Assembly: GCF_900112415.1 (NCBI RefSeq)
Contig: NZ_FOLV01000007.1
Location: 62,001-126,000, forward strand
Direction of reading: 5' to 3'
Length of the DNA stretch: 64,000 nt
From: Bacillus sp. 491mf
GTDB lineage: Bacteria; Bacillota; Bacilli; Bacillales; Bacillaceae_G
The position numbers and the translations under genes are program-made. The notes beneath the pieces are model-generated. The model was not told the origin of the DNA. It saw only the letters and a list, made by a program, of their open reading frames with translations, and ran no database searches. Below are positions 1 to 64,000 of the stretch, one piece after another. Position 1 is the first letter of the stretch. Every line of letters begins with the position of its first letter.

Positions 1-1
1 A

Positions 2-52
2 AAAAAGGTATATCAACAGCGATTAAGCTGATTGATATACCTTTTTCTTTTT
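2..52 (+). terminator. intrinsic terminator of an upstream gene
   Basis: A near-perfect stem (about 19 bases on each side, 2-20 with 27-46) is followed by a T-rich tail. It must end a plus-strand gene left of the window; in Bacillus pheT commonly precedes rnhC, but that gene is not visible here. Confidence 0.8.
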
Positions 53-114
53 TTGAGCAGGGAGAGATGCGTAATAAAGAGAAACATTACGTAGAAGAGA
101 AAGGAGCTGAATTT

Positions 115-591
115 GTGAAAAAAAGAATGATGTGTTTCTTAGCGATCATGCTAATCAGTTTAAGTGCGTGTGGAAAGGAAAAAGAGAAACAAGAAAAAGT
201 AGTTCCAACATCACAAGAGGCAGCGGTTGTTACGTTTCAAGGGAAAGAAGTAAAGGAAATTCAGCTAACATCTACGAAAACAAAAGGCACGAAAGTATTG
301 AAAAAAGCAGATGATATAAAGCAGCTTGTATCAGCGATGGAGCAAGTTGGACTTGAGGAAAACGGCGATGAACCGAAAACACTCTCATTAGATAAAGAAG
401 CTAAATCGGCTATTCATTACAATATGTCTATTGATTATAGTGATGGATCAATTGGAAAATACTTTGTTTGGATAGAAGATGACGGAGAAGTTGTAATTGG
501 GCACAAGGATACGCCAGAGAAAGAACGTGTTGAGTTTTATGATTTGAAAGAAGCCTCAAAAAAAGTTGCAGAGACGTTTAAAATAGAGTAG
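115..591 (+). CDS. putative lipoprotein of unknown function
   Basis: I do not recognise a family. The 158-residue product begins with a short basic stretch, a hydrophobic segment and a lipobox (LSAC, Cys at residue 19), so it should be exported and lipid-anchored on the outer face of the membrane. The GTG at 115 is chosen because AAGGAG lies 8 bases upstream and gives a normal signal peptide; an upstream in-frame ATG at 67 would put a hydrophilic extension before the signal peptide. The mature part is charged, with a lysine-rich linker after the Cys and no visible catalytic motif. It stands alone between two hairpins. Confidence 0.75.
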   Translation: MKKRMMCFLAIMLISLSACGKEKEKQEKVVPTSQEAAVVTFQGKEVKEIQLTSTKTKGTKVLKKADDIKQLVSAMEQVGLEENGDEPKTLSLDKEAKSAIHYNMSIDYSDGSIGKYFVWIEDDGEVVIGHKDTPEKERVEFYDLKEASKKVAETFKIE

Positions 592-602
592 TAAAAACAG
601 AT

Positions 603-634
603 GAGCTGACTAAAGTTTACTTTTTAGTCAGCTC
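603..634. terminator. hairpin after the lipoprotein gene
   Basis: Inverted repeat with arms 603-614 and 622-634 just after the lipoprotein stop codon. The T-run on either strand is weak, so termination efficiency is uncertain. Confidence 0.5.
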
Positions 635-639
635 GTGCA

Positions 640-895
640 CATTTTAGTATGATCCAGTTCAGTAGCTCAGCTACTTTCATGTTGAGTATTGTCGAATGGT
701 CTTTATCCCGCATTAACGGGCAGGAAAACCTAGAGAAGAGCAGGGAAGAAAACTGCCTGTAAAAGCCCGATTGGTGAGAGCTTTCCATCAGTGAGAAAAG
801 CGTCACTGATAGAAGTTTCACTTTAAACTGTGTCGAAGCGCCGATATATCGGAAAAAGCGCTGATATATTGAGTGAGCCCCTTGTTTAGTCTATA
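640..895. repeat. dispersed intergenic repeat, family A, copy 1
   Basis: This gene-free stretch shares blocks with 17905-18080, 32560-32690 and 41263-41417: 'GTCGAAGCGCCGATATAT'-type motifs, 'CCATCAGTG...CACTGAT' inverted repeats followed by '...GTTTCACTT', and 'TTTATCCCGCATTAACGG', which recurs near 39790. A short open frame on the minus strand here is taken to be chance. It resembles the dispersed bcr-type repeats known from the B. cereus group, but I cannot assign a named family. Confidence 0.6.
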
Positions 896-921
896 TACAT
901 CCTGTCCATACTGAGAAATAA

Positions 922-1860
922 CTATTTCTTCAACAATCGAAACGCTTTTTCTGTATTTGCAAAATGTAATTTCACAAACTCAGGTAATCTTTCTTTCCCA
1001 AGCTTTTGAATTAATTTCGCGGCTGCGATATCGACTTGTTTCCCAGCGCCTTTCGGAAGTGGCATACCTGCTTTTTTGCTTAGCTCATCAAATTGTTTCA
1101 CGAATGAATAGCGAGCTAAAATGGAAGCTGCTGCAACGGCGATATGTATGCTTTCGCCTTTTGTAGCGAAATAGACATTTTCACGCTGAACATTTTTTTG
1201 TTTGGCTAAATATTTATAATATGTAGCCGGCTGTGTGAACTGATCAATTAAGATGCCTTCTGGTTTCGTTGGTGCGATTTTCGCCAATAAGTTTGTAATA
1301 GCTTTATTATGAAGCAATGCTTTTAGGTGTCCTTGATTGTAGCCTTTTTCAAACATGTCGTTATATTTTTCGTTATGCAAAACGAGAGAGCTGTATGGGA
1401 CAACTGCTAGTAGTTGTTTTGCAATTTCACAAATTTGTGTATCGTTTAAGCCTTTTGAGTCTTTGACGCCTAGTTCTTTTAATAATGGAATTTGCGTTGC
1501 ATCGACGTATACCGCAACAACTGTCATCGGTCCAAAATAGTCTCCGGTTCCGACTTCGTCTGAACCGAGAATAGACATGGCACTGATAGACGCTGGTGGT
1601 GCGTAGGCATGGTGATCTACACTTCTCTTGACAGAATTTTTTGGCGGTGCAGCATTTGTCTGCCACTGACCCGCTTCTTCCACTGCACGGCCACCTTGAA
1701 ACATGACTTTTCCAGATTTATAGGCTGTAATTGTGCAAGATGGAATCTTCGCCATGAAGATACCGCCTTGAGGAACTTTTGGTTGCACGGCTTGCGCGTA
1801 CTTTGTTTTCATGTCTTCTATAACCGCAAGGCTTACTTGAATAACAATAGAATTTGACAA
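922..1860 (-). CDS. rnhC: ribonuclease HIII
   Basis: Cleaves the RNA strand of RNA-DNA hybrids in the cytoplasm. The N-terminal substrate-binding region (about 1-90) precedes a type 2 RNase H fold with the active-site string DEVGTGD (about 101-107) and a following KDSKGLND motif (Asp about 134), then KGES and a C-terminal helical part. The 312-residue length matches B. subtilis RnhC. The TTG at 1860 is chosen because GGAG lies upstream and the product then begins MSNSIVIQ, as in relatives; a longer in-frame extension to 1938 overlaps the putative regulatory region shared with divergent zapA. Confidence 0.95.
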   Translation of the reverse strand: MSNSIVIQVSLAVIEDMKTKYAQAVQPKVPQGGIFMAKIPSCTITAYKSGKVMFQGGRAVEEAGQWQTNAAPPKNSVKRSVDHHAYAPPASISAMSILGSDEVGTGDYFGPMTVVAVYVDATQIPLLKELGVKDSKGLNDTQICEIAKQLLAVVPYSSLVLHNEKYNDMFEKGYNQGHLKALLHNKAITNLLAKIAPTKPEGILIDQFTQPATYYKYLAKQKNVQRENVYFATKGESIHIAVAAASILARYSFVKQFDELSKKAGMPLPKGAGKQVDIAAAKLIQKLGKERLPEFVKLHFANTEKAFRLLKK

Positions 1861-1984
1861 AATGGTTGCTCCTTTTTCATTATTTATATTTTTATCATAT
1901 CGAATTGTTGTTTCTGTTTCCATATGATGTTTTTTCATGGTATGATAATCTTTAGGATTCTGTATGGGATTGGAGGACAGTAAG

Positions 1985-2254
1985 TTGTCACAACAAAAGG
2001 AAAATCGAAGTCGAATTAATGTAGAAATTTACGGCCAACAATATTCAGTTGTTGGCGATGAAAGTACAAGTCATATACGCATTGTCGCGGCGATTGTGGA
2101 TGATAAAATGCGCGAACTGAATGCTAAGAATCCTTCGCTTGACACAAACCGATTGGCGGTGTTGACAGCAGTCAATGTCGTGCATGATTATATAAAATTA
2201 AAAGAAGAAAATGAAAAGTTGAAAGAAAGAATGAGTCAAAAAGGAATGGAATAA
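1985..2254 (+). CDS. zapA: cell division protein ZapA
   Basis: Small FtsZ-associated protein that promotes Z-ring bundling. The 89-residue product has the typical N-terminal globular part ([17 protein letters not shown]) and a C-terminal coiled coil rich in Lys/Glu (about 65-85). The TTG at 1985 is preceded by GGAGG with 8-base spacing; the ATG at 1964 has no such site. Divergent from rnhC and immediately followed by cvpA (one base between genes), so the two are co-transcribed, as in B. subtilis. Confidence 0.93.
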
Positions 2255-2255
2255 C

Positions 2256-2795
2256 ATGGTTGATATAATTATCATTTTATTGCTTGTGATGGGATTTCTT
2301 CTTGGTCTAAGAAGAGGATTAGTCCTGCAACTTGTAAAATTAGTAAGTTTTATTGTCGCTTATCTTGTGGCATATTGGTATTGCAAAGATTTAGCACCTG
2401 CATTGCAAAAGATTATTCCGTATCCATTTAAGCAAGAAGTAAATGTGCCGAATTGGATCGATGCAAATAGCATAGAAACAGTGTTTTACCAAGCCATTGC
2501 GTTTATCGCATTATTTATTGTTACAAAAATCGCGTTCACGTTACTTGGACAACTTTTAAATATGTTTACAGAAATTCCTGTTTTGAGACAGGTCAATGCA
2601 CTAGGCGGAGCGATTTTAGGCTTTTTAGAAGTGTATATTATATTGTTCGTATTAATTGTAGTTGGTACGATACTTCCAATTGAACAAGTACAAACTTCGT
2701 TGAATCAATCATCAATAAGCAAAGTAATTGTAGATGATACACCAATTCTTTCTGAAAAAGTTAAGGAATTATGGCAGACAGGCAGCAAAGTATAA
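2256..2795 (+). CDS. cvpA: CvpA family membrane protein
   Basis: 179-residue integral membrane protein with about four hydrophobic segments (roughly 1-20, 25-45, 80-100, 115-140), matching the colicin V production protein family. The family's biochemical role is not settled; in Bacillus it lies downstream of zapA. The start ATG follows the zapA stop by one base, suggesting translational coupling rather than its own strong ribosome-binding site. Confidence 0.9.
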   Translation: MVDIIIILLLVMGFLLGLRRGLVLQLVKLVSFIVAYLVAYWYCKDLAPALQKIIPYPFKQEVNVPNWIDANSIETVFYQAIAFIALFIVTKIAFTLLGQLLNMFTEIPVLRQVNALGGAILGFLEVYIILFVLIVVGTILPIEQVQTSLNQSSISKVIVDDTPILSEKVKELWQTGSKV

Positions 2796-2826
2796 CTTCT
2801 CTTTTTTAGAAAGAGAAGTTTTTTTC
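2794..2826 (+). terminator. intrinsic terminator after cvpA
   Basis: The 11-bp stem (2794-2804 with 2810-2820) with a run of T overlaps the cvpA stop. Because polX follows within 25 bases, it may attenuate rather than separate the two transcription units. Confidence 0.8.
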
Positions 2827-2849
2827 TATGATGGGAAGGCGGGAGAAGA

Positions 2850-4568
2850 ATGAAAGTAAATAAAAAACAAGTGATTAAACTACTTGAGACAATTGCACTT
2901 TTCATGGAACTAAAAGGGGAAAATCCTTTTAAAATATCAGCATTTCGTAAAGCGGCAGCAGCATTAGAAAGCGATGATCGTAGCCTTTCAGAAATTGAAG
3001 ATTTCACAAAAATACCAGGAATCGGAAAAGGAACAGCAGCCGTTATTGCAGAATATATTGAAGTTGGAGCATCAGAAGTGCTTACAGAGCTTGAAAAAGA
3101 AGTACCGAGCAGCTTATTACCGCTTTTGAAATTACCAGGTCTTGGTGGGAAAAAGGTCGCTAAGTTATATAAAGAACTTGGCGTTGTAGATATGGAAACT
3201 TTAAAGAAAGCTTGTGAGGAAAAGCAAGTGCAAGCACTTGCTGGGTTCGGTAAGAAAACGGAAGAGAAAATACTAGAGGCTATCGCACAAGTTGGTACTA
3301 GACCCGAACGTCTTCCGATAGCAATGGTGCTTCCTATTGCCGGGGAAATAGAGAGGAAATTGTCGAATATACCAGAAATTATTCGCTATTCTCGTGCGGG
3401 AAGTTTGCGCCGCGTTCGTGAAACAGTGAAAGATTTGGACTTTATTATTGCGTCATGGGAACCAGAAAAGGTGCGTGAGCATTTACTGCAGTTTGATAAT
3501 ATGATAGAAGTGATTGCAAGTGGTGATACAAAAGTTTCCGTACGCCTTCAATACGAATATGATATTTCGATTGATTTCCGTCTTGTGAAGCCGGAAGAGT
3601 TTATTACCACACTTCACCATTTCACTGGTTCAAAAGACCATAATGTAAGAATGCGCCAAATTGCAAAAGATAAGGGCGAGAAAATTAGTGAATATGGCGT
3701 TGAAAACTTAGAAACGGGAGAAGTACAAACATTCGAAACAGAAGAAGCGTTTTTTGCACACTTTGGACTTCCATTCATCCCGCCAGAAGTACGTGAAGAT
3801 GGAAAAGAGATTGATCTCACTCTGCAATATCCGAATTTTGTTCAATTTCCTCATATTCAAGGTGATTTACATATGCATACAACGTGGAGCGATGGTGCTT
3901 TTTCTATTGAAGAAATGGTACAAGCATGCCGCGCTCGTGGATATAAGTATATGGCGATTACGGATCATTCTCAGTACTTGAAAGTAGCGAATGGATTAAC
4001 GAAAGAGCGCCTTTTTGAACAACGAAAAGAAATTGAACGTCTGAATGAAAAGTATCCGGATATCACTATTTTACGTGGTATTGAAATGGACATTTTACCA
4101 GATGCAACACTAGATTTTGATGACGATGTATTAGCAGAGCTTGATTATGTCATCGGTGCCATTCATTCTAGTTTCTCACAAGACCGTGAAACAATTATGA
4201 AGCGTCTGCGCGCTGCAATTGAAAATCATCATGTAACAATGATTGCGCATCCGACAGGCCGATTAATTGGTCGCCGCGAAGGCTATGATGTCGATACAGA
4301 CTTATTAATTGAGCTTGCGAAAGAAACAAATACTGTACTTGAATTAAACGCAAATCCAAACCGTTTAGACTTAAGTGCGAAGCTGCTAAAGCAAGCGCAA
4401 GATGCGGGTGTGAAAATCGCCATTAATACAGATGCTCATACGCTTGAAATGTTAGAGGATATGGAAATTGGCGTGGCAGCTGCGCGCAAAGGTTGGATTC
4501 AAAAAGATACAGTTATTAACACATGGGATATTGAACGTTTATTAGATTATATTAAGCGTAATAAGTAA
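2850..4568 (+). CDS. polX: DNA polymerase X family with PHP domain
   Basis: Gap-filling DNA polymerase/3'-5' exonuclease used in base excision repair. The 572 residues contain N-terminal helix-hairpin-helix motifs (about 50-125), a polymerase beta-like nucleotidyltransferase core with GS...DLD metal ligands (about 184-197) and a third Asp in IDFRLV, and a C-terminal PHP phosphoesterase domain beginning HMHTTWSDG (about 341) and ending with the INTDAHT motif. GGCGGGAG-type ribosome-binding site precedes the ATG. mutS2 follows 20 bases downstream. Confidence 0.95.
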
Positions 4569-4588
4569 CACAAGGGGGACGTGCAACT

Positions 4589-6949
4589 ATGTTAGAACGA
4601 ACGTTGCGTGTATTAGAATATGAAAAAGTAAAAGAACAATTACTCGAACACGTTGCTTCTTCACTTGGACGAGATAAAGTAAAAGGGCTTGTACCAAGCA
4701 CAGATTACGAAGAAGTAGTAGAAATGCAGGAAACAACAGATGAGGCAGCAAAAGTCATCCGTTTAAAAGGACATGTACCGCTTGGCGGGATCTTTGATAT
4801 TCGCCCAAATGTGAAGCGTGCGAAAATTGGTAGTATGCTAAGCCCGCATGAACTTTTAGATATTGCAAGTACGATGTATGGTAGCCGCCAGATAAAAAGA
4901 TTTATTGAAGATATGATTGAAAATGGTGTGGAACTGCCGATTTTAGATACGTATGTAGCGCGCATTGTGTCTTTATATGATTTAGAAAAGAAAATTACAA
5001 ATTGTATTAGTGATGGCGGAGAAGTAGTGGATAATGCGAGTGAAAAATTACGTGGTATTCGCCAGCAAATTCGCACAGCGGAAAGTCGCATTCGTGAAAA
5101 ATTGGAAAACATGACGCGGTCTTCTAACGCACAGAAGATGTTGTCAGATGCAATTGTAACGATTCGTAACGATCGCTATGTAATTCCAGTTAAACAAGAA
5201 TACCGCGGTGTCTATGGTGGTATCGTTCATGACCAGTCTGCTTCTGGTCAAACGTTATTTATCGAGCCGCAAGTCATTGTAGAACTGAATAACGCCTTGC
5301 AAGAAGCGCGCGTGAAAGAAAAGCAAGAAGTAGAACGCATTTTAATGATGTTAACAGAAGAAGTAGCAACTGAAACTGATATCATTTTAGAAAACGTCGA
5401 CGTTGTGGCAGAGCTTGATTTCATTTTCGCAAAAGCTTTCTATGCAAAACGATTAAAAGCAACAAAACCAATTTTGAACAATGAGCGTTATATGAACTTG
5501 CGCCAAGCACGTCATCCGCTTATTGATCCGAAAGTTGTTGTGCCAAATGATATTGTACTTGGAAAAGAATTTACAACAATTGTTATTACAGGGCCGAATA
5601 CAGGAGGTAAAACCGTTACATTAAAAACGGTAGGGATTTGTATTTTAATGGCGCAATCTGGTTTGCACATTCCTGTTTTAGATGAGTCCGAAATTTGCGT
5701 GTTTAAAAATGTGTTTGCCGATATCGGTGATGAGCAATCGATTGAGCAAAGCTTAAGTACATTCTCCTCTCACATGGTAAACATTGTTGAGATTTTAGAA
5801 CAAGCTGACTTTGAAAGCTTAGTATTGTTTGATGAATTAGGAGCAGGGACAGATCCGCAAGAAGGGGCTGCACTTGCGATTTCCATTTTAGATGAAGTTT
5901 ATAACCGCGGTGCGCGCGTTGTCGCAACGACGCATTATCCTGAATTAAAAGCATACGGCTATAATCGTGAACAAGTCATTAATGCAAGTGTTGAGTTTGA
6001 TGTAAACACATTAAGCCCAACGTATAAATTGTTAATCGGTGTACCAGGGCGAAGCAACGCTTTTGAAATTTCAAAACGTCTTGGGTTATCTGACCGTGTA
6101 ATTGACCGTGCTCGTGGTCACATTAGTACAGAATCAAATAAAGTAGAAAATATGATAGCGAAGCTAGAAGAAAGCCAAAAGAATGCTGAGCGTGAGTGGA
6201 ATGAAGCAGAAGAGCTTCGTAAGCAATCTGAAAAACTTCATAAGGAAATGCAGCGTCAAATTATCGAATTTAACGAAGAACGTGATGAAAGATTACTAAA
6301 AGCACAAAAAGAAGGCGAAGAAAAAGTCGAAGCGGCGAAGAAAGAAGCGGAAGGAATTATTCGTGAACTTCGTCAATTGCGAAAAGCAAAGCTTGCTGAC
6401 GTTAAAGATCATGAGCTAATTGAGGCGAAAAGCCGTTTAGAAGGGGCAGCGCCGGAGCTTGTGAAAAAACAACAAACAAAAGTGAAAAACACAGCACCAA
6501 AACAAGTGTTAAGACCAGGCGACGAAGTAAAAGTATTAACGTTCGGTCAAAAAGGTCAGCTTCTGAAAAAAGTAAGCGACAACGAATGGAACGTCCAAAT
6601 CGGAATTTTGAAGATGAAGGTAAAAGAGTCTGATATGGAATATATTAACACGCCAAATCCTGTTGAGAAAAAAGCAGTGACAGCGGTAAAAGGAAGAGAC
6701 TATCACGTTTCATTAGAACTTGATCTTCGTGGGGAACGTTTTGAAGATGCGTTAGCACGTGTAGAAAAATATTTAGATGATGCACAGCTTGCAAGCTATC
6801 CGCGCGTTTCCATTATTCACGGAAAAGGAACCGGAGCACTGCGTCAAGGTGTACAAGATTACTTGAAAAAACATCGCGGCGTGAAGAGCTTCCGTTATGG
6901 TGATATGGGCGAAGGCGGCCTTGGTGTTACAGTTGTAGAACTGAAATAG
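4589..6949 (+). CDS. mutS2: endonuclease MutS2
   Basis: MutS paralogue linked to suppression of recombination and, in B. subtilis, to rescue of collided ribosomes. The 786 residues include the MutS core helices, Walker A GPNTGGKT (about 334-341), Walker [14 protein letters not shown] (about 411), a long charged coiled coil (about 520-630), a KOW-like segment (about 640-690) and a C-terminal Smr nuclease domain with LDLRG and HGKGTG (about 710-786). There is no N-terminal mismatch-recognition domain, which separates it from MutS. Start ATG has AAGGGGG upstream; likely co-transcribed with polX. Confidence 0.96.
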
Positions 6950-6974
6950 GAAACGAAGCAAAGGGGAAACGGCT

Positions 6975-7067
6975 ATGTTTATGGACAAACTTGCAAAAGT
7001 ATTGTTAGCTTGTTGCGGAACGTTTTTTATTATTGGGGTTATATATTTGATATTTTTTGCGAAATAA
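6975..7067 (+). CDS. 30-residue membrane peptide
   Basis: Small gene 25 bases after mutS2 with an AAGGGG site 8 bases before its ATG and a terminator right after it. The product is one basic/amphipathic turn (MDKLAK) followed by a hydrophobic segment (residues 9-28) that includes two adjacent Cys; it would be a single-span membrane peptide. I do not recognise a function. The good start signals and the position inside the operon support it as real. Confidence 0.65.
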   Translation: MFMDKLAKVLLACCGTFFIIGVIYLIFFAK

Positions 7068-7073
7068 GGGAGA

Positions 7074-7099
7074 GGACACCGTTTTTGGTGTTCTTTTTC
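7074..7099 (+). terminator. intrinsic terminator of the mutS2 operon
   Basis: 7-bp GC-containing stem (7074-7080 with 7087-7093) followed by five T. Confidence 0.8.
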
Positions 7100-7173
7100 A
7101 TTGTCTGTTTTCTAGGCACGGGTAGAAGATGTTTTGTATAATAGAGATGTTTACAGGAATAGAAGGAGACACT

Positions 7174-8250
7174 ATGAATACAACAAAAAAACTGTTAGAG
7201 GAAGCAACTAATTTTATTACAGATTGCTACAACGAACTAGAAAAATCTCATGAAATACAAGATAGATTATTACAAATTGAATCTGAAATACAAATGACAG
7301 GAACGTATGAACATACTTTTGAGGAGCTTGTTCACGGAGCGCGAATGGCATGGAGAAATAGTAATCGCTGCATCGGTCGTCTGTTTTGGAATAAGCTTCA
7401 TGTATTAGATGCACGTGATGTAAATGACGTAGAAGGTGTATACGAGGCACTGCTTCATCATATTCAATATGCAACAAACGACGGGAAAATCCTACCTACG
7501 ATTACTATTTTTAAACAATATCAAAATGAGAAAAATCAAATTCAAATTTATAATCACCAATTAATTCGCTACGCAGGATATGAAACCGAGCATGGCGTGA
7601 TCGGTGATTCTCATTCCCTATCCTTTTCATCATTTTGCCAAGAACTTGGCTGGAGTGGGAAAGGAACACATTTTGATGTGCTGCCGCTCGTATTTTCAAT
7701 AGATGGAAATGACCCAGTGTATAGACCAATCCCTGAAGAATATGTAAAAGAAGTGCCGTTAGAACATCCAGAATATCCATTTTCCTCTTTGGAAGCAAAA
7801 TGGTACGGTGTTCCGATGATTTCTGATATGCGTTTAGAAATTGGCGGGATTTCTTATACAGCTGCTCCGTTTAACGGCTGGTATATGGGAACAGAAATCG
7901 GTGCGCGCAACTTAGCTGATCAGGATCGTTATAATCTGCTTCCAGCTATTGCGGAGATGATGGGATTAGATACATCAAGAAACAGTACACTTTGGAAAGA
8001 CAAAGCATTAGTAGAATTAAATGTGGCAGTATTACACTCTTTCAAAAAACAAGGCGTAACGATTGTCGATCACCATACAGCGGCGCAGCAGTTTAGTCAA
8101 TTTGAGAAGCAAGAAGCAGCATGTGGCCGTTTAGTCACAGGGAATTGGGTGTGGTTAATTCCGCCTATATCTCCTGCAGCGACGCACATTTATCATAAGC
8201 CTTATCCAAATCAAGTACTTACACCTAATTTTTTTCATAAAAAAGGGTAA
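7174..8250 (+). CDS. nos: bacterial nitric oxide synthase, oxygenase type
   Basis: Oxidises L-arginine to citrulline and NO, borrowing electrons from cellular flavodoxin-type reductases; in Bacillus NO protects against oxidative stress and some antibiotics. The 358 residues are the heme oxygenase domain only, with the heme-thiolate Cys in RNSNRCIGR (Cys66), the substrate-site segment with WYGVP and [20 protein letters not shown], and the WVWLIPP C-terminal stretch. It lacks the N-terminal zinc hook and reductase domain of animal enzymes. The ATG at 7174 has GAAGGAG upstream; the earlier in-frame ATG at 7129 does not. Monocistronic between two terminators. Confidence 0.96.
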
Positions 8251-8292
8251 GAGCTTGTTGTATGGATAAAAGAATAACATGTTATAGTTAGA

Positions 8293-8340
8293 AGGGACCG
8301 TTTAATGGCGATACTTATATAAACGGCCCTGTTTTATTTT
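8293..8340 (+). terminator. intrinsic terminator of nos
   Basis: Stem of 11-12 pairs (8293-8304 with 8320-8330, one mismatch and a large loop) followed by a T-rich tract. Confidence 0.7.
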
Positions 8341-8457
8341 TGTGCTTCTAACATAGAGTGGTTTCATACATAAGAAAAGATGTGGTAAAACTTCTGACTT
8401 CGTATAGAGCCTTTCTTAATAGCTAGAAAGCATTGGAATGGAAAGGTAGGATATGGA

Positions 8458-9654
8458 ATGAAAACAGAAGTTATTTTAAAGGTTAAGACGAAATACGCAA
8501 ACGAATTAAAAAGTGGTTATCCACTTATTTCGAAAGAAGCGATTATAAATTTACAGGATGTAAATACAGAAGGTACAATCGTAAAACTTGTAGATGATAA
8601 AAATAAGTTTATCGGTACAGGATATTACGGCAAACAAAACAAAGGATATGGCTGGATTTTAACAAGAAAAGAACAGGAACAAATCGACCAAGCCTTCTTT
8701 GAAAAGAAAATTAAATCTGCTTTAAGTAAACGTAAAAGTTTCTATGAAGATACAGATACAACAGCATTTCGCGTGTTCAACGGTGAAGGCGATGGAATCG
8801 GTGGCTTAATCATTGATTACTATGATGGATATTACGTAATTAGTTGGTATAGCGAAGGCATTTATCAATTTAGTAAAGAGATTATCGCTTCCTTACAGAA
8901 TGTGACTACATTTAAAGCGATCTATCAGAAAAAGCGCTTTGATACAAAGGGACAATATATTGAAGAAGACGATTTCGTAACAGGAGAACGCGGAGAGTTT
9001 CCGATTATCGTCAAAGAGAATGGTGTTAACTTTGCGGTATATTTAAACGACGGAGCAATGGTCGGTGTCTTTTTAGATCAACGTAATATAAGAAAGCAAA
9101 TTCGCGACAAATATGCAAATGGCAAGACAGTCTTGAATATGTTCTCCTATACAGGTGCGTTTTCTGTCTTTGCAGCACTTGGCGGAGCGGTAAAAACAAC
9201 AAGCGTAGACCTTGCGAACCGCAGTTTAAGTAAAACAATTGAGCAATTTAGCGTGAACGGCGTTGATTACGAAGCGCAAGATATTATCGTAGAAGACGTA
9301 TTTCACTATTTCAAATATGCAGTAAAGAAAGCACTGAAGTTTGATATGGTCATTCTAGATCCACCAAGCTTTGCGCGTTCAAAAAAATATACATTTAGCG
9401 CTGCTAAAGATTATAAAAACTTATTAAAAGAAGCAATTGCGATTACAGAAAATAATGGTATTATTGTCGCTTCTACAAATTGTAGTACTTTCGGTATGAA
9501 AAAGTTCAAAGGCTTCATTGATACAGCATTTAAAGAAATGAACGGCAAGTATAAAGTATTAGAAGAACATTCATTATCAGAGGACTTCCGAACGATTTCA
9601 CAGTTTCCAGAAGGTGATTATTTAAAAGTAGTGTTTATTAAAAAAATAAAGTAA
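8458..9654 (+). CDS. class I SAM-dependent rRNA methyltransferase, RlmI/YwbD-like
   Basis: Predicted to place a methyl group on a cytosine of 23S rRNA. The 398 residues have an N-terminal PUA-like RNA-binding domain (about 1-80), a central linker and a Rossmann methyltransferase domain with the SAM motif LNMFSYTGAFSVFAALGG (about 223-240), acidic SVDLANRSL and the catalytic-loop motif LDPPSFARSKK (about 300-310). It is closest in layout to B. subtilis YwbD and E. coli RlmI; the exact target base is inferred from the family. Start ATG has AAAGGTAGG upstream. Confidence 0.88.
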   Translation: MKTEVILKVKTKYANELKSGYPLISKEAIINLQDVNTEGTIVKLVDDKNKFIGTGYYGKQNKGYGWILTRKEQEQIDQAFFEKKIKSALSKRKSFYEDTDTTAFRVFNGEGDGIGGLIIDYYDGYYVISWYSEGIYQFSKEIIASLQNVTTFKAIYQKKRFDTKGQYIEEDDFVTGERGEFPIIVKENGVNFAVYLNDGAMVGVFLDQRNIRKQIRDKYANGKTVLNMFSYTGAFSVFAALGGAVKTTSVDLANRSLSKTIEQFSVNGVDYEAQDIIVEDVFHYFKYAVKKALKFDMVILDPPSFARSKKYTFSAAKDYKNLLKEAIAITENNGIIVASTNCSTFGMKKFKGFIDTAFKEMNGKYKVLEEHSLSEDFRTISQFPEGDYLKVVFIKKIK

Positions 9655-9664
9655 AAACCTTTTT

Positions 9665-9740
9665 TAGATGGGCGAGGGCATCCGGCCATGCATAGAAGCG
9701 GTCAGTGCCTATTCCTGCCACAAAATAAAGGGAAAAAGCG
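9665..9740 (+). repeat. dispersed intergenic repeat, family B, copy 1
   Basis: Shares the core GGGCGAGRGC-TCYGGCC-YGCATAGAAGCGGTCAG-GCCT...CCTGCCACA with 11310-11385, 16942-17030 and (shorter) 30945-31005. The CTGGCCGC-type and GCGGTCAG arms are complementary, so each copy can fold into a small hairpin. Confidence 0.7.
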
Positions 9741-9823
9741 AATGCATGTCATGGCTGGTCTTGCATATTAGTAACTTATAGGTTGAAAAATCAAAATGGG
9801 TTTATTTAACCTTTTAAAGTAAG

Positions 9824-9855
9824 AGCGTTTCTCTGTAATGAGAAATGCTTTTTAT
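9824..9855 (+). terminator. intrinsic terminator
   Basis: Stem 9824-9833 with 9840-9849 (one mismatch), followed by TTTTTA. Probably ends the methyltransferase transcript after the repeat. Confidence 0.7.
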
Positions 9856-9981
9856 TTTCGCCAAAATTAAAATGATATTTCAATAACAATAATAATATAA
9901 TGAAAAACAGTATGAATTTATTGTAAAACGATAAATTGTGTGCTAAAATCATGTTGCTATTAAATAAGTGAGGTGTTTTAA

Positions 9982-10467
9982 ATGAATGGTAAACGAGGTT
10001 CAACCACTTTCTTAAAGGTAATTATTTTTCTAGCTGGAATTGCAGTTCTTGCTTTATGTATATTTTTAGTTCCCCATATGGCGAATTTCGCAGCAAAACT
10101 GTATCCAAATATTGCCCCAATGAAATATCTCGTTTTCATCGTGATGTATGGAGCGGCTGTGCCTTTTTACTTTGCTCTCTATCAGGCTTTCAATCTTTTA
10201 CGGTACATTGACGAGAACACAGCGTTCTCGGAATTATCTGTAAAGGCGTTAAAGAACATAAAGTGTTGTGCGATTACAATCAGTGGTTTGTATGTATTAG
10301 GTTTGCCACTCTTTCATTTTATAGCGAAGAAAGTTGACCCTCCTATTGGATTAATGGGACTCATCATCATGTTTGCTTCGTCGGTTATCGCCGTTTTTGC
10401 TGCTATCCTCCAACGGCTTCTACAAGAAGCGATTAACATAAAATCAGAAAATGATTTGACGGTCTGA
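9982..10467 (+). CDS. DUF2975 family membrane protein
   Basis: 161-residue protein with four hydrophobic segments (about 10-30, 45-70, 90-110, 125-150), matching the DUF2975 family, whose members are almost always paired with a small HTH regulator, as here. Role unknown; the pairing suggests a membrane sensor or regulator partner. Start ATG has GAGGTG upstream. The downstream HTH gene starts 10 bases after its stop. Confidence 0.85.
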   Translation: MNGKRGSTTFLKVIIFLAGIAVLALCIFLVPHMANFAAKLYPNIAPMKYLVFIVMYGAAVPFYFALYQAFNLLRYIDENTAFSELSVKALKNIKCCAITISGLYVLGLPLFHFIAKKVDPPIGLMGLIIMFASSVIAVFAAILQRLLQEAINIKSENDLTV

Positions 10468-10477
10468 GGTGGAGGAT

Positions 10478-10696
10478 ATGGCAATTATTATTAACATTGA
10501 TGTGATGTTAGCAAAACGAAAAATGAGCGTAACGGAGCTTTCGGAGAGGGTTGGAATTACTATGGCGAATCTTTCTATTCTGAAAAATGGGAAAGCAAAA
10601 GCAGTTCGTTTTTCAACATTAGAAGCGATATGTAAGACTTTGGATTGTCAGCCAGGTGATATTTTGGAGTACAAAAGCGATGAAGACACTCAATAA
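10478..10696 (+). CDS. Cro/CI-type HTH regulator (YozG-like)
   Basis: 72-residue protein that is essentially one helix-turn-helix domain (ITMANLSILKNGKAKAVRFSTLEAICKTLDCQPGDILEY). This subfamily is the usual partner of DUF2975 membrane proteins and may control its own operon. The ATG at 10478 lies inside GAGGTGGAGG; a GTG at 10469 is an alternative start. A long perfect inverted repeat covers the end of the gene. Confidence 0.88.
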   Translation: MAIIINIDVMLAKRKMSVTELSERVGITMANLSILKNGKAKAVRFSTLEAICKTLDCQPGDILEYKSDEDTQ

Positions 10697-10743
10697 ACGC
10701 AAAGAAGGGATAGCTTAATGGCTATCCCTTCTTTGCGTTTATT
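10692..10743. terminator. 23-bp perfect inverted repeat after the HTH gene
   Basis: Arms 10692-10714 and 10721-10743 are perfectly complementary over 23 bases with a 6-base loop. It overlaps the HTH stop codon. It is terminator-like but has no T-run after it on either strand, so it could also stabilise the 3' end of the message. Confidence 0.7.
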
Positions 10744-10804
10744 GATGTGATTTGCAATGTTTGCAAATCAAAAGGGAACCCGTTAGATAAAATGAGCTCC
10801 TTTT

Positions 10805-10999
10805 TTATTGTACAATGTGCTGTACTCTGCCAACCTGTCCGTCTTGTAAACGCACTTTTATGCCATGTGGATGAGAAGGTGAGTTTGTCAAAATGTCTTT
10901 CACTATTCCTCGCGTTAACTTTCCAGTACGCTGATCTTGCTTTAGTACAATATCAACTTCGAGACCAGGCGATATATTTGCGCGTTTCTGCCCGTTCAT
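10805..10999 (-). CDS. ywbE: YwbE family protein
   Basis: 64-residue conserved protein (MNGQKRANISPGLEVDIVLK...) of the YwbE/DUF2196 family, function unknown; the KOW-like run of Gly-rich beta turns (GIKVRLQDGQVGRV) suggests a small SH3-like fold. Its ATG directly follows the TAA of the upstream small gene, so translation is probably coupled. Confidence 0.9.
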   Translation of the reverse strand: MNGQKRANISPGLEVDIVLKQDQRTGKLTRGIVKDILTNSPSHPHGIKVRLQDGQVGRVQHIVQ

Positions 11000-11173
11000 T
11001 TATACACCTGTGCGTCTGCGTTGATTGTTTGGCTTCTTCGTTTGTTGATTTTGCAGCTTCTTCGTTGCTTGATTTTGATTTTTCGCATTAGCTCCATTTC
11101 CATTTCCTTGCTTTTTCTTCGCAAGTTGCTCACGCATTACATCGGCTAAGCTTACTTTTTTATTTTCTGACAT
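11000..11173 (-). CDS. 57-residue basic, Gln/Asn/Lys-rich protein
   Basis: Small gene directly upstream of ywbE with GGAG 8 bases before its ATG; its stop codon abuts the ywbE start codon. The product starts with an ordinary amphipathic segment (MSENKKVSLADVMREQLAKK) and continues as a low-complexity tail of Lys, Asn, Gln and Arg ending RRRTGV. It is likely disordered and may bind nucleic acid; function unknown. The clean start signals and coupling to ywbE support it. Confidence 0.75.
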   Translation of the reverse strand: MSENKKVSLADVMREQLAKKKQGNGNGANAKNQNQATKKLQNQQTKKPNNQRRRTGV

Positions 11174-11826
11174 ATGAAATCTCCTTTTATATACAGTGAA
11201 TTGTAAACAATCATAGTGAACTCCATCATATCATTGTTGAGGGGAGAAATGAAGCGGGTCTATAGAGAAATAAGAAGTTCATCAATTAAAAACGACATTA
11301 ACCCCTTTTTTTAGGGTGGGCGAGAGCGTCTGGCGGTGCATGGAAGCGGTCAGAGGCTTTTCCTGCCACATGTGAAGTAAAAACAGAAAGAGTGAACGGA
11401 TATGTTGTCTATCTTTGGTGATGTAATAAACATGAAGGGAGCGTGATTGATTGTAAATAGTTTATGAAGAACTATAATTTTTTAATTATTTTTTTATGTT
11501 CACAAAAATTTTTGAACCTTTTTTCGTAATAGAGCGAATATAAGAGTGAAAAATACTTTAGGGGAAAAGGCTCAAAAAAATTTAGTATTAAGTGACAATG
11601 GAAATCAAAGATATTTCGAACACGACTGTGAATATAGTAACGGTTGTGGAAAGGCTGGTGAGTGATAAAGACTGGTATTATGAAAGGGATGGGTAGAAAG
11701 CGAACATAACATTGTAAAATGGCACTATATACAGTAGGAAGTTATACACCCCTTAGAAAGAGGTTCAACAATTAAGTGAATCTAGAAATATAGACTATTT
11801 TACGAGAGGCAGAGGGGGTTCTAAAC
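11174..11826. other. 653-base gene-free region upstream of the sigma factor remnant
   Basis: No supported ORF. It contains a family B repeat (11310-11385) and a long AT-rich tract. Around 11500-11560 a short inverted TTCA-AAATTTTT-TGAA motif is followed by T-rich sequence. No confident promoter could be assigned. Confidence 0.5.
11310..11385 (+). repeat. dispersed intergenic repeat, family B, copy 2
   Basis: Same core as copies 1 and 3: GGGCGAGAGCGTCTGGC...GCATGGAAGCGGTCAGAGGC..TTTCCTGCCACATG. Same orientation as the other copies. Confidence 0.7.
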
Positions 11827-12243
11827 GTGGACAAAACAGAATGGCAAGAATGGTTAGAAAGGCTGGTTGCTGGAGACCAAAAGGCCTTTCAACATATATA
11901 TGAAGCGACGAGTAAAGATGTATATCGAACGGTATCGTTTCTCGTTGTAGATCAGCACGATGTAGATGACATTGTGAATGGAGTTTATATTCGTATGTGG
12001 AAATCATTTGCGAAATATGATCCTAGTCGTCCGTTTTCATTTTGGCTACATAGTTTAATTGTGCATGAGGTACAAGATTGGAGAAGGAAATTGTGGCGCA
12101 GATTCCGGATTCTCGAGAAGAGCAAAGAATTTTGGCAGGGCCGTGTTGAGAGGTCACAAGTACTTCGTAGCAAGGACTTGGCATCTGGAAGGAATTTGGA
12201 AGGGATGCGTGAATTACGAGAAGATTGCGCGGAGGGATTGTAA
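11827..12243 (+). pseudogene. ECF-type sigma factor lacking region 4
   Basis: The first ~105 residues are a clear sigma-70 family region 2 (VAGDQKAFQHIYEATS..., DVDDIVNGVYIRMWKSFAKYD, then a WRRKLWRRF basic stretch). The promoter -35-binding region 4 expected after it is absent; from about residue 105 the frame reads non-sigma sequence antisense to a convergent gene. GTG start with AGAGGGGG upstream. The most economical reading is that a deletion removed the 3' part; an unusual short sigma cannot be excluded. Confidence 0.6.
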
Positions 12244-12580
12244 ACGTAAACGGTGTGAGAATCGGTTGAACGTTGTCGGGCGGAGCGATGCTGCTTTGCT
12301 GAGTTTGAATCGTTTGTGCGGTGTTTAAAGATGGATTGACGACTTGTCCACATAAAAATGCAAACTTGGCAACTTCGGTTGGATTATACGTATTTTGCCA
12401 ATCTAACACGGATACTGTGACAGTTTGGGGCATGTTGAAATCTTCATTTAAAAGCGTGACAATCACGATTTCGGTATTGGGGTTTCTCCATATAGATCCT
12501 GTCGTAAATACAGCGGATTCCCTTGGATAGTTTGGAGCTGGAGCAGGATACCCATAAGAATTAAAGTGTTTTGCTGACAA
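12023..12580 (-). CDS. hypothetical protein, 3' end fused to antisense of the sigma remnant
   Basis: TTG start with AGAAAGGAG upstream. Residues 1 to about 125 look like a genuine beta-rich, Pro/Thr-rich surface-type protein (VTLLNEDFNMPQTVTVSVLDW..., TPFTFTIPPRNLLVIHASLP), and a CYEV motif near 137-140 also fits such families. The remainder (about 150-185) is read from the strand opposite the sigma factor region 2/linker, so the native C-terminus has probably been lost or replaced. Function unknown; possibly a spore-surface or cell-surface protein. Confidence 0.5.
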   Translation of the reverse strand: MSAKHFNSYGYPAPAPNYPRESAVFTTGSIWRNPNTEIVIVTLLNEDFNMPQTVTVSVLDWQNTYNPTEVAKFAFLCGQVVNPSLNTAQTIQTQQSSIAPPDNVQPILTPFTFTIPPRNLLVIHASLPNSFQMPSPCYEVLVTSQHGPAKILCSSRESGICATISFSNLVPHAQLNYVAKMKTDD

Positions 12581-12862
12581 GAATAATAAAACTCCTTTCT
12601 TTTAGAATGTAATTTAATTATATGCCATTGCGTCCTTTTTGCTTGTATGCTTGTCCGATTCATAATGTTATTGAATATTTTGTTTTTTTATGGGAAATAA
12701 AAGTCGTTTAAAAGAAATTGTATTCATATATATAAGAAATTAACGGTATCAAAGAATGAACACGGTTATATGTATATGTGATTCACTCCGTATATTGTAT
12801 TTACCAAATTCAACCACCATATTACAATGTAAATATAAATTTTCAAGAAAACGGGTGATGGT

Positions 12863-13558
12863 GTGCAGCATAAAATTTTATTAGTAGAAGACGATATTTC
12901 TATTCAAGAAATGGTGAGGGGGTATTTAACGAAAGAGGGATTTATTGTAGCGGTAGCTTCTGATGGAGAGGAAGGAATGACGAGGTTTTTAGAAGATCAG
13001 TTTGATTTAATTATTCTTGATATTATGATGCCTAAAATAGATGGCTTAGAAGTGATGAATATGATTCGGAAAAAGAGCTCTGTTCCGATTTTAATTATGT
13101 CCGCAAAGGATACGGATCTTGATAAGGCGTTAGGACTTGGACTCGGCGCAGATGATTATATTTGTAAGCCGTTTTCTATGATTGAGTTATCCGCACGGGT
13201 GAAGGCTGGAATTCGCCGGTCAACTACGTATTCCGCTCCGCAGCAAAAGCAAGATGACATGATTGTAATTGGGAATTTGAAAATTGATACAGCTAATTTT
13301 ACTGTTCAGAAAAATAATGAAGCTATTAAACTTACATCGAAAGAGTTTGAGCTTTTAAAGTTATTTGCGAGCAATCAAAATCGCGTGTTTACGAAGGCAC
13401 AAATTTATAGCTTAATTTGGAATGAAGAATATTACGGTGATGAGAATGTCATTAATGTCCATATGAGAAGGTTGCGGGAAAAAATTGAGGACGATCCCTC
13501 TCAGCCGCAGTACATTAAGACGTTATGGGGCATCGGTTATAAACTGGAAGTGATATAG
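12863..13558 (+). CDS. OmpR-family response regulator
   Basis: 231-residue transcription regulator: receiver domain (1-120) with acidic pair ED (9-10), phosphorylation site Asp53 in ILDIMMPKIDG, Lys in YICKPF; winged-helix DNA-binding domain (about 130-231) ending TLWGIGYKLE. GTG start. The kinase gene follows after one base. Gene order with the kinase and the ABC exporter is typical of systems that sense and expel peptide antibiotics. Confidence 0.93.
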   Translation: MQHKILLVEDDISIQEMVRGYLTKEGFIVAVASDGEEGMTRFLEDQFDLIILDIMMPKIDGLEVMNMIRKKSSVPILIMSAKDTDLDKALGLGLGADDYICKPFSMIELSARVKAGIRRSTTYSAPQQKQDDMIVIGNLKIDTANFTVQKNNEAIKLTSKEFELLKLFASNQNRVFTKAQIYSLIWNEEYYGDENVINVHMRRLREKIEDDPSQPQYIKTLWGIGYKLEVI

Positions 13559-13559
13559 A

Positions 13560-14495
13560 ATGGTTGTATTTTTAACGGCAATTATTTTTTTATTAATTGG
13601 TATCATTTATTTTCAATATCGCACAGGAAAAAATCGAAGTGCAAATTTACGTTATACATATGAAAAGCTTCATATGATTCTAGAAAAGAAAACGAGTGAA
13701 AATTTATTAGTTTTGACAGATGATAAAGAGTTGAAGTCATTATTAGTGGCAATCAATTATTTATTAGATGAAAAGAAAAAAACAATTGCGAAGCATTCAA
13801 AACTGGAAATCTCCATGAGAAAGATGCTTTCTAACATTTCGCATGATTTAAAGACCCCGCTTACTGTGGTTCTTGGTTATGTGGAAATTTTAAATGTAGA
13901 TAAAACGATAAGTGAAGAAGATCGGAAAGTATTACTAGAAAAAGTTCATACGAAAACGTTAGAAGTGCTCGATCTTATACATGAATTTTTCGATCTTGCC
14001 AAATTAGAATCTGGCGATAAAGACATTGAAATGACGCGAGTTTATATGAATGAAATTTGTCAGGAACATATGCTGTCATTTTATGATTTATTAACAACGC
14101 AAGGATTTGACGTTCATATCGATATACCGGAAACACCGATATACGCGCACGGAAATACAGAAGTGCTCGGAAGGATTATGAATAACTTAATTTCAAATGC
14201 AATTGCTTACGGGGGAGACGGAAAAACATTAGGGGTTACACTTCGAAGTGATGATCAATTTGTGTACGTGGACATATGGGATAAAGGGAAAGGAATCTCT
14301 GAATCTCATATTGATAAAGTGTTTGAACGGATGTACACATTAGAAGATTCACGCAATCGTTTGTATCAAGGAAGTGGACTTGGACTTACGATTACGAAGC
14401 GTCTTGTAGAAGCATTAGGGGGAGAAATTCATCTATCTAGTACGCCCTATGAGAAAACAGTATTTACGATTATGTTAAGAAGAATCAATTTTTAG
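13560..14495 (+). CDS. short sensor histidine kinase
   Basis: 311 residues with a single clear N-terminal membrane segment (about 1-18) and no extracellular sensor domain. H-box His95 in SNISHDLKTPLT, N-box NNLISNAIAYG, G1 DKGKGI and G2 GSGLGLTI are all present, so it should be an active kinase. Lack of a sensor domain suggests it takes its signal from within the membrane or from the neighbouring transporter. Confidence 0.93.
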   Translation: MVVFLTAIIFLLIGIIYFQYRTGKNRSANLRYTYEKLHMILEKKTSENLLVLTDDKELKSLLVAINYLLDEKKKTIAKHSKLEISMRKMLSNISHDLKTPLTVVLGYVEILNVDKTISEEDRKVLLEKVHTKTLEVLDLIHEFFDLAKLESGDKDIEMTRVYMNEICQEHMLSFYDLLTTQGFDVHIDIPETPIYAHGNTEVLGRIMNNLISNAIAYGGDGKTLGVTLRSDDQFVYVDIWDKGKGISESHIDKVFERMYTLEDSRNRLYQGSGLGLTITKRLVEALGGEIHLSSTPYEKTVFTIMLRRINF

Positions 14496-14528
14496 CTTGT
14501 AGAAAGAGCAATTCTACAAGCTTTTTTA
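14494..14528 (+). terminator. intrinsic terminator after the kinase
   Basis: 10-bp perfect stem (14495-14504 with 14512-14521) and six T. It separates the two-component operon from the ABC transporter, which therefore probably has its own promoter in 14529-14619. Confidence 0.85.
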
Positions 14529-14619
14529 ACTTAAGAAATTTGTAAGGAATAGGTAAGAAAAAAGAGAATTTCATTTCTTATTATATAAATATAGAGCGGG
14601 AGCGAAAGGGGAATGAACG

Positions 14620-15543
14620 ATGACGTACGTATTGAAAACGAATCAATTAACGAAAGTGTTTCACGGTAAAGAAGTTATTTCTAACGTAAATATGCATGTG
14701 AAACAAGGGGAAATATATGGATTTCTTGGACCAAACGGTGCTGGTAAAACAACGATTATGAAAATGATTACGAATTTAATTAAACCGACGAGCGGCGAGA
14801 TTGAGATTTTCGGTGAGAAATTAACAAATACATCATATGAAGTACTAAAACGAATGGGGACAATTATTGAATATCCAATTTTTTATGAAAAACTAACAGC
14901 TAAAGAGAATTTGAATTTACACTGCGAATATATGGGGTTCTATGACAAGAAAGCAATTGATCGAGCGTTAGACCTTGTAAATTTACACAATGTTGATGAT
15001 AAGCAAGTAAAAGATTTTTCACTTGGGATGAAGCAGCGACTAGGGATAGCAAGAGCGATTACAACAAAACCAGAGTTGTTAATTTTAGATGAACCAATCA
15101 ACGGTTTAGATCCAATCGGTATTAAAGAGTTACGAGAATTATTTAAAATACTTTGTAAAGAATATGGAATTACGCTGTTAGTGTCTAGCCACATTTTAGG
15201 TGAAATGGAACAAATGGCAGATACAATTGGTGTCATTCAAAACGGAAAGCTAATAAAAGAAGTTTCCATGAAAAGTATTAATGGGCAACAAACGGAGTAT
15301 ATTGAAGTTACTGTTCAAGATGTGAAACAAGCAGCTTATCTGTTAGAAAATAGACTGCACCTGACAAATTATAAAATTATGGGTGGAAATATAATTCGCA
15401 TTTATGACACGTCAGTAACGCAGCAAGCTATTTCAAAAACATTGATTATGAATGATATAGAAATTGAGAGTATCAATAAAAAGAATAGTTCATTGGAAGA
15501 GTACTTCTTAAATCTTATGAATGGAGAGGGAATCCATGCTTAA
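14620..15543 (+). CDS. ABC transporter ATP-binding protein, bacitracin/lantibiotic-export type
   Basis: 307 residues: Walker A GPNGAGKTT (about 39-47), signature FSLGMKQRLG, Walker B LLILDEP, then H-loop SSH. The C-terminal extension (about 220-307) is typical of BcrA/LanF-like subunits. It overlaps the first permease gene by 8 bases. Together with the two permeases and the upstream regulator pair it forms a likely peptide-antibiotic detoxification module; the substrate is inferred only from gene arrangement. Confidence 0.9.
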   Translation: MTYVLKTNQLTKVFHGKEVISNVNMHVKQGEIYGFLGPNGAGKTTIMKMITNLIKPTSGEIEIFGEKLTNTSYEVLKRMGTIIEYPIFYEKLTAKENLNLHCEYMGFYDKKAIDRALDLVNLHNVDDKQVKDFSLGMKQRLGIARAITTKPELLILDEPINGLDPIGIKELRELFKILCKEYGITLLVSSHILGEMEQMADTIGVIQNGKLIKEVSMKSINGQQTEYIEVTVQDVKQAAYLLENRLHLTNYKIMGGNIIRIYDTSVTQQAISKTLIMNDIEIESINKKNSSLEEYFLNLMNGEGIHA

Positions 15544-16216
15544 TTTAATAAGATTAGAACTTGTTAAATTTAAATTATGGCCAGTCATTAAAGGAGCTTT
15601 CATTGCACTTCTTATTATGCTGGGTTTTGTTACATTAATTATGCTTGATGGGGAATTTAAAAGTTACGATGATGCTTTTCGGTTTATTGATATTTTTGTG
15701 AAAGCAACCTTTATGATATTTGGCGCAAGTTTAATTGCTAAATTTATTATTCAAGAATTTAAAGAAAAGACAATGACAGTCATGTTTATGTATCCGATTA
15801 ATCGTAAAAAAATGATGATTGCAAAATTGTTCATTATTATGATCTTTACATTTCTTTCGATTGTTATTTGTGACATTGTAATTTTTAGTTTCTTTTATGG
15901 ATTAAATGTATATTATTCAGTCATAACAGAGCCATTAACGATGACAGTTCTTTTGCCAAATGCATCTAAATTATTAATGAATGCCATTGCGGCAACTGGA
16001 ATTAGTTTAATTCCCTTATATTTTGGTATGAAAAAGTATTCAGCGCGGACAACGATTGTATCGGCGGTTATTATTATGTCCCTACTAACATCGAGCTTAA
16101 GTGGCCATTATTCCTTATATGATATTATTTTGGTCCCTATTACATTAGCTTGCATTGGACTATTGATTGCCTATATGACTGTAAGAAAAATAGAGCAAGT
16201 GGATCTGTTTAAATAA
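15536..16216 (+). CDS. ABC-2 type permease, BcrB/LanE-like
   Basis: 226-residue membrane protein with about six hydrophobic segments. The ATG at 15536 (inside the end of the ATPase gene, with GGAGAGGG upstream) gives MLNLIRLELVKFKLW, the normal amphipathic entry helix of this family. Residues YFGMKKYSARTT are echoed in the next gene, showing that the two permeases are paralogues. Confidence 0.88.
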   Translation: MLNLIRLELVKFKLWPVIKGAFIALLIMLGFVTLIMLDGEFKSYDDAFRFIDIFVKATFMIFGASLIAKFIIQEFKEKTMTVMFMYPINRKKMMIAKLFIIMIFTFLSIVICDIVIFSFFYGLNVYYSVITEPLTMTVLLPNASKLLMNAIAATGISLIPLYFGMKKYSARTTIVSAVIIMSLLTSSLSGHYSLYDIILVPITLACIGLLIAYMTVRKIEQVDLFK

Positions 16217-16244
16217 ATTAGGTGAACTAGGAGGAGAGTCCATT

Positions 16245-16937
16245 ATGCTACACCTCATGAAGCTAGAAATGAAAAAGTTTAAATTTGGTTGGTATGTAAA
16301 AGGAGCGTTGCTTGCTAACGTCATTATTACGACTTTGTTCATTTCCATGAACTATATACAGGAAGTAGAAAAAGATTTCATTATGACGAATGCTGAGGAT
16401 GCTTTTTTATTGATAGGGACAATGGTAAGGGCGACGTTTATTGTGTTTGCTGCAGTATTACTTTCGCAATTAGTTATTGAAGAATATAAAAATAAGACAA
16501 TCATGCTTATGTTCTCTTATCCGGTTAAGCGGAAGCAACTCTTTGCTAGTAAATTAGCCATTATAGCGATACTGACATTTATAACAATTTGGTTATCTAA
16601 CATAATCGTTACAGGTGCGGTCTTTGTTTTACATGGATATTTTTCGTTTATATCATATTCGATCACATTTACTGACTGGATGCAGCAAGCGATCACCATG
16701 ATTCCATTTGCAGTCGCTGCTGCAGGTACAAGTTTAATTCCGCTATACTTCGGAATGCGTAAATATTCTGTTCCGATCACAATTGTATCATCATTGCTTG
16801 TCGTTTCATTCGCTTGCTCTAATAATCCAGGATTCTCGGTGGTCGTGATTATTCCCGTTCAGTTTGTCCTTGCAGCTGTTGGACTGATGATTGCCTACTT
16901 AGCAATTCGAGACATTGAGAAAAAGGATGCGATTTAG
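16245..16937 (+). CDS. ABC-2 type permease, second subunit
   Basis: 230-residue membrane protein, six predicted spans, clearly paralogous to the preceding permease (shared entry helix ...LxMKKFKFGW..., EYKNKTIMLMFSYPVKRKQL, LIPLYFGMRKYS, terminal IEKKD/IEQVD). AGGAGGAG precedes the ATG. Last gene of the exporter operon; no strong terminator follows, only a family B repeat. Confidence 0.88.
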   Translation: MLHLMKLEMKKFKFGWYVKGALLANVIITTLFISMNYIQEVEKDFIMTNAEDAFLLIGTMVRATFIVFAAVLLSQLVIEEYKNKTIMLMFSYPVKRKQLFASKLAIIAILTFITIWLSNIIVTGAVFVLHGYFSFISYSITFTDWMQQAITMIPFAVAAAGTSLIPLYFGMRKYSVPITIVSSLLVVSFACSNNPGFSVVVIIPVQFVLAAVGLMIAYLAIRDIEKKDAI

Positions 16938-16941
16938 AAAG

Positions 16942-17030
16942 GGATATAAGGGCGACGAGAGCATCTGGCCGCGTATAGAAGCGGTCAGGGCCTTTTTCTA
17001 CCACATGCGAGGTTTAAAACAGAGGGAGAA
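16942..17030 (+). repeat. dispersed intergenic repeat, family B, copy 3
   Basis: Reads GGGCGACGAGAGCATCTGGCC..GTATAGAAGCGGTCAGGGCC..TTCTACCACATGCGAGG; complementary arms CTGGCCGC and GCGGTCAG surround an 8-base loop. Confidence 0.7.
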
Positions 17031-17096
17031 AGCAAGTTGCGGTCATGGTGTATTTCAAAGACTTATATGTCGAATATCTATTTAGGGGGAACGGTT

Positions 17097-17252
17097 ATGG
17101 ATTTACTTGTACTTAATCTGGTAGGTGGATTGATAATACTTTTAATAGGAGGAGTCTTATATTACAGAAAACCAGAGAAGAAGTCTTTTTTACTTTTACT
17201 GATGATAGGGACAGTAAGTATAATTATAAATGGAATTAGAATGCTTTTATAA
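17097..17252 (+). CDS. 51-residue membrane protein
   Basis: AGGGGGA 7 bases before ATG 17097. Two hydrophobic segments (about 3-23 and 31-50) are separated by a basic hairpin loop YYRKPEKK, so a two-span membrane protein is expected. No family recognised. A longer in-frame start at 17037 lacks a ribosome-binding site. Confidence 0.65.
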   Translation: MDLLVLNLVGGLIILLIGGVLYYRKPEKKSFLLLLMIGTVSIIINGIRMLL

Positions 17253-17284
17253 TAGGTTATGATAACTGTGAGCCACAATTATAA

Positions 17285-17336
17285 GAAAAACGCACTCATC
17301 TGAGTCCGATAGAATATCGAACGCAGGTGAGTGCGT
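17285..17336 (-). terminator. intrinsic terminator of the Nudix gene
   Basis: 13-base arms (17290-17302 with 17324-17336, one mismatch) with a T-run on the minus strand (17285-17289). Confidence 0.75.
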
Positions 17337-17372
17337 AACCATATAACTCTTTTGTTTACTTGATAGGAAAAA

Positions 17373-17831
17373 TTAGTTCTTTATTCTCATAAACTCCAAC
17401 AAATCATCAAAAACCTCCTGTTGATTTTTCCATAATTCAGGTAAGTTATCTAAGGGGAAAAATTTTAGCTGTAAGCTTTCTTCGTTATCAGTATGTAATG
17501 TTCCGTGAAAATCCTTGCAAATATAAGTCAATTTCACTAAGGCAACTTGATCACCGTTAGCAAGCGTTCTTTCGTATTTCTTTCCAGAATACACATTAAA
17601 GAATTCAAGTTTACCTAATTGTAAGCCTGTTTCTTCAAACACTTCTCTTCTTGCTGTATCTTCAACTGTTTCGCCAAACTCCATAAATCCCCCAGGTTGT
17701 CCCCACTTGCCGTTATCAGATCGTAATTGCAGAAGCACTTCATTTTTTTCGTTCAATACAAAACAACCTGCGACCACCATAATTACTTTTTCATGCCCAA
17801 CCATATTTCGTAAATAACTTATATAATCCAT
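17373..17831 (-). CDS. Nudix hydrolase
   Basis: 152-residue pyrophosphohydrolase of the Nudix superfamily; cleaves a nucleoside diphosphate linked to another moiety. The Nudix box is complete: GGFMEFGE, then AxREVFEETG about residues 60-82. The substrate cannot be told from sequence. The ATG at 17831 has TTGGAG 9 bases upstream; an in-frame TTG 15 bases earlier overlaps that site. Stands alone with its own terminator. Confidence 0.9.
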   Translation of the reverse strand: MDYISYLRNMVGHEKVIMVVAGCFVLNEKNEVLLQLRSDNGKWGQPGGFMEFGETVEDTARREVFEETGLQLGKLEFFNVYSGKKYERTLANGDQVALVKLTYICKDFHGTLHTDNEESLQLKFFPLDNLPELWKNQQEVFDDLLEFMRIKN

Positions 17832-17904
17832 ATGTTTCAGCTCCAATATTCATTTGTATCCATTATAAATGATTCCAGAGAAATTTGTTTTGTTCGTATA
17901 GAAG

Positions 17905-18080
17905 AGCTGATCTAAAAAGGTACATAATTGCCTTTTGAAGTCGGTCCTTTTTTCCGTTATCGACTGTTCCTCGCAATATATCAGCGCTTTTCACGATATA
18001 TCGACCACTTTTTAGAATATATCGGCGCTTCGACGATGTTTGACATACAGGTAGTCGATTCACTGAGCTGAATAAAAGTG
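17905..18080. repeat. dispersed intergenic repeat, family A, copy 2
   Basis: Contains 'AAGGTACATAATTGCCTTTTGAAGTCGGTC', split here only for comparison with the same block at 41226-41255, then GTTATCGACTGTTC, GCAATATATCAGCGC, several TATATCG..CGCTTCGAC motifs and GAGCTGAAT. The order is the same as at 41263-41350, and the TATATCGGCGCTTCGAC motif also occurs (inverted) at 830-870 and 32620-32680. An open frame on the minus strand here is taken to be chance. Confidence 0.65.
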
Positions 18081-18086
18081 AAAGAA

Positions 18087-18127
18087 TAAGAAGCTGCCCA
18101 AAAGTGAAACTTTCGGGCAGCTTCTTA
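18087..18127 (-). terminator. terminator-like hairpin after the DinB gene
   Basis: 13-bp perfect stem (18087-18099 with 18115-18127) 12 bases beyond the stop of the minus-strand gene. The T-tract on the minus strand is interrupted. Confidence 0.7.
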
Positions 18128-18138
18128 GTAAGCAAACA

Positions 18139-18642
18139 TTACCTCTTTGGCTCTTCCATTCCAGCTGCAGCCCATTCTTCTTTTGCCGGGCCGTAAATGC
18201 CAGGAACTTTCAATCCTGCCTGGCGCATAAGGACTGTCATTTGTCCGCGGTGGTGGTTTTGGTGATTGATGATCGTCATAAGAAAGATTGAATTGGGCAT
18301 TTGCTGTCCGAAGAAGTCATTTAAAGTAGCTAAGTCTTTGTCTGTCCATTGTGTTTGAATTGCTTCAACAAATGCACTGGCAGTTTGACGATAGCTATCT
18401 GCAATAAACTGAGCTGAAGTTGGAACAGGGAAGTCATTCGCCGGTGCGTCAAACTGGAGTCCTGTGCGGGATGCGATAACAGGAATAGCTTCCACAATAT
18501 GCCATGCAATGCGTCCTAACGTCCAATTGTCCGGTGTAATTTCTTGTGTCAGTGATTCATCAGTTAGCATATCTAATACTTTTTGTGTTGAATCTGCTTC
18601 GTATTTCCATGCTTTTAAAAAACCTTCTACAGTTTGGAACAT
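18139..18642 (-). CDS. DinB/YfiT family putative metal-dependent protein
   Basis: 167-residue four-helix-bundle protein of the DinB family. The metal-binding His triad is visible: His48 (GRIAWHIVE) and His127/His131 (NHQNHHRGQM). Some relatives are bacillithiol or mycothiol transferases; a thiol-transferase role is therefore possible but not shown by sequence. AGGAGGTTTTTTCT precedes the ATG. Monocistronic. Confidence 0.88.
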   Translation of the reverse strand: MFQTVEGFLKAWKYEADSTQKVLDMLTDESLTQEITPDNWTLGRIAWHIVEAIPVIASRTGLQFDAPANDFPVPTSAQFIADSYRQTASAFVEAIQTQWTDKDLATLNDFFGQQMPNSIFLMTIINHQNHHRGQMTVLMRQAGLKVPGIYGPAKEEWAAAGMEEPKR

Positions 18643-18811
18643 AGAAAAAACCTCCTATGGTTAGATTCAAATGGTAAATTCGTGAAAGTTTTGTCGTTTC
18701 CTTCTAAAAAGAAAATATTTTTGCTTGTCCTTTTCGTTATTAGCTAGAGTTATTACACCTAGAGAATATTTGTAGGTTGGTAATAGATGGTCAATAGTCT
18801 GAATATTATGA

Positions 18812-18840
18812 TTGTAACAGGGCAATCCCTATACTATAAT
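18812..18840 (+). promoter_or_regulatory. sigma-A promoter of lcfA
   Basis: -35 TTGTAA (18812-18817), 17-base spacer, -10 TATAAT (18835-18840). Transcription would start near 18847, about 90 bases before the lcfA start. Confidence 0.7.
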
Positions 18841-18854
18841 GAAAATAAGCAACA

Positions 18855-18872
18855 TGAATACACATTCATTTA
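18855..18872 (+). promoter_or_regulatory. probable FadR operator of lcfA
   Basis: TGAATACACATTCATTTA matches the two half-sites TGAATGA/TCATTCA (18-bp layout) at 11 of 14 positions. It lies just downstream of the predicted start of transcription. FadR represses this operon in B. subtilis. Confidence 0.6.
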
Positions 18873-18935
18873 TGTTAGAACGGGCGTACCGCAGAGAAGT
18901 TATGTTTTTATAATGTAGAGAAGGGGGAGTTAGAA

Positions 18936-20621
18936 GTGGAAAAACCATGGCTGCAAAGTTATCCAAAGGAAATTCCGCACACCATTTCCTTTGATATGAA
19001 GCCTCTTCATGTGTATTTGCAGGAAGCTGCTTTACAATACCCAGAAAAGAAAGCGCTTCATTTTCTAGGGAAGGATATTACGTATGCAGAGTTAGATCGT
19101 AAAGTTAGGCAATTTGCCAATTATCTTCAGAGGCTTGGGCTAGAAAAAGGGGACCGAGTTGCGATTATGCTGCCAAACTGTCCGCAAAGTGTTATCGGTT
19201 ATTACGGAACACTATTAGCTGGCGGTGTTGTTGTGCAAACGAATCCGCTTTATACAGAAAGAGAGCTTGAATACCAACTTCATGATTCAGGTGCGAAAGT
19301 TATTCTTTGCCTCGATATCGTATTTCCGAAAGTCAGCAATGTGCAGTCTAGAGTGAATGTTGAACATGTCATTGTGACACGCATCGCAGATTATTTACCA
19401 TTTCCGAAAAATTTATTGTATCCATTTGTACAAAAGAAACAAACGAATCTCGTTGTTCATGTAAAAGAAAGTGAGAATATTCACGTTTGGAAGTCTATTG
19501 AACGTGCGGAGGATACAGCGGTAGATATGCCGTGTGATCCAGAAGAAGATTTAGCACTTTTACAATATACAGGCGGAACGACAGGATTTCCAAAGGGAGT
19601 TATGCTTACGCATAAAAATCTTGTGTCTAATACAAGGATGGGAATTCATTGGCTTTATAATTGCCGGGCAGGTGAAGAGGTTCTTCTCGGAGTATTGCCG
19701 TTTTTTCATGTATACGGGATGACCGCTGTTATGAATCTATCCATTATGGAAGCGTATAAAATGGTCCTCATTCCGAAATTTGATATTAAAATGATATTAG
19801 AGGCAATTAAAAAACATCGCGTTACGTTATTCCCTGGAGCTCCGACTATTTATATTGCCCTATTAAACTATCCTGAACTTCATAAATATGATGTTTCTTC
19901 TATTAGCGCATGTATAAGTGGTTCAGCTGCTCTTCCGGTTGAAGTGCAAGAACAGTTTGAAAGTGTGACAGGTGGTAAGCTTGTAGAAGGATACGGTTTA
20001 ACAGAATCGTCCCCAGTTACACATGGTAACTTTTTATGGACAAAACGAGTGCCGGGAAGTATTGGTGTGCCGTGGCCGAGTACAGATGCACGTATTCTGT
20101 CATTAGAAACAGGTGAACCATTGCCGGTAGGTGAGGTTGGCGAAATTGCTGTGAAAGGCCCGCAAGTGATGAAAGGCTACTGGAATAAGCCTGAGGAAAC
20201 AGCAGCGGTGCTGAAAGATGGTTGGCTGTATACGGGTGATGTTGGCTATATGGATGAAAACGGCTTTTTTTATGTGAAGGATCGGAAGAAAGATATGATA
20301 GTGGCAAGTGGCTTTAACGTATATCCGCGCGAAGTAGAAGAAGTATTATATGAAAATGAAAAGGTGCAAGAAGTGGTTGTTCTTGGTGTGCCTGATCCGT
20401 ATCGCGGTGAAACGGTAAAAGCGTTCGTTGTTGTGAAAGATGGTGCAACATGTTCAGAAGAAGAGTTAAATGCGTTTGCTCGCAAATATTTAGCAGCGTA
20501 TAAAGTGCCGAAAGTATATGAGTTTCGAAAAGAATTACCGAAAACGACTGTTGGAAAGATTTTGCGTCGTGTACTTATTGAAGAAGAGTCGCAAAAGCAA
20601 GATGATGAGCAAACGGGCTAA
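18936..20621 (+). CDS. lcfA: long-chain fatty-acid-CoA ligase
   Basis: Activates long-chain fatty acids with ATP and CoA at the membrane, the first step of beta-oxidation. The 561 residues are an ANL-family enzyme: P-loop-like motif QYTGGTTGFPKGVMLTHKN (from about residue 210), YGLTESSP, TGDVGYMDENGFFYVKDRKKDMI hinge region, and the catalytic Lys near the C-terminus in PKTTVGKILRR. GTG start preceded by AAGGGGGAG. First gene of lcfA-fadR-fadB-etfB-etfA, as in B. subtilis. Confidence 0.95.
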   Translation: MEKPWLQSYPKEIPHTISFDMKPLHVYLQEAALQYPEKKALHFLGKDITYAELDRKVRQFANYLQRLGLEKGDRVAIMLPNCPQSVIGYYGTLLAGGVVVQTNPLYTERELEYQLHDSGAKVILCLDIVFPKVSNVQSRVNVEHVIVTRIADYLPFPKNLLYPFVQKKQTNLVVHVKESENIHVWKSIERAEDTAVDMPCDPEEDLALLQYTGGTTGFPKGVMLTHKNLVSNTRMGIHWLYNCRAGEEVLLGVLPFFHVYGMTAVMNLSIMEAYKMVLIPKFDIKMILEAIKKHRVTLFPGAPTIYIALLNYPELHKYDVSSISACISGSAALPVEVQEQFESVTGGKLVEGYGLTESSPVTHGNFLWTKRVPGSIGVPWPSTDARILSLETGEPLPVGEVGEIAVKGPQVMKGYWNKPEETAAVLKDGWLYTGDVGYMDENGFFYVKDRKKDMIVASGFNVYPREVEEVLYENEKVQEVVVLGVPDPYRGETVKAFVVVKDGATCSEEELNAFARKYLAAYKVPKVYEFRKELPKTTVGKILRRVLIEEESQKQDDEQTG

Positions 20622-20639
20622 TGCCCTTTCTTTTTTTTG
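20612..20639 (+). terminator. short terminator after lcfA
   Basis: A GGGC-TAAT-GCCC hairpin followed by a long T-run overlaps the lcfA stop. The stem is short, so read-through into fadR is likely. Confidence 0.6.
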
Positions 20640-20650
20640 AGAGAATAGCA

Positions 20651-20704
20651 TTGACAATATTTGAAATAGTCAGTATTATTAGAATGTGAATGAATCATCA
20701 TTCA
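20651..20704 (+). promoter_or_regulatory. fadR promoter with perfect FadR operator
   Basis: -35 TTGACA (20651-20656), 17-base spacer, -10 TATTAT (20674-20679). The perfect palindrome TGAATGA-N4-TCATTCA at 20687-20704 covers the start of transcription. It matches the FadR consensus of B. subtilis and indicates autorepression relieved by long-chain acyl-CoA. Confidence 0.85.
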
Positions 20705-20730
20705 GTCATCTTCTTGAAGGGGATAGTACT

Positions 20731-21318
20731 GTGAAAAAGAACCGACCTAAATATAATCAAATTATTGATGCAGCGGTGATTGTCATCGCTGAAAATGGAT
20801 ACCACCAAGCACAAGTTTCTAAAATAGCAAAACAAGCTGGTGTTGCCGATGGAACGATATATTTATATTTCAAAAATAAAGAAGATATATTGATATCCTT
20901 ATTTCAAGAGAAAATGGGAGAATTTATCGAAACAATTCGGCAAAAAACAGCAGGAATTGAAAGCGCTGTAGAGAAGTTATTTATGTTGGTAGAAACACAC
21001 TTCTCTTTACTTTCACAAAATGATCCTCTTGCTATCGTTACGCAACTAGAACTTCGCCAATCCAACCAAGACTTACGCCTCAAAATTAATGATGTGCTGA
21101 AAGGGTACTTGCAAGTCATTGATGAAATTTTAGAAACTGGCATCAGGCAAGGAGAATTTCGCACGGATTTAAATGTCCGCGTGGCAAGACAAATGATTTT
21201 CGGAACAGTAGATGAAGTTGTTACCAACTGGGTAATGAGCGACCATAAATATAATTTGGTCGCAATTTCAAAAACGGTGCATGAGCTATTAGTAGCAGCT
21301 TGTGGTTACCGCAATTAA
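20731..21318 (+). CDS. fadR: fatty acid degradation repressor, TetR family
   Basis: 195-residue TetR-type repressor of beta-oxidation genes; long-chain acyl-CoA releases it from DNA. N-terminal HTH (about 10-55) contains [27 protein letters not shown]; the C-terminal helices form the ligand pocket. The GTG at 20731 has GAAGGGG upstream and gives [11 protein letters not shown], as in the B. subtilis protein; the in-frame upstream extension covers the operator and is unlikely to be translated. Confidence 0.94.
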
Positions 21319-21334
21319 TGGGGAGGGAGTACAT

Positions 21335-22108
21335 TTGAATTTCCTATCTGTAACGGTGGAGGATTACATAGCAATTGTAAAGATTAATCACCCGCCAGCA
21401 AATGCGATGTCTTCACAAGTTATTAGTGAAGTTGGTGAACTGCTTGATGCAGTGGAAACGGATGAGAATGTGCGCGTTGTCCTTGTTCATGGGGAAGGTC
21501 GCTTCTTCTCAGCAGGAGCGGACATTAAAGAGTTTACTTCTGTTGAAGAAGCAAAAGAGGCAACGAAATTATCACAGCATGGACAAGTGATCTTTGAGCG
21601 TGTTGAAAAATTCTCAAAGCCAATTATTGCGGCGATTCACGGCGCAGCGCTTGGCGGAGGATTAGAATTTGCGATGTCTTGCCATATGCGCTTTGTAAGT
21701 GAAACTGCGAAAATCGGTTTGCCGGAGCTAACGCTAGGATTGATTCCAGGATTTGCAGGGACGCAGCGCTTACCGCGTTATGTGGGGAAAGCGAAAGCTT
21801 GTGAAATGATGTTAACAAGCGATCCGATTTCAGGTGTAGAAGCGGCTCAACTAGGGCTTGCCAACCGAGCATTCCCTGAAGAAGTATTGTTAGAAGAGGC
21901 GCTGAAAGTAGCGAAGAAGATTGCAGGAAAAAGCGCAGCATCTGTCCGCGCTGTATTAGAACTACTGCAAACAACGAAGTCTTCTCATTACTATGAAGGT
22001 GTACAACGTGAGGCGCAAATATTTGGGGAAGTGTTCACAAGCGAAGATGGAAGAGAAGGTGTAGCAGCGTTCTTAGAAAAACGTAAACCTTCTTTTAGCG
22101 GTAAGTAG
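21335..22108 (+). CDS. fadB: enoyl-CoA hydratase
   Basis: 257-residue crotonase-family enzyme for the hydration step of beta-oxidation. Oxyanion-hole motifs [11 protein letters not shown] (about 58-68) and [17 protein letters not shown] (about 98-115) are present, with a catalytic Glu in [24 protein letters not shown] start at 21335 has GGGAGGGAG upstream; the longer ORF start at 21302 lies inside fadR. Lies 16 bases after fadR. Confidence 0.92.
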
Positions 22109-22187
22109 TTCTCTATTTTTTTAATATAAATTAACAGAATATTAGTATTAACCAAATTTTCCTTTAAAAAACAAGGGGGTAAATAGA

Positions 22188-22961
22188 ATGAACATCTACG
22201 TACTCATGAAACGAACATTCGACACAGAAGAAAAAATCGCAATTAAAAACGGTGCAATTTACGATGGCGAAGCAGAATTCATCATCAACCCTTACGATGA
22301 ATATGCGATTGAAGAAGCAATTCAAGTAAGAGATGCAAATGGCGGTGAAGTTACAGTCGTTACTGTTGGCGGTGAAGATGGTGAAAAAGAACTTCGCACG
22401 GCATTAGCGATGGGCTGCGATAAAGCGGTATTGATCAACATTGAAGATGATGTTGAAAATGGCGATCAATATACAACAGCAAAAGTGCTTGTTGAGTACT
22501 TAAAAGAGAAGGATGTTGACTTAATTTTAGCTGGTAACGTAGCGATTGACGGTGCATCTGGACAAGTTGGACCACGTGTAGCGGAAGCTCTGAATATCCC
22601 ATATGTAACAACAATTACAAAGCTTGAAATTGACGGTACAAACGTAAAAATCGAGCGTGATGTAGAAGGGGATACAGAAGTAATTGAAACATCGTTACCT
22701 CTTTTAGTAACAGCACAGCAAGGTTTAAATGAACCGCGTTATCCATCGCTTCCAGGTATTATGAAAGCGAAGAAAAAGCCGCTAGAAACTTTAGAATTAG
22801 ATGACTTAGATTTAGATGAAGATGATGTAGAAGCGAAAACAAAAACAATTGAAATCTATTTACCTCCTAAGAAAGATGCTGGAAAAGTGTTACAAGGCGA
22901 ACTGCAAGATCAAGTAAAAGAACTTGTATCGCTATTGCATACAGAAGCGAAAGTAGTTTAA
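22188..22961 (+). CDS. etfB: electron transfer flavoprotein beta subunit
   Basis: 257 residues. With EtfA it carries electrons from acyl-CoA dehydrogenase to the respiratory chain. The N-terminal MNIYVLMKRTFDTEEKI, the AMP-binding region (LAGNVAIDGASGQVGPRVAEALNIPYVT) and the recognition-loop segment ARQ-type LVTAQQGLNEPRYPSLPGIMKAKKK are characteristic. AAGGGGGT precedes the ATG. Translated with etfA 31 bases downstream. Confidence 0.95.
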   Translation: MNIYVLMKRTFDTEEKIAIKNGAIYDGEAEFIINPYDEYAIEEAIQVRDANGGEVTVVTVGGEDGEKELRTALAMGCDKAVLINIEDDVENGDQYTTAKVLVEYLKEKDVDLILAGNVAIDGASGQVGPRVAEALNIPYVTTITKLEIDGTNVKIERDVEGDTEVIETSLPLLVTAQQGLNEPRYPSLPGIMKAKKKPLETLELDDLDLDEDDVEAKTKTIEIYLPPKKDAGKVLQGELQDQVKELVSLLHTEAKVV

Positions 22962-22992
22962 AAAATACTAGGATATCCAGGAGGGAAAACAT

Positions 22993-23970
22993 ATGGCTCG
23001 TAAAGTATTAGTAATGGGAGAAGTTCGTGACGGTTCTTTACGTAACGTTTCATTTGAGGCAGTAGCAGCCGCAAAAACAATTGCAGAAGGCGGAGAAGTT
23101 GTCGGTCTTTTACTAGGTGAAAGCGTCGCTTCATTCGCACAAGAACTTATTTCTTACGGTGCAGATCGCGTTGTGACAGTTGAAAGCGATAAATTAGCTT
23201 CGTATACGTCTGATGGATATGCGCAAGCATTTCTAGCAGTGTATGAAGAAGAAAAACCAGAAGGAATTGTGTTTGGACATACATCATTAGGAAAAGATTT
23301 ATCACCAAAACTTGCAGCGAAATTAGAGGCAGGCCTTGTTTCTGACGTAACAGCGTTAGAAGTAGCTGGTGGTAATATTGTGTTCACACGTCCAATTTAT
23401 TCTGGTAAAGCATTTGAGAAGAAGATTGTAACAGACGGTATAGTATTTGCGACGATTCGTCCGAATAACATTGCACCGCTTGCAAAAGATGAAGCGCGTA
23501 CAGGCGATGTTTCTTCGATGACAGTCGATGTAAAAGATTTACGTACAGTCATTAAAGAGGTTGTTCGTAAAACAGCAGAAGGTGTCGATCTTTCTGAAGC
23601 AAAAGTAATTATTGCAGGCGGACGCGGCGTGAAAAGTGAAGATGGTTTCAAGCCGTTAAAAGAACTAGCAGATGTACTTGGCGGAGCAGTCGGTGCGTCT
23701 CGCGGAGCTTGTGATGCAGAGTACTGCGATTATTCATTGCAAATTGGGCAAACAGGTAAAGTTGTAACGCCAGATTTATATATCGCATGTGGTATTTCTG
23801 GTGCAATTCAACATTTAGCTGGTATGTCTAACTCAAAGATTATTGTAGCAATTAACAAAGATCCAGAAGCGAATATTTTTAAAGTAGCTGACTATGGCAT
23901 CGTTGGTGACCTGTTTGAAGTATTACCACTTTTAACAGAAGAGTTTAAAAAGTTAAAAGTACATTCTTAA
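22993..23970 (+). CDS. etfA: electron transfer flavoprotein alpha subunit
   Basis: 325 residues. The C-terminal FAD-binding half is well preserved: GGRGVKS, GASRGACDAEY, QIGQTGKVVTPDLYIACGISGAIQHLAGM, AINKDPEANIFKVADYGIVGDL. It forms the heterodimer with EtfB. CAGGAGGG precedes the ATG. Last gene of the fatty-acid operon. Confidence 0.95.
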   Translation: MARKVLVMGEVRDGSLRNVSFEAVAAAKTIAEGGEVVGLLLGESVASFAQELISYGADRVVTVESDKLASYTSDGYAQAFLAVYEEEKPEGIVFGHTSLGKDLSPKLAAKLEAGLVSDVTALEVAGGNIVFTRPIYSGKAFEKKIVTDGIVFATIRPNNIAPLAKDEARTGDVSSMTVDVKDLRTVIKEVVRKTAEGVDLSEAKVIIAGGRGVKSEDGFKPLKELADVLGGAVGASRGACDAEYCDYSLQIGQTGKVVTPDLYIACGISGAIQHLAGMSNSKIIVAINKDPEANIFKVADYGIVGDLFEVLPLLTEEFKKLKVHS

Positions 23971-24019
23971 GTTGCGCATAAAGAGTTCCTAGTAAGTAAT
24001 TACCCCTATATAAATATAG

Positions 24020-24052
24020 AAAAGCGAGAGGTCCCCTGCTTCTCGCTTCTTC
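24020..24052 (+). terminator. terminator of the etfBA operon
   Basis: 8-bp stem (24022-24029 with 24041-24048) followed by a pyrimidine-rich tail. Confidence 0.65.
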
Positions 24053-24180
24053 ACTTAGAAGAAATTTTTCTAGTATAAAGGTTGAGTTATTTGTTAAAAT
24101 ACTTAACGATACATATTATTCGCCACGTATATAAGATAATGATATACTTTGGTTAGAAAGTTCATAAAGGAGGAAATAAT

Positions 24181-24495
24181 ATGGCAATTGTAAACGCAAC
24201 TGACCAAACTTTCGCAGCTGAAGCAAGCGAAGGTGTTGTATTAGTAGATTTCTGGGCACCTTGGTGCGGCCCTTGTAAAATGATTGCTCCTGTATTAGAA
24301 GAAATCAGTGCAGAGTTAGGCGATAAAGTAAAGGTAGTAAAAGTAGATGTGGATGAAAACCAAGAAACAGCTCGTAAATTCGAAGTAATGAGCATCCCAG
24401 CTCTTTTCGTATTAAAAGATGGTAAAGTGGTTGATCAAGCATTAGGTTACAAACCAAAAGAAGTATTAGAAGAATTAGTATCTAAGCACTTCTAA
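24181..24495 (+). CDS. trxA: thioredoxin
   Basis: 104-residue dithiol reductant with the active site WCGPCK (about residues 28-33) and the cis-Pro region MSIPALFVLKDGK. Keeps cytoplasmic proteins reduced and feeds ribonucleotide reductase and PAPS reductase. AAAGGAGG precedes the ATG. Own transcription unit between terminators. Confidence 0.97.
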   Translation: MAIVNATDQTFAAEASEGVVLVDFWAPWCGPCKMIAPVLEEISAELGDKVKVVKVDVDENQETARKFEVMSIPALFVLKDGKVVDQALGYKPKEVLEELVSKHF

Positions 24496-24501
24496 TCCGA
24501 G

Positions 24502-24529
24502 AAAAAGCTGCCGAGTGGCAGCTTTTTTC
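24502..24529 (+). terminator. intrinsic terminator of trxA
   Basis: 11-bp stem (24502-24512 with 24517-24527), 4-base loop, T-run. Confidence 0.9.
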
Positions 24530-24659
24530 TTATGTGGAAAAATGTGAAAGTGTGTATAATGTTTTCATTTTTGACTACTTTCTATTACAATAAAAGAACG
24601 TATGTTGGGAAAATAATTTGTTGTATTTTTCTAAGAAAAATAAGAATGATAAAGTGAAA

Positions 24660-24935
24660 CTTTAATCAATGGGGGGTTATCCCTACTGATTATCAGCCCT
24701 CACCAATCAGGCGCATGCCAGCAGTTTATCTCCCGCCTAATTTCTTAAGAAAAGCGGAAGCGGCTCGCTCAGAATCGCAGGACGCCCACGCACAAGGCAG
24801 AGGGGGGATGGAGCTTCTGGCGTAGAGGTGTTTCTTACCTCGTAGGAAGATAGCCACTGGAGCTGGACAATGCTTTCACTAAATTTTGAGGTGGGAGTAT
24901 TACTGCCCATGAATAGCGGGATAAACATGCAAGGA
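24660..24935. repeat. dispersed intergenic repeat, family C, copy 1 (with an insertion)
   Basis: Shares with 26760-26880 the blocks CAGTTTATCTCCCGCCTAA, GAGCTGGAC-ATGCTTTC, AATTTTGAGG and GTATTACTGCCC-GAATAGCGGGAT in the same order. Here about 120 extra bases, themselves containing an inverted AAGCGGAAGCGGCTCGCTCAG block, interrupt the shared order. Resembles B. cereus group bcr elements. Occupies most of the 450-base gap before uvrC. Confidence 0.7.
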
Positions 24936-24949
24936 ACGGAGGAATACGA

Positions 24950-26731
24950 GTGCACGAGAATTTAAAAGAGAAGTTAGCGATTTTACCGGACCAACCGGGT
25001 TGCTATTTAATGAAAGATAAGCAAGGAACAGTTATTTATGTCGGGAAGGCCAAGGTGTTAAAAAATCGTGTGCGCTCGTATTTTACTGGTTCACATGATG
25101 GAAAAACACTTCGGCTTGTAGAGGAAATTGTTGATTTTGAATATATTGTCACCTCCTCGAATCTGGAGGCACTCATTTTAGAGTTAAATTTAATTAAAAA
25201 ATATGATCCAAAGTACAATATTCAATTAAAAGATGATAAAACATACCCATTTATTAAAATTACTGCTGAAAAAGAGCCGCGTTTGCTTATTACGAGAAAT
25301 GTAAAAAAGGATAAAGGGAAATATTTTGGCCCATATCCGAATTCGCAGTCAGCTCATGAAACGAAAAAGTTGTTAGATCGTATGTATCCACTTCGGAAAT
25401 GTACGAATATACCAGATAAAGTTTGTTTATATTATCATATGGGACAATGTTTAGCGCCTTGTGTACAAGAGGTAACGGATGAACAAAATAAAGAAATTGT
25501 CGATGGAATTATTAAGTTTTTGAATGGTGGACATAAAGAAATTCGTTCAGAATTAGAAGCGAAAATGTATGAGGCATCAGAAAAATTAGAGTTCGAACGC
25601 GCAAAAGAACTGCGCGATCAAATTGCTCATATGGATGCGATTATGGAAAAACAGAAAATGATTATGAGCGACTTAGTCGACCGCGATGTGTTTGGTTATG
25701 CGGTTGATAAAGGGTGGATGTGCGTGCAAGTATTTTTCGTTCGAAAAGGAAAGTTAATTGAACGGGATGTTTCGATGTTTCCGATTTATGATGATCCAGA
25801 AGAAGGATTCCTAACGTTTATCGGGCAATTTTACGAACAAAATAATCACTTTAAACCGAAAGAAATTGTTGTACCAAGCAGCATTGATCATGAATTGATT
25901 GGAAAGTTTTTAGACGTCGAAGCAACGCAGCCAAAACGGGGCAAGAAAAAAGAGCTTGTCGATTTAGCAAGTAAGAATGCGAAAATTGCGTTGCAGGAAA
26001 AGTTTTATTTAATTGAACGCGACGAAGAACGCACCATAAAGGCAGTAGAAAACTTAGGAGAACAGCTAGGGATCGAAACACCGCATAGAATTGAGGCATT
26101 TGATAATTCTAACATTCAAGGGACAAATCCGGTTTCTGCGATGATCGTCTTTATCGATGGAAAGCCCGCCAAAAAAGAGTATCGCAAATATAAAATTAAA
26201 ACGGTACAAGGGCCTGATGATTATGAATCGATGCGTGAAGTTGTGCGCCGCCGTTATACACGTGTTTTAAAAGAAAATTTACCTCTTCCAGACTTAATTG
26301 TAATTGATGGCGGAAAAGGCCATCTCGCTGCGGTATGCGATGTGTTAGAAAATGAACTTGGCCTTTCTATTCCAACAGCGGGGCTTGTGAAAGATGATAA
26401 ACATCGCACGTCACATTTAATAATTGGTGAACCACCGGAACCTGTTTTACTAGAGCGTAACAGTCAAGAGTTTTACTTACTGCAGCGTATTCAAGATGAA
26501 GTGCACCGCTTTGCGATTACATTTCATCGTCAAATTCATGGGAAATCAGTCATTCAATCGGCATTGGATGATATACCAGGAGTCGGAGAAAAACGAAAGA
26601 AAACACTTTTAAAACATTTTGGTTCTCTTAAGAAAATGAAAGAAGCATCTGTTTCCGATATTATAGAAGCTGGAATGCCGCAAAAAATAGCCGAAACCAT
26701 TCATACGTACTTGACAGGGAAGACATTGTAG
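24950..26731 (+). CDS. uvrC: excinuclease ABC subunit C
   Basis: Makes both incisions around DNA lesions in nucleotide excision repair. 593 residues: N-terminal GIY-YIG nuclease ([24 protein letters not shown], about 13-40), Cys-containing stretch [24 protein letters not shown] motif for UvrB (about 195-235), RNase H-like 5' nuclease ([28 protein letters not shown]), C-terminal helix-hairpin-helix pair ([20 protein letters not shown]). GTG start with GGAGG upstream. Confidence 0.97.
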
Positions 26732-26752
26732 ATAGCAATGTCTTCTTTTTTT
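26719..26752 (+). terminator. intrinsic terminator of uvrC
   Basis: 10-bp perfect stem (26719-26728 with 26736-26745), seven T. Confidence 0.9.
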
Positions 26753-26759
26753 GTTGAAC

Positions 26760-26880
26760 CAATCGGGCTTTAATGGGCAGTTTATCTCCCACCTAACTTC
26801 TGAGCGAGCCGCTAGAGCTGGACGATGCTTTCGCCGAATTTTGAGGGGGGTATTACTGCCCGCGAATAGCGGGATGAAGT
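26760..26880. repeat. dispersed intergenic repeat, family C, copy 2
   Basis: Compact copy of the element upstream of uvrC: GGCAGTTTATCTCCCACCTAAC, split for reading as blocks, followed by CTGAGCGAGCCGC, GAGCTGGACGATGCTTTC and GGGTATTACTGCCCGCGAATAGCGGGAT. Terminal GGGCAGT and ACTGCCC are inverted. Confidence 0.7.
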
Positions 26881-26881
26881 A

Positions 26882-26917
26882 ATAAAAAAAGTCAACTGGA
26901 CGTTATGTCTAGTTGAC
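26882..26917 (-). terminator. intrinsic terminator of yslB
   Basis: 11-base arms (26891-26901 with 26907-26917, one mismatch) with a minus-strand T-run from 26884-26890. Confidence 0.85.
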
Positions 26918-26930
26918 CGATGAATGCGAA

Positions 26931-27380
26931 TTATACTTCCATAGGATCTTTTACATCCCATTGCACAAGAAATGTAACAGAGCTAGAGCGCTTTTTCTGT
27001 TCCTCGTAAGATTCAGCAATCACACTGCGCTGCTTTTGAATTTGTTCAGCGATAAAACCAGCTTCTAATTGATAAGAAGAATGTTTTTTTTGTTGCTCAC
27101 GTTCTTCAATAAGAGCGCCCGTTAGTTTAAAGTGCATTTCACGACGCTTATGTTCAGTAATCGTTAAGTCGCCCCAACCAGCTTTTGTGAAAAATTGGAT
27201 CACTTCATCGATTGTTTCCAACGGGTATTTTCGTGCTAAGTTTCTGCCGGCCCAATATAAAATGGAATCTAATTCTTTCCCGATTAAATCAGGAAGTAAT
27301 TCTTCACGAAGTAACTCATAGGCAAACGCATTGATTGAAATATTTTGTAAAGATTCGCTCTCGATTATTTTTGTACTCAC
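26931..27380 (-). CDS. yslB: YslB family protein (DUF2507)
   Basis: 149-residue conserved Bacillus protein lying between uvrC and sdhC as in B. subtilis. The fold resembles V4R-type small-molecule binding domains (ELDSILYWAGRNLARKYPLETIDEVIQFFTKAGWGDLTI), but function is unknown. Two GTG starts are possible; the one at 27380 has AAGTGGGG 6 bases upstream, whereas the ORF start at 27392 falls within that site. Confidence 0.85.
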   Translation of the reverse strand: MSTKIIESESLQNISINAFAYELLREELLPDLIGKELDSILYWAGRNLARKYPLETIDEVIQFFTKAGWGDLTITEHKRREMHFKLTGALIEEREQQKKHSSYQLEAGFIAEQIQKQRSVIAESYEEQKKRSSSVTFLVQWDVKDPMEV

Positions 27381-27516
27381 AATATTCCCCACTTTCTATA
27401 CTGCCCATATTATATACCATTTTATATATATAAACACAGCTATTTCTTTGTGAAAAATCTGATATAGAGAACAAAAAAGATTATGAAAATTATATACAGA
27501 TTATGTATACGTTTTC

Positions 27517-27546
27517 TTGACGCTTCGACAAAAATAGGAGTAAAAT
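27517..27546 (+). promoter_or_regulatory. probable sigma-A promoter of sdhCAB
   Basis: -35 TTGACG (27517-27522), 18-base spacer, -10 TAAAAT (27541-27546); leaves a leader of about 130 bases before sdhC. Confidence 0.55.
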
Positions 27547-27599
27547 GAACTTGTTATCAAATTATGCTGAAATATTGCGAATAATTTTTTCAGTTTTTC

Positions 27600-27633
27600 T
27601 TATAACAATAGTGAAAAAATGCTATTGTTATAA
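27600..27633 (+). promoter_or_regulatory. 12-bp perfect hairpin in the sdhC leader
   Basis: TTATAACAATAG (27600-27611) and CTATTGTTATAA (27622-27633) are perfectly complementary with a 10-base loop. No T-run follows, so this is not a simple terminator; it lies about 50 bases before the sdhC start. Confidence 0.6.
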
Positions 27634-27680
27634 AGTAATGCGACAAACAACAGTCAAACATTCAAGGGGGTAATGGGGAC

Positions 27681-28307
27681 ATGAAAGGCCGCGAGTATAC
27701 ATTTCGCAAGTGGCACTCGTTAATGGGTGTCATTCCAATCGGCGTCTTTATGACGCAACATTTAGTAATAAACAACTTTGCAACAAGAGGAGCAGAAGCT
27801 TTTAATAATGCTGCTCATTTCATGGAATTGCTTCCATTTCGGTATGCATTGGAGATTTTTGTGATTTTCTTACCATTGTTATACCATGCTGTATATGGTT
27901 TATATATTGCATTTACAGCAAAGAACAATGCAACATCTTATAGTTATTTCCGTAACTGGATGTTCGTTCTGCAACGATTTACTGGGGTATTTACACTTAT
28001 ATTCCTAGCTTGGCATATTTGGGAAACTCGTATTCAAGCTGCACTCGGACAAACGGTAAACTATGATATGATGGCAAATGTTTTAAGCAATCCATTTATG
28101 TTCGGCTTCTATTTAGTTGGGATTTTATCAGCTATTTTCCACTTTGCAAATGGATTATGGACATTCTTTATTAGCTGGGGTATCACAGTATCACCACGTT
28201 CACAGCGTATTTCTACGTATGTAACATTAGCAATTTTCTTAGCATTATCATACGTAGGAGTGAGCGCGTTATTTGCGTTCATTAATCCAAATCTAGCAAA
28301 CTTGTAA
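27681..28307 (+). CDS. sdhC: succinate dehydrogenase cytochrome b558 subunit
   Basis: 208-residue membrane anchor with five predicted spans that binds two hemes and passes electrons from SdhAB to menaquinone. His residues in KWHSLMG, LYHAVYG, AWHIWETR and FHFANGLWTF sit where the axial heme ligands are expected. AAGGGGGT precedes the ATG. First gene of sdhCAB. Confidence 0.95.
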   Translation: MKGREYTFRKWHSLMGVIPIGVFMTQHLVINNFATRGAEAFNNAAHFMELLPFRYALEIFVIFLPLLYHAVYGLYIAFTAKNNATSYSYFRNWMFVLQRFTGVFTLIFLAWHIWETRIQAALGQTVNYDMMANVLSNPFMFGFYLVGILSAIFHFANGLWTFFISWGITVSPRSQRISTYVTLAIFLALSYVGVSALFAFINPNLANL

Positions 28308-28320
28308 GGAGTGGGAGAGC

Positions 28321-30114
28321 ATGAAAGGGAAACTTATCGTAGTTGGCGGTGGATTAGCCGGCTTAATGGCAACGATTAAAGCAGCGGAAGCAGGCGTGAA
28401 TGTAGAACTATTCTCTTTAGTACCAGTGAAACGTTCTCACTCTGTATGCGCGCAAGGCGGCATTAACGGTGCTGTAAATACAAAAGGTGAAGGGGATTCT
28501 CCGTGGATCCACTTTGACGATACAATTTATGGAGGAGACTTCTTAGCGAACCAACCTCCTGTAAAAGCGATGTGCGATGCAGCACCTGGCATTATTCACT
28601 TAATGGATCGCATGGGTGTTATGTTTAACCGTACGGAAGAAGGTTTACTAGACTTCCGTCGTTTCGGTGGAACGCAGCATCACCGCACAGCGTTTGCTGG
28701 TGCAACAACAGGTCAGCAATTATTATATGCGTTAGATGAGCAAGTACGCCGTCATGAAGTAGCAGGTCTTGTTACGAAATATGAGGGTTGGGATTTCTTA
28801 CGCGCTATTGTAGATGACGAAGGTGTATGCCGCGGAATCGTAGCGCAAGACTTACAATCTATGGAGATTAAAAGTTTTCCAGCTGATGCCGTAATTATGG
28901 CAACAGGGGGCCCTGGTATCATTTTTGGGAAATCTACTAACTCTATTATTAATACAGGTACAGCAGCATCTGCTGTATATCAACAAGGTGCATATTATGC
29001 GAACGGTGAGTTCATCCAAATTCACCCAACAGCAATTCCAGGTGATGATAAATTACGCCTTATGAGTGAATCTGCACGTGGTGAAGGTGGCCGTGTTTGG
29101 ACGTATAAAGACGGAAAACCATGGTATTTCCTTGAAGAAAAATATCCTGCATACGGAAACCTTGTACCTCGTGATATTGCAACGCGTGAAATTTTCGATG
29201 TGTGCGTTGAGCAAAAACTGGGTATTAACGGTGAAAACATGGTATATCTTGACCTTTCTCATAAAGATCCGAAAGAGCTTGATATTAAATTAGGCGGTAT
29301 CATTGAAATCTATGAGAAATTCATGGGTGACGATCCGCGTAAAGTACCGATGAAAATCTTCCCAGCGGTTCACTATTCAATGGGCGGACTATGGGTTGAC
29401 TATAAACAAATGACAAATATTCCAGGATTATTTGCAGCAGGTGAGTGTGATTACTCCATGCACGGCGGTAACCGACTAGGTGCTAACTCGTTATTATCAG
29501 CGATTTACGGTGGTATGGTAGCGGGACCAAATGCAATTGAATATATGAATGGTCTTTCAAAATCATCAGATTCTGTTTCATCTGCTTTATATGAGCAAAA
29601 TGAATTAATCGAAACAGAGAAATTCAACAATATTTTAACGTTAGATGGTAATGAAAATGCATATGTTCTTCATAAAGAGCTTGGAGAATGGATGACAGAT
29701 AACGTAACAGTAGTTCGTGAAAATAAAAAGTTATTAGAAACAGATGCGAAAATCGTAGAGTTAATGGAGCGTTATAAACGCATTAACATTAACGATACAG
29801 CGAAATGGAGCAACCAAGGTGCTTCATTTACACGTCAATTGGAAAACATGCTTGAATTAGCTCGTGTTATTACAATTGGTGCATATAACCGTAATGAAAG
29901 TCGCGGTGCGCATTATAAACCAGAATTCCCAGATCGTGATGATGAGAACTTCTTAAAAACAACAATGGCGAAGTTTGAAGGAGCAGGAAATGCACCAGCA
30001 TTCCATTACGAAGAGGTTGATATTTCATTAATCGAACCACGTAAGCGCGATTATTCTTCAAAACATGAAGTAGCTGCTAAGGGAGAAGAGAAGGGGGATA
30101 AGCAACATGTCTGA
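28321..30114 (+). CDS. sdhA: succinate dehydrogenase flavoprotein subunit
   Basis: 597 residues; oxidises succinate to fumarate. N-terminal dinucleotide fold GGGLAGLMATIKAAE, covalent-FAD His in KRSHSVCAQGGINGA, active-site motifs HHRTAF..TG, RLMSESARGEGG and GGNRLGANSLLSAIYGG. 13 bases after sdhC; overlaps sdhB by 8 bases. Confidence 0.97.
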   Translation: MKGKLIVVGGGLAGLMATIKAAEAGVNVELFSLVPVKRSHSVCAQGGINGAVNTKGEGDSPWIHFDDTIYGGDFLANQPPVKAMCDAAPGIIHLMDRMGVMFNRTEEGLLDFRRFGGTQHHRTAFAGATTGQQLLYALDEQVRRHEVAGLVTKYEGWDFLRAIVDDEGVCRGIVAQDLQSMEIKSFPADAVIMATGGPGIIFGKSTNSIINTGTAASAVYQQGAYYANGEFIQIHPTAIPGDDKLRLMSESARGEGGRVWTYKDGKPWYFLEEKYPAYGNLVPRDIATREIFDVCVEQKLGINGENMVYLDLSHKDPKELDIKLGGIIEIYEKFMGDDPRKVPMKIFPAVHYSMGGLWVDYKQMTNIPGLFAAGECDYSMHGGNRLGANSLLSAIYGGMVAGPNAIEYMNGLSKSSDSVSSALYEQNELIETEKFNNILTLDGNENAYVLHKELGEWMTDNVTVVRENKKLLETDAKIVELMERYKRININDTAKWSNQGASFTRQLENMLELARVITIGAYNRNESRGAHYKPEFPDRDDENFLKTTMAKFEGAGNAPAFHYEEVDISLIEPRKRDYSSKHEVAAKGEEKGDKQHV

Positions 30115-30868
30115 GAAAACAATCCGCCTGATTATTACAAGACAAGACGGTCCAAACTCACAGGAGTATGATCAAGAGTTTGAAATTCCATATCGCCCAA
30201 ATATGAATATTATTTCGGCATTAATGGAAATTCGCCGTAATCCTGTTGATACAAAAGGGAACAATACAACGCCTATCGCTTGGGATATGAACTGTTTAGA
30301 AGAAGTGTGCGGTGCATGTTCGATGGTAATCAACGGAAAACCACGTCAATCATGTACAGCACTTATTGATAAACTAGAGCAACCAATTCGCTTAAAACCG
30401 ATGAAAACATTCCCGGTTATTCGTGACCTACAAGTAGACCGTAGCCGTATGTTTAACGCGTTAAAGCGTGTAAAAGCATGGATTCCAATCGATGGTACGT
30501 ATGACTTAGGTCCAGGGCCAAGAATGCCAGAGAAGAAGCGTCAATGGGCATATGAATTATCAAAATGTATGACTTGCGGTGTATGTTTAGAGTCATGTCC
30601 AAACGTAAACAGCAAATCTGATTTTATCGGTCCAGCACCGCTTTCACAAGCGCGTTTATTTAATGCACATCCAACGGGTGAAATGCATAAAGCGGATCGT
30701 TTACGTGCAATCATGGGTGATGGAGGACTTGCAAACTGCGGTAACTCACAAAACTGTGTACAATCTTGTCCAAAAGGAATTCCATTAACGACATCGATTG
30801 CTGCATTAAACCGTGATACAACGATTCAATCTTTTAAAGATTTCTTTGGTAGTGACAATAACTATTAA
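30107..30868 (+). CDS. sdhB: succinate dehydrogenase iron-sulfur subunit
   Basis: 253 residues carrying three Fe-S clusters: 2Fe-2S Cys set in NCLEEVCGACSMVINGKPRQSC, split here as NCLEEVCGAC and PRQSC (about 63-85); 4Fe-4S set CMTCGVCLESCP; third set C...CVQSCPKG. Links the flavoprotein to the membrane anchor. Start overlaps the end of sdhA, ribosome-binding site AAGGGGG within sdhA. Confidence 0.97.
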   Translation: MSEKTIRLIITRQDGPNSQEYDQEFEIPYRPNMNIISALMEIRRNPVDTKGNNTTPIAWDMNCLEEVCGACSMVINGKPRQSCTALIDKLEQPIRLKPMKTFPVIRDLQVDRSRMFNALKRVKAWIPIDGTYDLGPGPRMPEKKRQWAYELSKCMTCGVCLESCPNVNSKSDFIGPAPLSQARLFNAHPTGEMHKADRLRAIMGDGGLANCGNSQNCVQSCPKGIPLTTSIAALNRDTTIQSFKDFFGSDNNY

Positions 30869-30875
30869 TTTAAAG

Positions 30876-30905
30876 TTGCCTCTTCGGTTTGAAGAGGCAA
30901 TTTTT
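30876..30905 (+). terminator. intrinsic terminator of sdhCAB
   Basis: 10-bp perfect stem (30876-30885 with 30891-30900) and five T. Confidence 0.9.
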
Positions 30906-30944
30906 ATAGGGATATGAATACAAAACATAAAAGCATTTTTCTTT

Positions 30945-31005
30945 TTTTAGGTTGGCGAGAGGTTCTAGCCATGTGTAGAAGCGGCTGGGGGAAAACAAAG
31001 GGAGA
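30945..31005 (+). repeat. dispersed intergenic repeat, family B, copy 4 (short)
   Basis: TTGGCGAGAGGTTCTAGCCATGTGTAGAAGCGGCTGG, given as blocks GGCGAGAGG, TAGCCATG and GTAGAAGCGGC, aligns with the other family B copies but lacks the CCTGCCACA part. Confidence 0.6.
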
Positions 31006-31088
31006 AGACGAGAGTGCGTTTTGGTTTTAAAATTCGGAAAAATAAAATAATATGAAAGTGGAGTATATGAGAAGGGGGATGGGTGTTT

Positions 31089-31535
31089 GTGAAGCAGATT
31101 CATTATATTGAACATTTTGAAGAGTGGGAGAGTGCATTTTCATTTTATATTCCTGTAAAGGTTCGTTTTTGTGAAACGGATATGTTTGGGCATATGAATA
31201 ATGGTGTTGCGTTTACTTATTTTGAATTAGCTCGTATTGAATTTTTTAAAGAACTTGGTTTTATGCAAGAGTGGGTGCATGAATCGTCAGAAACGATGAT
31301 TGTAGTAGCGGATTTACAATGTAATTTTTTGAAACAAGTATTCTTTGACGAGAACTTAAAAGTGTATGTAAAAGCAGAAAATGTCGGGAATTCATCTTTA
31401 GATCTACACTATATGGTGAAGAATGAGGCTGGAGAAATTTGTTTAGTGGGACGCGGTGCGATGGTACAGGCTTCTAAAAAAACAGGAAAAGGAGTACCGT
31501 GGTCAGTAGAATGGAAACAAAGGTTATTAGATTAA
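31089..31535 (+). CDS. ysmA: hotdog-fold acyl-CoA thioesterase, YsmA-like
   Basis: 148-residue thioesterase of the YbgC/FadM type. The hallmark RFCETDMFGHMNNGVAFTYFELAR (about 27-50; Asp in ETDMFGH is the catalytic residue of the family) is followed by the beta-sheet hydrophobic core. The position between sdhB and gerE is the same as B. subtilis ysmA. GTG 31089 gives MKQIHYIEHF; a GTG 6 bases upstream is an alternative. AAGGGGG precedes both. Physiological substrate unknown. Confidence 0.88.
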   Translation: MKQIHYIEHFEEWESAFSFYIPVKVRFCETDMFGHMNNGVAFTYFELARIEFFKELGFMQEWVHESSETMIVVADLQCNFLKQVFFDENLKVYVKAENVGNSSLDLHYMVKNEAGEICLVGRGAMVQASKKTGKGVPWSVEWKQRLLD

Positions 31536-31536
31536 T

Positions 31537-31570
31537 AAAATAAGAGAGCGCATAGCTCTCTTATTTTTTG
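31537..31570. terminator. bidirectional terminator
   Basis: 13-base arms 31537-31549 and 31555-31567 with T-runs on both strands, serving ysmA and the convergent carboxypeptidase gene, whose stop codon lies inside the stem. Confidence 0.9.
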
Positions 31571-32352
31571 TCTTCTGTCGCTTCTTCTAATGTTAGGTGA
31601 TGCGTATATAAATATGTAGCATGCGGATTTCCGACAAAACGAAGATGCCATGGTTCGTAAGCATATTCTGTAATAGTTGTTTTATCTTTCGGATATCGGA
31701 TAATAAATCCAAATTCGTGAGCATGCTCTGCCACCCATTTTCCTTCAGGTGTTTCTCCGAATACAGCCTCCAATTGACAATTTGCGGATTCAGAGCTAAT
31801 ATCCATAGCAAGTCCTGTTTGATGTTCGCTAGTTCCTGGAATAGCGCTTAACGTATCAGCAGCTTCTTTTCCTTGACGATTTACATAAGTGTTGTGTAGT
31901 GACTGTTGTCGTTTATAAGAGCGAAATCCTGATACAGCTGTAAGTTCAATTCCTTGTTTTTTTGCTGTTTCGAACATTGTTTCTAGAGCATCCGCTGCGG
32001 GCTTACGAAGCAGTGCTTTTTCTTTATCTTTCGGATATAAAAATGGAACATTTGGCTTTGTTAAATCACTTGGTGTATAAGAGTCTGGTAGCTTTCGATG
32101 TTTGTTGACTAACACAAGTAATGAATCAGGATCATTGACAAGATAATATTGATCATCTGTTTTTTTAGCTGTCTCAATTGCTTTTGGGAACATTGGAATG
32201 TTTTCTTTTGGATGCTCAGTATGCTTTTTTGTTTCAACTGCTTCTGCTTGATTATGTACAAAAGATTTGGACAGAAAAATTATTGAAAAAATAACAATGA
32301 GAATAATAGTTGAAATGAAAAGGGTCCTTTTTATAATTCTTTTTTTCATCAT
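31561..32352 (-). CDS. membrane-anchored D-alanyl-D-alanine carboxypeptidase, VanY/LdcB family
   Basis: 263-residue M15B peptidase that trims peptidoglycan stem peptides outside the membrane. An N-terminal basic stretch and hydrophobic anchor (about 10-30) is followed by the catalytic domain with zinc-ligand motifs SEHQTGLAMDIS (His, Asp) and EPWHLRFVG (His) and the SGFRSYKRQQ segment. Whether it removes the terminal D-Ala from penta- or tetrapeptides is not decidable from sequence. ATG start is followed by MKKRIIKR; monocistronic. Confidence 0.9.
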   Translation of the reverse strand: MMKKRIIKRTLFISTIILIVIFSIIFLSKSFVHNQAEAVETKKHTEHPKENIPMFPKAIETAKKTDDQYYLVNDPDSLLVLVNKHRKLPDSYTPSDLTKPNVPFLYPKDKEKALLRKPAADALETMFETAKKQGIELTAVSGFRSYKRQQSLHNTYVNRQGKEAADTLSAIPGTSEHQTGLAMDISSESANCQLEAVFGETPEGKWVAEHAHEFGFIIRYPKDKTTITEYAYEPWHLRFVGNPHATYLYTHHLTLEEATEDKK

Positions 32353-32706
32353 TTTTAATCGATGTATTCCTTTCTAAAATGCTTGTACTTAAATATCTTT
32401 TTACATTATAAATCTATCTTGTATAAAAAGGAATAAAGGAGTCATGATGTAATGAAAAAGAAAGAAATTTGTAAAAAAAGGTCGAATGTTATTCGAATTA
32501 TTAAATTAAAACGTTTAATAAATCTTCTGATTTATCAAAGTAAATATGTAAAGTTGCCTTGAACGTTTGAGGCGAATTTTCGATTATTTTAGCGAATATC
32601 GTCGAGCAGTCTTTATATCATGTCGAAGCGCCGATATATTCTAAAAAGTGGTCGATATATCATGAAAAGCGCCGATAAAAAATAAAGGATGGCACAGTGC
32701 CATCCT
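32353..32706. other. gene-free stretch with family A repeat
   Basis: 354 bases between two minus-strand genes. The right half is a family A repeat and a terminator; the left half, AT-rich, probably contains the promoter of the carboxypeptidase gene. Confidence 0.55.
32560..32680. repeat. dispersed intergenic repeat, family A, copy 3
   Basis: Contains GTTGCC-TTGAACGTTTGAGGC, ATATCGTCGAGCAGTC, GTCGAAGCGCCGATATATTC and AAGTGGTCGATATATCATGAAAAGCGC. The orientation is opposite to copies 2 and 4 and the same as copy 1. Confidence 0.65.
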
Positions 32707-32711
32707 TTATT
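32676..32711 (-). terminator. terminator of the e(P4)-type phosphatase gene
   Basis: 13-bp perfect stem (32681-32693 with 32699-32711); minus-strand T-run follows. It overlaps the stop codon of the gene. Confidence 0.9.
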
Positions 32712-33540
32712 TTTTATCTTCAAATGATTTTAAGTTGTCTCTGCGAATTTTATCTTTTTCTGCATCTGTTTTTTTAAAGTCATAGTTATATAAAGAACCT
32801 TCCCAGTCACCGTACATAGGATTTGGGAAAACGATAAATTTCTCGCCAAATTGTGCTTTTAATTCTTCTACTTTTTTATTGCGATCTTGTGTGGATAATC
32901 CATCAAAACCAATGAAGTCTGATAAATTATCGCCAAATAATAAGACAATATCGTGCGTTGTTGAAACGAGTTCACGACGTTTTTCTTTTCCTTTTTCTTT
33001 CGGTTCTTGTAGTAAGATGTGTTCTTTCGTTGCTTGCGGAGCACCGATACGTTCTAAGTTTTTAATCGTCGCATCTAATTGATTTGTTTTACGATTTGAA
33101 ATGTAGTAAATATCTACACCTTTTGCTTCTGCGTGTTTTAGGAAATCAATTGCGCCAGGAAGAGCTTCTGCTTCCGCTTTATTAATCCAGTCATCCCACT
33201 TATAAGGATAGCCTTTTCCTGCTTTCACGGACATTGCTTGATGAGGACTGTTATCAACAACAGTTTCATCTAAGTCTAGTACAACAGCTGGTTTCTTGCT
33301 TGTACCCTTAGCGAGAATTGCATCTAGCTTTTGTGTACCGATGTTGTAGCCTTGGTGATATAATGCTTTCGCTTCACCAGATGTTTGGTACCACAAGTCA
33401 GCCATTAATTGTTGTTCTGTCAGTTGGACTTTTTCTTCTTTTGCTTTTGCTGATGTCTGTTCTGCTTTCATGTTGCACGCTGTTAAAGTTGTAGATAACA
33501 ATGCAACAGATAGCAGTGTTGCTAATTTTCTCTTCTTCAT
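32707..33540 (-). CDS. 5'-nucleotidase/acid phosphatase lipoprotein, e(P4) family
   Basis: 277-residue secreted lipoprotein: signal peptide with lipobox LTAC (Cys about residue 22), then a class C acid phosphatase HAD fold with VVLDLDETVVDNSPH (nucleophile DxDET), YISNRKTNQ (motif 2), and FGDNLSDF (motif 3/4). Members dephosphorylate nucleotides such as NMN or 5'-nucleotides at the cell surface to allow uptake. GGAGGA precedes the ATG. Monocistronic. Confidence 0.92.
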   Translation of the reverse strand: MKKRKLATLLSVALLSTTLTACNMKAEQTSAKAKEEKVQLTEQQLMADLWYQTSGEAKALYHQGYNIGTQKLDAILAKGTSKKPAVVLDLDETVVDNSPHQAMSVKAGKGYPYKWDDWINKAEAEALPGAIDFLKHAEAKGVDIYYISNRKTNQLDATIKNLERIGAPQATKEHILLQEPKEKGKEKRRELVSTTHDIVLLFGDNLSDFIGFDGLSTQDRNKKVEELKAQFGEKFIVFPNPMYGDWEGSLYNYDFKKTDAEKDKIRRDNLKSFEDKK

Positions 33541-33730
33541 AGTGTCCTCCTAAGGTGTATAATTCAATTGTAAATTATATCACAATAACATAATAAATAG
33601 GATATAAAATTTTGTATATTGATATACATATATAACGTAGTGTACGCAATGTTATAATAAAATATGGTAAAAATATGTGTATTTTGAATATGATTAAATG
33701 TATAAGACCAATTTTAAGGAGAGAAAAAGT

Positions 33731-34615
33731 ATGACATTGCAGATTCAACAATTAACCAAGCTGTTTGGTGAAAATGTTGCAGTGGATCATTTAAATCTTA
33801 CCTTATCAAAAGGTGAAGTATTGGGGCTGCTGGGGCGAAACGGTGCCGGAAAAACAACAACCATTAAAATGCTGTTAAGTTTATTAACGCCAAATGAGGG
33901 CAGTATTATGTGGGATGAGAAAGAGATTTCGAAGAGTGGAGTAACAATAGGTTATCTTCCAGAAGAGAGAGGTTTGTATACGAAAAGCCGAGTCATTGAT
34001 CAGCTTCGCTATTTTGGGAGATTAGAAGGAATGACAAAAAAAGAAGTGGATGCAGCCATTGATTATTGGTTAGGTAAGTTAGCGATCCCTGAATATAAGC
34101 ATAAGGTTGCAGGGGAATTGTCGAAGGGGAATCAACAAAAAATTCAATTGGTCGCAGCGCTTCTCCATGACCCGGAATTACTCATTTTAGATGAACCGTT
34201 TAGTGGATTGGATCCTGTAAATGCTGAAATGCTAGCGAATATTATTGAAGAACAAGTTCAAAGAGGGAAAACCATTATTTTATCAAGTCATCGTATGGAA
34301 CAAGTTGAATCGTTTTGTCAGCAAGTGTGTATTTTGAAACAAGGTGAAGCGGTTGTAAAAGGTCACTTAAGTGATATAAAAAAAGAATACGGATTTCGAA
34401 ACTTAACAATTGAAGATAATGAAGAAAATGAAAAAGCATTGCAAACATTACAGATTGTGTATGAGAAACGTCTTGGTTATCTTTATATTAAAGTTCAGGA
34501 AGATACAGAAGCCCTATCAATCTTACAAAAATTACAAGATCAAGGTGTGCATTTACGTCAGTTTAAAATGCTAGAACCGACCTTAAATGAAATCTTTGTA
34601 GAAAGGGCGAAATAA
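33731..34615 (+). CDS. ABC transporter ATP-binding protein (YhaQ/NatA-like)
   Basis: 294 residues: Walker A GRNGAGKTT (about 37-45), signature LSKGNQQK, Walker B LLILDEPFSGLDP, and the C-terminal domain typical of the NatA/YhaQ group. AAGGAGAG 6 bases before ATG 33731; an upstream in-frame start at 33698 includes that site. Two bases before the permease gene. Exported substrate unknown; related systems export sodium or peptides. Confidence 0.9.
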   Translation: MTLQIQQLTKLFGENVAVDHLNLTLSKGEVLGLLGRNGAGKTTTIKMLLSLLTPNEGSIMWDEKEISKSGVTIGYLPEERGLYTKSRVIDQLRYFGRLEGMTKKEVDAAIDYWLGKLAIPEYKHKVAGELSKGNQQKIQLVAALLHDPELLILDEPFSGLDPVNAEMLANIIEEQVQRGKTIILSSHRMEQVESFCQQVCILKQGEAVVKGHLSDIKKEYGFRNLTIEDNEENEKALQTLQIVYEKRLGYLYIKVQEDTEALSILQKLQDQGVHLRQFKMLEPTLNEIFVERAK

Positions 34616-34617
34616 GA

Positions 34618-35844
34618 ATGCGTAAATTTTTTCATGTGTTTTCATTTTATTTTAGAGAATCATTTCTTTCTAAAAAATCACTGATTACAAGTGGTATTTT
34701 ATTTTTAGTAGTATTTGGAGTTTTTGCTTTTAATCACTTCACTTCTGATAAAGATAAAAATAATGACAAAGATAAGCTGGCAATCGTAATGGATAGTTCG
34801 ACGTATACCGTGCAAGAAGAGTTACTAAATAAAATTCTTCCATCAGCTAAAGTGCAAGTAGAAAAGAAAGAACAGTTAGAAAAAGTTCGTAAACAAGTTG
34901 AAGAAGGGGAGTTAGATGGTCTCTTTTACGTTACAGAAAAAAATGGAGTACCTGAAGTAACGTATATGTACAATGGTTTTCCAAGTAAAGCAACGTCTAC
35001 TATTATAGCAGGCTATTTGAAACAGCAATATACGCAAGTGATTCTTTCGAAATATAAAGTGCCGTCTGATGTAGCGCAGCAATTACAAACAGATATTTCG
35101 GTGAAAGAAGAAGCGATTAAAGATCGTGCTTCCTCCTTCGGTATTGCATATGTGTTTATATTTGTACTATATATGTTTATCATGGCGTTTGGAAATACAA
35201 TTGCGATGAATATCGCATCAGAAAAATCTTCTCGTGTTATGGAGATTATGCTTTCGAAAGTGAAACCATTGTATATGATGTACGCTAAAATTCTTGCTGT
35301 TGTTACGACAGCGTTACTACAAATTGCTATCCTTGCATGTGGTTTTCTCGTTCCAGTTTTAATTGGATGGATCGATTTAGATAATGCGTCTTTATTTGGT
35401 CTTCCAATTGATTTTGCAAAGTTAGATGCAAAAGTTATTAGTCTGTTTATTGTATTTTTCATTACTGGTTATTTATTATATGCGATGATGTATGCGGCAG
35501 CTGGAGCTGTTGTATCAAAAACGGAAGACTTACAATCAGTATCATTTCCAGTCGCAATTTTAATTATGGCAGCGTTTTTCATTAGTATGAAATCATTATC
35601 TGACCCAAATAGTACAATTGTTGTGATTAGTTCCTATATTCCTTTCTTTACGCCGATGGTTACATTCTCCCGGGTTGTAGCCGGAGAAGCTGGCGTTTTA
35701 GAAATTAGCATTTCCTTATCGTTATTACTTGCAACAATCATCCTCTTAAACTTTGTTACAAGTCGTATTTACGTCAACGGTGTCATGAGCTACTCTGATA
35801 AAGTGAAATTTAAAGATTTAGCTAAATTTATTAAGCGTCATTAA
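34618..35844 (+). CDS. ABC-2 family permease (YhaP/NatB-like)
   Basis: 408 residues: one membrane span near the N-terminus (about 20-40), a large extracytoplasmic domain (about 45-180), then five to six spans (about 185-395). This layout is that of NatB/YhaP permeases. Forms an exporter with the preceding ATPase. AAAGGGCG-type site lies at the end of the ATPase gene. Confidence 0.9.
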   Translation: MRKFFHVFSFYFRESFLSKKSLITSGILFLVVFGVFAFNHFTSDKDKNNDKDKLAIVMDSSTYTVQEELLNKILPSAKVQVEKKEQLEKVRKQVEEGELDGLFYVTEKNGVPEVTYMYNGFPSKATSTIIAGYLKQQYTQVILSKYKVPSDVAQQLQTDISVKEEAIKDRASSFGIAYVFIFVLYMFIMAFGNTIAMNIASEKSSRVMEIMLSKVKPLYMMYAKILAVVTTALLQIAILACGFLVPVLIGWIDLDNASLFGLPIDFAKLDAKVISLFIVFFITGYLLYAMMYAAAGAVVSKTEDLQSVSFPVAILIMAAFFISMKSLSDPNSTIVVISSYIPFFTPMVTFSRVVAGEAGVLEISISLSLLLATIILLNFVTSRIYVNGVMSYSDKVKFKDLAKFIKRH

Positions 35845-35980
35845 TAAACGATCTATTTGAAATAGAAGGTTGGAATATCAATAAGGGAAAGTCTGTTAGT
35901 CATGAATAAGCTCTATAAAAGGGAGTGAAGTCGTGAAATTAGGTTAGTTGATTTTTCTCACGAAGGGGTTAATGCGAGAT

Positions 35981-36012
35981 AAAAAAGCTTGGGCAGTATC
36001 CAAGCTTTTTTT
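35981..36012 (+). terminator. intrinsic terminator of the ABC operon
   Basis: Stem 35981-35992 with 36000-36011, T-run. Located 137 bases after the permease. Confidence 0.85.
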
Positions 36013-36142
36013 GCTAATTTGATTGCGATTTTTCTTCACCTTATTCTAAGAGGGGCTTGCTTTTCCTTATGCATAAACAAGAAATAGTATATAATGATAT
36101 GTATTATCTTTTAATAGAATGAACGTAAAGGAGGATGTGCAG

Positions 36143-36574
36143 ATGGGAATTAGTAGCCGTTTTACAGTAGGTGTTCATATGTTAACGTTACTGGCGATAG
36201 ATCGAAACTCTCGCTGTACCTCTGAATGGATTGCTGGCAGTGTGAATACAAATCCAGTTGTGATTCGTCGCATTACAGGAATGTTGAAGAGAGCGGGTCT
36301 TGTTGATGTTCAAGCTGGAAAAGGCGGTACGTCACTTGCTCGTGATTTAGATGAAATTACATTACTTGATGTATATAAAGCAGTGGAAGTAGTTGAAGAA
36401 GGGCATCTATTTTCTTTCCATGAAAATCCTAACATTGAATGTCCAGTAGGAGCGAATATTCAATCCGTATTAGAGATTATATTAATGCAAGCACAAGAAG
36501 CGATGGAGAATGTACTTGCGAATGTATCAGTTCAGCAACTTGTTGCAAATTTACAATCGAAAATTCAAAAGTAA
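36143..36574 (+). CDS. Rrf2 family transcription regulator, YwnA-like
   Basis: 143 residues: N-terminal winged helix (RFTVGVHMLTLLAID..., NTNPVVIRRITGMLKRAGLVDVQAGKGGTSLARD) and a short C-terminal helical part. It lacks the three clustered Cys of IscR/NsrR; only two separated Cys (RCTSEW and IECPVG) are present, so it is probably not an Fe-S sensor of that type. AAAGGAGG precedes ATG 36143. Monocistronic; targets unknown. Confidence 0.88.
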   Translation: MGISSRFTVGVHMLTLLAIDRNSRCTSEWIAGSVNTNPVVIRRITGMLKRAGLVDVQAGKGGTSLARDLDEITLLDVYKAVEVVEEGHLFSFHENPNIECPVGANIQSVLEIILMQAQEAMENVLANVSVQQLVANLQSKIQK

Positions 36575-36609
36575 AAAAGCGAGTCTCATATGAATGAGCT
36601 CGCCTTTTT
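36573..36609. terminator. bidirectional terminator
   Basis: Long stem with T-runs on both strands lies between the Rrf2 gene and the convergent aquaporin gene. Confidence 0.8.
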
Positions 36610-36631
36610 ACTTTCAGAAAAAATGAAAATT

Positions 36632-37297
36632 CTATTTTTCAGTATTTAATACGAATTTCCCTACAATGGCAGCAACGATACCACCAAGAATTGGAGCGAC
36701 AATGAATACCCATAATTGAGATAAAGCTTCTCCGCCAGCGAATAAAGCTGGTGCTAGGCTACGTGCAGGGTTGACTGAAGTTCCTGTTAACGGAATACCT
36801 AGTAAGTGAACTAATACTAATGTGAAACCAATTACTAATCCAGCGAACTGTGCGTTACCTTTTTTACCTGTCACAGCAACAATAACTAAAATAAAGACGA
36901 ATGTTAACACAAATTCAACTAAGAAAGATCCTGATGATCCAAGATTCCCAAAGCTATTTTGTCCTAAGTTATCTAAAGTCATATTAGAAGAGTTTAAAAT
37001 TGTCACTAATGTTGCAGTTCCTAATAAACCACCTAAAATTTGGGCTACTATATAGTAAATAAGCTCCATAGCATTCATTCGTTTGTTTACAAACATGGCA
37101 ATTGATACCGCCGGATTTACATGACATCCAGAAATTGTTCCAATGCTATATGCCATAGCAACAATTGATAATCCGAAAGCCATTGCGATTCCTAACGTTC
37201 CAATTCCTTCAATTCCGCCGCCTAAAACAGCTGTTCCAGTTCCGAATAATACAAGTACAAAAGTACCAATAAATTCAGCGATTGCTTTTTTTAACAT
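36632..37297 (-). CDS. aqpZ: aquaporin, AqpZ type
   Basis: 221-residue six-span channel with both NPA loops: HVNPAVSIAM and SVNPARSLAPA. The Phe in the first span (GTFVLVLFGTGTAVLG), the His in span 5 (LVLVHLLGIP) and the Arg after the second NPA are the narrow-filter residues of water-specific aquaporins, rather than glycerol facilitators. Start ATG 37297 gives MLKKAIAEF with TAGGAAAA upstream; a longer frame to 37411 is AT-rich non-coding sequence. Confidence 0.92.
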   Translation of the reverse strand: MLKKAIAEFIGTFVLVLFGTGTAVLGGGIEGIGTLGIAMAFGLSIVAMAYSIGTISGCHVNPAVSIAMFVNKRMNAMELIYYIVAQILGGLLGTATLVTILNSSNMTLDNLGQNSFGNLGSSGSFLVEFVLTFVFILVIVAVTGKKGNAQFAGLVIGFTLVLVHLLGIPLTGTSVNPARSLAPALFAGGEALSQLWVFIVAPILGGIVAAIVGKFVLNTEK

Positions 37298-37649
37298 AAT
37301 TTTCCTACTAACATCTATGAAAAATGTATTGTAATACAGAATTAGGTTTTTTTGAGTATAAATGGAAAATGAAATATTATTCTGATAACAAAATAAGGAA
37401 TGGTTATACAATTTTTATTCAGCATTTTTATTCAGCATTTTTATTTGTTATGCCATTTTTTTGTTTAGTGATAGGTACAGAGCGACTAAAAAAGGGAGTA
37501 CTTCTTATATATGGAAGTGCTCTTTTTTGTATGAAGTTTAATACTTCCTTAGAAAAAATTACATCCTTAATAATAATTTTTGTTAAAATATAACCAGGTG
37601 GAATATTCAGAAAAAACAGGAAACTATTCAGTGTGGAAAAGGCGGGGAG
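37298..37649. other. gene-free stretch with short tandem repeat and an orphan terminator
   Basis: Contains a 13-bp unit ATTTTTATTCAGC twice in tandem plus a partial third (37411-37446), and at 37489-37528 a hairpin (GAGTACTTC with GAAGTGCTC) flanked by A-run and T-run. No gene with start signals was found upstream of that terminator; a low-complexity 89-codon frame here is not convincing. Confidence 0.5.
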
Positions 37650-39380
37650 ATGAAAATGTTTGATATGCAGCAAGTGCCATTTAGTCGGCACGGTTCTTTT
37701 TTAGTCATTTCTTTAAACAATGATAATGGGTTACTCATTCGAAATATTCGCGGTGGTGACGATGATTTTGGCGAAGTTTTTAAAATAGAAGTGTTAAATC
37801 GTAAAGGGGAAGTTTTATCGTGTGAAACGAAGATGACACCATCGGTACTAACGCTCCAAACAGCGGAAGGCGATGTAAACATTTGTTTTTCTGATGTGAA
37901 TACAATTCGTTTTTATTCGAAGCAATTAAATCTCCGTTTCGTTGGAATTATTGGCTCCTATGATTATTGTATTCCAAGTGCGCAAGATGGCTTTGAAATT
38001 AATAGCTTTTCGAAAGAAATGAGATTTCACCTATCCACGATAAGTGGTGTTATACAAATGGATGCTCCGTTTGAAGAGCTTCGTTGTAAACATATTATTG
38101 CTGATATTTGTGCACAGGATGAGGAGTCTGGGATTGATGTGGAATTAACGGAGTATAAAACAGTGCCGCGCAAAACAAAGGAGAGGAAAACATTCATAGA
38201 AGCAGCGCGTGCTGTTGAAATGGACTTTGTAAATTGGGTGCACCATACATTAACTGCCCCAGAAAATTTGTCAAAAGGGAGAGAGTTAGCAGCATACATT
38301 ACATGGTCTTGTATGGTAGAAGCGGAAGGGTATTTACCAAGGCAGGCGATGTATATGTCGAAGAACTGGATGACAAATATATGGAGTTGGGATCATTGTT
38401 TTAATGCAATGGCGTTAGCGGTGCATCAACCGAAAGCGGCATGGGACCAATTTATGATTTTCTTTGATAAACAAGATGCGTGCGGTGTATTACCTGATTA
38501 TATTAATGATAAATTTGCACTTTGGAATTGTTGTAAACCACCTATCCATGGATGGACTCTCAAATGGATGATGGAGCGGACAGATTTTATAACAGACAAG
38601 CATTTACAAGAAGTGTATGAGCCATTATGTAAATGGACAAATTGGTGGTTTACGTATCGTGATGATGATAAAGATGGGATTCCTCAATATAACCATGGAA
38701 ATGATAGTGGCTGGGACAATAGCACAATTTTTCATCACGGTGCTCCTGTTGAGAGCCCCGATTTAAGTGCATTTCTTATTTTACAAATGGAAGTACTAGC
38801 AGAGATTGCAGAGAAACTTGGATTTACAGAAGCATCACAGGAATGGGAAAACAGAGCAAATAAGACACTTGATCGTATGATTCAGCATTGCTGGAGAGAA
38901 AATCGTTTTATTGCTCCGTGCTCTGGTGAGCATTCATATGAAGTATCAGAAAGTCTTGTACTGTATATACCGCTGATTTTGGGGAAAAGATTACCGAAAG
39001 AAATGATTCAATGCTTGCTTGCTGATTTAAAAGAAGAAAATCGTTTTCTCACAAAGTATGGGTTTGCGACAGAAAGTATAAGAAGTCCTTACTATAGGGA
39101 AGATGGGTATTGGCGCGGTCCAATTTGGGCACCGACAACATTAATTATGATTGAAGCTCTAAAAGCGATCGGGCAACATGAATTTGCGCAAGATATTGCA
39201 GGTCGCTTTTGTATAATGGCTAATGAAAATGGCATGGCCGAAAATTTCCACGCACAAACGGGTCAAGGCTTGCGCGATTTAGCATTCACATGGACGTCTA
39301 GTGTATTCCTCGTTTTAGCGAACGAGTATTTGTTAGAAAAAGCGGACAAAGGAATGCTCCATAAAGAAGAAAAGAGATAA
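37650..39380 (+). CDS. MGH1-like glycoside hydrolase family protein
   Basis: 576 residues with an N-terminal beta-rich domain (about 1-170) and an (alpha/alpha)6-barrel catalytic domain (about 180-560) like GH63/GH37 and mannosylglycerate hydrolases: WSWDHCFNAMAL, NHGNDSGWDNSTIF, SPDLSAFLILQ, YWRGPIWAPTTLIMIEAL, AENFHAQTGQGL. The paired acidic residues DHCFN and GWDNS are likely catalytic. No signal peptide, so it acts on an intracellular sugar; substrate unknown. GGCGGGGAG precedes the ATG. Monocistronic. Confidence 0.85.
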   Translation: MKMFDMQQVPFSRHGSFLVISLNNDNGLLIRNIRGGDDDFGEVFKIEVLNRKGEVLSCETKMTPSVLTLQTAEGDVNICFSDVNTIRFYSKQLNLRFVGIIGSYDYCIPSAQDGFEINSFSKEMRFHLSTISGVIQMDAPFEELRCKHIIADICAQDEESGIDVELTEYKTVPRKTKERKTFIEAARAVEMDFVNWVHHTLTAPENLSKGRELAAYITWSCMVEAEGYLPRQAMYMSKNWMTNIWSWDHCFNAMALAVHQPKAAWDQFMIFFDKQDACGVLPDYINDKFALWNCCKPPIHGWTLKWMMERTDFITDKHLQEVYEPLCKWTNWWFTYRDDDKDGIPQYNHGNDSGWDNSTIFHHGAPVESPDLSAFLILQMEVLAEIAEKLGFTEASQEWENRANKTLDRMIQHCWRENRFIAPCSGEHSYEVSESLVLYIPLILGKRLPKEMIQCLLADLKEENRFLTKYGFATESIRSPYYREDGYWRGPIWAPTTLIMIEALKAIGQHEFAQDIAGRFCIMANENGMAENFHAQTGQGLRDLAFTWTSSVFLVLANEYLLEKADKGMLHKEEKR

Positions 39381-39414
39381 AAGAAAGGCACAGTGGAACC
39401 TGTGTCTTTCTTTT
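39379..39414 (+). terminator. intrinsic terminator
   Basis: Stem 39379-39393 with 39400-39414 (one internal mismatch) and flanking T-run. Confidence 0.85.
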
Positions 39415-39503
39415 AGTAAGAGCGTGGCCTTCTATCATGCAAGGCTAGGTTCCATTTCATTTAAAGCAAAACGAAGAAAAGTGCACCGTAGAAAGCAGCG
39501 CCC

Positions 39504-39695
39504 TTATTCATAAGAACTAGGCATAAGTAACATAAGAATGAAATAAGCTAAAAAACCTGTTCCGAAACATAAGATAGCGATTAGCCAAAGAATGCGAATC
39601 ATACTGGTGCTTACGCCGAAATATTCTCCTAAACCACCGCATACGCCAAGAAACACTTTATCTGTTGAAGATCTGCACAATCTTTTTTCTGTCAT
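39504..39695 (-). CDS. PspC domain protein
   Basis: 63-residue protein that is one PspC domain: KRLCRSSTDKVFLGVCGGLGEYFGVSTSMIRILWLIAILCFGTGFLAYFILMLLMP, cited here as the blocks GVCGGLGEYFGV and RILWLIAIL. One or two membrane spans in the C-terminal half. Related to envelope-stress proteins of the phage-shock system, but no other psp gene is nearby. AAGGAGAGG precedes the ATG. Confidence 0.92.
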   Translation of the reverse strand: MTEKRLCRSSTDKVFLGVCGGLGEYFGVSTSMIRILWLIAILCFGTGFLAYFILMLLMPSSYE

Positions 39696-39774
39696 GAACG
39701 CCTCTCCTTTTCATGATTCATCATTTTTTATGTAGTAATGAACCGGAACTATCGAATTATATTGCGCTTTTAAA

Positions 39775-39820
39775 GTGAAAATGATCGCTTTATTCCGCAT
39801 TAGCGGACAAAGCTTGTGAA
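39775..39820. repeat. fragment of family A repeat
   Basis: CTTTATTCCGCATTAGCGGAC resembles TTTATCCCGCATTAACGGGC at 700-720, split here as CTTTATTCCGC and ATTAGCGGAC. Only a short piece of the family is present. Confidence 0.4.
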
Positions 39821-39869
39821 AGTGAAAAAAATTTTTATAAATACATGCAATTTCTGCTTATTTGTATTC

Positions 39870-39897
39870 ACCACGCCTTGCTTCTATTCATACAATA
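39870..39897 (+). promoter_or_regulatory. probable sigma-K promoter of gerE
   Basis: -35 ACC (39870-39872), 16-base spacer, -10 CATACAATA (39889-39897), matching the sigma-K pattern CATANNNTA. gerE is transcribed by sigma-K in the mother cell in B. subtilis. The predicted start is about 60 bases before the coding start. Confidence 0.65.
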
Positions 39898-39964
39898 TCT
39901 TGACTAAATAAACACCCAATTTACACACATACAGCTCTGGCTTAAGCAGGGAGGGTTATACCAA

Positions 39965-40189
39965 TTGAAGGAAAAAGAATATCAATCTAAACCGTTACTC
40001 ACAAAAAGAGAAAGAGAAGTATTTGAGTTACTCGTTCAAGATAAAACAACGAAAGAAATTGCAAGTGAACTTTTTATTAGTGAAAAAACTGTACGTAATC
40101 ATATTTCAAATGCAATGCAAAAGCTAGGAGTTAAGGGGCGCTCACAAGCAGTTGTCGAACTCCTTCGTATGGGAGAGCTTGAATTATAA
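39965..40189 (+). CDS. gerE: spore coat gene regulator GerE
   Basis: 74-residue LuxR-type DNA-binding protein that switches late mother-cell coat genes. The whole protein is one HTH domain: [61 protein letters not shown], cited as blocks [33 protein letters not shown] start with GGGAGGG upstream. Followed by a terminator. Confidence 0.97.
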
Positions 40190-40195
40190 AGGATG

Positions 40196-40233
40196 AAGCC
40201 GGCTTTCATGTAGAGAAAAGCCGGTTATTTTTG
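40196..40233 (+). terminator. intrinsic terminator of gerE
   Basis: 10-pair stem (40197-40206 with 40217-40226) with a T-rich tail. Confidence 0.8.
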
Positions 40234-40374
40234 TATCTTGCAAATTACTAGAAAAAGGAGGAAAATAAAAAGGTCTATTCATGTACATAAGGTGAACCTT
40301 CTATTATTCTATGAATGAGTGAACTGTTTGGAAATGTACAGTTAGATTATGAAAGAGAAAACGGGGCGATTGTT

Positions 40375-41169
40375 TTGAATAGAGCGATTGGTGTAATTGA
40401 TTCAGGTGTTGGTGGTTTAACAGTAGCGAAAGAATTAATTCGGCAATTACCGAAAGAGCGAATTATATATTTAGGAGATACAGCACGTTGCCCGTATGGT
40501 CCGCGATCTCGTGAAGAAGTAAGACAATTTACATGGGAAATGACAGAGCATTTATTAGCACAGAATATTAAGATGCTTGTAATTGCTTGTAATACTGCAG
40601 CGGCAGTTGTGCTTGAAGAAATGCAAAAGAAATTACCTATTCCGGTTGTGGGTGTTATTCACCCAGGCGCGCGTACTGCACTGAAAGTGACAAAAACATA
40701 CCATGTCGGTGTAATTGGAACGATTGGCACAGTGAAAAGCGGTGCGTATGAAGAGGCGTTAAAATCGATTAACAACCGCGTATTAGTAGAGAGTTTGGCT
40801 TGTCCGCCGTTTGTTGAGCTTGTCGAGAGCGGAAACTTTGAGAGCGAAATGGCGTACGAAGTAGTAAGAGAAACGTTGCAGTCATTGAAGAAAATGGAAA
40901 TGGATACATTAATTTTAGGATGTACACATTATCCGATTTTAGGACCAGTTATTGGGCGGGTTATGGGCGATTCTGTACAATTGATTAGTTCAGGTGATGA
41001 AACGGCTCGTGAAGTAAGCACGATTCTGTATCATAGTAAGATGTTGTATGACATAGAAGAGCAAAGTGACCATCTGTTCTTAACGACAGGAGAAATTGAT
41101 GTGTTTAAAGAAATTGCTTCGAAGTGGTTTGGACAACCAATTGAGAATGTGAAGCATGTCGTTTTATAA
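40375..41169 (+). CDS. racE: glutamate racemase
   Basis: Converts L- to D-glutamate for peptidoglycan (and, in capsulate relatives, poly-D-glutamate). About 264 residues with catalytic Cys in ACNTAA and GCTHYP and the N-terminal [14 protein letters not shown] motif. Start is uncertain: TTG 40375 gives [14 protein letters not shown], as in relatives, with only a weak GGGG upstream; ATG 40315 adds 20 residues. A perfect AAGGAGG at 40255 has no start codon at usable distance. Confidence 0.93.
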
Positions 41170-41212
41170 AGCTACTGTTTATGTAACTAGTAAGTTAAAA
41201 AAATTATATAAA

Positions 41213-41262
41213 GAGGCTGACCCAAAAGGCACATAAGTGCCTTTTGAGGTCAGCCTTTTTTT
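41213..41262 (+). terminator. strong intrinsic terminator of racE
   Basis: Long stem of two helices (AGGCTGACC with GGTCAGCC, AAAAGGCAC with GTGCCTTTT), followed by seven T. The hairpin itself recurs in altered form at 17914-17946 and is part of the family A repeat context. Confidence 0.9.
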
Positions 41263-41417
41263 CGTTATCGACCGTTCTTTGCAATATATCGGTTCTTCGA
41301 TATTCGACATCCAAGTGGTCAATTTGCTGAGCTGAATCATACCGAAAAGTGAAACCTTTGGGATAGTATCTTTTGTTTGGCTTCCATCAGTGGGGGAGGA
41401 AGCCGCTGATGGAGGTT
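41263..41417. repeat. dispersed intergenic repeat, family A, copy 4
   Basis: GTTATCGACCGTTC, GCAATATATCGGTTCTTCGA, GTGGTCAATT..GAGCTGAAT and AAAAGTGAAACCTTTGGG follow the order seen at 17947-18115. The right end holds an inverted repeat CTTCCATCAG/CTGATGGAGG (41381-41414), also present at 782-815. Confidence 0.65.
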
Positions 41418-41867
41418 TCACTTGATAAGCTGCGGAAGAACAGCTGATAGTTCTTGCTTGAGTCGTTTCGCAGATGCTGGATGTTTACCTGAAGTAGATA
41501 TACTTACTATATACTCATGATTTCGAATAACTGCAGGTGTGTGAAAAGATGATTGTGTGCCGTCGCTTACGATGTTCACCCACTGAAAATCATGCGCTGC
41601 TTGTTTGACCTTCATATTTACATCGTGATGGTTTGTTGCGGCGTAAATGAGATGAGCATCTTTTATGTCTTCATCTGTAAATGTTTTTTGTTTCCATGTA
41701 ATATAGGAGAGTTTCTGCATTTCCTCGCAAATTTCCGGACTCACAACGGTGACAATGGCTCCTGTATCCTGCAATCCACACGCTTTTCGGTATGCGATTT
41801 TACCGCCCCCGATAATGACAACACGCTTTCCTTGTAAGTTACAGACAAGGGGATATAAGTTACACAT
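41418..41867 (-). CDS. sirC: precorrin-2 dehydrogenase / siroheme synthase subunit
   Basis: 149-residue NAD-dependent enzyme that oxidises precorrin-2 to sirohydrochlorin. The N-terminal Rossmann motif VVIIGGGKIAYRKACGLQDTGA (cited as VVIIGGGKIAYRK) and IYAATNHHDVN are diagnostic; the chelatase activity of CysG-type enzymes is supplied by SirB next door. It overlaps the sirB stop by 8 bases. Last gene of the nirBD-siroheme cluster. Confidence 0.9.
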   Translation of the reverse strand: MCNLYPLVCNLQGKRVVIIGGGKIAYRKACGLQDTGAIVTVVSPEICEEMQKLSYITWKQKTFTDEDIKDAHLIYAATNHHDVNMKVKQAAHDFQWVNIVSDGTQSSFHTPAVIRNHEYIVSISTSGKHPASAKRLKQELSAVLPQLIK

Positions 41868-42570
41868 ATACAGATTCCTCCATTCGTTCTAATAATGCGG
41901 ACTTCATATAGGAATCAAATTGAAGGCAATTACATGTTGTAACGTTCGTATATGTATGTACACGGCGCTCAATTTTCCGAAGTAATAACCCGGTAAAGAG
42001 AAGGTATGGCATGACATATACGTGCTGAGCTGATGTTGCTGTGCGATTAAGTTCTTCGGTAAAAGAAGGTGTACCTTTTGTTAAAAAAGAGCAGGAAACT
42101 GGTATGCCAATTTTTCGTTCAACCGCTGCCCCGATTTCCTGCAATTCATGTATAGGCTGAGGATCACTACTACCTCGACCGACGAGTAGAATTTCGCTAT
42201 CTTGTATGGGCATAGCTTGACGTATTCTTTTGATTACAAGTTCAATCATGAGCGGGTGTGTACTGAAAGGTGGTACAACTGAAAATGTAATATGCGGGTA
42301 GCGCTTTTTCATTTGCTCAATTTCGAAAGGAACGTCACGTTTATAATGAGCCGCTGCAAATAATAAGACAGGGACAAGTAAAATCTCGGTTGCTCCGTCT
42401 AAAATTGCTTCTGTAATTGCATCCTGAACAGTTGGTGTTGTAAGTTCAAGAAAGCCGATTTTTTGAATATCTTCACTTCGTTCTTTTATAACGGACTGGA
42501 CAAAGTGGATGAATTGCTCATTGCCTTCTTGTAATCGACTTCCGTGCCCAATATAAACAATTCCTTTCAT
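41860..42570 (-). CDS. sirB: sirohydrochlorin ferrochelatase
   Basis: 236-residue CbiX/SirB enzyme inserting Fe2+ to give siroheme. Two CbiX half-domains; metal-binding His in YIGHGSRL (His about 8) and FAAAHYKRDVP. Siroheme is the prosthetic group of NirB encoded upstream. Overlaps the SumT-HemD gene by 4 bases (ATGA). Confidence 0.92.
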   Translation of the reverse strand: MKGIVYIGHGSRLQEGNEQFIHFVQSVIKERSEDIQKIGFLELTTPTVQDAITEAILDGATEILLVPVLLFAAAHYKRDVPFEIEQMKKRYPHITFSVVPPFSTHPLMIELVIKRIRQAMPIQDSEILLVGRGSSDPQPIHELQEIGAAVERKIGIPVSCSFLTKGTPSFTEELNRTATSAQHVYVMPYLLFTGLLLRKIERRVHTYTNVTTCNCLQFDSYMKSALLERMEESVYV

Positions 42571-43997
42571 TGTGTCTTCACTTCTTTCTCATTAAAAATC
42601 GCTTGTAATTCAGAATCGATGTTTTGAAGTCCGATTTTATTTGCGTACTGTAAAGTTTGTTCATCTGTATACGAGAATGGTAAATTGACAATATGCATGA
42701 AACCAAGGCGTTTCACTTCTGCTATAAATGTATCAATTGCGGCGCGCCCTTCAAATACGATGCTATCCCATGTGAATTCAGAGAGCATACGTGTATGAAT
42801 TTCATCAAAACGATGATCGATTTGATATTCATGTGTCATTATATAAGAACCAGCGCCGATTTTTTCTTGAATAACAGCAATTCGATTAATATTCCGTCCT
42901 AAATACACAGTAGGTTTTGTAGAAAAACTTGCTTGTTCACTGAAGAGTCCATATTTCATAAGGGCTTCCTCGGCAGCATGATTCATATGCTGGAGAACTC
43001 CTTGTAAGGAACGGATATCTTTCCGATGCTGTGCGCATGACTGTAATAAGATCGCTACGCTGTCGGCTGAACAGAAAACAAGACGCTTAGCATCAAATAT
43101 TTCACGGAGTTGTTCCTGTGTTAACGTATAATCTCGTTTTTTGAAAGTTGGAATTTGATATGTTTCTGCTCCGGCTTCTTGTAATTGTTGCTCTGCTTTA
43201 CTTGTTTTATTTGATGAAGAAGCAAGTAAAACTTTTTTTCCGTGTAATGGTTTACGTTCTTTCCAAGCGATTTGTTTTCGTAAGGATACGACATCCCCAA
43301 CAATTGTCATGGAAGGGTTGGAAATGTGCTCTTTGTTGACGATATCAACAATTGTGGAGAGCGTACCTGTAACAACTCGCTGTCTTCCCGTTGTCCCCCA
43401 CTCGATGACTGCTACTGGTGTATCTTTTTTTCTTCCGGTTTGCAGTAAGTTTTCGCAAATAGTCGGTAAATTTTTAATGCCCATGTAAAAGGCGACAGTA
43501 TCACTATTTAAGAGTGAGTTGTAGTTGACGTGATCCTGAATCGGTCCCTTTGTATGACCGGTTAGTAATGTCACGCTATTACTGTAATCGCGATGGGTGA
43601 GAGGGATGCCGGCATACGCGCTAGCGGCGATGCTAGATGTAATACCTGGTACAATCTCATATGGAATATTTTCTGCTGCTAAAGCAGCCGCTTCTTCACC
43701 AACTCGGCCAAATATAGAGGGATCTCCGCCTTTTAAGCGAACAACGATCTTACCTTCTTTGGCAGATTGAAGTAAATGAGCGTTAATCATTTCTTGGCGC
43801 ATAATATGATTGGTTGGCATTTTCCCGCAATAGACCAGTTCACATGTTGCCTTTGTATAGCGAAGTAAATTTTGATTCAACAAGCGGTCATATAAAACAA
43901 TATCTGCTTTTTGTAAGCACTCGATTGCTTTTTTTGTAATAAGCCCTTCATCACCAGGTCCTGCACCAACTAAATATACGTATCCGTTCATCTCCAC
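42567..43997 (-). CDS. uroporphyrinogen-III C-methyltransferase fused to uroporphyrinogen-III synthase domain
   Basis: 476-residue bifunctional protein. Residues 1 to about 245 are SumT/CobA: LVGAGPGDEGLITKKA, VRLKGGDPSIFGRVGEEA, PGITSSIAASAYAGIPLTHR, cited in part. Residues about 250-470 match the HemD-type uroporphyrinogen-III synthase fold (KKVLLASSSNKTSKAEQQLQ, LVFCSADSVAILLQS, IDTFIAEVKRLGF). It therefore diverts uroporphyrinogen III to precorrin-2. Its HemD half may be degenerate, since hem operons encode a separate hemD. Between nirD and sirB. Confidence 0.88.
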   Translation of the reverse strand: MEMNGYVYLVGAGPGDEGLITKKAIECLQKADIVLYDRLLNQNLLRYTKATCELVYCGKMPTNHIMRQEMINAHLLQSAKEGKIVVRLKGGDPSIFGRVGEEAAALAAENIPYEIVPGITSSIAASAYAGIPLTHRDYSNSVTLLTGHTKGPIQDHVNYNSLLNSDTVAFYMGIKNLPTICENLLQTGRKKDTPVAVIEWGTTGRQRVVTGTLSTIVDIVNKEHISNPSMTIVGDVVSLRKQIAWKERKPLHGKKVLLASSSNKTSKAEQQLQEAGAETYQIPTFKKRDYTLTQEQLREIFDAKRLVFCSADSVAILLQSCAQHRKDIRSLQGVLQHMNHAAEEALMKYGLFSEQASFSTKPTVYLGRNINRIAVIQEKIGAGSYIMTHEYQIDHRFDEIHTRMLSEFTWDSIVFEGRAAIDTFIAEVKRLGFMHIVNLPFSYTDEQTLQYANKIGLQNIDSELQAIFNEKEVKTQ

Positions 43998-44050
43998 ACC
44001 TCATCTGTTTTTACTGGAAAGGAAGCCGAGAAGAGGCTTCCTTGTATAAG

Positions 44051-44368
44051 TTACATGTATATATAAATATCGCCATCAATAATTTGTACTTCGTACGTTT
44101 GAATACAACCGTCATCAGGTTTTTGTACTTCACCTGTTCGTAATGAAATTTTCCAATCATGCAGCGGACAAAAGACAAATTCGCCTGAAACAATTCCTTC
44201 CGCTAGTGGTCCGTTTTTATGAGGACACCGATTTTCTACAGCGCGAATGTCGCCGTTTGCAAGGCGAAATAAGGCAATAGACAGATCCTTGATGCGTACT
44301 TCTTTACCGATTTGTACGGGAAGATCTACGGCAGACATAATTTTTATTTTTTCTTTCGTTTGTAACAT
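44051..44368 (-). CDS. nirD: nitrite reductase (NADH) small subunit, Rieske type
   Basis: 105-residue Rieske-fold subunit of assimilatory nitrite reductase. The 2Fe-2S motifs C-x-H (RCPHKNGPL) and C-x-x-H (CPLHDWKI) are intact, unlike some NirD proteins that have lost them. Encoded 12 bases downstream of nirB. Confidence 0.93.
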   Translation of the reverse strand: MLQTKEKIKIMSAVDLPVQIGKEVRIKDLSIALFRLANGDIRAVENRCPHKNGPLAEGIVSGEFVFCPLHDWKISLRTGEVQKPDDGCIQTYEVQIIDGDIYIYM

Positions 44369-44380
44369 ATTAATCGCTCC

Positions 44381-46786
44381 TTACTTTACAATCTCTACTT
44401 CATACATCGTTTTTAATGATTGTGTTTCTAGTGCTTGTCCCCAAGCTTCTTCATAGGTATTCCGTGCTGCCTGGAAGCGTTCATTTAATATAGCGACCAT
44501 GCTTTCATCTTGTAGTACTGCTTTTATTTGATCTAGGCCTATTCGTTCTACCCAAGGAGCTGTACGTTCGCCGTAAATACCAGTTTCACGGTAGTATTGT
44601 ACGTACGCTGTGGCGATGCGAAGTACATCTTCTTCTGAAGGGACAATCATTACAAAGTCAGCTTCACGTACTTCTGTACCTCCGTTACCTCCAATATAAA
44701 GCTGGAAGCCATTTTCAACACAAACGACGCCGAAGTCTTTCGTTAATGCCTCTGCACAGTTACGCGGACAACCTGTTACACCCATTTTCATTTTATGCGG
44801 TGTATCTACCATTTCTAATGACTGCTCAAGCAACATGCCGAGTCCTAATGAATCCTTTGTACCGAAGCGGCAGAAGCGGGATCCGACGCATGATTTTACA
44901 TTGCGAAGAGACTTCGAATAGGCGTAGCCAGAACTCATATCAAGATCAGCCCACACTTTTGGTAAATCTTCTTTTTTCACACCATATAAACCGATGCGGC
45001 TTGCGCCTGTTATTTTCACGAGCGGGACGTCGTATTTCTTCGCAACTTCTGCAATTTTCATTAAATCATCAGCTGTTGTAACGCCGCCGTACATACGTGG
45101 AATCACAGAAAATGTACCGTCATGTTGAATGTTTCCATTCATTCTTTCGTTAACGAAGCGGGATGCTTTATCATCAGCATACTCTTCTGGACAAATCATA
45201 CGTAGATAGTAATTTAATGCAGGGCGACATTTTGAACAGCCTTCTTCGTGTGCGAAGCCAAGGACGTTTCGCACTTCTTTCGGAGACTTTAACCCTTTCT
45301 CATGAATTGCAGCTACTACTTCATCGCGAGATAATGTTGTGCACCCGCACATGCCTGTAATTTGGACGGAAGCATCGAAGTTATCTCCAAGTGTATGAGA
45401 TAAAATTTGTTCCACAACTGGGCGACATTTCCCGCAAGACCCTGCTGCTTTTGTACATCCTTTTACTTCTTCGAATGTTGTTAAGTCTTGTTCTAAAATA
45501 GCGTGAACAATCGCTCCTTTTGTGACGCCGTTACATCCGCAAACAGTTTCATCAGCACTCATACTTGCAACGTCAAGTCCGCTATCTTCACCAGCTTTAT
45601 GAAGAAGAGAAGCTGCTGTGTATTCTTGTATATCTTCTTCTTTTTTTAATATGTTAAAGAGACGTGTACCGTCAGTTGCATCGCCGTATAAAACAACACC
45701 AACGACCTTGTTGTCCTGGATGAGAACTTTTTTATAGGAACGTGTACATTCGTCAAAAATAGAGATTGCTTTTGCCTTATCATCTTCATAAATTTGACCA
45801 GCAGAGAACAAATCGCATCCTGCCACTTTCAATTGTGTACCGACGATGCTGCCGGTATATCCGTTTGTTTGTGTATTTGTAATGTGTTTTGCTAATACAG
45901 CACCTTGCTCATAGAGCGGTGCAACAAGGCCGTAAGCAATCCCGTCGTGCTCGGCACATTCACCAACTGCATAGATCGAAGGATCATTTGTCAGCATATA
46001 GTCATTAATGACAATCCCGCGGTTTACAATTAAACCAGCGTCTTTTGCTAATTGTGTATTTGGGCGTATTCCAACAGCCATGACGATTAAATCGCATTCT
46101 ACAATATCGCCATCTGCAAATTGAATGCCTTCAACGTGGTTTGTGCCAAGAATTTTTACTGTTTTCTTTTCCATAAGGAACTTCATACCTTGTGATTCTA
46201 AATCTTCGCGTAGTAGTGAAGCTGCTTTCGTATCGAGTTGTTGCTCCATTAAGTGTGAGGTTAAATGAACAACGTGTACATCCATTCCTAAATCAATAAG
46301 TCCTCGAGCGGCTTCTAAACCAAGTAATCCACCGCCGATGACGACTGCTTTTTTATATTGCTTAGCCGTATCGATCATAAATTGTGTATCTTCAATTGTG
46401 CGAAAACCTGTTACACCAGGAAGATTTGCACCTTCTACAGGTAAAATAAATGCGCTGGATCCTGTTGCGATAATAAGTTTATCGTACGTAACAAGACGAT
46501 TATTGTCTGTAACAATGACTTGTTCTTCCCGATCAATTTTCAGCACTTTTTCATTTGTATACAATGTAATATCATTTTCTTCGTACCAACTATATTCGTT
46601 CATAACGATATCTTGCATGTTTGTCTTTCCTTGTAGGACGTGGGAGAGCATAATGCGATTGTAGTTTGGATGCGGCTCATCTCCAAAAATGGTAATTTCA
46701 TATAAGGTATCGTTTTGTTTTAAAATTTCCTCAATGCAGCGTATCCCGGCCATACCATTCCCGATCATGACTAAACGTGTTTTCAT
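44381..46786 (-). CDS. nirB: nitrite reductase (NADH) large subunit
   Basis: 801-residue siroheme enzyme reducing nitrite to ammonia. FAD/NAD domain (about 1-400; MIGNGMAGIRC, GGGLLGLEAARGL), two BFD-like 2Fe-2S segments (VCGCNGVTKGAI..CGKCRP and CGCTTLSRDEV..CSKCRP), ferredoxin-like half-domain and the siroheme/4Fe-4S domain with CVGSRFCRFG and CPRNCAEA. The ATG at 46786 has GAAGGGA 8 bases upstream; ATG 46792 is too close to it. First gene of nirBD-sumT/hemD-sirB-sirC. Confidence 0.95.
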   Translation of the reverse strand: MKTRLVMIGNGMAGIRCIEEILKQNDTLYEITIFGDEPHPNYNRIMLSHVLQGKTNMQDIVMNEYSWYEENDITLYTNEKVLKIDREEQVIVTDNNRLVTYDKLIIATGSSAFILPVEGANLPGVTGFRTIEDTQFMIDTAKQYKKAVVIGGGLLGLEAARGLIDLGMDVHVVHLTSHLMEQQLDTKAASLLREDLESQGMKFLMEKKTVKILGTNHVEGIQFADGDIVECDLIVMAVGIRPNTQLAKDAGLIVNRGIVINDYMLTNDPSIYAVGECAEHDGIAYGLVAPLYEQGAVLAKHITNTQTNGYTGSIVGTQLKVAGCDLFSAGQIYEDDKAKAISIFDECTRSYKKVLIQDNKVVGVVLYGDATDGTRLFNILKKEEDIQEYTAASLLHKAGEDSGLDVASMSADETVCGCNGVTKGAIVHAILEQDLTTFEEVKGCTKAAGSCGKCRPVVEQILSHTLGDNFDASVQITGMCGCTTLSRDEVVAAIHEKGLKSPKEVRNVLGFAHEEGCSKCRPALNYYLRMICPEEYADDKASRFVNERMNGNIQHDGTFSVIPRMYGGVTTADDLMKIAEVAKKYDVPLVKITGASRIGLYGVKKEDLPKVWADLDMSSGYAYSKSLRNVKSCVGSRFCRFGTKDSLGLGMLLEQSLEMVDTPHKMKMGVTGCPRNCAEALTKDFGVVCVENGFQLYIGGNGGTEVREADFVMIVPSEEDVLRIATAYVQYYRETGIYGERTAPWVERIGLDQIKAVLQDESMVAILNERFQAARNTYEEAWGQALETQSLKTMYEVEIVK

Positions 46787-46836
46787 ATTCATTTCCCTTC
46801 TTTTGTGTGAAATGTTTAACAAACTTTTATACTTGT

Positions 46837-46880
46837 ATTATAAAAGTTTTGGAAAATAAGGAGATGTGATATTTATCACA
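46837..46880 (-). promoter_or_regulatory. nirB promoter with FNR-type site
   Basis: On the minus strand a perfect palindrome TGTGATAAATATCACA (46865-46880) is centred about 30 bases before a -10 TATAAT (46837-46842), putting it at about -41.5 to -43. This is the classical class II activation geometry for FNR/CRP proteins and matches the Bacillus FNR consensus TGTGA-N6-TCACA. Oxygen-limited induction of nitrite reduction is inferred. Confidence 0.85.
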
Positions 46881-47012
46881 TCTTTGAAGGATTCATAAAT
46901 TATTCAAATTTGTACAGATCTTTTTGAAGATAAGTTGTCATTGCTTGTTCTAAAGTAAGATAGAGGCTCGTATATATATAGTACAAACTTAGATTTTTTA
47001 GGAGGAAAGCGT

Positions 47013-48053
47013 ATGCCTAAATCGACTTTCAAATGGATTGTTTGTGCTACATTAAGTACAGTTTTATTAACAGGGTGCGGTTTGTTTAATAAGGAAAAAG
47101 CAACAGAGCAAATTGATCCGCCTAAGAAAGTAACATATACGGATGGTGAGAAGAAGGAAACTGCAAAACAAGGGGAAACAAAAAAATTAGATCTATATCT
47201 TGTAGATAAAAATGGTTATGTTGTGCCGCAAACGGTGCAGTTACCTGTTCCGAAAGATAACGCGGTGATTAAGCAGTCATTACAATATTTAGTGAAAGAA
47301 GGACCAGTAACGAATGTATTGCCAAATGGATTTCAAGCTGTGCTCCCAGCGGATACAGAAGTGAAAATTGATTTGCAAAAGGATGGAACTGCAGTTGTTG
47401 ATTTTTCAAAAGAACTGAAAAACTATAAAAAAGAAGAAGAGCGTCGTATTGTAGAAGCGGTTACTTGGACATTAACACAGTTTAAAGAAGTAAAGAATGT
47501 GAAGTTCAGCATGAATGGGCAAGATTTAACGAAAATGCCTGTTGCTGGAACACCGATTGGTAATGGGTTCAGCCGAGCGAATGGTATTAACTTTGATGAT
47601 GAACAAGTTGCGGATCTTGCAAATACAAAACCAATTACGCTGTATTTCTTAGCGCAAAATAATAAGCAAACGTATTATGTGCCAGTAACACGCCGCGTTG
47701 CTGAAGGGAAAGAAAATGAAACTGCGACAATTGTGAAAGAGCTTGTGAAAGGACCGTCGCAAAAGTCGGCGTTAACATATGACTTTAATCCAGATGTGAG
47801 GCTGATCAATGAGCCAAAACTTGAAAAAGGGACAGTGACATTGAACTTTAATGAAAATATTTATGCGGATAAAAATAAAAGTAAGATTTCTAACTATGTA
47901 TTGCAGTCGCTTGTGTTATCTTTAACTGAAAAACAAGACGTGAAAAATGTGTCCATTCAAGTGAATGGAAAGGCAAATCTTGTTACAGAAAAAGGCGATA
48001 AATTAATAAAACCGATTGATCGTCCACAAAACGTGAATACAGGTAGTTTTTAA
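47013..48053 (+). CDS. gerM: spore germination/sporulation protein GerM
   Basis: 346-residue lipoprotein: signal with lipobox LLTGC (Cys about residue 22), then two GerMN domains (about 75-190 and 215-330), each with the beta-rich NFxENIY/VDFSKEL type edge. In B. subtilis it is needed for normal sporulation and germination and interacts with the SpoIIQ-SpoIIIAH channel. AGGAGGA precedes the ATG. Monocistronic with terminator. Confidence 0.93.
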   Translation: MPKSTFKWIVCATLSTVLLTGCGLFNKEKATEQIDPPKKVTYTDGEKKETAKQGETKKLDLYLVDKNGYVVPQTVQLPVPKDNAVIKQSLQYLVKEGPVTNVLPNGFQAVLPADTEVKIDLQKDGTAVVDFSKELKNYKKEEERRIVEAVTWTLTQFKEVKNVKFSMNGQDLTKMPVAGTPIGNGFSRANGINFDDEQVADLANTKPITLYFLAQNNKQTYYVPVTRRVAEGKENETATIVKELVKGPSQKSALTYDFNPDVRLINEPKLEKGTVTLNFNENIYADKNKSKISNYVLQSLVLSLTEKQDVKNVSIQVNGKANLVTEKGDKLIKPIDRPQNVNTGSF

Positions 48054-48085
48054 ACAGAAATAATTTGATATACTGAATAGAGGAA

Positions 48086-48118
48086 GAGAAGGGGAATACA
48101 ATTAATTCCCCTTCTTTT
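48086..48118 (+). terminator. intrinsic terminator of gerM
   Basis: 10-bp perfect stem (48088-48097 with 48105-48114), T-run. Confidence 0.85.
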
Positions 48119-48187
48119 AATGCGATACATAACATGAATTTTTAATGGGCTATACTAACAAGTAGTAGTTACAAGGGGGTTATTTTT

Positions 48188-48925
48188 ATGCGAGTAGATG
48201 GTAGACAAGCATCAGAGCTGCGCCGTATACATATTCATACGAATTATTTGAAACATCCAGAAGGATCGGTACTAATTGAAGTTGGTGATACAAAGGTGAT
48301 TTGTACAGCGACGATTGAAGATCGAGTTCCTCCATTTATGAGAGGGGAAGGAAAAGGATGGGTTACCGCAGAGTATTCCATGATTCCTCGTGCAACAGAA
48401 CAACGTACGATCCGTGAATCAAGTAAAGGAAAAGTAACAGGGCGTACAATGGAAATTCAACGTTTAATTGGACGAGCATTACGTGCTGTTGTTGACTTAG
48501 AAGCACTTGGTGAAAAAACAATTTGGATTGACTGTGATGTTATTCAAGCTGATGGTGGAACGAGAACAGCTTCGATTACCGGTGCGTATGTAGCGATGGT
48601 GTTAGCATTTGAGAAGCTTGTGGAAGCAGGAAAAGTATCGAAAATTCCAGTGAAAGATTTCTTGGCGGCAACGTCTGTTGGAGTCGTTGATGAGCATGGT
48701 ATTGTATTAGATTTAAATTATGCAGAAGATTCTAAGGCGAATGTTGACATGAATGTCATTATGACAGGAAAAGGACACTTTGTTGAAGTGCAAGGCACAG
48801 GAGAAGAAGCGACATTTAGCCGCGGCGAATTGAACGAGTTACTTGATGTAGCGGAACATGGGATTCTGCAGCTTGTTGAAATCCAAAAAGAAGCATTAGG
48901 TGATATTGTAACTCATATGGAATAG
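48188..48925 (+). CDS. rph: ribonuclease PH
   Basis: 245-residue phosphorolytic 3'-5' exonuclease trimming tRNA 3' ends. [14 protein letters not shown] at the N-terminus, [27 protein letters not shown] and [22 protein letters not shown] contain the phosphate- and metal-binding residues. AAGGGGGT precedes the ATG. First gene of rph-rdgB-ysnB, 10 bases before rdgB. Confidence 0.97.
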
Positions 48926-48935
48926 AGGTGGAAAT

Positions 48936-49547
48936 ATGAAACAAGTTGTCGTAGCAACAAAGAATGCTGGCAAAGTACGTGAATTTGCGGAGCTATTTGA
49001 AAAGTTTGATTTAGAAGTAAAGTCACTTTATGATTTTCCTCATATTGAAGAAGTAGAGGAAACGGGTGAAACGTTTGAAGAAAACGCCATTTTAAAAGCG
49101 GAACATCTATGTAAACAGCTAGGTGAAATTGTAATTGCTGATGATTCTGGTTTAATTGTAGATGCATTGCAGGGGAAACCAGGAGTACACTCTGCTCGTT
49201 ATGCAGGTGAACAAAAGGACGACCAAGCTAACATTCAAAAAGTGTTAGACGGACTAGAGAATATTTCGATGGAGAAACGTACAGCACGTTTTTACTGCGC
49301 ATTAGCCGTTGCTTTCCCGCAAGAAGATAAAGAACCATTGCTTGTAAATGGTACGTGTGAAGGAAAGATTTTGCAGCAGCAGCGCGGGGAAAATGGATTT
49401 GGATACGACCCTATTTTTTATGTAGAAGAATACAAAAGCGCAATGGCGGAATTGTCATCGGATGAGAAAAATAAAATTAGTCACCGCGGACGTGCGCTTC
49501 GTAAATTAGAAGAAAAAATTCCAGTCTGGTTTTTAGGAGAAGAATAA
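48936..49547 (+). CDS. rdgB: XTP/dITP pyrophosphatase (RdgB/Ham1)
   Basis: 203-residue house-cleaning NTPase that removes ITP and XTP. Motifs [48 protein letters not shown] and SHRGRAL are intact. Overlap-free operon with rph and ysnB; AGAGGTGG precedes the ATG. Confidence 0.96.
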
Positions 49548-49560
49548 GGGAGCGAAACCG

Positions 49561-50067
49561 ATGAAGGCGTTAATTGTGAGCGACAGTCACAGTTCTGTGA
49601 AAGAGCTAAAGCAATTAAAGGAGCAGTACGAGGGAAACGTAGATGTGATGATTCATTGCGGTGACTCGGAATTAACATCTCAGCATTCTGAACTAGAAGG
49701 GTTTCATGTAGTGAAAGGAAACTGTGATTTTACGGGATCCTTTCCAAATGATATCATCACAGAAGTGCAAAATACACGTTTTCTCGTCACACATGGACAT
49801 TTATACAATATTAAAATGACGCTGCAAACACTTTTATATCGCGCGAAAGAAGCTGAGGCTAATGTCGTATGCTTCGGTCATTCGCATATATTAGGAGCAG
49901 AAATCTTAGACGATATTTTGTTTATCAATCCAGGAAGCATTCTCTTGCCGCGCTCGCGCAGAGAAAAAACATTTGCCTTACTTGAAATAGAAGAGGGTAT
50001 CATGGACGTTCGTTTTCTTACTTTAGAAGGAACAATCGTAGCACAAAAAACATTTAAAATAGGGTGA
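49561..50067 (+). CDS. ysnB: YfcE/MJ0936-type phosphodiesterase
   Basis: 168-residue calcineurin-like metallophosphoesterase. Metal-site motifs are all present: DSHSS, HCGDSE, GNCDF, THGH, GHSH. Relatives act on phosphodiester substrates with Mn2+; natural substrate unknown. AAGGGAGCG precedes the ATG. Last gene of the rph operon. Confidence 0.92.
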   Translation: MKALIVSDSHSSVKELKQLKEQYEGNVDVMIHCGDSELTSQHSELEGFHVVKGNCDFTGSFPNDIITEVQNTRFLVTHGHLYNIKMTLQTLLYRAKEAEANVVCFGHSHILGAEILDDILFINPGSILLPRSRREKTFALLEIEEGIMDVRFLTLEGTIVAQKTFKIG

Positions 50068-50089
50068 AAAATTCTTCACCCTATTTTTT
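50056..50089 (+). terminator. intrinsic terminator of rph-rdgB-ysnB
   Basis: 13-base arms (50056-50068 with 50074-50086) and T-run; overlaps the ysnB stop. Confidence 0.9.
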
Positions 50090-50100
50090 AAAAAATGGTG

Positions 50101-50129
50101 TTGACTTTCGTTGGTATCGATAATATAAT
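50101..50129 (+). promoter_or_regulatory. sigma-A promoter of the tRNA pair
   Basis: -35 TTGACT (50101-50106), 17-base spacer, -10 TATAAT (50124-50129); start of transcription near 50136, 33 bases before tRNA-Gly. Confidence 0.85.
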
Positions 50130-50168
50130 GAATAATGTCGATGAGGCAATTAGAAAAAATCATATGAC

Positions 50169-50242
50169 GCGGGTGTAGTTTAGTGGTAAAACAAGAGCCT
50201 TCCAAGCTCTGGTCGAGAGTTCGATTCTCTTCACCCGCTCCA
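50169..50242 (+). tRNA. tRNA-Gly (anticodon UCC)
   Basis: Complete cloverleaf: acceptor GCGGGTG/CACCCGC, anticodon stem AGAGC/GCTCT around CTTCCAA, T-loop TTCGATT, encoded CCA (50240-50242). One base separates it from the following tRNA gene, so they share a transcript. Confidence 0.97.
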
Positions 50243-50243
50243 T

Positions 50244-50605
50244 GTCCCAGTAGCTCAGCAGGATAGAGCAACGGCCTTCAAGAATAGGAGCCTTTATAGG
50301 GAAACAAGAACCTATAAAGTGGACGACACTATATCGGTGAAGCCTTAACAGTACGGCTGATGGTAATACCGAGGAAACTTACGATCTTCTAAAGAAGATT
50401 GAGGAGTCTTGAATGATCAAGGAATCACCTTGATGGTAAAAACTCTAAAGTATGATGAAAATCATCGTGAGGTTCCGTAGAGACTACACGTGTCGCACCT
50501 GAAATGGTGAAGATATAGTCCAGACTACAAACAGTATTTGCTGGTAGCGAAAGCTATAGTGGTAAGCTAAGCCGTCGGTCGGGAGTTCGAATCTCTCCTG
50601 GGACG
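50244..50605 (+). tRNA. tRNA-Arg (anticodon UCU) interrupted by a group I intron
   Basis: Exon 1 is 50244-50278 and exon 2 is 50567-50605. Joined, they give a normal 74-base tRNA: acceptor GTCCCAG/CTGGGAC, D-stem GCTC/GAGC, anticodon stem ACGGC/GCCGT with loop CTTCTAA (anticodon TCT), T-stem GGGAG/CTCTC with loop TTCGAAT. The CCA is not encoded. The split lies between anticodon positions 34 and 35. Whether this is the only tRNA-Arg(UCU) gene of the genome cannot be seen here. Confidence 0.93.
50279..50566 (+). ncRNA. group I intron (288 nt, no ORF) in tRNA-Arg(UCU)
   Basis: The 5' exon ends in U and the intron ends in G (50566), as group I splicing requires. P1: exon GGCCUU pairs with the guide GGAGCC (50287-50292), placing a U-G wobble at the splice site. 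P2: 50292-50300 with 50311-50319. P3: CGACAC (50324-50329) with GTGTCG (50490-50495). P7: GACTA (50482-50486) with TAGTC (50516-50520), enclosing P3' and P8 (CACC 50496-50499 with GGTG 50506-50509). P9: TAGC-GAAA-GCTA (50545-50556). The AAGATATAGTCC segment (50510-50521) is the conserved P7/J8-7 core. Hairpins at about 50390-50445 fit P5/P6-type extensions. Subgroup assignment by eye (IA-like core) is tentative. Confidence 0.92.
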
Positions 50606-50610
50606 CTACA

Positions 50611-50642
50611 GAGAAGTGCATGAGTGCACTTCTTTTTTTTTA
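50611..50642 (+). terminator. intrinsic terminator of the tRNA transcript
   Basis: 10-bp stem GAAGTGCA-type (50612-50620 with 50625-50632) and a run of more than eight T. Confidence 0.9.
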
Positions 50643-50682
50643 CCCCTTACATCGTTTAGATAAATGGTGTAAGGGGTTTTTG
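50642..50682 (+). terminator. second terminator-like hairpin
   Basis: ACCCCTTACATC pairs with GGTGTAAGGGGT (one mismatch) followed by TTTTTG, directly after the first terminator. A third perfect hairpin, CCTGCTTTAAC with GTTAAAGCAGG (50721-50753), follows and may be the terminator of a lost gene. Confidence 0.7.
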
Positions 50683-50816
50683 TTTTGCTCAAAAGAAATA
50701 CAGGAACATATAATCTGTAACCTGCTTTAACTTTTGACTAATGTTAAAGCAGGATATTTGAAAAAGGGATAGAATATTTAAATGAAAAATTTTGTGGTTT
50801 ACAAGGTAATCATTTT

Positions 50817-51347
50817 TTGTTAGAAAATCTAAATAGTCAAAGAGAGCGGTGGAATAAAAATATGCTAGGCAACTACGGTGGAATGTTAATAGAGCATACA
50901 GATTTATTCTTAGTATATTGTCCTAGATGTAATGGTTGTGGGAGGGTTTTTACTCCTGATAACGCAAAGGGAAAAGGTGAGCCTAGATATATAGGTCATG
51001 AATTGAAACGGTTTTTATGTAGTAAATGTGGATTAACAAAAGACATTCATCCTAAAAGAAGATGGGATAATTCATGGGCATTTAATCATGAATTATTTAA
51101 TGCCAAACATGGTGTTGATTGGTACTTTGGTTTACCTTTATATTTGCAAAAGGAATGTTGTGGTCATAAGCTTTGGTTCTTTAATCTTGAACATCTTCAT
51201 CGTGTAGAAGATTATGTTCAGCAACGCTTAAGGCCATTTAGACCATATTATTTAAGTGTCGAAAGTAGACTTCCAAAATGGATAAAACTTTCAAAGAATA
51301 GAAATGAAATTCTTAAGACAATAGAAAAGTTGAAGTGTACGATTTAA
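50817..51347 (+). CDS. zinc-ribbon protein of unknown function, N-terminus doubtful
   Basis: At least 176 residues. Two metal-type Cys clusters are visible: YCPRCNGCGRVF and FLCSKCGL, plus KECCGHKLWFFN. This suggests a zinc-binding nucleic-acid-associated protein. The only in-frame start near the beginning is TTG 50817, with a poor AAGG site. The frame remains open and protein-like upstream to 50748 (…EKGIEYLNEKFCGLQG…), without any start codon, so the gene may have lost its true 5' end. It lies in the accessory island beyond the tRNAs. Confidence 0.6.
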   Translation: MLENLNSQRERWNKNMLGNYGGMLIEHTDLFLVYCPRCNGCGRVFTPDNAKGKGEPRYIGHELKRFLCSKCGLTKDIHPKRRWDNSWAFNHELFNAKHGVDWYFGLPLYLQKECCGHKLWFFNLEHLHRVEDYVQQRLRPFRPYYLSVESRLPKWIKLSKNRNEILKTIEKLKCTI

Positions 51348-51444
51348 TTTGGATTGTGAGGAGAGGTTTAAAGATCTTGTTATACAACTCGGAGCTTGGG
51401 GGTATGAAAAAGACACGAGTTATAAAACTTTCTAGGTTCAGAAT

Positions 51445-51483
51445 GAAAAAAGGAAAGCGTCGAAAAGACTGCTTTCCTTTTTT
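51445..51483. terminator. bidirectional terminator
   Basis: Stem AAAAGGAAAGC/GCTTTCCTTTT (51447-51457 area with 51471-51481) with A- and T-runs, between the zinc-ribbon gene and the convergent PH-domain gene. Confidence 0.8.
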
Positions 51484-51494
51484 GTAGTTCTACA

Positions 51495-52109
51495 TTAATT
51501 GTTAATAAACTTCTCAAACGCAAATCCAAAATCTTTTACATTGTATTGTTTCTTCGTATCAACAAGCCAGTTGAATGCAATTTGATTAATTTCTTTAAAC
51601 TGTGCTGCAAGATCTACTTCGGCATTTCTTACATTACCTAATGTAGAAGATGCCATTTCTAGGCTTTTATGTGCGTATTGCGTTGCGATGTCGTTTTCAT
51701 GAGTAATTTCAGCAATTTTTAGAAGGGCTTTATATAAATCTTTCACTTCTTCAATATGTTTTTTATGTATATCAATGGAGTAATGTTCTCCGCCCATAGT
51801 AAATTTAATTTCAATATCTAAATCGACAGTTCCAGCCGTTTCAAGCAGGACGTTAGAGATTTTATGAGTGTTGTAATTGTAGCGGCGAAGTGTACGTTTC
51901 TTGCTTACCGCACTCGTGCCGTCAACGTGAATAAGAGCAGTATTTGTAAAGCAATACTCGTCTGTTTTCGATTTGATTAAAAAATAAATTTTTTCATTTT
52001 CTTCATGCATGACATAATCATCAGCATCTACTTTATCGTAATCAGCAGGGGTAATAACGGATCCAATATCACTTAAGCCAAGCATATCAGCTGCGACTTT
52101 TTTGAACAT
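51495..52109 (-). CDS. bacterial PH domain protein, YvbH-like
   Basis: 204 residues. The N-terminal ~125 residues match the bacterial pleckstrin-homology fold (bPH_1: DADDYVMHEENEKIYFLIKSKTDEYCFTNTALIHVDG..KRTLRRYNYNTHKISNVLLETAGTVDLDIEIKF, cited in blocks), and the C-terminal helical hairpin (about 130-204) is the YvbH oligomerisation-type extension. Function unknown, cytoplasmic. AAAGGATGA precedes the ATG. Divergent from the following gene. Confidence 0.88.
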   Translation of the reverse strand: MFKKVAADMLGLSDIGSVITPADYDKVDADDYVMHEENEKIYFLIKSKTDEYCFTNTALIHVDGTSAVSKKRTLRRYNYNTHKISNVLLETAGTVDLDIEIKFTMGGEHYSIDIHKKHIEEVKDLYKALLKIAEITHENDIATQYAHKSLEMASSTLGNVRNAEVDLAAQFKEINQIAFNWLVDTKKQYNVKDFGFAFEKFINN

Positions 52110-52268
52110 AGTGAATCATCCTTTCGTTATTGTTTTCAGAATCATCGCAATAATATTATATCACTTGTGCAGAAAGAAATGTTAAGTATAAGCAGGAAGA
52201 AACGAACAGAGGAATGAAATTTTATAGTGGTAATTCCATTTGAGAAAATCTATATAGGTGGTGTAATT

Positions 52269-52682
52269 GTGTATCATCATACAAAAACAAAAGGAGATTT
52301 AGGAGTTTTAAAAGCACAGGTTGATTTATGCGAAAAAGGTTATATGATACTTGTTCCTCATACAGAGCATGCTCCTTTTGACCTTGTAGCTTATAAAGAT
52401 GGTGGTTTTAAACGGATTCAAGTGAAATATAGAGAATTGAATGATAAAGGAATTCTTGAAATAAGGTTTCGTTCTAGTTATTCAACTGGGAAAGGGACAA
52501 CTATGAAAAATATAGATAAAGAAGAAATTGATGTTTATTGTGTGTATTGTCCTCAAACTGATTTATGTTATTACTTTGATCCTAAAGTCTTTCGTAAATC
52601 GATTAGCTTAAGAGTTAAAGATCCGAAAAATTATCAAGAAAAGAATATAAATTTTGCAGATGAATATAGAGAAATTCCATAA
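52269..52682 (+). CDS. PD-(D/E)XK nuclease-like protein
   Basis: 137 residues from GTG 52269 (AGGTGG 7 bases upstream); an in-frame GTG at 52227 gives 14 more residues. The sequence TKGDLGVLKAQVDLCEKGY, PFDLVAYKDGGFKRIQVKYR shows the PD-(D/E)XK pattern: an acidic/helix part, Asp in FDLVAY, then Q-x-K in IQVK. Similar small proteins include the intron-homing type I-Ssp6803I and resolvase-like nucleases. Substrate unknown. Stand-alone gene, 1.6 kb from the tRNA intron. Confidence 0.65.
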   Translation: MYHHTKTKGDLGVLKAQVDLCEKGYMILVPHTEHAPFDLVAYKDGGFKRIQVKYRELNDKGILEIRFRSSYSTGKGTTMKNIDKEEIDVYCVYCPQTDLCYYFDPKVFRKSISLRVKDPKNYQEKNINFADEYREIP

Positions 52683-52827
52683 AACTACCCCAGTGTATGC
52701 ACAAGGAGGTAGTTTTTATTTTGAGAAATCTTACAATTCTGTAAGGTACATGTAAGGTAGTTCGATGGTAACTATTTTTAAACATTTTATAATAAAGGTA
52801 ACAAAGACGAAGCGAGGAGGAAAAATA

Positions 52828-52929
52828 ATGAAAGGATTAGCGGTAACAGCTTTAACAATTGCTTTTGGGGTTGTTGCATATGACAAACTAGCTGACATGA
52901 TCGAAGTTGTAAAACAGTTAATGGCATAA
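52828..52929 (+). CDS. 33-residue hydrophobic peptide
   Basis: GAGGAGG lies 6 bases before ATG 52828. The product has one hydrophobic segment (about 4-17) followed by an amphipathic helix (YDKLADMIEVVKQLM). I do not recognise it. The start signal is strong and the next gene starts 23 bases downstream, so the two are likely co-transcribed. Confidence 0.7.
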   Translation: MKGLAVTALTIAFGVVAYDKLADMIEVVKQLMA

Positions 52930-52952
52930 ATAAAGATTTAAGGGGAAAGAGA

Positions 52953-53201
52953 ATGGAATGGCTATTAGGAATGATTGGAGTTTGTAGTGTAATCTTATTA
53001 TTCATGCTTCCAGGCGGATTGTTAAGTTCAAGTGTAACTATACTTTTCGTCTGTTCAATAATCTGCACAATTATCATTATTATGTTGTTGATAAAGCGCA
53101 GTAAGGTTATGCTCTTTTTTGGAGTCATTGTGATGACGTTTATTGTTATTCAAATTATAACCCTCTTTATATATCCTACTATTATAGAAGCTTTCCAGTA
53201 G
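52953..53201 (+). CDS. 82-residue membrane protein
   Basis: AAGGGGAA upstream of the ATG. Three hydrophobic segments (about 3-22, 27-47, 53-77) separated by a short basic loop (IKRSK). No known family recognised. Followed by its own terminator. Confidence 0.7.
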   Translation: MEWLLGMIGVCSVILLFMLPGGLLSSSVTILFVCSIICTIIIIMLLIKRSKVMLFFGVIVMTFIVIQIITLFIYPTIIEAFQ

Positions 53202-53231
53202 ACTCTCCGCATCGGTAGCAGAGGGTTTTTG
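53202..53231 (+). terminator. intrinsic terminator
   Basis: 9-base arms with one mismatch and one wobble (53203-53211 with 53218-53226) followed by TTTTTG. Confidence 0.7.
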
Positions 53232-53406
53232 TTTTATATATAAAATTTCTACTTTCGTATTTTCCCCCTGATATATTCGATTTTTATATAGAAGAAATTG
53301 ATGTTTTCTCAATAAAAACGAACAGATTCCAATTATTGTGTTCGGAACTGTCATTTGTTATATTAACTTTAAAGTGTATTGAAAATCTAAAAAAAGAGGC
53401 GAGCGT

Positions 53407-54414
53407 ATGGATAAAAAAGAAAGTACGGTCGTATTGTTTCCGCAATTGTCAGCGCGATATACCGATGAAGGATTTATTGCATTGCGTGAGCGTCGGTTTG
53501 AAGATGCGTTAAAAAACTTCGAAATGTTGCGCCAATACGGAGCACAGACAGAACAATCAGAATTAGCTTCAGTTATTTGCTTGCTAGAATTAAAGGAAAT
53601 GGAAGAAGCGAAAGAACGATGTGAGAAATTACTTGAAACAGGGGAGTTCTTATTTCAAGATATTCTCGAAACGTACATTACGATTTTAGTGCAGACAAAT
53701 GATTACGAAGGTATTATTGAAACGGTGCAGTCTGTTTTACAAACGAAAGAAGTAACAGTAGAGCAAAAGGAAAAGTTAGCACAACTTGCCTTGTTTGCAA
53801 AGAGTATGCTTGAGAGTGAAGAAGCAGTAGTAGAAATAGATGGCGGTTTATCTTTTGATGAACCTGCGTTTGCGGATGCTTTACTGACGGGTGACTACGG
53901 GGAGCAACTGCGCGCGGTGAATCGTCTTGCGACTAAACATGTCGAAAAGGCGCTGCCGACGTTACGTACATTTTTATTAGATGAAACGAAACACCCGTAT
54001 ATTAAAACTTCTATCTTATATGTATTAATGGATTTCGGAATACAAGAAAAGGTAGATATAGAAAAGTTTGGTGAGACAATAACGGTTATACCGGCTAATT
54101 TGGCTTATAATCAATACGATACAGAAAAAGTGTTACATATATTGTCTGAACGATTAGAGCATGATAATCCGTCGATGTATGGGGCAATTATTACATATTG
54201 GAAAGAAATGCAGACAAGTCTCTTCCCGTTTCCTCTATTAACAGATAAAGATGAATTATGGGCAGCTGTTTTAGAGAGAGTTGGAAGGAAACGTTTTGGA
54301 ATGCCAATCGATGAAGAGAAGCTTCTTCAGGAGTATGGTATTACACTGGAAGAATATCATATTGCATATCAGTGGTTTTTACGTATTGAGAAAGAAGGGT
54401 TTATGCCAGTATAA
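53407..54414 (+). CDS. ysoA: TPR-containing protein YsoA
   Basis: 335-residue helical-repeat protein. The N-terminal half has tetratricopeptide-like repeats (EGFIALRERRFEDALKNFEMLRQYG, cited as RRFEDALKNFEML), an acidic linker and a HEAT-like C-terminal half. Position just before tig as in B. subtilis ysoA. Function unknown; probably a scaffold. AGAGGCGAG precedes the ATG. Confidence 0.85.
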   Translation: MDKKESTVVLFPQLSARYTDEGFIALRERRFEDALKNFEMLRQYGAQTEQSELASVICLLELKEMEEAKERCEKLLETGEFLFQDILETYITILVQTNDYEGIIETVQSVLQTKEVTVEQKEKLAQLALFAKSMLESEEAVVEIDGGLSFDEPAFADALLTGDYGEQLRAVNRLATKHVEKALPTLRTFLLDETKHPYIKTSILYVLMDFGIQEKVDIEKFGETITVIPANLAYNQYDTEKVLHILSERLEHDNPSMYGAIITYWKEMQTSLFPFPLLTDKDELWAAVLERVGRKRFGMPIDEEKLLQEYGITLEEYHIAYQWFLRIEKEGFMPV

Positions 54415-54435
54415 TGAAAAAGAATGTTTCAGTTA

Positions 54436-54497
54436 TTGAAACGAGAGTATTCTATGTTATAATGTAAGGGTTGCAAAAGGCTTAAGTCTGCCTTTTT
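54436..54497 (+). promoter_or_regulatory. tig promoter with early hairpin
   Basis: -35 TTGAAA (54436-54441), 16-base spacer, -10 TATAAT (54458-54463). Start would be near 54470. A hairpin AAAAGGC/GCCTTTT with T-run (54475-54497) lies immediately downstream; it may terminate ysoA transcripts or attenuate tig. The remaining leader to tig is about 240 bases and contains another hairpin (54565-54572 with 54578-54585). Confidence 0.6.
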
Positions 54498-54736
54498 ATA
54501 AGAGAACCGAAACACATATTCTCTTACTTATATGTTTCATACTATTCTCGAACAAAATATACCGTATTTGTCTTTTCGACAAATAGTAGATTGAGAAGTA
54601 TATGTCCAAAGCTTTTCGTGATGGATAGAAGGCTGAATTTATCAGTTTGCGTTTGTTGTTTCTTTATAAGGAATGATAAAGGCCTCGATCTCTAGAGGTA
54701 TGTGCATACATTATTATAGTTGGAGGGAAAGAATAA

Positions 54737-56020
54737 ATGGCTGCAAAATGGGAAAAATTAGAAGGAAACGTTGGCGTTTTAACAATCGAAGTTGATGCGA
54801 AAGAAGTAAACAACTCTTTAGACGCTGCGTTCAAGAAAGTAGTAAAAACAATTAACGTACCGGGCTTCCGTAAAGGAAAAATGCCTCGTCCTCTATTCGA
54901 ACAACGTTTCGGTGTAGAGTCTTTATACCAAGATGCTTTAGATATCATCTTACCAAAAGCATACGGAGAAGCAATCGATGAAACTGGTATCTTCCCAGTT
55001 GCTCATCCTGAAATCGACATCGAGAAATTCGAAAAAAGCCAAAACTTAATTTTCACTGCAAAAGTTACTGTAAAACCTGAAGTGAAATTAGGCGAATACA
55101 AAGGCTTAACAGTAGAGAAAACAGATGCTACTGTAACTGACGAAGATGTTGAGAACGAATTAAAATCTTTACAAGAGCGTCAAGCTGAGCTTGTAGTAAA
55201 AGAAGATGGCACTGTAGAAGACGGTGATACAGCTGTAATCGACTTCGAAGGTTTCGTTGATGGCGAAGCATTCGAAGGTGGAAAAGGCGAAAACTACTCT
55301 TTAGCAATCGGTTCTGGCACATTCATCCCAGGCTTTGAAGAGCAATTAGTTGGTCTAAAAGCTGGCGAACAAAAAGAAGTAGAAGTATCATTCCCAGAAG
55401 AATACCATGCAGCTGAACTAGCTGGTAAGCCAGCGACATTTAAAGTAACAGTTCATGAAATTAAAGTGAAAGAACTTCCTGCTTTAGATGATGAGTTCGC
55501 AAAAGATGCAAACGAAGAAGTTGCAACTCTTGATGAGTTAAAAGCAAAAATTCGTGAAAACTTAGAAGCGAGCAAAAAGCAAGAAGCTGAGCACAAAGTT
55601 CGTGACGAAGTAGTAGAAAAAGCTTCTGCAAATGCAGAAATCGATATTCCAGAAGCTATGATCGAAACTGAGTTAGATCGTATGGTTCGTGAATTCGAGC
55701 AACGCTTAAGCTACCAAGGTATGAACTTAGAGCTTTACTACCAATTCACAGGTACTGATGAAGAGAAATTAAAAGGACAAATGAAGGAAGACGCTGCAAA
55801 ACGCGTAACAACTAACCTTGTTCTTGAAGAAATCATCAAAGCTGAAAACATCGAAGCAACAGAAGAAGAAGTAAATGCAGAAGTTGAAAAGATGGCTGAA
55901 ATGTACAGCATGCCAGTAGACGCTGTGAAACAAGCTCTTGGTAACGTTGAAGGTGTAAAAGAAGAACTTCAAGTTCGTAAAGCAGTAGATTTCTTAGTAG
56001 AAAACAGCAAGACTGCATAA
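54737..56020 (+). CDS. tig: trigger factor
   Basis: 427-residue ribosome-bound chaperone. N-terminal ribosome-binding domain with the signature GFRKGKMPR (about 42-50; family GFRxGKxP), FKBP-type prolyl isomerase domain (about 150-245; [30 protein letters not shown]), C-terminal helical arms (about 250-420). GGAGGGA precedes the ATG. Monocistronic. Confidence 0.98.
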
Positions 56021-56026
56021 TAAAAT

Positions 56027-56059
56027 AACAAGGCGCGACATTGCTCGTGCCTTGTTTTA
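56027..56059 (+). terminator. intrinsic terminator of tig
   Basis: Stem AACAAGGC-CGA with TCG-GCCTTGTT and T-rich tail. Confidence 0.85.
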
Positions 56060-56280
56060 TAAATATAAATATATTTGTAAAACATTTTGTTATGAAGAAG
56101 GAAATGATTCTTTAAGAGTCGAATATACATATTTCAAAAGTTTTAAAAATTATTTGTACATAACTAACCATATTATTTGTATTTCTCGCCACGTAGTGAC
56201 ATAATATGTATTTACATACGATACATTTATCGTGTACATACGAAGGCAAGGTTTTAGCACTTTGTAAGGGGTGTGAAAAT

Positions 56281-57546
56281 ATGTTTAAATTTAATGATGA
56301 AAAAGGACAATTAAAATGTTCCTTCTGTGGTAAAACACAAACGCAAGTTCGAAAACTTGTGGCAGGTCCTGGGGTTTACATTTGTGATGAATGTATTGAG
56401 CTTTGCACAGAAATCGTGCAAGAGGAGCTTGCAAAAGACGAAGAAGTAGAATTCAAAGATGTACCGAAGCCGGTAGAAATTCGTGAAATTTTGGATGAAT
56501 ATGTAATCGGACAAGATCAAGCGAAGAAAGCATTAGCGGTAGCGGTATATAATCATTACAAGCGCATTAATTCTAGCAGCAAAATTGATGATGTAGAATT
56601 AGCGAAAAGTAATATTTCTTTAATTGGGCCAACTGGTAGTGGTAAAACATTATTGGCTCAAACGTTAGCACGTATTTTAAATGTTCCATTTGCAATTGCT
56701 GATGCAACATCTTTAACGGAAGCTGGATATGTAGGGGAAGATGTAGAAAACATCTTATTAAAACTTATTCAAGCGGCTGATTATGATGTAGAGAAAGCAG
56801 AAAAAGGAATCATTTATATTGACGAGATTGATAAAGTGGCTCGTAAGTCAGAAAATCCGTCAATTACGCGTGACGTATCTGGTGAGGGTGTGCAACAGGC
56901 GCTTCTTAAAATTTTAGAAGGAACTGTAGCGAGCGTTCCGCCTCAAGGTGGTCGTAAGCATCCGCATCAAGAGTTTATTCAAATTGATACAACAAACATT
57001 TTATTCATTTGCGGCGGTGCATTTGATGGTATTGAACCAATCATTAAACGCCGTCTTGGTGAAAAAGTGATTGGCTTCGGTTCTGAGAAGAAAAATGCTG
57101 ATGTAACAGAAAAGCATGTTTTATCGCATGTATTGCCAGAAGATTTATTAAAATTTGGATTAATTCCAGAATTTATTGGTCGTCTTCCAGTTATTGCGAA
57201 CTTAGAACCGCTTGATGAAGGTGCTCTTGTTGACATCTTAACAAAGCCGAAGAATGCACTTGTGAAGCAGTTCCAAAAATTATTGGAGCTTGATGATGTT
57301 GAATTAGAGTTTGAAGAAGATGCTCTTGTTGAAATTGCTAAAAAAGCAATTGAACGTAAAACAGGTGCACGTGGACTTCGTTCTATCATTGAAGGTTTAA
57401 TGCTAGATGTGATGTTCGAACTTCCATCTCGTAAAGACATTGAAAAATGTGTAATTTCAAAAGAAACAGTAACAGAAAATGCAACGCCAAAATTAGTGTT
57501 GCAAGATGGTACTGTGCTTGAGCAAGATACAAAAACATCTGCATAA
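56281..57546 (+). CDS. clpX: ATP-dependent protease ATPase subunit ClpX
   Basis: 421-residue AAA+ unfoldase that feeds ClpP. N-terminal C4 zinc finger (CSFCGKTQ...CDECIELC, about 12-40), Walker A GPTGSGKT, Walker [13 protein letters not shown]-type ClpP loop ([11 protein letters not shown]) and sensor-2 region [16 protein letters not shown] 56281 with AAGGGGTG upstream gives MFKFNDEKG; the frame extending to 56206 is unlikely to be translated. Confidence 0.98.
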
Positions 57547-57556
57547 AGTGTTTTGA

Positions 57557-57583
57557 ATAATGGGGGGCTTTGGCCCCCATTAT
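57557..57583 (+). terminator. intrinsic terminator of clpX
   Basis: Stem ATAATGGGGG/CCCCCATTAT (57557-57583). T-run is short. Confidence 0.75.
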
Positions 57584-57607
57584 TTATGAAGTGGAATATA
57601 AACGATA

Positions 57608-57640
57608 GAAACAGCAATTATATAATTGCTGTTTCTTCTT
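57608..57640 (+). terminator. second hairpin between clpX and lonB
   Basis: GAAACAGCAATT pairs perfectly with AATTGCTGTTTC, 4-base loop, followed by TTCTTA. Confidence 0.75.
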
Positions 57641-57702
57641 ATGTTTAGCGTGTTTCCTCCCAGGGGATACTGAAGAGTAAAACATAGCGGGAGGAAATGA
57701 AT

Positions 57703-59373
57703 ATGAGCTGGACAAATATTTTTTTAATCGTTCAACTAGTCTTTGGTGTAATTGTCGGATTATATTTTTGGCATTTACTTCGAAACCAGCGTACGCAAAA
57801 AGTTTCAATCGATAGAGAATCAAAGAAAGAGCTGGAGCAACTTCGGAAAATGCGGGAAATTTCTTTAACAGAACCGCTTGCTGAAAAGGTTCGTCCGGCG
57901 TCATTTGCCGATATTGTTGGACAAGAAGATGGTATTAAATCATTAAAGGCAGCTTTATGCGGACCAAATCCACAGCATGTCATCATATATGGACCGCCAG
58001 GAGTTGGGAAAACAGCAGCGGCTCGTCTCGTACTAGAAGAAGCAAAGAGAAATACGAAATCTCCGTTTCGCCTGAATGCAACATTTATTGAACTTGATGC
58101 TACAACAGCTCGGTTTGATGAACGGGGGATTGCTGATCCGTTAATTGGTTCTGTTCATGACCCAATTTATCAAGGGGCCGGTGCGATGGGACAAGCGGGT
58201 ATTCCTCAACCGAAAAAAGGAGCGGTCACAGATGCGCATGGAGGTATTTTATTTATTGATGAGATTGGAGAACTTCATCCAATTCAAATGAATAAAATGT
58301 TAAAAGTGCTGGAGGATCGCAAAGTGTTTTTGGAAAGTGCCTATTATAGTGAGGAAAATTCTTTTATTCCAACGTATATACACGATATTTTCCAAAAGGG
58401 ATTACCGGCTGATTTTCGTCTTGTTGGCGCAACAACACGTTCACCGGAGGAAATTCCTCCAGCGATTCGCTCACGTTGTTTAGAAGTCTTCTTTCGTGAA
58501 TTAGATACAGAAGAGATTGAAGAGGTAGCTAGAAATGCTGCTGAAAAAGTAGGCATGGAGATAGGGAAACAGGGCGTAGAAATGATTGGCATGTACGCAC
58601 GAAATGGAAGAGAATCCATTAACCTTGTACAAATCTCTGCTGGAATGGCAATTAACGAAGGACGCTCTTCCATAAAGGATGAAGATATTGAATGGGTGAT
58701 TCATTCAAGTCAATTGACGCCTAAATACGAAAAACATATATATCCAATTCCGAGAATTGGTCTTGTAAATGGTTTGGCTGTATATGGGCCGAATACAGGA
58801 GCGTTGCTCGAAATTGAAGTAACAGCAATTCCAGCAAAAGAAAAAGGGTCTGTAGTGGTAACAGGGATTGTTGAAGAGGAAAGTATCGGTAATCAATCAA
58901 AATCGATTCGTCGTAAAAGTATGGCGAAAGGTTCTGTTGATAATGTTGTAACTGTCCTTCGTTCCCTTGATTTATTACCAGAAGGATATGATATACATAT
59001 TAACTTTCCTGGTGGTGTTCCAATTGACGGTCCATCTGCCGGCATTGCGATTGCAACAGGTGTGTATTCTGCAGTTCATCGCATGTATGTCAATAATGAA
59101 GTAGCGATGACCGGTGAAATTAGTATTCACGGGGAAGTAAAACCAGTCGGCGGCGTTTATGCGAAAATAAAAGCAGCAAAAAAGGCTGGGGCAAAGAAAG
59201 TGCTCATTCCCGCAGAAAATATGCAGCCTATTCTTTATACAATTAAAGGTATTGAAATTGTACCTGTACGAAAATTAAAAGAAGTATTTGCATTAGCATG
59301 TATACAAGAGAAAATAGAGCGAACAGGCGATACGTTACTCTCTTTCGAGGAAGACGATGCACAATCGATTTGA
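57703..59373 (+). CDS. lonB: ATP-dependent protease LonB
   Basis: 556-residue Lon-type protease, in Bacillus made in the forespore. An N-terminal membrane span (about 4-25) is followed by an AAA+ domain (Walker [11 protein letters not shown], Walker B GGILFIDEIGELHP) and a Ser-Lys protease domain (catalytic Ser in DGPSAGIAIATG, Lys in KIKAAKKAGAKKVLIP). ATG 57703 is 8 bases after GGGAGG; ATG 57697 is only 2 bases from it. It lacks the N-terminal substrate domain of LonA. Confidence 0.95.
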   Translation: MSWTNIFLIVQLVFGVIVGLYFWHLLRNQRTQKVSIDRESKKELEQLRKMREISLTEPLAEKVRPASFADIVGQEDGIKSLKAALCGPNPQHVIIYGPPGVGKTAAARLVLEEAKRNTKSPFRLNATFIELDATTARFDERGIADPLIGSVHDPIYQGAGAMGQAGIPQPKKGAVTDAHGGILFIDEIGELHPIQMNKMLKVLEDRKVFLESAYYSEENSFIPTYIHDIFQKGLPADFRLVGATTRSPEEIPPAIRSRCLEVFFRELDTEEIEEVARNAAEKVGMEIGKQGVEMIGMYARNGRESINLVQISAGMAINEGRSSIKDEDIEWVIHSSQLTPKYEKHIYPIPRIGLVNGLAVYGPNTGALLEIEVTAIPAKEKGSVVVTGIVEEESIGNQSKSIRRKSMAKGSVDNVVTVLRSLDLLPEGYDIHINFPGGVPIDGPSAGIAIATGVYSAVHRMYVNNEVAMTGEISIHGEVKPVGGVYAKIKAAKKAGAKKVLIPAENMQPILYTIKGIEIVPVRKLKEVFALACIQEKIERTGDTLLSFEEDDAQSI

Positions 59374-59442
59374 AGAAAAGTGTTAGCAAATCAACCGGGG
59401 CAGTTCTCGTTAAAAAGAAAGTTAAATTACTTGAATATGTTA

Positions 59443-59486
59443 GACTTCGCTAAAGTCATTATATGCTTAAGCGAAGTCCTTTTTCT
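59443..59486 (+). terminator. intrinsic terminator of lonB
   Basis: GACTTCGCT (59443-59451) pairs with AGCGAAGTC (59470-59478), then T-run. Confidence 0.8.
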
Positions 59487-59575
59487 TGAACAGAAGTAGC
59501 GTATTGAGTCTCAGCGATTGCATAAGGCTTTATTGTAATATAAAATAGGGAAACAAAGATATTTATGGAGGTGCT

Positions 59576-61906
59576 ATGTCTAATATGAATGCGAACGAAA
59601 GAATTGTGCCCCTCCTACCATTAAGAGGCGTTCTCGTATATCCGACGATGGTTCTGCATCTTGATGTAGGACGTGATAAATCGATCAAAGCGCTTGAGCA
59701 GGCGGCTATGGATGAAAATATGATTTTTTTAGCGATGCAAAAAGACGTGAATATCGATGATCCGAAAGAAGATGATGTTTATAAAGTAGGTACGTTAGCA
59801 AAAGTGAAGCAAATGCTTAAATTGCCAAATGGGACGATGCGTATCCTTGTTGAAGGTTTACATAGAGTAGAGATGACAGAGTTCATTGAAGAAAATGATG
59901 TAATTACAGCTAATGTCCACATGTTAATTGAAGAAGAAGACGGCGATTTAGAAGAAAAAGCGCTTATGCGTACATTAATTGAGTATTTTGAGCAATATAT
60001 TAAGCTGTCCAAAAAAATTTCAGGTGAAACATTTGCGACAGTTGTTGATATTGAGGAACCAGGTCGATTAGCTGATCTCGTATCATCTCATTTGCCGCTC
60101 AAAACGAAGCAAAAGCAACAAATTTTAGAAATCACTGCAGCGAAAGAACGATTACATACACTTATTTCTTTTATTCAAGATGAAAAAGAGTTGTTAAACT
60201 TAGAAAAGAAAATTGGTCAACAAGTGAAACGTTCTATGGAGCGTACACAAAAAGAGTACTTCTTACGTGAACAAATGAAAGCTATTCAAAAAGAGCTTGG
60301 TGATAAAGAAGGAAAAGGCGGCGAAGTAGAAGAGCTTCGCGAAAAGATTGAAGAATCAGGAATGCCAGAAGAAACGATGAAGGCGGCATTAAAAGAGCTG
60401 GATCGTTATGAGAAATTGCCGGCAAGTTCAGCGGAGAGCGGTGTTATTCGCAATTATATTGATTGGTTATTATCTCTTCCTTGGACGGAGGCAACGGAAG
60501 ATCGTATCGATCTTGCGCGTGCTGAACATATTTTAAATGAAGATCATTATGGGCTTGAAAAAGTGAAAGAACGTGTGCTTGAATATTTAGCAGTGCAAAA
60601 GCTTACTAATTCGTTAAAAGGACCTATTCTTTGTTTAGTTGGTCCTCCTGGGGTTGGGAAAACATCGTTAGCTCGTTCAATTGCGACATCAGTGAATCGT
60701 AATTTTGTTCGTGTATCGCTTGGCGGTGTACGTGATGAATCGGAAATTCGTGGTCATCGTCGTACGTATGTCGGTGCGATGCCAGGTCGTATTATTCAAG
60801 GGATGAAAAAGGCAAAAACAATTAATCCTGTCTTTTTATTAGATGAGATTGATAAAATGTCCAATGATTTCCGCGGTGATCCTTCAGCGGCATTGTTAGA
60901 GGTATTAGATCCAGAACAAAATCATAATTTTAGTGATCATTACATTGAAGAGCCGTATGATTTATCAAAAGTGATGTTTGTTGCAACTGCTAATACGCTT
61001 GCAAGCATTCCAGGTCCGCTTCTTGACCGCATGGAAGTTATTTCTATTGCTGGTTATACAGAACTTGAAAAAGTACATATTGCCCGTGAACATTTATTGT
61101 CGAAGCAACTGAAGGAACATGGGTTGAAAAAAGGGAATTTACAAGTGCGCGATGAAGCGCTTCTTGAAATCATCCGTTACTATACGCGTGAAGCGGGTGT
61201 TCGTACGTTAGAACGTCAGCTTGCGAAGCTTTGCCGAAAAGCGGCGAAAATTATTGTAACAGAAGAACGTAAGCGCGTCGTTGTAACGGAGAAGAATATT
61301 ACTGAATTACTTGGAAAACGTATATTCCGTTATGGTCAAGCAGAAACGAAAGATCAAGTAGGGATGGCAACAGGTTTAGCGTATACAGCAGCTGGTGGAG
61401 ATACGCTGGCGATTGAAGTATCTGTATCCCCGGGTAAAGGGAAATTGATTTTAACGGGAAAACTTGGTGATGTAATGAAAGAATCTGCACAAGCGGCATT
61501 TAGTTACATTCGTTCTCGTGCGGAAGAATTACATATTGATCCTGACTTCCATGAAAAACATGATATTCATATTCATGTTCCTGAAGGGGCTGTGCCAAAA
61601 GACGGACCTTCAGCTGGGATTACGATGGCAACGGCTCTTATTTCAGCATTAACAGGTATTCCTGTTAGTAAAGAAGTGGGAATGACAGGTGAAATTACAC
61701 TTCGTGGCCGCGTGTTACCGATTGGTGGATTGAAAGAAAAAACGTTGAGTGCACATCGTGCAGGTTTAAAGAAAATTATTTTACCGGCAGAAAATGAAAG
61801 AGATTTAGAAGATATTCCAGAAAGCGTAAAGGAAAACCTTACGTTTGTGCCAGTCTCTCATTTAGATGAGGTACTAGAGCATGCATTAGTAGGAGTGAAA
61901 AAATGA
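59576..61906 (+). CDS. lonA: ATP-dependent protease LonA
   Basis: 776-residue Lon protease that removes damaged and regulatory proteins. N-terminal substrate domain (about 9-205), coiled coil, AAA+ module (Walker [11 protein letters not shown] about 357-366; Walker [11 protein letters not shown]), and protease domain with catalytic Ser in [11 protein letters not shown] and Lys in [22 protein letters not shown] precedes the ATG. Overlaps ysxC by 4 bases. Confidence 0.98.
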
Positions 61907-62499
61907 AAGTAACAAAAGCTGACATTGTCATTAGCGCAGTCAAACCAGAACAATATCCTGAGAGCGATTTACCAGAAATCGCATTAGCGGGTCGTTCAAA
62001 TGTAGGAAAATCATCCTTTATTAATAAAATTTTAAATCGAAAAAAATTAGTGCGTATTTCTTCTAAACCAGGAAAAACGCAAACGCTAAACTTCTTCATC
62101 ATTAATGATATGATGCATTTTGTGGATGTACCAGGTTATGGTTACGCGAAAGTATCAAAATCAGAACGAGCAGCATGGGGCAAAATGATTGAAACGTATT
62201 TCACAACGAGAGAGCAGCTAAACGCAGCTGTGCTTGTTATTGATTTACGTCATAAGCCGACGAACGACGATGTGATGATGTATGATTTCTTAAAACATTA
62301 TGAAATTCCAACAATCATTATTGCAACAAAAGCTGATAAAATTCCAAAAGGAAAATGGCAAAAGCATTTAAAAGTTGTGAAAGAAACGCTTGATGTAGAA
62401 CCAGGAGATGAAGTTGTACTATTCTCTTCAGAAACAGGTCTTGGGAAAGAAGAAGCGTGGAAAGCGATTCATAAGTTTACAAAGACAAAAAACGTGTGA
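61903..62499 (+). CDS. ysxC: ribosome biogenesis GTPase YsxC/EngB
   Basis: 198-residue essential GTPase for assembly of the 50S subunit. G1 [10 protein letters not shown] (about 31-40), G2 T in [10 protein letters not shown]3 DVPGYG, G4 TKAD, G5 SSE. Its ATG overlaps the lonA stop (ATGA), so translation is coupled; AGGAGTG lies in lonA. Confidence 0.97.
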
Positions 62500-62520
62500 C
62501 GATTGTCACACGTTTTTTTA
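62491..62520 (+). terminator. intrinsic terminator of lonA-ysxC
   Basis: 10-bp perfect stem AACGTGTGAC/GTCACACGTT with T-run, overlapping the ysxC stop. Confidence 0.9.
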
Positions 62521-62899
62521 TGATCATTTGGTATAATCATACATATTTTTCTCCGATTGAAAGAAGCTAATGAAAGATTGTTTTTAGCATAGATGGAATA
62601 GTTTCCATCACTTGATTCCGATAATTTTTTTTGGTAACGTACAGATAGAGTTGTTATATTATAATTATTATAAAGTGGTTTTTTTTGGAAGAGGTTAGTT
62701 AAGCGTGGAAACGAAAATCAGTTTCCTTTATGAAAACTTTTCCTCACTTTTCATTCTTTACTTATCGCGGGAGATGGCTTATTGTCAGATAAGTAAGGAA
62801 AAAAAGCAACGGTGTTCACATGATTGTCAGATTTATAAGAAGAAAGTTGTATTATGATAGTAGATAAGATGAAAAAACGGTTGAAGGGGGACATGCTGC
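62500..62899 (+). other. 400-base leader between ysxC and hemA
   Basis: Holds the ysxC terminator, the PerR-type box, and an AT-rich stretch with two copies of TTGTCAGATAAGTAAG/TTGTCAGATTTATAAG (62783 and 62826). No ORF with start signals was found. Confidence 0.5.
62632..62673 (+). promoter_or_regulatory. hemA promoter region with perfect PerR-type box
   Basis: TTATAATTATTATAA (62659-62673) matches the PerR consensus TTATAAT-N-ATTATAA exactly. It overlaps a plausible -10 (TATATT 62655-62660 with TTGGTA at 62631). hemAXCDBL is a known PerR target in B. subtilis. The leader from here to hemA is about 230 bases. Confidence 0.75.
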
Positions 62900-64000
62900 G
62901 TGCATATTCTTGTTGTTGGTGTTAACTATCGAACAGCCCCTGTAGAAATTCGTGAGAAACTAACGTTCCAGGCAGCAGAATTAGAGGAAGCAATGACAAC
63001 GTTGCAAAAGCAAAAAAGTGTATTAGAAAATGTCATTGTATCAACGTGCAATCGAACGGAAATCTATGCTGTAGTAGACCAGTTACACACAGGACGCTAT
63101 TATATTAAGAAATTTATGGCTGATTGGTTTCAGCTTGAAATAGACGAAATTGCACCGTATCTATCTCTATATGAACAGGATGGTGCTACAGATCATTTAT
63201 TCCGCGTAACATGTGGATTAGATTCAATGGTAGTTGGAGAAACGCAAATTTTAGGTCAAATTCGGAATAGCTTCTTACTTGCACAAGAAATAAAAACGAC
63301 AGGAACGATCTTTAATGAATTGTTTAAACAAGTCGTTACATTAGCGAAACGTGCGCATTCAGAAACGACAATTGGTGGCAATGCAATGTCGGTAAGTTAT
63401 GCAGCTGTTGAACTTGGAAAGAAGATTTTTGGTGATTTGAAAGATTGCCATGTTCTTATTCTTGGTGCGGGAAAAATGGGCGAATTAGCACTACAGAATT
63501 TGTACGGGAGCGGTGCTCATAAAGTAACTGTTATGAATCGTACGTTTGCAAAAGCAGAAACGATGGCAGAAAAATATATGGGGCTTGCAATGCCGGTGAA
63601 TCAGTTGCAATGCGCACTGTTAGAAGCTGATATTGTCATTAGCTCAACGGGGTCGACTGAATATGTGATTACGAAAGAAATGATGTCCAAAGTAGAACGC
63701 ATGCGTTCTGGTCGTCCGCTCTTTATGGTAGATATTGCAGTGCCTCGTGATATTGATCCAGCAATTGATAGGTTAGAAAGTGTTTTCTTATATGATATTG
63801 ATGATTTACAAGGTGTTGTGGAAGCGAATCGTGCTGAGCGATTAAAAGAAGCTGAGAAAATTCAAATTATGATTGAAGAAGAAATGAGTCTATTTAAATC
63901 ATGGTTGAATACGCTTGGTGTTGTCCCGTTAATTTCGGAGCTTCGTGATAAAGCGTTAGCGATTCAAAGTGAAACAATGCAGAGTATTGAACGGAAAATT
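62900..64000 (+). CDS. hemA: glutamyl-tRNA reductase (3' part outside window)
   Basis: First enzyme of the C5 heme pathway: reduces glutamyl-tRNA to glutamate-1-semialdehyde. 367 codons are present and the frame runs off the window end. GTG 62900 (AAGGGGG upstream) gives [19 protein letters not shown]; catalytic Cys in [11 protein letters not shown] (about 50), NADPH fold [13 protein letters not shown], and the dimerisation helix near the window end. Starts the hem operon, which would continue with hemX and others. Confidence 0.95.

What the first reader, a model, noticed from the sequence alone, without database searches (positions are those of the whole stretch)
50244..50605. tRNA-Arg(UCU) gene split inside the anticodon by a 288-nt group I intron
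The exons form a perfect arginine tRNA only if the 288 bases 50279-50566 are removed. The removed piece has a U at the 5' exon end, a terminal G, a P1 guide with U-G at the cleavage site, and P3, P7, P8 and P9 in correct group I order. Known bacterial tRNA introns of this class sit in the anticodon of tRNA-Leu(UAA), tRNA-fMet, tRNA-Arg(CCU) or tRNA-Ile, mostly of subgroup IC3. Here the core string AAGATATAGTCC looks like that of IA-type phage introns, which would be unusual in a tRNA. If this is the only gene for this tRNA, growth depends on the ribozyme.
Basis: partly seen in the sequence, partly recalled or inferred. Interest (0 to 1): 0.88.

Follow-up and report, generated by a model that had tools for sequence, protein, structure and literature searches.

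The report
Split arginine tRNA with detached homing enzyme
An arginine tRNA gene in a Bacillus-like chromosome is split by an RNA segment built to cut itself out, and a gene for the DNA-cutting enzyme that rides inside the same segment in related bacteria sits separately just downstream, so the family shows a selfish two-part element joined, separated and decaying.

Summary
tRNA-Arg(UCU), 50244-50605, is interrupted after U34 by a 288-nt group I intron (50279-50566). On 22 aligned genes its helices pair in 98.2% of cells, with two-sided changes in 25 of 58 pairs. The IA reading fails: P8 follows P3 directly, and the core resembles a tRNA-Ile(CAU) intron (IC3 by recall), not T4 td or nrdB. The site is not new: 58 further loci carry it, and tRNA-Arg-TCT introns are published for Beggiatoa and Thiomargarita. 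By pattern, 0 of 22 intron-bearing relatives have an intronless copy; the window's own genome is not held.

The surprise lies outside the coordinates. ORF 52227-52682 is a PD-(D/E)XK (PF11645) endonuclease. Relatives lie inside this intron in some bacteria. In five loci, the window included, an intact gene lies outside an ORF-less intron. In 34 of 41 viral contigs a relative lies within 80 nt of an intronless tRNA-Arg(UCU). I read the window as a homing intron whose endonuclease is free-standing but linked, the collaborative-homing arrangement. Splicing and cleavage are untested; the direction of the move is only partly resolved.

The parts
50101..50129 (+). promoter-like site TTGACT-17-TATAAT ahead of the tRNA-Gly / tRNA-Arg pair
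   Evidence: 11 of 12 consensus matches; 11 sites found in the region against 10.8 expected in shuffles, so position and quality matter, not the count
50169..50242 (+). tRNA-Gly(TCC), directly upstream, presumably co-transcribed
   Evidence: ARAGORN; Rfam tRNA 70.8 bits
50244..50278 (+). tRNA-Arg(UCU) 5' exon, ends in U34
   Evidence: ARAGORN with introns; same split in 58 other loci
50279..50566 (+). ORF-less 288-nt group I intron, IC3-like: P1 50276-50278/50288-50290, P2 50292-50300/50311-50319, P3 50324-50329/50490-50495, P4 50334-50338/50368-50372, P6 50373-50376/50473-50476, P7 50482-50486/50516-50520, P8 50496-50499/50506-50509, P9 region 50524-50563
50567..50605 (+). tRNA-Arg(UCU) 3' exon, starts at C35, no encoded CCA
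50610..50635 (+). terminator-like hairpin after the tRNA
   Evidence: 4 terminator-like sites in the region, 1.3 expected
52227..52682 (+). free-standing PD-(D/E)XK homing-endonuclease-like gene (PF11645); likely start GTG at 52269 after AGGTGG, matching the ATG-YHHTK start of relatives
   Evidence: Pfam E 2e-38; PDB 2ost E 1.7e-6 by profile, 0.021 by single sequence; relatives inside the same intron; start inferred

Best explanation
The interrupted gene is the tRNA-Arg(UCU) of a tRNA-Gly/tRNA-Arg pair. Its 288-nt insert is an IC3-like group I ribozyme. With GTP as cofactor it cleaves after U34 (U-G pair of P1 with GAG), then joins U34 to C35 and releases the intron ending in G (50566), giving normal tRNA-Arg. 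It belongs to a homing family whose endonuclease is a PD-(D/E)XK enzyme aimed at the anticodon region of tRNA-Arg(UCU) genes. In the window the endonuclease is not in the intron but a separate intact gene 1.6 kb downstream. The likely function is that the enzyme cuts intronless tRNA-Arg(UCU) alleles and repair copies in the neighbourhood with intron and enzyme gene together; the intron itself protects the host copy by splitting the target. Shown: anatomy, conserved structure, family membership, linkage, purifying selection on the enzyme. Inferred: splicing, cleavage target, co-mobility, and that this enzyme gene left the intron rather than never having entered it.
For: Exons form a standard tRNA-Arg(tct). 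12 helices over 22 sequences: 98.2% of 1272 cells pair, 25 of 58 pairs have two-sided changes, 0 of 500 shuffles as good; sliding partners drops pairing to 31-40%. Core matches a tRNA-Ile(CAU) intron, 144 of 198 aligned positions identical. Intronless tRNA-Arg(UCU) pattern: 0 of 22 intron-bearing genomes, 11 of 12 intronless ones, the miss being G045. Enzyme family: PF11645 E 2e-38, 2ost E 1.7e-6. Same enzyme inside the intron in G008, G009, G010, G313 and two genomes of the gammaproteobacterial draw; intact and outside an ORF-less intron in G002, G004, G005, G006 and the window. In viruses: an ARAGORN-called intronless tRNA-Arg(UCU) within 80 nt in 34 of 41 contigs (my count; contigs), plus L135 read by hand and L170, where the tRNA carries this intron and the enzyme gene lies just beyond. 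Selection: G004 vs G005, both free, dN 0.10, dS 1.5; window vs G002 0.23, 1.56.
Against: No splicing or cleavage data. Rfam score is below gathering. P1 has only three pairs. The window's enzyme gene is 1.6 kb from the tRNA with two other ORFs between, unlike the four other free copies at 80-195 nt, so linkage there is looser. 47 of 59 intron-bearing genomes have no enzyme match at E 0.001, so most introns persist without it. 4 of 41 viral relatives do not touch a tRNA-Arg(UCU) (L157 at 432 nt, L167 and L168 beside tRNA-Ser(GCU), L173 none). Among 6 of 19 named-phage records looked at, 2 are beside tRNA-Arg(UCU), 2 beside tRNA-Asn and 2 beside no tRNA. Sequence upstream of the window's enzyme gene gives no significant intron remnant in its distal part (321 and 227 of 3000 shuffles as good).
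Confidence: 0.82

Rival explanations
1. The intron is an ordinary, now immobile IC3 tRNA intron inherited in the lineage; the nuclease gene nearby is an unrelated or domesticated nuclease and not its partner.
For: Most intron-bearing genomes lack an enzyme match (47 of 59). The window's copy is 1.6 kb away with two ORFs between.
Against: The enzyme's closest kin are inside this very intron (window's sister is G010's in-intron copy, supports 99/90, 99/88 and 96/89), and the same gene adjoins tRNA-Arg(UCU) in viral contigs whose tRNA has no intron.
Confidence: 0.2
2. The enzyme was free-standing first and entered the intron several times (the collaborative-homing pathway); the window shows the ancestral, not a derived, arrangement.
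For: All viral rows in the trees are free (the one in-intron viral contig, L166, was left out as decayed). In-intron copies are not one clade (p-AU 0.001 with gammaproteobacterial copies). A smaller test did not reject free Bacillales copies as one clade (p-AU 0.053).
Against: In-intron copies of Bacillota and of the gammaproteobacterial draw sit at the same place and all six examined end in the ribozyme core, which supplies their last codons; the tree needs 5 changes of state, so free-first means repeated entry at one site. G090 and G012 carry decayed intron pieces next to a displaced enzyme gene.
Confidence: 0.3
3. Subgroup IA intron acquired from a phage.
For: The string GATATAGTC also occurs in T4 td (alignment).
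Against: No P7.1/P7.2 space; core unlike T4 td and nrdB, like a tRNA-Ile(CAU) intron. Viral contig L170 does hold this intron family, but in a tRNA gene and with the same core.
Confidence: 0.03

Closest known systems
Group IC3 tRNA introns (Azoarcus-type tRNA-Ile(CAU), cyanobacterial tRNA-Leu(UAA) and fMet; subgroup assignments recalled; reviewed in PMC3984707, passages)
   Same: Anticodon position, short P1 with U-G, P2-P9 layout, P8 directly after P3, core sequence
   Different: Host tRNA is Arg(UCU), split U34|C35; companion enzyme can be outside
tRNA-Arg-TCT group I introns of Beggiatoa BOGUAY and Thiomargarita (PMC4853749, passages read)
   Same: Same tRNA gene interrupted
   Different: Reported as putative introns whose structure and type were not determined; no enzyme mentioned in the passages I saw
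I-Ssp6803I, PD-(D/E)XK homing endonuclease in the Synechocystis tRNA-fMet intron (PMC1995217, passages; that 2ost is this enzyme is recalled)
   Same: Enzyme family, tRNA intron home
   Different: Different tRNA; described inside its intron
Collaborative / trans homing in phages (PMC3984707, PMC2988022, PMC10448857, passages; F-CphI from the listing)
   Same: Free-standing enzyme linked to an ORF-less intron at its target
   Different: Here in a bacterial chromosome, in a tRNA gene, with joined, separated and decaying states in one family
T4 SegB, free-standing GIY-YIG enzyme between tRNA-Arg and tRNA-Ile (PMC2988022, passage)
   Same: Free-standing homing enzyme serving a phage tRNA region
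   Different: Different enzyme family and an intergenic target

Membership tests
Group I intron | Conserved P3-P4-P6-P7-P8 core with covariation | tested here: met
   P3 3 of 6 pairs with two-sided changes, P6/P6a 5 of 9; P4, P7 and P8 invariant and therefore uninformative but paired in 22 of 22
Group I intron | U at 5' exon end paired to G of the internal guide; G as last intron base | tested here: met
   (U-G in 22 of 22); G ends the intron in the 59 split genes, but the search pattern demanded it
Group I intron | GTP-dependent self-splicing | not testable with these tools
   needs RNA
Subgroup IC3 | Core like known tRNA IC3 introns | tested here: met
   against one tRNA-Ile(CAU) intron (L188, identified by me from its exons; IC3 label recalled). 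No subgroup covariance model was available
Subgroup IA | P7.1/P7.2 between P3 and P8 (recalled criterion) | tested here: not met
   P3 ends at intron base 217, P8 begins at 218
PF11645 PD-(D/E)XK homing endonuclease | Family profile and conserved D, Q-x-K residues | tested here: met
   D52, Q65 and K67 invariant in 10 sequences; in 20 sequences D52 and K67 stay invariant, Q65 falls below 90%; catalytic roles recalled from I-Ssp6803I
PF11645 PD-(D/E)XK homing endonuclease | Cuts the intronless target gene | not testable with these tools
   genomic association only
Collaborative homing pair | Free enzyme gene linked to an ORF-less intron at the same target | tested here: inconclusive
   linkage shown; target sharing inferred from relatives inside the intron and beside intronless tRNA-Arg(UCU)
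Sole tRNA-Arg(UCU) gene | No intact second copy in the genome | tested here: inconclusive
   own genome not held; 0 of 22 intron-bearing relatives have one by pattern, which missed 1 of 12 intronless copies

The most novel reading that the evidence does not exclude
The window holds a working two-part homing element on a bacterial chromosome: an ORF-less tRNA-Arg(UCU) ribozyme and a linked free endonuclease of a tRNA-Arg(UCU)-seeking clade that left the intron. The same clade runs from phage tRNA genes without intron, through free enzyme plus intron, to enzyme inside intron and back out, so one tRNA gene preserves the whole cycle by which mobile introns are assembled and taken apart.
Probability: 0.45. 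Interest if true: 0.78.

Novelty: new variant of a known kind. Interest (0 to 1): 0.62.

Why it matters
How self-splicing introns and homing endonucleases come together is an old question. [quoted passage not shown] Here one enzyme clade, one intron family and one tRNA gene show the enzyme beside an intronless gene, beside an intron-bearing gene and inside the intron, with fossils (G090, G012) and an intronless gene near an enzyme scrap (G045). It makes a clean test possible: same target, enzyme in or out. For annotation: the split gene is missed by ARAGORN in its default mode, and in the 22 intron-bearing relatives searched it was the only tRNA-Arg(UCU) gene that I found.

Tried and rejected
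IA subgroup: rejected by structure and by comparison with T4 td and nrdB. Rfam gathering cut-off as the judge: rejected, as it also misses the T4 introns.

The enzyme ORF at 52.2 kb lying in an intron of its own: no Rfam intron hit at 50600-53500, and the tRNA-region search of 47001-57000 found only the known copy.

C-terminus YREVP as proof that free copies came from the intron: weakened, because many viral copies beside intronless tRNA-Arg also end in or near D-Y-x-x-[IVF]-P. Intron remnant beside the window's enzyme: whole upstream stretch 0 of 300 shuffles as good against G008 and G009, but 153/300 against G313, 87/300 against G010 and 152/300 against its own intron; distal part not significant.

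Tree tests of direction: four in-intron copies one clade p-AU 0.17, plus G090 0.033, free copies one clade 0.053; with two gammaproteobacterial copies all in-intron one clade 0.001. Rows left out: 16 short, near-identical or distant rows and L166 (42 kept); 10 more long-branch rows (32 kept); 13 of the 42, with two rows added (31).

Identifying the host: nothing closer than 71% over about 1 kb of rph-rdgB in 13 genomes. Bacillus cereus-group-like is my recollection of the gene order only. Enzyme in plasmids: no match. A single-sequence scan of viral contigs found none; the alignment scan found 41. Enzyme in 398 Bacillota drawn from the phylum: 2 (G005, G012), and in 42 genomes of G313's order: 2. 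AlphaFold model: never run.

Full report
OBSERVATION. The gene is real and the coordinates are right. ARAGORN without introns reports only tRNA-Gly(TCC); with introns allowed it reports tRNA-Arg(tct) with a 288-nt intron at 50279-50566. A promoter-like site (TTGACT-17-TATAAT, 50101-50129) and a terminator-like hairpin (50610-50635) frame the tRNA-Gly/tRNA-Arg pair. Rfam Intron_gpI covers the intron at 26.0 bits, below gathering 50. The T4 stretch with the td and nrdB introns also gives nothing at gathering, nor do L188, L170, L121 and L104, so the cut-off does not decide.

STRUCTURE. I aligned 22 tRNA-Arg(UCU) genes carrying the intron: the window, 18 other Bacillota, two gammaproteobacterial MAGs and one viral contig. 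They were chosen from the 59 parsed for short introns, plus L170. The 58 pairs of P1 to P9 pair in 98.2% of 1272 cells; 25 pairs show changes on both sides and 0 of 500 shuffles reach any of the five measures. Slid partners pair in 31-40%. P4, P7 and P8 never vary and so say nothing by themselves. P1 is short: CUU of the exon with GAG, U-G at the cut, in 22 of 22.

SUBGROUP. P8 starts on the base after P3, so there is no room for the P7.1/P7.2 helices that mark IA (criterion recalled). Two core segments score far above shuffles against a tRNA-Ile(CAU) intron from the gammaproteobacterial draw (L188) and not against T4 td or nrdB. Over the whole intron 144 of 198 aligned positions are identical to L188. 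L188 was called tRNA-Leu(cag) by ARAGORN; I read its exons as tRNA-Ile(CAU). The intron is IC3-like.

DISTRIBUTION. A pattern for the 3' core plus 3' exon gave 62 loci in the species collection. 58 of them plus the window have a matching 5' exon with the break at the same base: 35 Bacillota-type (window included) and 24 proteobacterial-type, all 24 MAGs, 22 titled as gammaproteobacterial groups and 2 only as Proteobacteria. In a draw of 299 Bacillales genomes 14 have the intron core, so it is patchy. A pattern for intronless tRNA-Arg(UCU) finds it in 0 of 22 intron-bearing genomes and in 11 of 12 intronless ones; the miss is G045, whose intronless gene ARAGORN sees. So in these relatives the split gene is, by this test, the only one, and I infer that AGA decoding needs splicing. 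The window's own genome is not held.

THE ENDONUCLEASE. Longer introns of the family (G008, G009, G010, G313) carry an ORF. Its homologue in the window is the ORF at 52227-52682, outside the intron: PF11645 E 2e-38, PDB 2ost E 0.021 by single sequence and 1.7e-6 with a profile. In G002, G004, G005 and G006 an intact homologue begins 80-195 nt beyond the 3' exon while the intron has none. In 12 of 59 intron-bearing genomes there is a match or remnant at E 0.001; a 28-residue scrap in L058 is below that limit. Two introns of the gammaproteobacterial draw, L185 and L187, also hold it, at the same place, the ribozyme core CCGTAG supplying its last codons and stop. Free copies are under purifying selection (G004 vs G005 dN 0.10, dS 1.5; dS near saturation in most other pairs).

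VIRUSES. An alignment-based scan of viral contigs found 41 relatives. In 34 of 41 an ARAGORN-called tRNA-Arg(UCU) without intron lies within 80 nt, before or after the ORF (counted); it is the nearest tRNA in 27 of 41, and Arg(UCU) genes are 35 of the 183 tRNA genes called. L135 is a further case by its loop CTTCTAA. L166 holds a decayed copy inside a 633-nt intron. L170, with an ORF that I take by eye for a terminase, has the tRNA-Arg(UCU) with a 229-nt ORF-less intron of this family and the free enzyme gene beyond it; L169, 85% identical over 719 nt around the enzyme gene, has an intronless tRNA-Arg(UCU) in that place. The exceptions are L157, L167, L168 and L173. Several contigs are near-copies of each other and a few hold partial genes, so 34 is not 34 independent events. 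Of 19 named-phage records with a match I looked at six. Sf-FR1 and Herod have the gene just after an intronless tRNA-Arg(UCU). Two distant ones (26-28% identity) sit beside tRNA-Asn by ARAGORN, one of these being annotated tRNA-Met. HATV-2 and EFP01 have no tRNA next to it.

DIRECTION. Bacillota copies form a clade (99-100% bootstrap) that joins the gammaproteobacterial in-intron copies (86/85) apart from the viral ones; free and in-intron copies are mixed within it, the window pairing with in-intron G010. One shared entry site and decayed intron pieces beside the displaced enzyme in G090 and G012 favour exit from the intron at least there. G045 keeps an enzyme scrap about 1 kb from an intronless tRNA-Arg(UCU). 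For the window itself no intron remnant is significant in the distal upstream part. I put exit at about 0.6 to 0.7 for the window.

LITERATURE. Read as passages only: PMC3984707, PMC8450103, PMC4853749, PMC1995217, PMC10448857, PMC2988022. The 2008 survey of introns in 29 B. cereus-group genomes (seen as a reference) is not held, so I cannot say whether this intron is in it. The listings of searches (titles and abstract starts; 15 and 20 were cut at 20 rows) showed no paper on a Bacillales tRNA-Arg(UCU) intron or on tRNA-Arg-linked PD-(D/E)XK enzymes; that open-licence library is incomplete. PMC3984707 stated in 2014 that all phage introns observed until then were in protein-coding genes, which makes L170 notable.

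VERDICT. The intron alone is a new member of a known kind. The intron plus linked free endonuclease is a new variant, with a family that makes the origin of mobile introns testable.

Noticed in passing
L170 2632-2935 and 3013-3630; L169: Viral contig with this intron in a tRNA-Arg(UCU) gene plus a free enzyme gene, and a related contig with an intronless tRNA-Arg in the same place.
   Followed up: partly
L133, L134 (Ackermannviridae phages); L167, L168: Distant members of the enzyme family sit beside tRNA-Asn(GTT) or tRNA-Ser(GCT) by ARAGORN, as if each sub-clade serves its own tRNA gene.
   Followed up: partly
L111 (G045) 4599-4661 and 5680-5756: Intronless tRNA-Arg(UCU) with an enzyme scrap about 1 kb downstream, a possible trace of intron loss.
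   Followed up: partly
L108 (G090) 4438-5750, on the reoriented stretch: Intron-bearing tRNA, enzyme gene broken by an insertion, then a decayed second intron 3' half and 3' exon with the same downstream sequence: a tandem duplication fossil.
   Followed up: yes
window 50817-51347: 176-aa ORF with several CxxC motifs between the tRNA and the enzyme gene; no match in Pfam, PHROGs or NCBIfam.
   Followed up: no
L135 2920-2993; L188: ARAGORN misnames anticodons here (Pyl for what I read as Arg(UCU), Leu for Ile(CAU)).
   Followed up: yes
L140, L155, L156, L158-L165: The enzyme ORF ends inside the first bases of the following tRNA-Arg(UCU) gene, as it ends inside the ribozyme core in the intron form.
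   Followed up: no
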